Virus record (IMG/VR): IMGVR_UViG_3300025141_000903
Span: 1-21,652 of that record
Direction: 5' to 3' (one strand)
Length of the DNA stretch: 21,652 nt
Origin: a virus
Below, piece after piece: positions 1 through 21,652 of the stretch (positions are counted from its first letter, which is position 1; every line of letters begins with the position of its first letter). A program made the position numbers and the translations under genes. Under the pieces are notes generated by a model. The model ran no database searches. It saw only the letters and a list, made by a program, of their open reading frames with translations, and was not told the DNA's origin.

Positions 1-1680
1 TTTATTGATAAGTGGGAGCAGACCGGTCTACTCGAAGGTCTTGGTGATGATACACTTCGCAACGGAATGGCCCGGTTGCTTGAAAATCAAGCAAAAGAGC
101 TGCTTCGTGAACAGTCCACCATGAGTGGTGGAGATGTTGAGGGTTTTGCGGCTGTCGCATTCCCCCTCGTTCGCCGCGTGTTCGGCAATCTGATCGCCAA
201 CGATCTCGTTAGTGTTCAGCCGATGAGTCTGCCCTCGGGCCTCATCTTCTTCCTTGATTTCACGATCTCGAAAGATATTGCTGGCGGCACCGACAATGCC
301 AACCGGGTTAGGGTAGGTTATATAACCGCCTCTTCCCTCTACGGTGGCGACAGGGTAGCATCGCAGATTACAGGCGGTGTTGACTTGACGGGTAGTTTCT
401 CTACTGCGGGTCCGTATAGCCTTAACAATGGCTATTCCTCTCCGACTGGTTCAGTCGATCCTCTCACCATCACTGTTGTTGCATCCGGTACGGTTGGCAA
501 CTCTGGTGTCCTTAGTTTCGACATCTGGGGCGGCGACAGCAACTATCATCGTCCTGGATTGCTACAGTTCGATCCTGATATACCATCATCCTCGGTTTTC
601 TGTGCAGCCACCGTTCTTAAGACAGCTCTTACGTCACAACAGTGGAACGAAGAAGACTATGTGGCCATCAAACTGACCACGGCTAACTTAGGTGTTCTGA
701 CTGTAGGCAAGCAGGCTCGTCGCCTGACTCGCGAAGACCCAACGGATAATACCAAGGTTCTTCTTATTCAGACGGCCAACAGCTCGTCGCTTGTCGGCTC
801 CACACTCCGGGACATGCTCATGGCCGGTGATGTTTCGGCATCTTTCCCGATTACGGATGATTTCCAAACAGGCGGCGCCATCGGCTCCGTTATTGGTGAT
901 CCCTTGTGGGGGCTTGAAGGTAGTGAAGCAATCCCAGAGATTGACATTAAGGTCGACTCGGTGGCCGTTACGGCGATCACCAAGAAGCTCAAGGCCAAGT
1001 GGACCCCGGAGTTAGGACAAGATCTTAACGCCTACCACAACCTTGATGCGGAAGTCGAGCTTACTCAGATCCTTTCTGAGCAGATTGCTCTTGAAATTGA
1101 TCGCGAGATCCTAGAAGATCTTGTTGGTGAAGCTACCGCTGGTGTTCGCTACTGGTCGCGTAATCCAGGTGAATTCTTAAACCGTGAAACGGGTGCTGTT
1201 TTAGCAGCTGGGACGGCAGACTTCACTGGTAACGTGAGTGAGTGGTATGAGACTCTCGTTGAGACTATCAACGATGTGTCAGCACAGATCCACCGAAAGA
1301 CTCTTCGTGGCGCTGCAAACTTCGTGGTGTGTTCACCCGAAGTTGCTAACCTACTTGAGTTTACGGCCGGTTTCCGTGCTAACGTAACTGCTGATAGTGA
1401 CCGTGGAGACATTGGTGCTATCAAGGTTGGTTCTCTCTCTAAGAAGTTCGACGTCATTGTCGATCCTTACTTCCCGCGTAACTTGGTCCTTGTGGGCCGC
1501 CGCGGCAGTAGCTTCCTTGAGAGTGGATATGTCTACGCACCTTACGTGCCACTGCAGACTACACCTACTATCTTCGGTGTTGAAGACTTCGTGCCTCGCA
1601 AGGGCGTGATGACTCGATATGCCAAGAAGATGGTTCGTCCAGATATGTATGGCCTAGTAGTTGTAAAGGCTCTAGTCTAG
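1..1680 (+). CDS. gp23: Major capsid protein, T4 gp23-like (5' end outside window)
   Basis: Forms the hexameric shell of the phage head. The reading frame is open from base 1: 22 codons before the first ATG (67) read KWEQTGLLEGL then RNGMARLLENQAKEL, matching the propeptide region of T4 gp23 (KWKPLLEG, then the FENQ segment). The true start is therefore left of the window, and the ATG at 67 should not be used. Just after it comes LVRRVFGNLIANDLVSVQPM followed by SLPSG, a hallmark gp23 segment (T4: MVRRAIPNLIAFDICGVQPM). The C-terminal part (TRYAKKM, then RPDMYGLVVVKALV) is also gp23-like. An L-R-E tripeptide at 103-111 fits the (I/L)-x-E cleavage rule of the T4 prohead protease gp21, so the propeptide may be cut there (inference). 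A strong terminator follows the stop, consistent with separate high-level expression. Confidence 0.93.
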   Translation, partial: FIDKWEQTGLLEGLGDDTLRNGMARLLENQAKELLREQSTMSGGDVEGFAAVAFPLVRRVFGNLIANDLVSVQPMSLPSGLIFFLDFTISKDIAGGTDNANRVRVGYITASSLYGGDRVASQITGGVDLTGSFSTAGPYSLNNGYSSPTGSVDPLTITVVASGTVGNSGVLSFDIWGGDSNYHRPGLLQFDPDIPSSSVFCAATVLKTALTSQQWNEEDYVAIKLTTANLGVLTVGKQARRLTREDPTDNTKVLLIQTANSSSLVGSTLRDMLMAGDVSASFPITDDFQTGGAIGSVIGDPLWGLEGSEAIPEIDIKVDSVAVTAITKKLKAKWTPELGQDLNAYHNLDAEVELTQILSEQIALEIDREILEDLVGEATAGVRYWSRNPGEFLNRETGAVLAAGTADFTGNVSEWYETLVETINDVSAQIHRKTLRGAANFVVCSPEVANLLEFTAGFRANVTADSDRGDIGAIKVGSLSKKFDVIVDPYFPRNLVLVGRRGSSFLESGYVYAPYVPLQTTPTIFGVEDFVPRKGVMTRYAKKMVRPDMYGLVVVKALV

Positions 1681-1707
1681 TATATCTGACTTAAGGTCAA
1701 AATAATG

Positions 1708-1736
1708 AAAGCCCCGTCTCTTTGAGGCGGGGCTTT
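1708..1736 (+). terminator. Hairpin terminator after the capsid gene
   Basis: An inverted repeat forms a 13-bp stem (left arm 1708-1720, right arm 1724-1736) with one U-G wobble and a 3-base loop TTT. The arms are AAAGCCCCGTCTC and GAGGCGGGGCTTT. The right arm itself ends in TTT and is followed by CTATTTAG, so it works as an intrinsic terminator with a short U tract. It lies 28 bases after the capsid stop and 32 bases before the neck gene. It probably ends or attenuates the abundant capsid mRNA. Confidence 0.88.
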
Positions 1737-1768
1737 CTATTTAGTAGTGTATCAATAGAGGAAAATAA

Positions 1769-3040
1769 ATGGCGGTCCCAAGTCTAAACCCAGCATCAAC
1801 TTCAAATTCAAATGTTTTGCCGGCGACGGGGAGTACGACAAATGTTGCATCAACACTTCCTTTTGGTATGTATGCTTCATCGACGAGCTTTTTATCGGGA
1901 GCCTCTGATCAGGTTGCTTATACCTATAAGAAATTAGGAGGAGATGTACTTGATATTGAATTGACAGAAGGAAATGTGTATTCGGCATATGAAGAAGCAG
2001 TCCTAGAATATTCTTATCTTGTAAATTTACATCAAAGTAAAAATTCAATATCGAGCCTCCTCGGCGCCGCCACCGCTTCTTTTGACCAGGACGGTCAAAT
2101 CGTAAGCGGCGACTCTCTATCAGGGTCGAATGTAGAATTAAATTATCCTAAATTTGATTATGGATATATTAGAAGAGTCTCTGAGAGAATGGTAACAGAA
2201 GCAGGCCTGGGAGGTACGTTGCCCATATATTCTGGGTCCTTTCAGATGGTTGCACAACAACAAGACTACAATCTTCAAACTATTTTATCTCAATCATCTG
2301 CCGATGAAGGCCAGACTCTTGCTTATTCGGGTCGAGTACAAAATAAAAGAGTTATTATCCGTAAGGTCTTTTTTAAAACCCCGCGCGCTATGTGGAGATT
2401 TTATGGTTATTATGGAGGTTTCTCTGTGGTGGGCAATATGAGAACATATGGTCAATTTGCCGATGACTCAACATTTGAAATTGTCCCAACGTGGCAGAAT
2501 AAATTACAAGCCATGGCCTATGAAGACGCTTTATGGACCAGAATATCCCACTATTCATATGAAATCAGAGATAATCATATAAGAATCTTCCCGCGCCCAG
2601 ACACCACCAGCCCGGAAAAGTTTTGGGTACAATTTAGTATACAGGGAGATTACGAGCCTTGGGAGGAACCTTCTAATAGTAGAACGGGGATAGACGGCGT
2701 TAACAACATGAACACACTTCCGTTTCAGAATGTTCCATATGAAAATATTAATTCAATTGGCAAGCAATGGATCCGCCGTTTTGCTTTGGCTCTCACAAAA
2801 GAAATGCTGGGACAGATTAGGGGCAAATTTTCGTCGGTGCCCATTCCTGGGGAAAGTGTAACTCTCAACTTTGCTGATTTATTAAGCCAAGCTAAAACTG
2901 AACAAGATAGCCTAAGAGAGGAACTTAAGACCATCTTGGATGAAATGACCTATGATAAACTAGCTACTCTGGATTCGACTATGCAAGATTCTACTGAAAA
3001 AGTGCTTGTCAGCGTTCCCGCGGGTATATATGTTGGATAG
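1769..3040 (+). CDS. gp13: Neck protein, T4 gp13-like
   Basis: Probable head-completion (neck) protein that joins the portal to the tail. Residues about 45-85 (YTYKKLGGDVLDIELTEG, then a YEEAVLEYS helix) match the T4 gp13 N-terminus (ILRRLGAPIINVELTPDQ, then the YDCIQRALELYG helix). The C-terminal part matches better: KQWIRRFALALTKEMLGQIR, then LREEL, corresponds to T4 [20 protein letters not shown], then LREEL. The last residues AGIYVG parallel GILVG at the end of gp13. At 423 aa it is longer than T4 gp13 (309 aa), with extra sequence in the N-terminal Ser/Thr-rich leader and in the middle. A GAGG ribosome site lies shortly before ATG 1769. It is followed after 16 bases by the tail-terminator gene. 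No gp14 equivalent lies between the two. Confidence 0.8.
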   Translation: MAVPSLNPASTSNSNVLPATGSTTNVASTLPFGMYASSTSFLSGASDQVAYTYKKLGGDVLDIELTEGNVYSAYEEAVLEYSYLVNLHQSKNSISSLLGAATASFDQDGQIVSGDSLSGSNVELNYPKFDYGYIRRVSERMVTEAGLGGTLPIYSGSFQMVAQQQDYNLQTILSQSSADEGQTLAYSGRVQNKRVIIRKVFFKTPRAMWRFYGYYGGFSVVGNMRTYGQFADDSTFEIVPTWQNKLQAMAYEDALWTRISHYSYEIRDNHIRIFPRPDTTSPEKFWVQFSIQGDYEPWEEPSNSRTGIDGVNNMNTLPFQNVPYENINSIGKQWIRRFALALTKEMLGQIRGKFSSVPIPGESVTLNFADLLSQAKTEQDSLREELKTILDEMTYDKLATLDSTMQDSTEKVLVSVPAGIYVG

Positions 3041-3056
3041 TCCAGGAATTTAAATT

Positions 3057-3968
3057 ATGCCAAATAGTACACGTACTCAAAAAGATATAGAAACAAGGAA
3101 TAAGAAAGCCTATATTGGAAGTAAAGAAGTAGAGGACAAACTACACGATGTTAAGTTTTCTACCTCCTCCTTGGAGACCATTGATAAAGCGGTCCTAAAC
3201 TATCTCGATAAATTAAATATTGCGGTAACAACCAATAAAGGTTTCAAAAAAGTTCCTGTTTTATGGGTATCGGCAGAACGTGCTTACCAATTAAAACATA
3301 ATAAAGATCTGAGAGATTCGGAGGAAGCCTTAATACTCCCCCTTATCACGATCGATCGGGTAAGTGTAGAAAAGAACCCAGCAAGCGAATATGCAGTTCC
3401 GGCCGCTAACATACCAGAGGTTAGAGATGCCATGGGAGGCGCCATTACAATCGCTCGCCGTCTTAACCAAAGAGAGACAGCACAGCACCAAAATGCTTAT
3501 TCTAAACGAGTCTGGAAACAGGCCACGTCGCCCAGGGTCGGGGTACGAACTCCGGTTTATGAAACAATAACAGTCCCATTTCCAACATGGGTGGCTGTAA
3601 GTTATCAAGTATCGGCTCGTACAGAATATCAACAACAAACAAATGAAATTTTAACAAAGTTTATACGCCAAGGAGGACTCAATCGAATGCCCGCTCGACT
3701 TGAAAGCGACGGCCATAAATTTGAGGCCTTCATTGACGGGTCAGTAACAAACAATTCAAATGTTGCTTCGATGGGCATGGATCAGAGAAATTATGAAACT
3801 ATAATAAATATTAAAGTTTTGGGTTATTTATTCGGCGACGGTGAAAACCAAGAGGGGCCCAATATTGTGGTGCGTAGACAAAATGCGGTCAAGGTTCAAA
3901 TCCCCCGGGAAACCGTAATAACGGAGCAACCACTGAACTTCCCGGATAATTCGGGGTTTTATACATAG
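3057..3968 (+). CDS. gp15: Tail terminator / sheath stabiliser, T4 gp15-like
   Basis: Likely caps the finished tail tube and sheath and gives the surface for head joining. The pattern follows T4 gp15. KKVPVLWVSAERAYQLK matches FIRVPITYASKEHFMMK. ALILPLITIDRVSVEK matches ETILPRINLHLVDFSY. VAVSYQVSARTEYQQQTNEI matches the KMIYELSIFTRYEDDMFQI segment. NYETIINIKVLGYLF matches RIEWSLTFEVNGWMY. The length (303 aa) is close to T4 gp15 (272 aa). The fold is shared with other tail terminators, including T4 gp3, so gp3-type function is the main alternative. The start ATG 3057 has AGGA upstream and follows the gp13-like stop by 16 bases. A 71-base AT-rich gap precedes the sheath gene. Confidence 0.78.
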   Translation: MPNSTRTQKDIETRNKKAYIGSKEVEDKLHDVKFSTSSLETIDKAVLNYLDKLNIAVTTNKGFKKVPVLWVSAERAYQLKHNKDLRDSEEALILPLITIDRVSVEKNPASEYAVPAANIPEVRDAMGGAITIARRLNQRETAQHQNAYSKRVWKQATSPRVGVRTPVYETITVPFPTWVAVSYQVSARTEYQQQTNEILTKFIRQGGLNRMPARLESDGHKFEAFIDGSVTNNSNVASMGMDQRNYETIINIKVLGYLFGDGENQEGPNIVVRRQNAVKVQIPRETVITEQPLNFPDNSGFYT

Positions 3969-4039
3969 TAATGGTTGTTTCAAGATTTATTTTACTATTT
4001 ATCATTGAAGATTAATACTTTGGATAGGAGAGTATAAAA

Positions 4040-7000
4040 ATGCCAGTAGATAGTTTTAGATTTGTATCGCCGGGTGTTTTCACCAACGAGATCGACCAAT
4101 CCCAGATCGCGGAGACCACCAGCAGAGAAACGGGCCCCGTTGTTTTTGGCGTAGCCCAGAAGGGGCCAGCCCTGGTTCCAACCACAGTTGCAAGTTTTGC
4201 AGAATTTGTTGATATTTTTGGGCAGCCGCAACCCGGCGAGGCCGCAAATGGCGATGTTTGGAGAGACGGAGACCAATCTAATCCTACTTATGGAGCATAT
4301 GCCGCTCAAGCCTATCTGCGCAATGCCGCTCCTCTTACTTTCGTTCGACTAGTCGGCAGCCAAGAGTCTGGCGGCACAACGGCTGGCTGGGAGATTCCCC
4401 AAGCTTCGGCCACGAATATTCGGGGGGGCACCTATGGGCTCTTCATTATGGGCCAGGGAACTGCTGGCAGTGGCTCGATCAGCCAGGACTACACCTCTTC
4501 TCATGGCGAAGGCGTCCTCGCAGCCGTCTTCCAGCTCACCGGCTCGGAGACCACCATTGAACTTACGGGCCTACTCAATTCATCTTCGGGGCCCTCCGTC
4601 ACCGATGCCGCCTCCGTCATTCGACCACAAGAGGTTCTTGGTGCGAATAGGGAATTCAGAGTTCGAATTTCTGGCTCCCTGGAAACAATCGAAACAACCT
4701 TTAATTTTGATCCAAAAAGTGCACGATATATTCGAAGCGTCTTTAACACCAACCCGCATCTATTAAACCCCAGTATCACACCAGCAGCGAACCAAAAGCA
4801 GCACTTCTTAGCACAGACCTTTGGAAGATCAGTGATGGATCTAGTAACTGCCGATGACGGTACTGCGCTCTCAAGAACTGACCTATCTGGGACTGTGGGT
4901 ATTATACTTGCTCTCAGCTCTGGTTCGAGCAACGGTGGAGCTGGTGATTTTAGGAGGGCATATGCAACGCCGGCTACTCCTTGGATTATTGGTCAGGACT
5001 TGACTGACCTATCTGGAAGCTTCGATCTCAATAGTGGACCACAGCGTCTTTTCCGCGTCTTCTCCCGAGAAGGGGTAGAATATGCTCAAAGTCACTATAA
5101 AATTTCAGTTTCAGACATAAAACAATCTCCTAATCCACAATTTGAGCCCTATGGATCGTTCACCTTGATGGTTCGAGATATTAAAGACACAGATGAAGAT
5201 CCGAGAATTCTAGAGCAATTCAATAATCTTAACTTGAATCCCGTTTCCAATAACTTTGTTGGAAGAAGAATTGGCGACCGGTCATGGACGTACGATACCA
5301 CCAATAACAAATGGGTGCAACTTGGCCAATATCCTGTTTTGTCTAGATTTATTAGACTTGAGCTTGATGCACAAGTTGAAAACGGTACCCAGGACAATAG
5401 ACTGGTTCCCTTTGGTTTCCGCGGCCTTCCGACGATGGCTGGCGCAAATATTGCCTCAGGATCTGCCACCATCAATGAGTTTAGTGTCACTGCCGCGGGT
5501 TCCGCCGCCGCCGCCGATCGCCAGAACTTCCTTGTTAACGGCGGTAGTGGCTCAATCCCGCCGGACATGGTGAGCTCTTCCGCGGGCCCATGGGCCGGCC
5601 TCGGGGGCCCCGGAGTTGTCAATTTCGGCGACAATAGCTGGGAGTTGGGCTCTGGCTCCGGCACCTTCTACACGTCGGGCAGTCTCCTCTTCCCGACCTT
5701 ACCACTGCGAGGCAGTTCTGCTGATGGACGCCTGTCCAAAACAACCAAAGCATTCTTTGGATTAACAACGAATCAGGCCGCGAGTATCCTGATCTTTGAT
5801 GGGGTAATTAGAGACCTAGTTCGCATTAATCCTGCTAACGCGCAAGGAAAGAACCTTCTACTGTCGCCTGGATTTTCGTTAGATGACCTGGTCTACAGCA
5901 GTGGTGACGCCACACATAGTGGATCCGACGTCTTTGTATATAACTCGACCGTTGTCGGAAGTACGAGTCCCTTAGGGCCCAACAACAACAATATTCGAAG
6001 AGGCACCCCTGGCGGCGCCCGCAAAGCGGGAACTTCTATGACTGCGGTGAGCGCGTCATATACGGAACCCCTTGATCGAGGCTTTAACAAGTTTACGGTA
6101 CCTCTATATGGCGGCTTTAATGGATTTGATATCTTTGAAAAGAATCCCTTCAACCAAAGCCGTGCACTGAATAACAATGTTACCAAAACAACGTCTCAAT
6201 TCCCAATGTATTATACCCTCAAAACAGCCATAGATTCTGTGAATGATGTTGATCAAATCGACATTAACTTGGCGGCAATGCCCGGAATCACCGATCAACA
6301 AGTAACAGACTATTTGATTGCTATGGCTGAGGAAAGAAAAGACACTCTTGCAATTATTGATTTGGAAGCTGGCTACACAGCATCGACAGAGAACACTCAG
6401 TCCTTTGATGCACGTAGAGGATCGTCCGCTGCTACTGTAACCGCCGCCGAAGCACGTAACTTTAACTCTAGTTACGCGGCCGCGTATTATCCTTGGGTGC
6501 AGATTAGCGACGGGAGGACCAATAGTAGAGTTTGGGTGCCTCCCTCCACTGTCGCCCTAGGAGTTTTGGCATCGTCTGCTGCAACGACCGAGTTGTGGTT
6601 TGCGCCTGCTGGGTTTAATCGTGGCGGCCTGACGAGGGGCTCTGCCGGTCTTACTGTCACGAATGTGATCGAAAAGTTAACCGCAGACCAGAGAGACAAC
6701 CTTTATGATGTCAATGTTAATCCAATCGCCTCCTTCCCGGCTGAAGGGATTGTGGTGTTTGGCCAGAAGACGTTGCAGGCGACTCCGTCAGCTTTGGATC
6801 GGATTAATGTCCGTAGATTGTTAATCTTCTGTAAGAAGCAGATTACGCAAATTGCAAACGGACTTCTATTCGACCCGAACAATCAGGTTACGTGGAACAG
6901 ATTCCTAAACCAGGTTGGTCCCTTCCTTGCATCGATAAAAAATCGATTTGGCTTGGAAGACTATCGAGTCGTGTTGGACACTAGTACCACCACGCCGGAC

Positions 7001-7111
7001 ATGGTTGATCAAAATATTATGTATGCACAGATTTTATTGAAGCCGACTCGGGCAATAGAGTTTATTGCACTAGACTTTGTTATTAGTAGATCGGGAGCGG
7101 AGTTTGAATAA
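4040..7111 (+). CDS. gp18: Tail sheath protein, T4 gp18-like, enlarged
   Basis: Contractile sheath subunit wrapped around the tail tube. The N-terminus (VSPGVFTNEIDQSQ, GPVVFGVAQKGPA, then FVDIFGQP) is the classic sheath start (T4: LSPGIELKETTVQS, then VNTFGQP). The C-terminal domain from about residue 920 (NVRRLLIFCKKQI, then EDYRVVLDTSTTTPDMVDQN) aligns with T4 (VFRRLFFNLKRRI, EYRVVCDTTNNTPAVIDRN). It ends SGAEFE like T4 TGADFDEL. At 1023 aa it is much longer than T4 gp18 (659 aa). Extra Gly/Ser/Ala-rich sequence lies at about residues 135-200 and 470-555, in GC-rich DNA. These are probably surface domains exposed on the tail (inference). AGGAG precedes the ATG. The tube gene follows, as expected. 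Confidence 0.93.
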   Translation: MPVDSFRFVSPGVFTNEIDQSQIAETTSRETGPVVFGVAQKGPALVPTTVASFAEFVDIFGQPQPGEAANGDVWRDGDQSNPTYGAYAAQAYLRNAAPLTFVRLVGSQESGGTTAGWEIPQASATNIRGGTYGLFIMGQGTAGSGSISQDYTSSHGEGVLAAVFQLTGSETTIELTGLLNSSSGPSVTDAASVIRPQEVLGANREFRVRISGSLETIETTFNFDPKSARYIRSVFNTNPHLLNPSITPAANQKQHFLAQTFGRSVMDLVTADDGTALSRTDLSGTVGIILALSSGSSNGGAGDFRRAYATPATPWIIGQDLTDLSGSFDLNSGPQRLFRVFSREGVEYAQSHYKISVSDIKQSPNPQFEPYGSFTLMVRDIKDTDEDPRILEQFNNLNLNPVSNNFVGRRIGDRSWTYDTTNNKWVQLGQYPVLSRFIRLELDAQVENGTQDNRLVPFGFRGLPTMAGANIASGSATINEFSVTAAGSAAAADRQNFLVNGGSGSIPPDMVSSSAGPWAGLGGPGVVNFGDNSWELGSGSGTFYTSGSLLFPTLPLRGSSADGRLSKTTKAFFGLTTNQAASILIFDGVIRDLVRINPANAQGKNLLLSPGFSLDDLVYSSGDATHSGSDVFVYNSTVVGSTSPLGPNNNNIRRGTPGGARKAGTSMTAVSASYTEPLDRGFNKFTVPLYGGFNGFDIFEKNPFNQSRALNNNVTKTTSQFPMYYTLKTAIDSVNDVDQIDINLAAMPGITDQQVTDYLIAMAEERKDTLAIIDLEAGYTASTENTQSFDARRGSSAATVTAAEARNFNSSYAAAYYPWVQISDGRTNSRVWVPPSTVALGVLASSAATTELWFAPAGFNRGGLTRGSAGLTVTNVIEKLTADQRDNLYDVNVNPIASFPAEGIVVFGQKTLQATPSALDRINVRRLLIFCKKQITQIANGLLFDPNNQVTWNRFLNQVGPFLASIKNRFGLEDYRVVLDTSTTTPDMVDQNIMYAQILLKPTRAIEFIALDFVISRSGAEFE

Positions 7112-7118
7112 TAAGTTA

Positions 7119-7136
7119 GGACGATTTGCCTCGTCC
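7119..7136 (+). other. Intergenic hairpin between sheath and tube genes
   Basis: A perfect 6-bp stem GGACGA / TCGTCC with a 6-base loop TTTGCC begins 7 bases after the sheath stop. No clear T run follows (CACTATTTAAG), so it is a weak terminator at best. It may instead be an mRNA processing or stabilising element that lets sheath and tube be made in different amounts. Function is inferred only. Confidence 0.45.
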
Positions 7137-7164
7137 CACTATTTAAGTTAAAGAGGATTTTAAA

Positions 7165-7719
7165 ATGGCCGGAGAATTTTGGAGTAACCCAGCAGCAGAA
7201 CCAAAACGTTCACATCGTTTTTTGGTTTCGTTTGAATTACCGGGTGGACTCAACACCCAATTGTATGCAAGAACGTTCACTAAACCTGGGTGGACAGTTG
7301 GTGCCACGGAGCATCAGTTTTTAGATAAAATATATTATTACCCAGGACGCGTTACTTGGAGCGAGGTAACTGCTCAGTTTGTTAATTCAGCCGATCCCGA
7401 TATGGATGAAAAGATTCAAGAGATATTGACTTCTATGGGTTGGGTTAACCCCAACGACGTAGGAAATTCCGGCGGCAGCGTCACCAACGGTGGCACTCCA
7501 AATAAGGACATGGCCGTTGCGGCGCTGGGGAGCAGTGTCGTTGTCACAGAGCTTGATGGCGAGGGAGGCGCGATTGGAAATTATAAACTTAATAATCCTT
7601 TTGTAGTTTCTGTTAGTTACGGTACTTTGGATTATTCCAGTGAAGATTTATTAACCGTTGATATTGGATTTCGTTATGATTGGGCCACGTACACCCCTGG
7701 CGCATCCGCCGCAACATAG
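7165..7719 (+). CDS. gp19: Tail tube protein, T4 gp19-like
   Basis: Hexamer-forming subunit of the inner tail tube through which DNA passes. The length of 184 aa is close to T4 gp19 (163 aa). The N-terminus has FWSN..P..SHRFLVSFEL and KPGWTVG, typical of the tube fold in which the first strand starts just after an aromatic/HRF motif. The C-terminus NPFVVSVSYGTLDYSSEDLL, then TVDIGFRYDWA, is the closing beta pair. A Gly/Ser/Asn-rich loop (about residues 93-110) is GC-richer than the rest. It sits directly after the sheath gene, which is the standard order. GAGG lies upstream of the ATG. The next gene carries the same N- and C-terminal motifs. Confidence 0.87.
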   Translation: MAGEFWSNPAAEPKRSHRFLVSFELPGGLNTQLYARTFTKPGWTVGATEHQFLDKIYYYPGRVTWSEVTAQFVNSADPDMDEKIQEILTSMGWVNPNDVGNSGGSVTNGGTPNKDMAVAALGSSVVVTELDGEGGAIGNYKLNNPFVVSVSYGTLDYSSEDLLTVDIGFRYDWATYTPGASAAT

Positions 7720-7745
7720 AGTGAAAAGACTTATTTAATCGAAAA

Positions 7746-7753
7746 TATAAATA
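7746..7753 (+). promoter_or_regulatory. Possible T4-type late promoter TATAAATA
   Basis: The octamer TATAAATA, identical to the T4 late promoter -10 element read by the phage sigma factor gp55, lies in the short intergenic gap before the second tube-like gene. A start about 6-12 bases downstream would leave a very short leader before ATG 7770. It is the only intergenic perfect copy I saw. The match could be chance in AT-rich DNA. Confidence 0.35.
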
Positions 7754-7769
7754 AGGGAATAAAAACGTT

Positions 7770-9032
7770 ATGCCAAAATCGGATAGTCAGTCACCGGGCC
7801 TGGAACCCTCGGCCGGTACGAGCGCTGCCCCATTCTGGACCGCCGCCAATAAGCAACCACTACAACAACATCGATTTCTAGTCAATTTCCCTATTTATGA
7901 GCCCCTCATGTCGCTCGACTCGATAGACACAGCTCACCTGTTTACGGAGGGAAATAAGAATATTTTGGGCGCTGCAGCAGCTGTTGCCATCGCGAATGAG
8001 TTCAGTAGTAATTCTTCCGACAACACGACCGTCCTTCAAAACTCGTTAGCCCAGTGTACGAGCGTGAGCCAGATTGTAGACCAGGTACTCATCGCGACGT
8101 CCAGCGCAAAGTATTATCCGCACTACTCTCAGATGTCAGTAAACGAGCGAGAGAGTCAAGTCACGAAAAAGCTTTTTTCATTGGCAGCCTACAAAAATTC
8201 ATTTCAAAAGGGCCGCGAAAGAATATCCAATAACAACAGAAGCAATGACATAGTCAAGCTGTCAGTAACTCAGTTCGCGGCGCTATCATTTCAGCCGCCT
8301 TCTTTCGGTTTTGTTCCGGGTGTGGCCGATTATAAAGATGGTAAGGGCGGCCCCGTTATTGATCCTAGTAAATATCAATATTCGAGAGGGGATGCAACAT
8401 TAACCCTTATTACAACATTGCAGGAAAACTTACATTTTTCATTAAATTTTTTGTTTAATGTGGCGAAATCAACAAAGCGCCTTACTAAAAAACAAAAACA
8501 GAACAAACGCGCACAATTGGTTAGTGGCGGCAACATGAACGCCCAGAATGCCCTACTGTATCCAAATGCTGTGGTGGATCTTAATATGCAGGAGCGCGTA
8601 TTGGTGATAAAAGAACTGTCTGCGCAGGGCCGTCCGGTCGGTCTCCATCTGCTCCACGATCCGGCCATAAAATCAGTAGACTTTGGAGAGTTTAATTATG
8701 GCGGTACTGAATTACTTAAGGTGACACTAACACTGACCTATTCGGCTAACCCCGATCGTGGTCCTCTTGGATATTATTCTTATCAGGCCTTGGCCAGGAT
8801 CCCCGAACCCGCCCCCGCGCCTCCCAAGAAGAAGTCGGTCACCGCCGCCCCCGATGGGAGCCAGGTAATCTCGGCTGCCAGCGCGGCGACCGACCCCGGG
8901 AAACAGCCAGAAGGCGAGATAAGCAGCCAGCCGGGCGACCTAGACCTCGACGCCCTCGACGCCAAGGTTCGGCGAGGGCCGGCCTCAGAGGCTGATGTCG
9001 CTCGGATCCGCGAGGCGCAGCGACGACGATGA
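7770..9032 (+). CDS. Second tail-tube-fold protein (tube initiator or tube paralogue)
   Basis: Likely a tail-tube relative acting at the baseplate end of the tube, by analogy with T4 gp54/gp48, which share the tube fold. Seen directly: its FWTAANKQPLQQHRFLVNF and the tube protein's FWSNPAAEPKRSHRFLVSF agree at F, W, P, H-R-F-L-V and F. Its C-terminal DPAIKSVDFGEFNYGGTELL parallels the tube's NPFVVSVSYGTLDYSSEDLL. Between these lies extra sequence (about residues 55-150) with Ser/Asn/Gln-rich helices. After about residue 345 comes a Pro/Ala/Asp/Arg-rich tail encoded by very GC-rich DNA (8881-8940 is 43/60 G+C). The tail ends in three CGA Arg codons before TGA. Gene position between tube and chaperone supports a tail role. 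Which T4 protein it replaces is not certain. Confidence 0.65.
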   Translation: MPKSDSQSPGLEPSAGTSAAPFWTAANKQPLQQHRFLVNFPIYEPLMSLDSIDTAHLFTEGNKNILGAAAAVAIANEFSSNSSDNTTVLQNSLAQCTSVSQIVDQVLIATSSAKYYPHYSQMSVNERESQVTKKLFSLAAYKNSFQKGRERISNNNRSNDIVKLSVTQFAALSFQPPSFGFVPGVADYKDGKGGPVIDPSKYQYSRGDATLTLITTLQENLHFSLNFLFNVAKSTKRLTKKQKQNKRAQLVSGGNMNAQNALLYPNAVVDLNMQERVLVIKELSAQGRPVGLHLLHDPAIKSVDFGEFNYGGTELLKVTLTLTYSANPDRGPLGYYSYQALARIPEPAPAPPKKKSVTAAPDGSQVISAASAATDPGKQPEGEISSQPGDLDLDALDAKVRRGPASEADVARIREAQRRR

Positions 9033-9128
9033 CGACGACGCTAGCAATCACTCTGGCCCGTGGTGCAATAATTAATTTAAAATATTTTTAAAGAACAGAT
9101 ATAATTAGTAAAGAAAGAGAGGTGTCAA

Positions 9129-10001
9129 TTGACACGTAGAAATAACCCCGATAGATTGGGCGCGCAACAGCCGGATCCACCGAATATACCAGAAAACTTA
9201 GGAGAAGAGCAGCGCTCGGATCCTTTAGCTTTTATAGTTCCAACTGAATTTGTCGCGCTACCATCGTTGGGCAAATATTACCCCGAAGGCCATGCACTTC
9301 ATAATGAAGAGGCAGTCGAGATTAAATTTATGACCGCCAAGGAAGAAGATCTTCTGACCTCTAGATCACTTATAGAAAAAGGCATTGTCTTGGATCGCTT
9401 AATCGATAGTCTTTTGGTTGATAAAAGCGTGAGATCAAGAGATTTGCTAATATGTGACAGAAATGCCATATTGGTCTGTGCCCGGGCCTCAGGCTATGGA
9501 AGTGATTATAGTCCGCAAATAAGTTGTCGATCCTGCAATGAGACAGACAACTACCCTTATGATTTAACTGATGCCCTAGTTAAAGGGCCTCCTACCGACG
9601 AGGAGCTAGAGGAGCTTCAAGTGCAATATGTTGGCAATTGCAATTTTAAGGTTAATATTCCAAATTCATCGGTGCATTTGGTTTTTAGGCTTTTAAATGG
9701 GCACGACGAAAGAGTCATGCTAGAATTAGCAGAAAAGCGTAAGAAAAAGAAACAAAATGATCAACTTGTAACTGATCAACTGAGACTTATGATTGTTTCG
9801 GTCTTGGACCACGAAGACCGCAGCATTGTTGAGAGGTATATTGACTCATTACCTCTCCGAGATTCGCGCTTTTTACGTCAATTATATGAAAGCGTGAGTC
9901 CATCTATCACTTTGCGGAAGGAGTTCGTCTGTAATCATTGTGATTACGAGGGCGAAATTACGTTTCCCTTTACAACCGACTTTTTTTGGCCTGACGTCTG
10001 A
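9129..10001 (+). CDS. gp26: Baseplate hub / tail assembly protein, T4 gp26 family
   Basis: Belongs to the family known as T4 bacteriophage base plate protein (gp26). The core is VALPSLGKYYPEGHALH, then IKFMTAKEEDLLTSRSLIEK, then LIDSLLVDKSV and the AILVCARASGYG helix. Two Cys pairs, C133/C136 (CRSC) and C268/C271 (CNHC), bracket the later part and should form a zinc ribbon. The start is TTG at 9129, with AGAGAGG 7 bases upstream; no in-frame ATG fits before the conserved core. In T4 gp26 acts in baseplate hub assembly. Here the gene sits between tube and tape measure, the usual place of tail assembly chaperones. The last codons (DFFWPDV then stop) contain a T7 run where a shifted frame would continue into a second domain. 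Confidence 0.75.
   Translation: MTRRNNPDRLGAQQPDPPNIPENLGEEQRSDPLAFIVPTEFVALPSLGKYYPEGHALHNEEAVEIKFMTAKEEDLLTSRSLIEKGIVLDRLIDSLLVDKSVRSRDLLICDRNAILVCARASGYGSDYSPQISCRSCNETDNYPYDLTDALVKGPPTDEELEELQVQYVGNCNFKVNIPNSSVHLVFRLLNGHDERVMLELAEKRKKKKQNDQLVTDQLRLMIVSVLDHEDRSIVERYIDSLPLRDSRFLRQLYESVSPSITLRKEFVCNHCDYEGEITFPFTTDFFWPDV
9981..9987 (+). other. Candidate +1/-2 frameshift site (T7 run)
   Basis: Seven T's occupy two Phe codons plus one base near the end of the gp26-type gene. Skipping one base, or slipping back two on the T run, moves ribosomes from the frame that stops at 9999-10001 into the frame running to 10233. A -1 shift would instead hit TGA almost at once. The product would be about 367-368 aa. 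A one-base homopolymer error in the assembly would look the same. Confidence 0.45.
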
Positions 10002-10233
10002 TTATCACGAAAATATATATGAACAATTTTTCTTTTTAAAATACCACGGTGGATGGGGGCTTATGGAGGCATATAATCTTCCCATTAAGCTGCGCGAGTG
10101 GTTTGTAAAAAGACTTGTGCGTCAGAAGAAAGAAGAATCGGAGGCGGTACAGAGCGCCTCTCGGGGCTCGGGAAAGAGTACGTCCAGCACTCTTGGGCCC
10201 GGAAAAGGCCCCGCGCCGAATGCCCGGCACTAA
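9988..10233 (+). CDS. Out-of-frame C-terminal extension of gp26-type protein (chaperone second domain?)
   Basis: Short frame overlapping the end of the gp26-type gene. It reads HENIYEQFFFLKYHGGW, then EAYNLPIKLREWFVKRL, a compact helical domain that looks constrained, followed by a Ser/Gly/Pro-rich GC-rich tail. The first in-frame ATG (10063) would cut through that domain and has no good ribosome site, and upstream codons offer only CTG, ACG or ATA. Expression by frameshift at 9981-9987 is therefore the best explanation. The pattern (aromatic/hydrophobic strand-helix, YHGGW, then LREWF) recalls the second domain of P2-type GpE+E' chaperones (FHWPP, then WREKA). That likeness is my inference, not a demonstrated homology. 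An independent protein with a rare start codon is the alternative. Confidence 0.5.
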   Translation, partial: GLTSDYHENIYEQFFFLKYHGGWGLMEAYNLPIKLREWFVKRLVRQKKEESEAVQSASRGSGKSTSSTLGPGKGPAPNARH

Positions 10234-10275
10234 AAGAAATAGCAAACTAATTACTATATATTTAGAGGGCTCGGG

Positions 10276-10674
10276 ATGTCTGACGACTTACAACCAATTA
10301 CTATTAATTTAAATGCCAATAAAGAGGGTCTCATTGGCGAGAGCTTTTTGCAGATGTTTGGCCAAGCAGTTAAAAATTTGCTTGGGTATATGTTTAAGGA
10401 ATCTCCTCCCACTTTTCGCCCCACGATGTCCCAACGGGCTAAAATGGCCATGGCCGAGGCTGAAGAGTTTCACTCCGCCCCACGGGCGAAAATTGTAGGT
10501 ACTCCCATACAAATAGCCGCTTTCGGAAATGTGTTATCCAAAGAAAAGAAATATATGGACACCTTTCTCAAATATGGTCTTAATGACCCACAATCCTTTA
10601 AGTCGCATGCTGAACTTGATAAGGCGGTCGCAAATTTCGAGCGAGAAACCGGCATCAAGTGGCCGCTCAACTAG
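10276..10674 (+). CDS. Small protein before the tape measure, function unknown
   Basis: A 132-aa protein I do not recognise by function. It starts PITINLNANKEGLIGESFL with an amphipathic helix (FGQAVKNLLGYMF), has a basic Ala/Glu-rich middle (residues 50-75), and ends with AFGNVLSKEKKYMDTFLKYG, then a charged helix and GIKWPLN. There is no signal peptide, membrane segment or cysteine. GAGGGC lies upstream of ATG 10276, 12 bases before the tape-measure start its own stop is reached, so the two are likely co-translated. Its place between chaperone and tape measure suggests a tail assembly or tail-tip part. T4 has gp28 and gp51 as hub assembly factors, but no motif ties this protein to either. 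Confidence 0.7.
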   Translation: MSDDLQPITINLNANKEGLIGESFLQMFGQAVKNLLGYMFKESPPTFRPTMSQRAKMAMAEAEEFHSAPRAKIVGTPIQIAAFGNVLSKEKKYMDTFLKYGLNDPQSFKSHAELDKAVANFERETGIKWPLN

Positions 10675-10685
10675 GGGATTAATCA

Positions 10686-13247
10686 ATGGCTGACCCAACA
10701 GATCCCCTAGGCATATTAGAAAAAAAAGCCAAGCAGCTTCGAATAATAAATGGGATATATCATCAGATCAAGGAAGCCTCCGGCGACGTGGCAGTCGCCG
10801 CAGCATCCTTTACCGAAGAACAAAAAAAGGCCGCCGCCCAGATGGGCCTTATTGCCGAACGAAATGAAACAATTGTTGAAGCCGAGAAACTCCTTGATGA
10901 GATGTATAAAAAAAGAGCCATTAATGCGAAAGATATTAACGAGCAACTCAATATAAATAAAAAGATTCGAGACGACGAACTAAAAACCGCCCAGGAAAGG
11001 CTGCTACAACTTGAGAAGAACTATAAATTAGCCAAAGAACGCCAGAAAATACTTATAGAAGAAGATAAGCAGAAGGCGCAGCTCCTCATCAAAATTCAGA
11101 AAGAATTTGAGACCACGAAAGCTCAGCTAAAGTTAGACGAGGCCCAGGGGCGCCTCGACAAAGATGCCCGGGAGGAGAAGCTGAGGGACGCAAAGATCCT
11201 GAAACAGCGCCGCGAAGAGGCGGTTGGCATGCTCGGAGAGCAGCTGAAAACCGTCGAGAAGATCATCGACGAGACGGAAGAACTTCTACAACTTGAGATG
11301 GCTGAGAATGAAGCAATCGAAAAAAGAAACAAAGGTTCCGACTCGATCATTAGTGGGCTTGATAAGATGATCGAGCAAACCGGGTTCTTTGGTGAGAAGT
11401 GGAAAGAGGGCCCCCTCGGGGGAATAATTGATTTTATTGACTCCAAAGAGCCCGCGGCGGACTTGTTGGATAATCTTGCGCTAAAGATGGAAAAGATAAG
11501 TTTTAAGAATCTGAGCGCCGGCGTCCTAACGGCCATATTCGAACAAACTCTTGCATTTATGCTACAGTTTGACAAATTAACAGGAGAATTTCGAAAGAAT
11601 ACTGGCATTATTAGCAAGGGCTTTAGCGGCATGGAACAAAGAATTGTTAATGTTCAAAGGGCGAATATAAAGATGGGCGTATCCATGGACGAAGCTTTTG
11701 GTGCACAAAGTGCTCTTATATCTAGTATGGCATCTTTCACCTCGATGGCCGGATTTCAGCAGCAACAAGTTTTAAAATCGACGGTTTTGCTTCAAGAATT
11801 TGGTGTTTCTGCCGACACCACAGCTCAAATATTTAATACTTTCTCAAAAGGCCTAGGGTATAATGCTGATCAGCTAGAGAAATTGAGCACACAGTTGATG
11901 GGGATTTCCAAGTCATTAAAGATACCCCCCCAAATTATAGCTACTGAGTTTAATGCAGCAACCAAAGAACTTATGAAGTATGGCGATGGCATGATGGACG
12001 TCTTCAAGGGACTTGCGGAACAGTCTAAGCAAACAGGTATTGCGATGGGTGAGCTTTTGGGAATTGTTAAGCAATTTGATACCTTTGAGGGCGCCGGCGA
12101 GGCAGTGGGTAAATTGAATGCTATACTTGGTGGCCCCTATTTGAATTCCATCAATATGCTTTATGCATCTGAGGAAGAAAGAGTAAAGATGCTCCGTGAA
12201 AGTATCGCGGTGTCTGGTCGTCAGTTTGATCAGCTAGCTCGCTTTGAACAACAGGCGATAGCTGCAGCAGCAGGAATCACGGATATGTCGGTGGCAGCAA
12301 GGCTATTTGGTGGTACAGAGTCTGAATTCGCTTCAACACAAATGTCAATGAAAGAAATGCAGAAGCGCGCACAAGAAGCTCAAGCAGTTCAAGAAAAATT
12401 TACACAAGTAATGCAATCCTTTGCGATTGCGATGGGACCAGTCGTAGATGCTATAGCACAAATCATGGATGCACTGCTAGTTCTTATGGATCCAATTAAT
12501 TCAATAGGAGATCTCCTGGGCCGCGATCCCGACGATGGCACCCGAGGGATCCTGCAAGGGGTGGCGATTGCTATATATGGAGTTATTGCTGCCACAAGGC
12601 TGATGAAATATGCATGGATGAAAACAATGGGCCCCATTGCGCTGGGCGTGGGGGTATTTATATTACTTACCGAGCTTATGAAAAATATGAGCACGGGGGG
12701 CAAAATACTACTTGGAATCCTAGTTGGGATCGCCGGCGCCATCGCATTGACCAAGGCCGCGGCCTTCGGGTTCCAAGAGGTTGGAACATTCGCAGTCAAA
12801 TCGGCCGCCATCGGCGCCATTGCTGCTGGTTCAGTGACCGCCCTGTCGGGCCTCGGTGAAGCGCAACATGGCAAGAAAAAGGGACAGAAAGCTGGCGGAG
12901 ATGCAACCCTCGTGGCCGAAAACGGCGAAGAGATGGTTATCACCGAAAGCGGGGAGCGTTATTTAGTTGATAGTCCTTCGGTGGTTGAGTTGGGAGCCCA
13001 AGACGAAGTCTTGAGTAATGCGGATACAAGGGCTGCTGGTGGTGCTCCTTCCTCAGCAGCCCTTAAACCACTATTGAGCGCGCTCCAATTGACATTAACT
13101 CAATTGACATCAGCAATTAATGCCGCAAATGCGCCTCAACCGAAGCAAAAAAGTAACCAAGATGTAATTATTAAGCTAGATAAAAAAATTGTTGGCCAAG
13201 CAGCTGCCGATTGGATAAAGAAAAAGTCTAATTTGCGATTGGCCTAA
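10686..13247 (+). CDS. Tail tape measure protein
   Basis: Sets tail length and is probably ejected during infection; functional counterpart of T4 gp29. The 853 aa are laid out as expected. A long charged coiled coil spans about residues 45-215 (repeated Lys/Glu/Gln heptads), and a helical core about 290-560 (FDKLTGEFRKNTGIISKGF, then a Met/Gln/Ala-rich stretch). A strongly hydrophobic block at about 620-725 has several possible membrane-crossing helices (IAIYGVIAATRL, ALGVGVFILLTEL, ILLGILVGIAGAIALT). A Gly-rich C-terminal module follows (GGDATLVAENGEEMVI, then SGERYLVDSPSVVELG), common at tape-measure ends. By the rough rule of 1.5 angstrom per residue the tail would be near 130 nm (inference). 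A GC-rich stripe at about 11140-11270 lies in the coiled coil. AGGGG precedes the ATG. Confidence 0.88.
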   Translation: MADPTDPLGILEKKAKQLRIINGIYHQIKEASGDVAVAAASFTEEQKKAAAQMGLIAERNETIVEAEKLLDEMYKKRAINAKDINEQLNINKKIRDDELKTAQERLLQLEKNYKLAKERQKILIEEDKQKAQLLIKIQKEFETTKAQLKLDEAQGRLDKDAREEKLRDAKILKQRREEAVGMLGEQLKTVEKIIDETEELLQLEMAENEAIEKRNKGSDSIISGLDKMIEQTGFFGEKWKEGPLGGIIDFIDSKEPAADLLDNLALKMEKISFKNLSAGVLTAIFEQTLAFMLQFDKLTGEFRKNTGIISKGFSGMEQRIVNVQRANIKMGVSMDEAFGAQSALISSMASFTSMAGFQQQQVLKSTVLLQEFGVSADTTAQIFNTFSKGLGYNADQLEKLSTQLMGISKSLKIPPQIIATEFNAATKELMKYGDGMMDVFKGLAEQSKQTGIAMGELLGIVKQFDTFEGAGEAVGKLNAILGGPYLNSINMLYASEEERVKMLRESIAVSGRQFDQLARFEQQAIAAAAGITDMSVAARLFGGTESEFASTQMSMKEMQKRAQEAQAVQEKFTQVMQSFAIAMGPVVDAIAQIMDALLVLMDPINSIGDLLGRDPDDGTRGILQGVAIAIYGVIAATRLMKYAWMKTMGPIALGVGVFILLTELMKNMSTGGKILLGILVGIAGAIALTKAAAFGFQEVGTFAVKSAAIGAIAAGSVTALSGLGEAQHGKKKGQKAGGDATLVAENGEEMVITESGERYLVDSPSVVELGAQDEVLSNADTRAAGGAPSSAALKPLLSALQLTLTQLTSAINAANAPQPKQKSNQDVIIKLDKKIVGQAAADWIKKKSNLRLA

Positions 13248-13259
13248 AAGGAGAGAATT

Positions 13260-14000
13260 GTGAGTGATCTATATACGGTTTTGACGCTTGAACACCTGAC
13301 GGCCAAACGCCAGGTACGTTGCCCAGTGCTCGTTAAGGCTTACGAACAAACGACGGACCCCAGCTTTGCCTCTACCTCGGTTTATGGTAGGATGGATCCA
13401 ATTTTTACATATCAGAATACTGTTCGAACTTTCCAGGTGACATGCCAGACACCCACGTCGGAGAATATCAAGGAAGTCACCGACGCCCACGACGGCGGGG
13501 CGATGGAGGAGATAGTGGACAACGAGGGCCGAATCATCCGCAGGCCCGCGAGCTATGCATCAAACATTACCAAAATCTTATCTACAATATACCAATTTAT
13601 GTATCCCACGTATAGGAAGGAAACACATGGACCTAATTTGTCAACCCGTATTCTTACTGGCCCCCCCCTTCTAAGGATTAAGATTCCTCGCGTTGTGTCC
13701 CAACTGGGCGTTACAACAAATACCGCGGGGATCCTATTTGTTCCAGAGACCTTTACGGTAAATTCAGGCCTTCCTAATTCCAACCAAATTCAGTTCACCG
13801 TCACGGGCCCCGACTCGCTTCGTTATTTGGCTCCTGCTGGTGGTTATGGATTTACTTTGGGGGGTACCATACTTCATGAGGGCGAGCCCCCCGGCTTCAT
13901 CGAAACCGGTAAGAACACCGGAATCTATACGTTTACGAAGGATAATTTCCCCTTGGGTGCAGAACCTCTGTATACGCACCCGGATGACCTGAAAGAGTAA
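13260..14000 (+). CDS. Putative baseplate / tail-tube-cap protein
   Basis: A 246-aa protein directly after the tape measure, where baseplate hub or tube-cap genes lie in myoviruses. It reads LVKAYEQTTD, then SVYGRMDPIFTYQNTVRTFQ, a hydrophobic helix around FMYPTY and LTGPPLLRIKIPRVV, which look like structured beta/alpha elements. I do not recognise an exact T4 counterpart. Residues about 65-100 (EVTDAHDGGAMEEIVDNEGR) are a polar segment in GC-rich DNA and look like an inserted loop. Start is GTG at 13260 with GGAGAG just upstream, 12 bases after the tape-measure stop. Role is inferred from position and the absence of enzyme motifs. Confidence 0.6.
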   Translation: MSDLYTVLTLEHLTAKRQVRCPVLVKAYEQTTDPSFASTSVYGRMDPIFTYQNTVRTFQVTCQTPTSENIKEVTDAHDGGAMEEIVDNEGRIIRRPASYASNITKILSTIYQFMYPTYRKETHGPNLSTRILTGPPLLRIKIPRVVSQLGVTTNTAGILFVPETFTVNSGLPNSNQIQFTVTGPDSLRYLAPAGGYGFTLGGTILHEGEPPGFIETGKNTGIYTFTKDNFPLGAEPLYTHPDDLKE

Positions 14001-14005
14001 ATATT

Positions 14006-14344
14006 ATGGTAAACAGATATGTAAATACTTCATTCTTCAATAATAATCTATTAATTTATCAAAATGAAATTGAGGATCGAGGTCTTAGTTTTATTCGACA
14101 ATATAAAACAGTTAAATTTAAAGAACTAACGATAGCCCAAAAGGCTTCTATATTCCCTCGCGAAAGAAGGTGGCAGTATGGGGATCGTCTTGATAAGATT
14201 TCTGCGCGCGCATATGGAGATTCACAATATTGGTGGGTTATAGCACGGTACAATCGAAAACCAACTGACGCTCATTTTGAACGAGGAGATATTATACTTA
14301 TCCCCCACCCTCTACAATTAATGTTATCATACTATACCGAGTAA
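14006..14344 (+). CDS. gp53: Baseplate wedge protein, gp53/LysM-like
   Basis: A 112-aa protein with a LysM-type core: WQYGDRLDKISARAYGDSQY, then WWVIARYN, then GDIILIPHP. In LysM-like folds the D-L-I-A/S-x-x-x-Y-G-D pattern is followed by W..I...N and a closing I.IP strand, all present here. T4 gp53 is a small baseplate wedge protein that closes the baseplate and contains such a domain, so the same role is likely. The N-terminal half (VNTSFFNNNLLIYQNEIEDR) carries FIRQYKTVKFKELT, which would dock to neighbours. It is only 5 bases after the previous stop and 4 bases before the hub gene, so expression is coupled. A cell-wall-binding role is less likely given the absence of a lytic domain. Confidence 0.75.
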   Translation: MVNRYVNTSFFNNNLLIYQNEIEDRGLSFIRQYKTVKFKELTIAQKASIFPRERRWQYGDRLDKISARAYGDSQYWWVIARYNRKPTDAHFERGDIILIPHPLQLMLSYYTE

Positions 14345-14348
14345 AAAT

Positions 14349-17300
14349 ATGGCTGATCCTAACGAAATACTTGTTGAACTCGCTGCTGAGACCAGCGGCG
14401 AGCATAAAGAGAAACGCGTACGGTTGCGAAAAAATGCCCAACAAGCATTGCTATATATGATGGGCAAGCGCGCTTACGCGGGGAAGCTCCAGATGAGCAA
14501 CCGGAGGTTCTACCCTAACACTTGGGGGCGCCCCCAAACCGCGGACTCCGCTCAGTGGACCAAGAGACAAGCATCCCGAAGCTGTACCTCCGACGAGCCC
14601 AAGTGTTACACACATCGTTCCGGATACAAGCAGATTGTTCCCATTGAATCGGACGGCAACTACCCCCCGGAGGTTTCGACCTCGGTCCTTGCGACACCAC
14701 CACAGGGGACTAGTCAATTTTTTACATTTGAAATGACGCCGGCGCAGATGGCGGTCTTGGTGCCCCGAATTAGAATATTCAAAATCGATTATAAGTATGA
14801 TGAAGATACTAAAAGAATAGATACCGATATTAAGAAAGCCACCAAAAGAGAAATTATATTCGACAAAGCCATAACGGATGAAGAGTTAAATATACTGGTC
14901 GAAAAGGGGGGCAACGTGGGGTCATCAGGGATTGAATCATTTGAGTGGAAACTTAAGGGGGTCAACCCGGCGGAAGTCGATTCAAATATCATAGCCTCAT
15001 TAAAAATATACTTTAACAATATTGGTGTTTTTCAAAAAACAATCGATCGACTACACCGCAGAGAAGCAGCCCCTACGGTGGCTTCAGACTCGTCAGCACT
15101 GGAGTTGGAAGCTTCTTTCTTGGACCTTATTACTTTTGCGCCCCCCACGGCAAAAAATGTTGAAAACTTACCTTGCTTGGAAGAGTACGAGCCTGCGTTT
15201 TTCGAAATAATGGCGGAAGTGGGGTGGGAAGTGCCGCCCGTTACTCAACAAACGTTGCTCCACCCCGCGGCGATGGACCTGGCCGCCGCGGGCCTCTCGG
15301 AAACTCAAGAGATGCGAGCAGCCGGCATCACGATAGGGGACAGCGACGGCGACGGAACCCCGGACCAAGTGCACTTCGGCGATCCACCCGGGTCGGGGAA
15401 TCAAACCCTGCAGGAACGGGATCCCCTCGTCTTCCATCCTGATCGCGCATTGTTTACACTTCCCCAGATACAATATATAAAGAACAGTTCGCTGAAGTTG
15501 CTTTTGACACTGACTGACCACAAATTTGACTTCGCCGAGGACGGCAGCGCGACCTTGGAGGCAAATTATAGAGCGCGCTCAACGATGGTTGCTGAGGCGA
15601 AATATGATATCCTCGGCGTTCCACACAGCACACTAAACCTAGAGGAAGAGATTCAAAATCTGGATGGCAGCGACGAGCCGGCCACCGCCGATGAGGACGC
15701 CGACGTCTCCGTTACCCTCGCGAAGAACAGGAGCGCTCAGAAGAGGGCCAAGTTGCATAAGGAGAGGCTCCACGCGTCGCTTAGGAGTTCATATCAAAGA
15801 ATACTTAGAGAACTGCTGCTGTGGAACATGTATGAGGCCACGATTCCTAACGCCCTTCTTTTAAATTTTGAGGCGCAGGAAGCTCGCGATCCGCTCGGGA
15901 CGCCGAATGATACGAATCCTTACCGCGTAGCCGACCGAACATTAACATCACACTCGACTGCGCTTTCTTTTAATAGTCTTCTTAGGGTCATCGCGTCGGC
16001 CGATGCGGCGGGCACCACCACCATGCGAGAGGTGGCCTACGCGAAGATGGACGCGAACGCCGTGGATTACGCGGCGTCTCGCGGCACGTTGCCTTTCGCT
16101 TCCTTCGGCCAGGGCCACCTCGCGACGATGCCAAGCCAACGGCCCGCCACTTCCGGTGCTCCTGGCGATACCGCGGCGCAGCGAAAAGCGTGGCAGGATG
16201 CCTACGACGATCCAGAATTTGATCAAACCGGGAATGAACTATTTATGAAAAACCTTAGCAAGATTCAAGGACTCTTGGCTGCCAAGGACGACAAGGGCAA
16301 GACGAATCCTCCTCCTGTGAAAATTAAGAGAATCAAGGCGAAGCTGGGAAGTACTGTGGGAAAGAAAACCCCCAACCAAAAAGCCCTCGACAAGATTTTG
16401 GATGGTAAATCAGATTTAGCCCAGGGTGACTTCTTGGATTCAGACCCAAATGCACTCAATAACTACGGAGATATCTCACCGCACGCTGACGGTACATCAA
16501 GGATTCCTTTTTTCTATCTGGGGGATATCTTAGAGGTTTTTTTGACGAGCCCGGGCATCGTGGAGGCCGTCGCCAACCAAAAATTGGCTATTGTGACAAC
16601 GGATGTAAAATTTTTGAACTATTTTTCTCTGATTAACTCTATCGTTTTGGCTGGCCAAAAAAATCAGTTTGAGGTCAAGACCGCAACAATGGCTAAATCG
16701 GTTTCTTTCGAAGCAATTAAGTGCAAAAGTGCTGCTTTACCCAAAAGTGTGAGAGATCAACTATATGATCACGTTAATATAGCTCATATTCCCATTAGTG
16801 CTCAGCTTTTTTTGGATTTTTTTGCCGAAAAAATAACTTCGCGACAAGCCACTGTTTACTATCTGGAAGATTTTATAAGAGATTTATTTAACCTGTTTGT
16901 TAAGCCAATTGTGGCTGATCAGGGAATTCTTGGTGTACCGATAAATTACCCTGCATTTATAAATATTAATGTGGATACAGACAACAAAAGGTGCATGATC
17001 TTCAGGGGCGCCCAAGGGGGCGAGAAAATAGGGTACGACGAGAAGCGGCAGTTGTGGTCCGACCTAGTCGGGGGCCGCCTGAAGAAGACGGACCCTTCTC
17101 GGGCGGGTAGCCGCGGCGTGGATGACGCCAATAAGCCTGTTACAGATTCTACGGGGATCCGCGCAGGAGAGTCGTACATTGCTTCGTTGAGCGTCTACAA
17201 ACGGCTCACTGATCGCGGGTTTGAATGGATCACCCCCAACGCCGCCTCCCGCATCCACGGCGCCGGGCAAGTGACGCAGCGCTACGACGCCATTATGCCA

Positions 17301-17771
17301 CCGCCCACAAGTCCTGAGACTGCTGCGACGGTCAAGATACTTGGGTTTCTTACGTCAATCGATAATTTTAATGGTAATTATGAGGATAACATGAAAAAAG
17401 GTATGGCAAATTTTATTGTTGGCTTGAGTAGGGGAATTATTAAATCTGTAGAATTTGATCGAGTTGATCAACCCCATCTTCGGGAAGCCCGTGCTGCAAA
17501 ATCCAGAACATTTGCTCTTGGCCAATTACGCGAGTTATATAATGTTACGCTAACGATGTATGGTAACAATTTACTGAAACCCGGCGAACTTATATACGTA
17601 GAGCCTAATCCTATAGTTTTTGGGAAGCCAACATCGAAGACGTCAGTCGCACGTATTTTGGGACTTGGAGGATACCATATGGTTGTTGATGTCTCACATA
17701 GTATTTCAAAAGACGGATGGGAAACGGTAGCTAAGGCGCTGTTTATGGCAGCACCAGCGGTACCGGAGTAA
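14349..17771 (+). CDS. Large baseplate hub-like protein
   Basis: An 1140-aa virion protein. The C-terminus (about residues 1072-1135: GNNLLKPGELIYVEPNP, then ILGLGGYHMVVDVSHSI, then GWETVAKALF) has the shape of hub proteins of the T4 gp27 / P2 gpD group, where a PG.LI strand and a GGYY/H.V..V.H strand close the tube-like barrel. The middle (LPQIQYIKNSSLKLLLTLTD; LHASLRSSYQRILRELLLWN) is helical and unassigned. Several polar GC-rich segments interrupt it (residues about 40-115, 300-360, 435-480, 545-620, 885-980). One of them holds a DSDGDGTPD calcium-loop-like motif (D331 to D339). There is no lysozyme motif. The weak ribosome site and 4-base gap suggest coupling to the gp53-like gene. The hub assignment rests mainly on the C-terminus and position. 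Confidence 0.62.
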   Translation: MADPNEILVELAAETSGEHKEKRVRLRKNAQQALLYMMGKRAYAGKLQMSNRRFYPNTWGRPQTADSAQWTKRQASRSCTSDEPKCYTHRSGYKQIVPIESDGNYPPEVSTSVLATPPQGTSQFFTFEMTPAQMAVLVPRIRIFKIDYKYDEDTKRIDTDIKKATKREIIFDKAITDEELNILVEKGGNVGSSGIESFEWKLKGVNPAEVDSNIIASLKIYFNNIGVFQKTIDRLHRREAAPTVASDSSALELEASFLDLITFAPPTAKNVENLPCLEEYEPAFFEIMAEVGWEVPPVTQQTLLHPAAMDLAAAGLSETQEMRAAGITIGDSDGDGTPDQVHFGDPPGSGNQTLQERDPLVFHPDRALFTLPQIQYIKNSSLKLLLTLTDHKFDFAEDGSATLEANYRARSTMVAEAKYDILGVPHSTLNLEEEIQNLDGSDEPATADEDADVSVTLAKNRSAQKRAKLHKERLHASLRSSYQRILRELLLWNMYEATIPNALLLNFEAQEARDPLGTPNDTNPYRVADRTLTSHSTALSFNSLLRVIASADAAGTTTMREVAYAKMDANAVDYAASRGTLPFASFGQGHLATMPSQRPATSGAPGDTAAQRKAWQDAYDDPEFDQTGNELFMKNLSKIQGLLAAKDDKGKTNPPPVKIKRIKAKLGSTVGKKTPNQKALDKILDGKSDLAQGDFLDSDPNALNNYGDISPHADGTSRIPFFYLGDILEVFLTSPGIVEAVANQKLAIVTTDVKFLNYFSLINSIVLAGQKNQFEVKTATMAKSVSFEAIKCKSAALPKSVRDQLYDHVNIAHIPISAQLFLDFFAEKITSRQATVYYLEDFIRDLFNLFVKPIVADQGILGVPINYPAFININVDTDNKRCMIFRGAQGGEKIGYDEKRQLWSDLVGGRLKKTDPSRAGSRGVDDANKPVTDSTGIRAGESYIASLSVYKRLTDRGFEWITPNAASRIHGAGQVTQRYDAIMPPPTSPETAATVKILGFLTSIDNFNGNYEDNMKKGMANFIVGLSRGIIKSVEFDRVDQPHLREARAAKSRTFALGQLRELYNVTLTMYGNNLLKPGELIYVEPNPIVFGKPTSKTSVARILGLGGYHMVVDVSHSISKDGWETVAKALFMAAPAVPE

Positions 17772-17782
17772 GGAATCAGGCT

Positions 17783-19192
17783 ATGACCGATGAATTTGAA
17801 GACTGGGCACCAGAATCAAACGATCTCGATGAACCTGTTTATCTAGAGCAACTGTTCGAAGAAAACCTTTCGAGAAGGCGCGCCCTTTTAGATCCCGCAT
17901 CTGCTTTTCCACTAGGGAACAACCAGAGACGGTTGGTGGTCAATTTTAATCAAAGATTACAATATAAGAACGGCAACTATTTTGACGGTCTTCCAGAACC
18001 TTTAGAAACTTACTACGACAAGAATTTTTATGGAAGAGTAGATCGTTTTCAAAATGTAATTGTTCCAAAAAAAGATAGTAATTTGCTTAAGCAAGCTTCC
18101 TATGAAAAAAATATATTTGTTTTTAATTTTGTGGCTGATGCTCTTTTCAAGCTAAAAAGAAATCTAAAGATCGCCGGCGACACTGGGCAGATTGCTACTA
18201 ATACTTCTGTATTTTATATACTAGTGGCCACAAGAGGGTGGTTTAATTATGTTCCCGTTTATCAAGGATTATTTCGGATGCTCCCTAAATTTTATGATGC
18301 TTATTTATACTCTCTAGATAAAAGAGAATTTAATAAAATCATTACCTTTCAAGATTATGTTGGTGGTTTAATAAACTATCTTAAAGTGGGTACTTATAAG
18401 CTTCCTATTTCCTTGACGCAATATGTTTTATCGAATCACACATCGCCGGTTATCTCCGGCATCACGGCCGAGACCGCGATAACTAAATATGGGGATGATC
18501 TTGTTAATTATATGCAGTATATTTCGGATCCAAATTTTGATTATTATGTGCGCGCCGCCCGTAAATTTGGATTTTATGTCGACCGGAATGCTCCATGGAG
18601 GTTGTTCGCAGATGTATTCTCTCCTCCTATGCTAGAGGATCTTGGGACCTACGGCGTGACAAAAGAGAATTTTTTTGATACTTATTATGATCGCACATAT
18701 ACCTTGGATGTTGAACTAATGCGGGAAGAGTTGGTAACTGCCTACAATCATTTTGCGGCCGCCAGTCCAAAGATTATTGAAACGGTACCTGGACTGTCCA
18801 GAAGAGGCGCCCCCGGCTACTCTGCAGCCACTCTTGGGTGTTCTACTTCGAAACTTAAACAAATAGGTGAGAGACAACCAATCGCTTCATTCCAAGCAAC
18901 TGCCCTGGGAACTCGTTATTGGTTAGCATTTTATTTCCATATTCGGATGATCGAATCAGGTGTTACGTATAAAAATTCTGATTTCTTAATTGATGAAGCT
19001 GCAGCAGTCGCCCGGGCTTACGGCTATCAACAGGGACTTATTTATGTGAACAACCTCTTTAAGCCATATCTCTATGATGAAAGAATATTTGATAATTGGC
19101 GCTTGACAAAGAAAAAGAATTTTGTTAGAGTGGGAGAAGCTAAGGATAGAACCACTTCTGTTGTGGGGATATCAAATATAAATTCTTACTAG
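17783..19192 (+). CDS. Structural-module protein of unknown function
   Basis: 469 aa, not recognised. After an acidic N-terminus (DEFEDWAPESNDLDEP) there is a Tyr/Phe/Asn-rich sequence with many aromatic residues: NFYGRVDRFQNVIVPKKDS, then VFYILVATRGWFNYVPVYQG, then DPNFDYYVRAARKFGFYVD (from about residue 249) and NAPWRLFADV. There is no signal peptide, enzyme motif or clear membrane segment. It starts 11 bases after the hub-like gene with AAGGA upstream, and ends 9 bases before the polymerase gene, so it closes the baseplate block. Candidate roles are baseplate wedge or peripheral tail protein (inference only). Its DNA is evenly AT-rich (18121-18180 is 22/60 G+C), in contrast to the striped gene before it. 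Confidence 0.6.
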   Translation: MTDEFEDWAPESNDLDEPVYLEQLFEENLSRRRALLDPASAFPLGNNQRRLVVNFNQRLQYKNGNYFDGLPEPLETYYDKNFYGRVDRFQNVIVPKKDSNLLKQASYEKNIFVFNFVADALFKLKRNLKIAGDTGQIATNTSVFYILVATRGWFNYVPVYQGLFRMLPKFYDAYLYSLDKREFNKIITFQDYVGGLINYLKVGTYKLPISLTQYVLSNHTSPVISGITAETAITKYGDDLVNYMQYISDPNFDYYVRAARKFGFYVDRNAPWRLFADVFSPPMLEDLGTYGVTKENFFDTYYDRTYTLDVELMREELVTAYNHFAAASPKIIETVPGLSRRGAPGYSAATLGCSTSKLKQIGERQPIASFQATALGTRYWLAFYFHIRMIESGVTYKNSDFLIDEAAAVARAYGYQQGLIYVNNLFKPYLYDERIFDNWRLTKKKNFVRVGEAKDRTTSVVGISNINSY

Positions 19193-19201
19193 GGAGGCCA
19201 T

Positions 19202-20389
19202 TTGTTATTTCAGGCTCTTGATCATAAAAAAGATTGTGTTGGATATTTTGCCAACAATGCCATAGTGACAGGCCAAACGGTGCCCTCCAATGGTGAGACA
19301 TGGGAGTATACGCCCCATCTGGCGGGCGCCTCCTATGAAATTGCGCGTATCTATACGGGGGGGGCGACTCTCTCAAAGGTTTGTCCGGGCGATATGAAGG
19401 AGGAATGGGAAAAGATTAAACAAACGCTTAGATCGTCTCTCAAGGCCTTTAAAACAGCGCGGTTTTCTCTTGATGAAAATTGTTTTTATGACGCTGTGCC
19501 AGAATATTTTCTTTTTCAATATCTTGAAGCCAAAAACAAGATCACAAAACATGTTTTGGACACTTATCCGCGGCCACAAAATTATGATTTTATGTATAAT
19601 CTAGTAGAGATGCTCTCCAGTATTCGATCGCAGACCTTAAATATCGATATGGGGCCGATTAAGCATCTTTTAAGTTCGGTTCGAGGTAAAAACTTTCATA
19701 GAACAATTCAAGCCGTTGACCACCTCTGTGACTACAACCCATGGGGCACAGTAACTGGACGATTAGCTACAAATTCCAACACTTTTCCTATTCTTACAAT
19801 GAATAAAGAATTTCGAGCATGTATCAAACCCAAAAATGATTGGTTTATCGAACTAGATTTTAACGCGGCCGAGCTAAGGGTCCTTTTAGCTCTTGGAGGA
19901 GCAAAACAACCCCTAAATGATATTCACGATTGGAATGTCCAGCATATTTTTGATGGAAAAATAACCAGAGAGGAAGCTAAAACGAAGACGTTTGCGTGGC
20001 TTTACTCGCAAAGGACCAACAACGAGTTAGAGCGGCTTTATAACAAGGACGTGATACGAAATAAGTACTGGGACGGTTCCAAGGTTGAGACTGACTATGG
20101 TAGGATGATAGAGAAGGTAGATGAGCATCGGGCCCTAAACTATATCATTCAGAGCACTACAATTGATATGGTTCATGAACAAGCACATAAAATTTACGAA
20201 CTTTTAAAAGAGAAGAAAAGTAATATTTCATTTTTAATTCACGATGCGGTATATATCGATCTTGCAGAAGAAGATCGATACGAAATTCTAAATTGGCTTG
20301 ACATCTTTAAGAAAACACGCTATGATATATTCAAGGTTAATCTTGCGGCAGGTAAAAACCTAGGAGAGATGAAGAAATTAAAGTTATGA
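19202..20389 (+). CDS. polA: Family A DNA polymerase, short, polymerase domain only
   Basis: Copies the phage genome. Family A motifs in order: TGRLATNSNTFPILTM (185-200, cf. TGRLSS); motif A ELDFNAAELR with catalytic D219 and E224; motif B R256-x3-K260-x3-F264-x3-Y268, the same spacing as E. coli Pol I R754/K758/F762/Y766; then ALNYIIQST (N313, Q317); and motif C IHDAV with catalytic D348. Odd points: motif C is H-D-A where Pol I has H-D-E. The protein is only 395 aa, versus about 600 for a Klenow-type enzyme. I see no DxE exonuclease motif in residues 1-180. Rhodothermus phage RM378 is known to split polymerase and 3'-5' exonuclease between genes, and a similar split is plausible. Start is TTG 19202, with AGGGAGG 4 bases before it. 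It overlaps the next gene by ATGA. Confidence 0.9.
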   Translation: MLFQALDHKKDCVGYFANNAIVTGQTVPSNGETWEYTPHLAGASYEIARIYTGGATLSKVCPGDMKEEWEKIKQTLRSSLKAFKTARFSLDENCFYDAVPEYFLFQYLEAKNKITKHVLDTYPRPQNYDFMYNLVEMLSSIRSQTLNIDMGPIKHLLSSVRGKNFHRTIQAVDHLCDYNPWGTVTGRLATNSNTFPILTMNKEFRACIKPKNDWFIELDFNAAELRVLLALGGAKQPLNDIHDWNVQHIFDGKITREEAKTKTFAWLYSQRTNNELERLYNKDVIRNKYWDGSKVETDYGRMIEKVDEHRALNYIIQSTTIDMVHEQAHKIYELLKEKKSNISFLIHDAVYIDLAEEDRYEILNWLDIFKKTRYDIFKVNLAAGKNLGEMKKLKL

Positions 20390-20703
20390 AGAAATATTAT
20401 GATAAGCTTGTTCGTGATAAGATTCCCAATATTATTAAAGAAGCGGGGAAGAACGCTCAAGTACGCCCGGTTTCGCCCGAAAAGTTTAAAGCGTATGCTT
20501 TAACAAAATTGCGAGAAGAAGTAGAAGAATTTATCGACAATCCGTGTGCGGAAGAGGCCGCCGACATTCTTGAGATATTGTATACTATATGTGAGCATCA
20601 TGATGTCCGGCCTCTTACAATTGAGACTGAAAGAATTTCTAAACGTGTCAGCAAGGGCGCCTTCGACTCGGCCCTTATTCTAGAATGGGTAGATGAAGAT
20701 TGA
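20386..20703 (+). CDS. MazG-like NTP pyrophosphohydrolase
   Basis: A 105-aa all-alpha NTP-PPase. The start YYDKLVRDKIPNIIKEAG is the signature of the phosphoribosyl-ATP-pyrophosphohydrolase-like group. The metal-binding residues are present: E44-E45-x-x-E48 and E57-x-x-D60 (LREEVEEF, then EEAADIL). Such enzymes cleave (d)NTPs to (d)NMPs plus pyrophosphate. In phages they are proposed to clean nucleotide pools or to tune host (p)ppGpp signalling; which applies here cannot be seen. ATG overlaps the polymerase stop by 4 bases, and its own stop overlaps the next start by 4 bases, so it sits in a coupled trio with replication. The protein appears complete and ends in an acidic tail. Confidence 0.88.
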   Translation: MKKYYDKLVRDKIPNIIKEAGKNAQVRPVSPEKFKAYALTKLREEVEEFIDNPCAEEAADILEILYTICEHHDVRPLTIETERISKRVSKGAFDSALILEWVDED

Positions 20704-21557
20704 AAATCGTTGGTTTGGGAAAAGCGGGCTGTAATATTGCAAAAACTTTTGGAAAGTTTCCACAGTATGAAGTCTTTATGGTCGATACCGAAGAGGATGC
20801 GGACATTGTAATCAAGAAAAGAGAGAACCATGAAGATTATGATGCCAACTTTCCAAATCTTAAAAGAAAGTTCAAATTTACCAATGAAGAGGTTATTTTA
20901 GTTACGTGTGGTTCGGGCCAGATCTCAGGGGGAGTCCTCCAGCTTTTGAGCCAACTTCAAAATAATAAAATACGGCTTGTTTATATACAACCTGATCTTA
21001 CCCTATTAAGCGAAACACAGAAGAAGCAAGAAAAAATTGTTAGAAATGTGCTGCAGGAGTATGCGCGCTCCGGACTCCTTCAGGCGATTTATCTTGTCGA
21101 TAATAGCAAGATTGAAAAAAGTATTGGTGATGTACCCATTACTGGCTACTATGAAACTCTCAATCAGGCGATTGTTAATACGCTTCATATGATCAATATT
21201 TTTGAAAACTCTGAGCCGGTGATAGGAAATTATATAACCCCAGCCGAGATAAGCCGAATTGCAACAATTGGAATCGTGAACCTCGATGCGGAAAAAGAAG
21301 AAGAAAATTGGTTTTATGACTTGACAAGCGCACGCGATGTGGTATACTATTATGGTATCAATCAAGAGGATCTAAACAATGACGGCACGTTGTTCAGGAA
21401 AATTAATAGTTTTGTGAAGTCAAAAATTAAAGACAACATGAACATATCCTATGGGATATTTGAAACATCCTATGAACAAAAATATTGTTATTGCATTAAG
21501 TATTCATCTATGGTACAATCATTTTTAGAACAACTAGACGATCAGGATATTAGCTGA
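20700..21557 (+). CDS. Divergent tubulin/FtsZ-superfamily protein
   Basis: A 285-aa protein with the layout of an FtsZ/tubulin GTPase core. KIVGLGKAGCNIAKTF (2-17) parallels FtsZ IKVIGVGGGGGNAV. YEVFMVDTE matches VEFFAVNTD. GSGQISG (71-77) stands where tubulins have GGGTGSG. IRLVYIQPDLTLLSETQKKQ fits ILTVAVVTKPFNFEGKKR, and LLQAIYLVDNSKI fits VDSLITIPNDKLL. GNYITPAEISRIATIGI (176-191) falls where FtsZ has its T7 loop NVDFADVRTVM. The two T7 aspartates needed for GTP hydrolysis appear absent (I179 and A182/E183). It is shorter than FtsZ (about 380 aa). Start is TTG 20700, overlapping the MazG-like stop as TTGA. A plain nucleotide-binding Rossmann protein (G5-x-G7-x-x-G10) is the alternative. 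Homology is inferred from motif order. Confidence 0.6.
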   Translation: MKIVGLGKAGCNIAKTFGKFPQYEVFMVDTEEDADIVIKKRENHEDYDANFPNLKRKFKFTNEEVILVTCGSGQISGGVLQLLSQLQNNKIRLVYIQPDLTLLSETQKKQEKIVRNVLQEYARSGLLQAIYLVDNSKIEKSIGDVPITGYYETLNQAIVNTLHMINIFENSEPVIGNYITPAEISRIATIGIVNLDAEKEEENWFYDLTSARDVVYYYGINQEDLNNDGTLFRKINSFVKSKIKDNMNISYGIFETSYEQKYCYCIKYSSMVQSFLEQLDDQDIS

Positions 21558-21577
21558 TCGTACTTTAACCCAACTAT

Positions 21578-21585
21578 AAGGAGAT
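21578..21585 (+). promoter_or_regulatory. Strong ribosome binding site for the last gene
   Basis: AAGGAGAT is a near-perfect Shine-Dalgarno sequence ending 6 bases before ATG 21592. It is stronger than the sites of the upstream trio, which rely on overlaps, and so predicts high expression, as expected for a single-stranded-DNA-binding protein. Confidence 0.75.
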
Positions 21586-21591
21586 AAAATT

Positions 21592-21652
21592 ATGGGTATC
21601 AATTTAGACAAGATGAGAGATAAGCTTTCATCCCTTCGCGGCGAGGGTAACG
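21592..21652 (+). CDS. Start of a gene, possibly gp32-type single-stranded-DNA-binding protein (truncated by window)
   Basis: Only 20 codons are visible: MGINLDKMRDKL, then SSLRGEGN. The basic/hydrophobic helix followed by a Gly-rich turn resembles the start of gp32-like proteins in distant T4 relatives, and a gp32-type gene next to polymerase genes makes sense. The evidence is short and mostly contextual. The strong ribosome site makes it likely that a real gene begins here. Confidence 0.45.
   Translation, partial: MGINLDKMRDKLSSLRGEGN

Follow-up and report, generated by a model that had tools for sequence, protein, structure and literature searches.

A gp26-type tail gene with a conserved +1 extension, probably a tail assembly chaperone made in short and long forms by frameshifting

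Introduction

Tail-chaperone pairs occur as frameshifted, fused or two-gene versions. The closest frameshifted systems to the locus described here are gpG/gpGT of phage lambda and E/E' of P2, with which it shares a place before the tape measure, overlapping reading frames, and a short form accompanied by a C-terminally extended form. Lambda G/GT differs in direction, as its shift is -1, and no sequence similarity of the present gene to lambda gpG/gpGT or P2 E/E' was detected. Tail-gene frameshifts other than -1, as proposed for the present case, include a very likely +1 shift in the Halorubrum myovirus HSTV-2 and a -2 shift in phage Mu, while T4 is named in the same 2016 review as the exception to tail-gene frameshifting among long-tailed phages (PMC5009743).

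Two citing papers (PMC10885494, PMC12846349) report that Vladimirov, Gautam and Davidson (Virology 2022, PMID 34826709) put forward genes for tail chaperones in T4-like phages. In the summary given by the PRFect paper, a short gene is accompanied by a long, fused one (PMC10885494), and the Adele paper cites the proposal for poly-T -1 sites (PMC12846349). On these summaries, the link to T4 is already known, as the -1 cases probably are too, and the equivalence of gp26 and tail chaperones is an earlier idea of those authors. The likeness to the present locus lies in the short and long (fused) chaperone, encoded in some phages by separate genes and in others through a poly-T -1 site; the differences, as far as the citing papers describe those systems, are a +1 shift, a site of UUU followed by U or C, and a large, mostly uncultured clade. 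No +1 clade in the gp26 family was found in the literature searched, in which the 2022 paper is represented by its citing papers, and the clade appears to be new.

Gene order and family assignment

The window is a 21,652-base viral contig, analysed at full length; the features of the locus are collected in Table 1. Its gp26-type ORF matches PF12322 (T4_baseplate) in a profile search with an E value of 2.6e-10 and 40.8 bits, above the curated cut-off of 24.5, and so belongs to the T4 gp26-gp51 family. It also matches phrog_150 (baseplate hub) with an E value of 3e-13.

The genes run in the order tube, second tube-like protein, gp26-type gene, 132-aa ORF and 853-aa presumed tape measure, an arrangement that agrees with the placement between tube and tape measure typical of lambda G/GT-type chaperones, the window's tape measure being assigned by position and length only. 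It has no family match in Pfam or PHROG searches, yet a tape measure is annotated at the corresponding position in Flavobacterium phage immuto and Listeria phage LIS04. In immuto it is the next gene after the gp26-type gene, past an annotated ORF of 36 aa. The location that the earlier note had given the gene is thus borne out by the order in the window and by the immuto annotation.

Two neighbours deserve mention. The 420-aa protein at 7770-9032 has a weak tail-tube match over its middle to C-terminal part (phrog_4542, E 0.0018) and is possibly a second, enlarged tube protein. A short frame resembling the 132-aa ORF recurs in several relatives.

Table 1. Features of the gp26-type locus and its surroundings
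Feature	Position	Strand	Basis
Tail tube protein (context)	7165..7719	+	phrog_4542 tail tube, E 7e-16
Short form (TAC-N, gp26-type), 290 aa, TTG start	9129..10001	+	PF12322, phrog_150, AlphaFold2 pLDDT 90
Predicted long form (TAC-NC), 367 aa by +1 (368 aa by -2)	9129..10233	+	inferred product
Putative slip site TTT TTT TGG; tRNA-Phe would re-pair +1, UUU to UUU	9981..9989	+	same position in 163/163 loci
+1-frame extension (TAC-C domain, DUF6760-like)	9988..10233	+	dN/dS 0.051; profile match to -1-frame extensions, E 5.6e-13
Frame-0 stop TGA of the short form	9999..10001	+	sequence
132-aa ORF (context), between extension and presumed tape measure	10276..10674	+	no Pfam/PHROG family match
Presumed tape measure protein, 853 aa	10686..13247	+	position and length

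A second domain in the +1 frame

The gp26-type ORF ends with the codons TTT TTT TGG CCT GAC GTC TGA. Its T7 run occupies 9981-9987 and the TGA begins 12 bases past the last T, as first described. From about 9898, the +1 frame runs without interruption until a stop at 10231-10233 and encodes FGLTSDYHENIYEQFFFLKYHGGWGLMEAYNLPIKLREWFVKRL followed by a variable tail, whereas the -1 frame is closed at once by a TGA at 9992-9994. The second domain can therefore be reached only by a +1 or -2 shift and, since it sits in the +1 frame, the window does not fall into the class of -1 frameshift heptamers.

Relatives were drawn from IMG/VR and a collection of annotated phages, giving 163 loci with a clean gene end whose identity to the query protein goes down to about 25%, and a nonredundant set of 69 below 80% identity. 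The second domain lies in the +1 frame in all 163, and eight further loci from bacterial or archaeal genome bins agree. A second frame that overlaps the first and is joined to it at a slippery site, as in lambda G/GT-type genes, is therefore a conserved property of this group, and the arrangement is, by this comparison of loci, far beyond chance. In all nonredundant relatives, the distance from the A-site codon to the frame-0 stop is 3-6 codons, A-site codon included. Alignment of homologous loci, which the earlier note had proposed as a check, thus finds both the +1 overlap and a slip-compatible site kept in every clean locus.

The extension has a dN/dS of 0.051 over 176 pairs when read in the +1 frame, a value to be taken as a measure of how strong the constraint is rather than as a test statistic, as the pairs are not independent; the other two readings of the same DNA give 1.6 and 2.4. 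Judged by its codons, the +1-frame extension is under strong purifying selection. The domain had at first been called constrained from its appearance, and both this ratio and its presence in all 163 loci uphold the description.

DUF6760 (PF20546) matches the second domain weakly (E 0.0019, 18.7 bits, under the 27-bit cut-off for membership) and reaches an E value below 0.01 in 10 of 32 relatives, so that only the label "DUF6760-like" is used here. DUF6760 occurs in contractile injection systems; it is named in no paper of the literature searched. Sequence searches of the PDB with the short form and with the extension returned nothing useful, and an AlphaFold2 model of the fused protein from single-sequence input (pLDDT 32) is meaningless.

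The putative slip site

The putative slip site is read as TTT-TTT-TGG in 117 of the 163 loci, TTT-CTT-TGG in 36, TTT-CTA-TGG in 4 and TTC-TTT-TGG in 3, and TTT-CTA-TTC, TTC-TTT-CGT and TTT-CTT-TAC occur once each. Every one of these sites has UUU with U or C after it, so that tRNA-Phe can re-pair one base forward. The third position is T in 100% and 98% of cases at the two site codons, while elsewhere in these genes TTC accounts for 168 of 671 Phe codons (25%); on this codon usage, the slip-site codons are constrained beyond coding need. The variants TTC-TTT-TGG and TTT-TTT-TTC, seen in L063, L071, L079 and L196 (genome bin), show that a site can dispense with the T7 run or with the UGG codon.

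The usual stimulators are not apparent. No downstream RNA structure was found at the site (mean z -0.34), and no Shine-Dalgarno-like stimulator, which occurs in 4% of cases against 11% in the in-gene control. Upstream RNA structure is weak (-0.9 to -1.06 versus about -0.3 in control windows), and this slight excess may reflect coding constraint.

The release factor 2 gene prfB has a +1 site, CUU UGA, with which these sites would share a +1 slip at a weak or slow A-site codon; some relatives carry CUU U. They differ from prfB in that the clade of the window has neither a stop codon in the A site nor a Shine-Dalgarno-like element.

Proposed frameshift and alternative explanations

The locus most likely encodes a tail assembly chaperone in short and long forms made by +1 frameshifting, a reading to which we give a probability of about 0.88. 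Most ribosomes would terminate at 9999-10001 and release the 290-aa short form, and a minority would move one base ahead at the UUU codon(s) of 9981-9986. There, peptidyl-tRNA-Phe would leave its UUU and pair anew with the UUU that overlaps it (UUC in relatives) while the next codon, UGG in the window, waits, and the slipped ribosomes would go on in the +1 frame to yield a long form of 367 aa that ends in a small helical domain. If lambda G/GT is a guide, the part common to both forms would coat the tape measure, the extra domain would recruit tube subunits, and both forms would leave before the virion is completed. Sequence comparison establishes the frame arrangement, the constraint on the slip site, the selection on the extension and the homology of the domains; what we infer is that ribosomes slip at the site, how often they do so, and that the products serve tape measure and tube as chaperones. 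The programmed frameshift suggested earlier as the link between the gp26-type protein and its second domain is strongly supported by the comparative evidence.

The same fusion could arise by a -2 slip, as in phage Mu, with one extra Phe in the product. Mu does use such a shift (PMC5009743), and the T7 run allows -2 re-pairing in the window and, by simple pairing rules, in 154 of the 163 loci. Under the same rules, however, +1 re-pairing is possible in all 163, including the nine loci (TTC-TTT-TGG, TTC-TTT-CGT, TTT-CTA-TGG and TTT-CTA-TTC) in which a -2 slip is impossible. Of the two directions that had been left side by side at the outset, +1 is accordingly favoured and -2 is unlikely. A separate overlapping gene for the second domain, translated by re-initiation or from a non-standard start, is less likely still. 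Such a gene exists in Pseudomonas phage Cygsa01, where the overlap is TAATG, and the annotation is similar in D509 and BSP101; the window itself has an ATG at 10063. This ATG falls inside the second domain, however, and the +1 clade has no conserved start: ATG, GTG and TTG are all absent between slip site and domain in 58 of the 69 nonredundant relatives. A separate gene also leaves the constraint on the slip-site codons unexplained. In L076 and some other loci, the +1 frame is closed by a stop shortly before the T-run, so that initiation farther upstream is impossible there. The original statement that the second domain has no usable start needs qualifying, as GTG 9940 and ATG 10063 do exist in frame, but it stands insofar as relatives conserve neither of them. 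A separate gene with its own ATG had also been named in the earlier note as evidence that would speak against frameshifting. It occurs in only one distant clade (Cygsa01, with D509 and BSP101 similar), and, given the several known versions of chaperone pairs, does not refute the proposal.

Two further explanations depend on the homopolymer. RNA polymerase could slip on the T7 run, which is present in the window and most loci, and some mRNAs lacking one U would then yield the fusion by ordinary translation. Alternatively, the frame change could be a sequencing or assembly error, homopolymer runs being error-prone, or a recent frameshift mutation of a simple fusion gene. In 46 of the 163 loci, the longest T-run is only 3 or 4, and these loci keep the arrangement; therefore, neither polymerase slippage nor base-calling error explains it, and both were rejected. 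The -1 relatives, which use T6, count further against polymerase slippage, which is very improbable. The case for error also has to contend with 171 loci, some of them lacking a homopolymer at the site, that come from metagenomes, isolates and genome bins, and its chance is negligible. The +1 frameshift thus remains the preferred reading.

Versions in related phages

Relatives of the gene differ in how the second domain is attached. Versions with a -1 shift, in which TTT TTC is preceded by T (the classic U UUU UUC) and the second domain lies in the -1 frame, occur in Synechococcus phages DSL-LC02 and S-RIM8, Pelagibacter phage Mosig, KVP40, Aeromonas phage Ah1, Cronobacter phage LPCS28, Agrobacterium phage Atu_ph07, one contig (L171) and three huge-phage records (L005, L182, L184). 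RAS14 has U UUU UUU with the second domain in the -1 frame, and viral scans with its protein found no relatives. The -1 versions, among them those of Kyanoviridae, have their site at the same Phe-Phe as the +1 clade. The -1 genes (cyanophages, KVP40, Aeromonas Ah1 and RAS14) share with the window their family, the Phe-Phe position and a homologous second domain; what sets them apart is the heptamer, U UUU UUC or U UUU UUU, together with the direction. Further +1 versions are found in Bacillus phage SP-15, Listeria phage LIS04 and Streptococcus phage GXN1.

In Salmonella phage BSP101 (Kuttervirus; L206), a small second ORF near 1500-1700 is open in the -1 frame across the gp26 end. Its annotated start is an internal ATG, and the case is ambiguous between a separate gene and a -1 shift.

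Relationship to T4 gp26 and gp51

PF12322 is matched by T4 gp26 (208 aa) as well as by gp51 (249 aa), with about 48 additional residues in gp51; along phrog_150, gp26 reaches column 235 and gp51 column 280. The -1 extensions align with phrog_150 columns 231-281, which correspond to the gp51 C-terminus, and also match phrog_634 ("baseplate hub assembly catalyst"; the three best have E values of 1e-25 to 9e-12). A resemblance of the small KVP40 ORF to the gp51 C-terminus is noted in the record of that phage. In profile comparisons, the -1 extensions match the gp51 C-terminus with an E value of 8e-8 and the +1 extensions of the window's clade with an E value of 5.6e-13, against 0.52 and 0.078 for the negative controls. 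Direct comparison of the +1 extensions with the gp51 C-terminus is not significant (0.087), no better than a negative control, and the link therefore rests on the -1 set as a bridge. Through this bridge, the gp51 C-terminus corresponds to the frameshift-encoded domain, the difference being that T4 uses two genes, a short 26 and a fused long 51, and no frameshift.

The short form gives a confident AlphaFold2 model from 54 related sequences (pLDDT 90). The HK97 tail chaperone 2ob9 ranks first by Foldseek against the PDB, with an E value of 0.36 that is not significant alone, and first again when PDB chains are aligned with VIA-align (Z 5.5, 88 aligned residues, rmsd 5.8), a Z score that is middling for the tool. 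YqbN (3klu) is second with a Z of 5.0; YqbN/XkdN proteins are tail chaperones. The matched residues of the short form are 16-128 for 2ob9 and 37-125 for 3klu. With such modest scores, the model only suggests that the gp26 short form resembles the tail-chaperone fold. The gp51-like domain of the -1 relatives and these structural matches nevertheless lend support to the view, expressed at the outset, that the T4 gp26 family shares the role of frameshifted chaperones.

Evolution of the shift direction

On a tree of 50 proteins, which has several long branches and an arbitrary midpoint root, the +1 rows form one side of a branch with a support of 77/85. The separate-gene rows and the two-gene rows also each form one side of a branch, while -1 rows occur on both sides of the root. 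The four states need three changes, and the simplest reading, subject to the arbitrary root, is a -1 ancestor with one switch to +1. With slightly better than even confidence, we suggest that the large +1 clade goes back to one ancient reversal of the shift, from -1 to +1, at a Phe-Phe of the gp26 gene whose position stayed fixed. This clade would shift at UUU with U or C next to it, no downstream structure or Shine-Dalgarno element being detectable, and T4 would have swapped the shift for two genes.

If this is correct, a single gene family would display all known ways of making a two-form chaperone. The T4-type family has -1, +1, separate-gene and two-gene routes to short and long forms, which allows a change in shift direction to be followed as evolution within a single gene. 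The short +1 sites apparently lack the usual stimulators, and their occurrence in cultivable phages (immuto, SP-15 and Mel-JY01) makes them directly testable. Genomes of the +1 clade are mis-annotated at this position, with the extension either missing or called a separate gene.

Other open reading frames in the window

Three ORFs near the end of the window were noted in passing. The 285-aa ORF at 20700-21557 begins MKIVGLGKAGCNIAKTF and has a later VTCGSGQISGG stretch; it resembles a tubulin/FtsZ-type GTPase by eye and has no Pfam or PHROG match. The 105-aa ORF at 20386-20703 resembles a MazG-type pyrophosphohydrolase by eye, also without a family match. The ORF at 19202-20389, with a TTG start, is a piece of a family A DNA polymerase that matches part of the family profile only (PF00476, E 3e-13).

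Follow-up and report, generated by a model that had tools for sequence, protein, structure and literature searches.

A divergent tubulin-fold protein with eroded hydrolysis motifs, encoded behind a small DNA polymerase in a phage lineage

Results and Discussion

The open reading frame (ORF) at the end of the replication genes of the window (the whole stretch of viral DNA analyzed, 21,652 bases) is a genuine conserved gene. Its product is predicted to adopt the fold of FtsZ and tubulin, the motifs by which these proteins hydrolyze GTP are eroded in it and in its relatives, and the gene keeps a constant place behind a small family A DNA polymerase (PolA). We give a probability of about one half to the reading that its product is a tubulin-fold accessory of the phage replisome that carries a nucleotide and hydrolyzes it weakly or not at all.

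Gene organization and extent of the family

The window is a virus record that starts with structural genes (major head protein, head-tail adaptor, tail sheath, tail tube and baseplate), followed by PolA, a small MazG/PRA-PH-like gene, the tubulin-fold ORF and the start of a gene for a single-strand DNA binding protein (SSB) (Table 1). Overlaps of 4 nt join PolA to the MazG-like gene, and the latter to the tubulin-fold ORF. Judging from its length and from the positions of its family matches, PolA would consist of the polymerase part only, with no recognized exonuclease domain. The truncated SSB starts in the same way as the protein of a related locus (L037), which matches the SSB family phrog_1192 (E 8.3e-24). 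A PADLOC search with four proteins returned nothing.

Table 1. Location of the genes and motifs discussed (window positions, unless a locus name is given).
Feature	Location	Strand	Remarks
Tail sheath protein, 1,023 aa	4040-7111		Long; main sheath families match the last third only (residues 719-1022)
Family A DNA polymerase (PolA), 395 aa	19202..20389	+	PF00476 E 3.2e-13, phrog_17 E 1.4e-17, residues 176-359
Small MazG/PRA-PH-like gene, 105 aa	20386..20703	+	Weak PF01503 match, E 0.015, below cut-off
Tubulin/FtsZ-fold ORF, 285 aa, TTG start	20700..21557	+	Conserved family, predicted fold
T1-like glycine loop GLGKAGCN, residues 5-12	20712..20735	+	G5, G7, G10 in 184/184; N12 in 109/184
Degenerate T4-like loop GSGQISG, residues 71-77	20910..20930	+	Strict T4 in 0/184; looser pattern in 31/184
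N135, T6 position	21102..21104	+	N in 174/184
H7 start, residues 151-155	21150..21164	+	Y/F at 151 in 155/184; N155 in 177/184
T7-like segment GNYITPAEISR, residues 176-186	21225..21257	+	Acid at 183 in 135/184; R186 in 178/184
gp32-type SSB, start	21592..21652	+	Gene cut by the window end after 61 bases
HRKK-motif protein genes of other phages	L138:2867-3256, L139:1346-1801, L140:4374-4763		Further loci L314-L393

Scanning IMG/VR with the tubulin-fold protein yielded 76 related loci, an alignment-based scan found 147, of which 80 were kept, and scans with divergent members added further ones. A first set of 193 full-length rows was reduced to 115 by merging identical cores and, with a second batch of 76 full-length rows, the family set reached 184 non-identical full-length sequences after merging, down to 31% identity to the window protein. 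This number of relatives rules out a chance motif match. Outside IMG/VR, tblastn of the window protein against a GenBank-derived phage collection (50,697 records) gave no match at E<=1, and a divergent member (L121) gave only 23 Vibrio phage records at E ~9, taken as chance; a family scan of genome contigs returned 57 stretches, with no relative among them.

Predicted fold

AlphaFold2, supplied with 53 aligned sequences, produced a confident model (pLDDT 88.5, pTM 0.88) in which both domains of the FtsZ/tubulin fold are complete and connected by helix H7, and strands and helices follow one another as in FtsZ; four of the five models had pLDDT values of 85.7-88.5, and the fifth 73.9. In a Foldseek search of the PDB, FtsZ ranked first (E 3.1e-12, TM 0.69 on the query). 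VIA-align covered model residues 1-281 and gave Z scores of 24.1 for CetZ (3zid_B; rmsd 3.1, 257 aligned), 22.3 for FtsZ (2r6r) and 21.6 for both TubZ and tubulin, with a range of 20.7-24.1 among the 50 matches listed and approximately 14-16% identity in the structural alignments; PhuZ chains were absent among the matches listed, which excludes nothing. The best match in a viral structure library, at a TM of 0.75, was a protein titled 'FtsZ Cell division GTPase' from an uncultured Caudovirales phage, followed by other phage FtsZ/tubulin-like proteins. The initial annotation had proposed an FtsZ/tubulin-like protein and suggested structure prediction with a fold search as a check; the matches to CetZ, FtsZ, TubZ and tubulin bear it out, and no other fold emerged. 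Judged by the model, the tubulin-fold call is thus correct. It rests on one confident model, since a second prediction, made for the divergent L121 branch from a very shallow alignment of 10 close sequences, was poor (pLDDT 48) and was not used.

Sequence methods hardly detect the fold in this family. Searching the sequences of solved structures gave four hits with the protein as query (best E 0.25) and none with the profile; the tubulin model PF00091 matched 2 of 53 members without reaching its cut-off (best E 0.086), and NCBIfam, including TIGR00065, gave no hit for the window protein. In local hhalign comparisons the probability was 66.3 for PhuZ (E 5.5e-5, a weak match) and 1.5 for FtsZ; in global mode it was 7.9 for PhuZ, and 2 columns were aligned with FtsZ.

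Two other candidates were discarded. Models of NAD-type Rossmann proteins matched the glycine loop region, namely TrkA_N in 40/53 members (best E 1.5e-5) and saccharopine dehydrogenase in 18/53, but that reading is ruled out by the structure matches listed, which are titled FtsZ, TubZ, CetZ and tubulin. A second, canonical tubulin in the lineage was also rejected, as PF00091 did not pass its cut-off in 12 + 5 records, some of them fragments; two weak hits (E 0.004 and 0.018) fall at the place of the tubulin-fold gene itself.

Eroded hydrolysis motifs

We then compared the T loops of the 184 family members with those of control sequences. All three motifs pointed out in the initial annotation (GLGKAGCN, GSGQISG and GNYITPAE) are present in the ORF at residues 5-12, 71-77 and 176-183. 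The strict T4 pattern (GGGTGTG and relatives), kept in 7/7 FtsZ and 7/7 PhuZ controls, is absent from every family member, and its looser form in Table 1 is one that admits GGSG. Moreover, the T3 motif (G-x-G in residues 30-62) was found in 0/184 sequences and in 7/7 controls of each kind, and the stretch between strands S2 and S4 is short, with 34-56 residues in the family (about 36 in the window protein and most relatives) as compared to 52 in E. coli FtsZ; both features had been missed earlier. It should be added that six of the seven FtsZ controls lack T1, since the match began after it.

The T7 segment, which can be aligned only to within one or two residues, gives a less uniform picture. 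A strict D..D[VI] pattern occurs in 2/184 members (7/7 in FtsZ and in PhuZ), a loose acidic pair within residues 165-192 in 40/184, and an acid is wholly absent from residues 175-186 in 28/184. Apart from position 183, acids are found at position 180 (57/184) and position 179 (4/184), and the window protein itself carries Glu183 near the expected second T7 acid. Along the family tree, the acid changed 27 times at position 183 and 29 times at position 180, a frequency that would not be expected if catalysis strictly needed an acid there. The earlier statement that the T7 aspartates are replaced is therefore only partly right. In the same way, the claimed loss of hydrolysis residues is supported by the motifs across the family for T4, and for T3 as well, whereas that of T7 appears partial and patchy. 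Regarding the conservation of the two segments, residues 71-77 follow a family pattern of their own, G-x-[GS]-x-[IV]-[ST]-[GA], and residues 176-183 are variable except for F178 (136/184) and P181 (144/184). On the sequence evidence, it is likely that the window protein 'cannot complete the catalytic site', as the initial annotation had worded it, although some turnover may take place, because Glu183 is present and 40 of the 184 members have the loose acidic pair.

Predicted nucleotide pocket and other conserved positions

The glycines of the T1-like loop are invariant. In our own alignment, N135, the aromatic residue at position 151 and N155 coincide with what we take to be, from general knowledge of these proteins, the guanine contacts of FtsZ and tubulin, and all three are widely kept (Table 1). 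The seven sequences (7/184) that lack N155 also lack N135, which means that base binding is not strictly required; in a FastTree tree, N155 was lost three times, each time together with N135, a joint loss that is suggestive only (sign test, p 0.25).

Positions identical in at least 95% of the sequences are found in the N-terminal half (G5, L6, G7, G10, F17, Q22, Y23, E45, L80, L83, Y95, Q119, R123 and S124), in the H7 region (N155, H163, M164 and N166) and after H7 (R186, T189, G191, F205, L208, Y217, L225, T256, Y258, Y264 and Q273). Most of them lie outside the nucleotide-binding and other T loops, and many fall, by predicted secondary structure, in the H1-S2 turn, the end of H5, the second half of H7 and the C-terminal sheet. 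They may form a conserved surface for a partner or a ligand, distinct from the classic filament interface. In addition, the model shows no helix H8 between T7 and the strand that follows, and it ends with a short helix (residues 275-281), with neither a long C-terminal helix nor a tail beyond its last strand.

It is rather unlikely that the protein forms filaments in the manner of PhuZ or TubZ, positioning phage DNA or the replication site with a GTPase chemistry that is altered but working, or slow. PhuZ, described in the available text of PMC4244570 as centring phage DNA, provides a model for such a role, and a complete two-domain predicted fold, with T1 and the guanine positions kept and an acid near the T7 acid in most members, the window protein included, would suit it. 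Nevertheless, T3 and strict T4 are missing from all 184 sequences and kept in all seven PhuZ controls, the T7 acids have been gained and lost many times, and the absent C-terminal helix and tail correspond to elements (H11 and the tail) that matter for filaments of phiKZ TubZ, according to the part of PMC3678025 consulted.

Linkage to the DNA polymerase

In 110 loci and in the window, the usual gene order is baseplate-side genes, PolA, often the MazG-like gene, the tubulin-fold gene, SSB, UvsX, a 5'-3' exonuclease and a DnaB-like helicase. The MazG-like gene (cluster 3) comes and goes, being present in 80/111 sources. Of 109 loci that have both PolA and the tubulin-fold gene, an upstream frame, counted as any open stretch of at least 60 codons and not as a checked gene, ends at or just inside the tubulin-fold start in 102, most commonly with a 4-nt overlap (68 loci); in 20 of the 109, the distance from PolA is below 60 nt, leaving no room for a MazG-like gene.

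Scans anchored on PolA were chosen so that loci would not be selected by the tubulin-fold gene itself. Among the best 80 of at least 591 PolA relatives in a first scan, 69 loci carry the tubulin-fold gene, and the 11 misses are contig ends with no more than 392 nt of DNA behind PolA. In a second scan with a more divergent alignment, it is present on the same strand in all of the best 80 of at least 598 relatives (4 of the 80 matches being partial at contig ends), and the point where its frame opens ranges from 120 nt before to 366 nt past the PolA frame end. Over these scans the gene lies within 400 to 900 nt behind PolA and, as eight contigs are common to both by name, 141 different contigs carry PolA together with it; with the best 80 kept each time, more distant PolA genes fall outside these counts. 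The initial annotation had merely hinted at a replication-linked role; this proved to be its best supported part, and the link is much stronger than it was put there.

Mean identities, calculated over 3,076 pairs after excluding short alignments and pairs with at least 90% identity in the tubulin-fold protein, were 64.6% for the tubulin-fold gene and 67.7% for PolA, which indicates that the former is constrained like PolA and less than the other replication genes of the operon (SSB 82.5%, UvsX 84.8%, exonuclease 77.1%, helicase 81.5%). The MazG-like gene reached 56.8%, and clusters 6 and 7, located before PolA, about 37%. Adjacency and co-occurrence are no proof of contact, because neighbours travel together in a syntenic phage lineage.

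The presence of a MazG/PRA-PH-like gene in most of these operons, together with a pocket kept while the hydrolysis motifs eroded, also brings to mind a sensor of guanine nucleotides through which phage replication, or the use of nucleotides, would be tuned, and which is not a polymerase partner. We regard this as quite improbable, since 20 of 109 loci have no room for a MazG-like gene and most of the highly conserved positions lie outside the pocket. A decoy, cap or poison of host FtsZ that stops division during infection is more improbable still: the fold is FtsZ-like in prediction and phage FtsZ inhibitors such as lambda Kil are described (PMC3961180, in the part available), but in the loci examined the gene has a constant place in a replication operon and a degree of conservation close to that of PolA, and more movement and variation would be expected of a gene directed at the host.

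PolA itself gave no tblastn match at 1e-3 in the GenBank-derived phage collection, and one locus in a scan of genome contigs, in the chromosome of a WOR-3 metagenome-assembled genome (MAG), CP070664.1. That stretch (L232:8704-14060) holds PolA, SSB, UvsX and a tubulin-like gene, and the frames on either side of it contain runs of N; it is probably phage DNA within the assembly and was not counted as host evidence. Seven records searched with the sliding-clamp models PF02916 and PF00712 gave no match, from which nothing is concluded, as PF02916 was run without a phage positive control.

Other phages with the same operon

Through relatives of the SSB we reached Flavobacterium phage immuto, Microcystis phage Mel-JY01 and an uncultured phage of 484 kb, each of which shares with the tubulin lineage the order of a small PolA, SSB, UvsX, exonuclease and helicase. 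Between PolA and SSB these three phages encode a protein of 129-151 aa with an HRKK motif, unrelated to the tubulin-fold protein, with no PHROGs family and only weak Pfam matches. Among 80 loci found by scanning with it, PolA stands before it in 79, SSB behind it in 79, and a tubulin-like gene occurs in none (E<=0.01). Conversely, it was found in 0/295 loci of the tubulin lineage, a number in which some contigs recur and the 11 loci ending ahead of the tubulin-like gene are counted; in 10 long records, its one weak hit fell within a frame of 1,502 codons and was attributed to chance. The tubulin-like gene and the HRKK-motif protein are thus complementary in their use of one operon place, which may reflect functional replacement or lineage history only.

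As a side observation, the Mel-JY01 gene annotated as DNA polymerase I (L138:6985-8025) stands where related operons have the 5'-3' exonuclease. The polymerase of this phage is likely the hypothetical protein at L138:1590-2816, judging by position and by eye only.

Comparison with known systems

The window family is a divergent variant of the tubulin superfamily in an unusual genomic place. It shares with FtsZ and CetZ the two-domain fold over residues 1-281, the T1 glycines and the asparagines aligned with the guanine contacts; the comparison with CetZ concerned the fold (Z 24.1). In contrast to both, it has no T3 or strict T4, its T7 acids are not conserved and no H8 is predicted after T7; the window protein also falls below the Pfam and NCBIfam cut-offs and is encoded in a viral replication operon. 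The best viral structure matches, the phage FtsZ proteins A0A6J5RW92 (uncultured Caudovirales) and A0A8S5UFG9 (Myoviridae sp. ctcyQ27), have TM values on the query of 0.75 and 0.64 but are larger (452 and 387 aa), with 16% and 13% identity to the window protein. As for PhuZ and TubZ of phiKZ-like phages, they are likewise phage-encoded tubulin-fold proteins, but PhuZ keeps the T3, T4 and T7 patterns (7/7). By tblastn the window family gave no match to PhuZ, and PhuZ gives 179 phage records, none seen from the window lineage, which the collection lacks. In the phiKZ TubZ protofilament, as presented in PMC3678025, the GTPase site is competent and includes a catalytic aspartate in T7, which is not a fixed feature in the window family.

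In the part of PMC11835377 available, tubulin is given as a distinguishing function of the Chimalliviridae and a handful of other large phages, based on an HMM search above 30 bits. Such surveys would probably miss the window family, since the PF00091 cut-off was not reached in 17 lineage records. We found no report of a tubulin-fold protein in this phage lineage in a literature search that left aside preprints and most subscription journals, and the words tubulin and FtsZ are absent from the main text of two Far-T4 papers (PMC4360716, PMC13037479). Separately, several unverified faecal records named 'Bacteriophage sp.' (L149-L154), possibly of bacterial origin, carry ordinary FtsZ genes that are 42-55% identical to E. 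coli FtsZ.

There is a precedent for the use of a cytoskeletal fold in phage DNA replication, namely the actin-like protein AlpC, on which a prophage relies to replicate its DNA efficiently (PMC4446434). AlpC differs in having an actin fold, filaments and a DNA adaptor, AlpA, and has no sequence relation to the tubulin-fold protein.

A proposed tubulin-fold accessory of the phage replisome

Under the reading of a replisome accessory, the protein would have kept the guanine-nucleotide pocket while much of its machinery for cleaving phosphate was lost, and it would be produced in step with the small PolA and SSB. Its ligand, with a structural or sensing function, would probably be a guanine nucleotide such as GTP or GDP, turned over slowly if at all, and the protein may act as a polymerase partner or replisome scaffold in contact with PolA or SSB. 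Besides the single confident model, the loss of both asparagines in some members and the acids left in T7, it counts against this reading that the tubulin-fold gene changes faster than SSB, UvsX, the exonuclease and the helicase, and that phages with the same operon do without a tubulin-like gene.

We also put forward, tentatively, a broader proposal that is possible but should be held with less confidence: that in a large uncultured phage clade the tubulin fold has left the cytoskeleton to become an obligate, barely or non-hydrolyzing replisome subunit, paired with a stripped-down family A polymerase in a processivity, scaffold or nucleotide-sensing role, and holding the operon place that an unrelated small protein has elsewhere.

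Altogether, these results suggest that a cytoskeletal fold has been reused in viral DNA-copying machinery. If this is right, they would add a phage lineage in which a tubulin-fold protein constantly adjoins the DNA polymerase, offer a natural experiment on the tubulin fold under relaxed GTP hydrolysis, and identify a candidate replisome subunit for direct testing.
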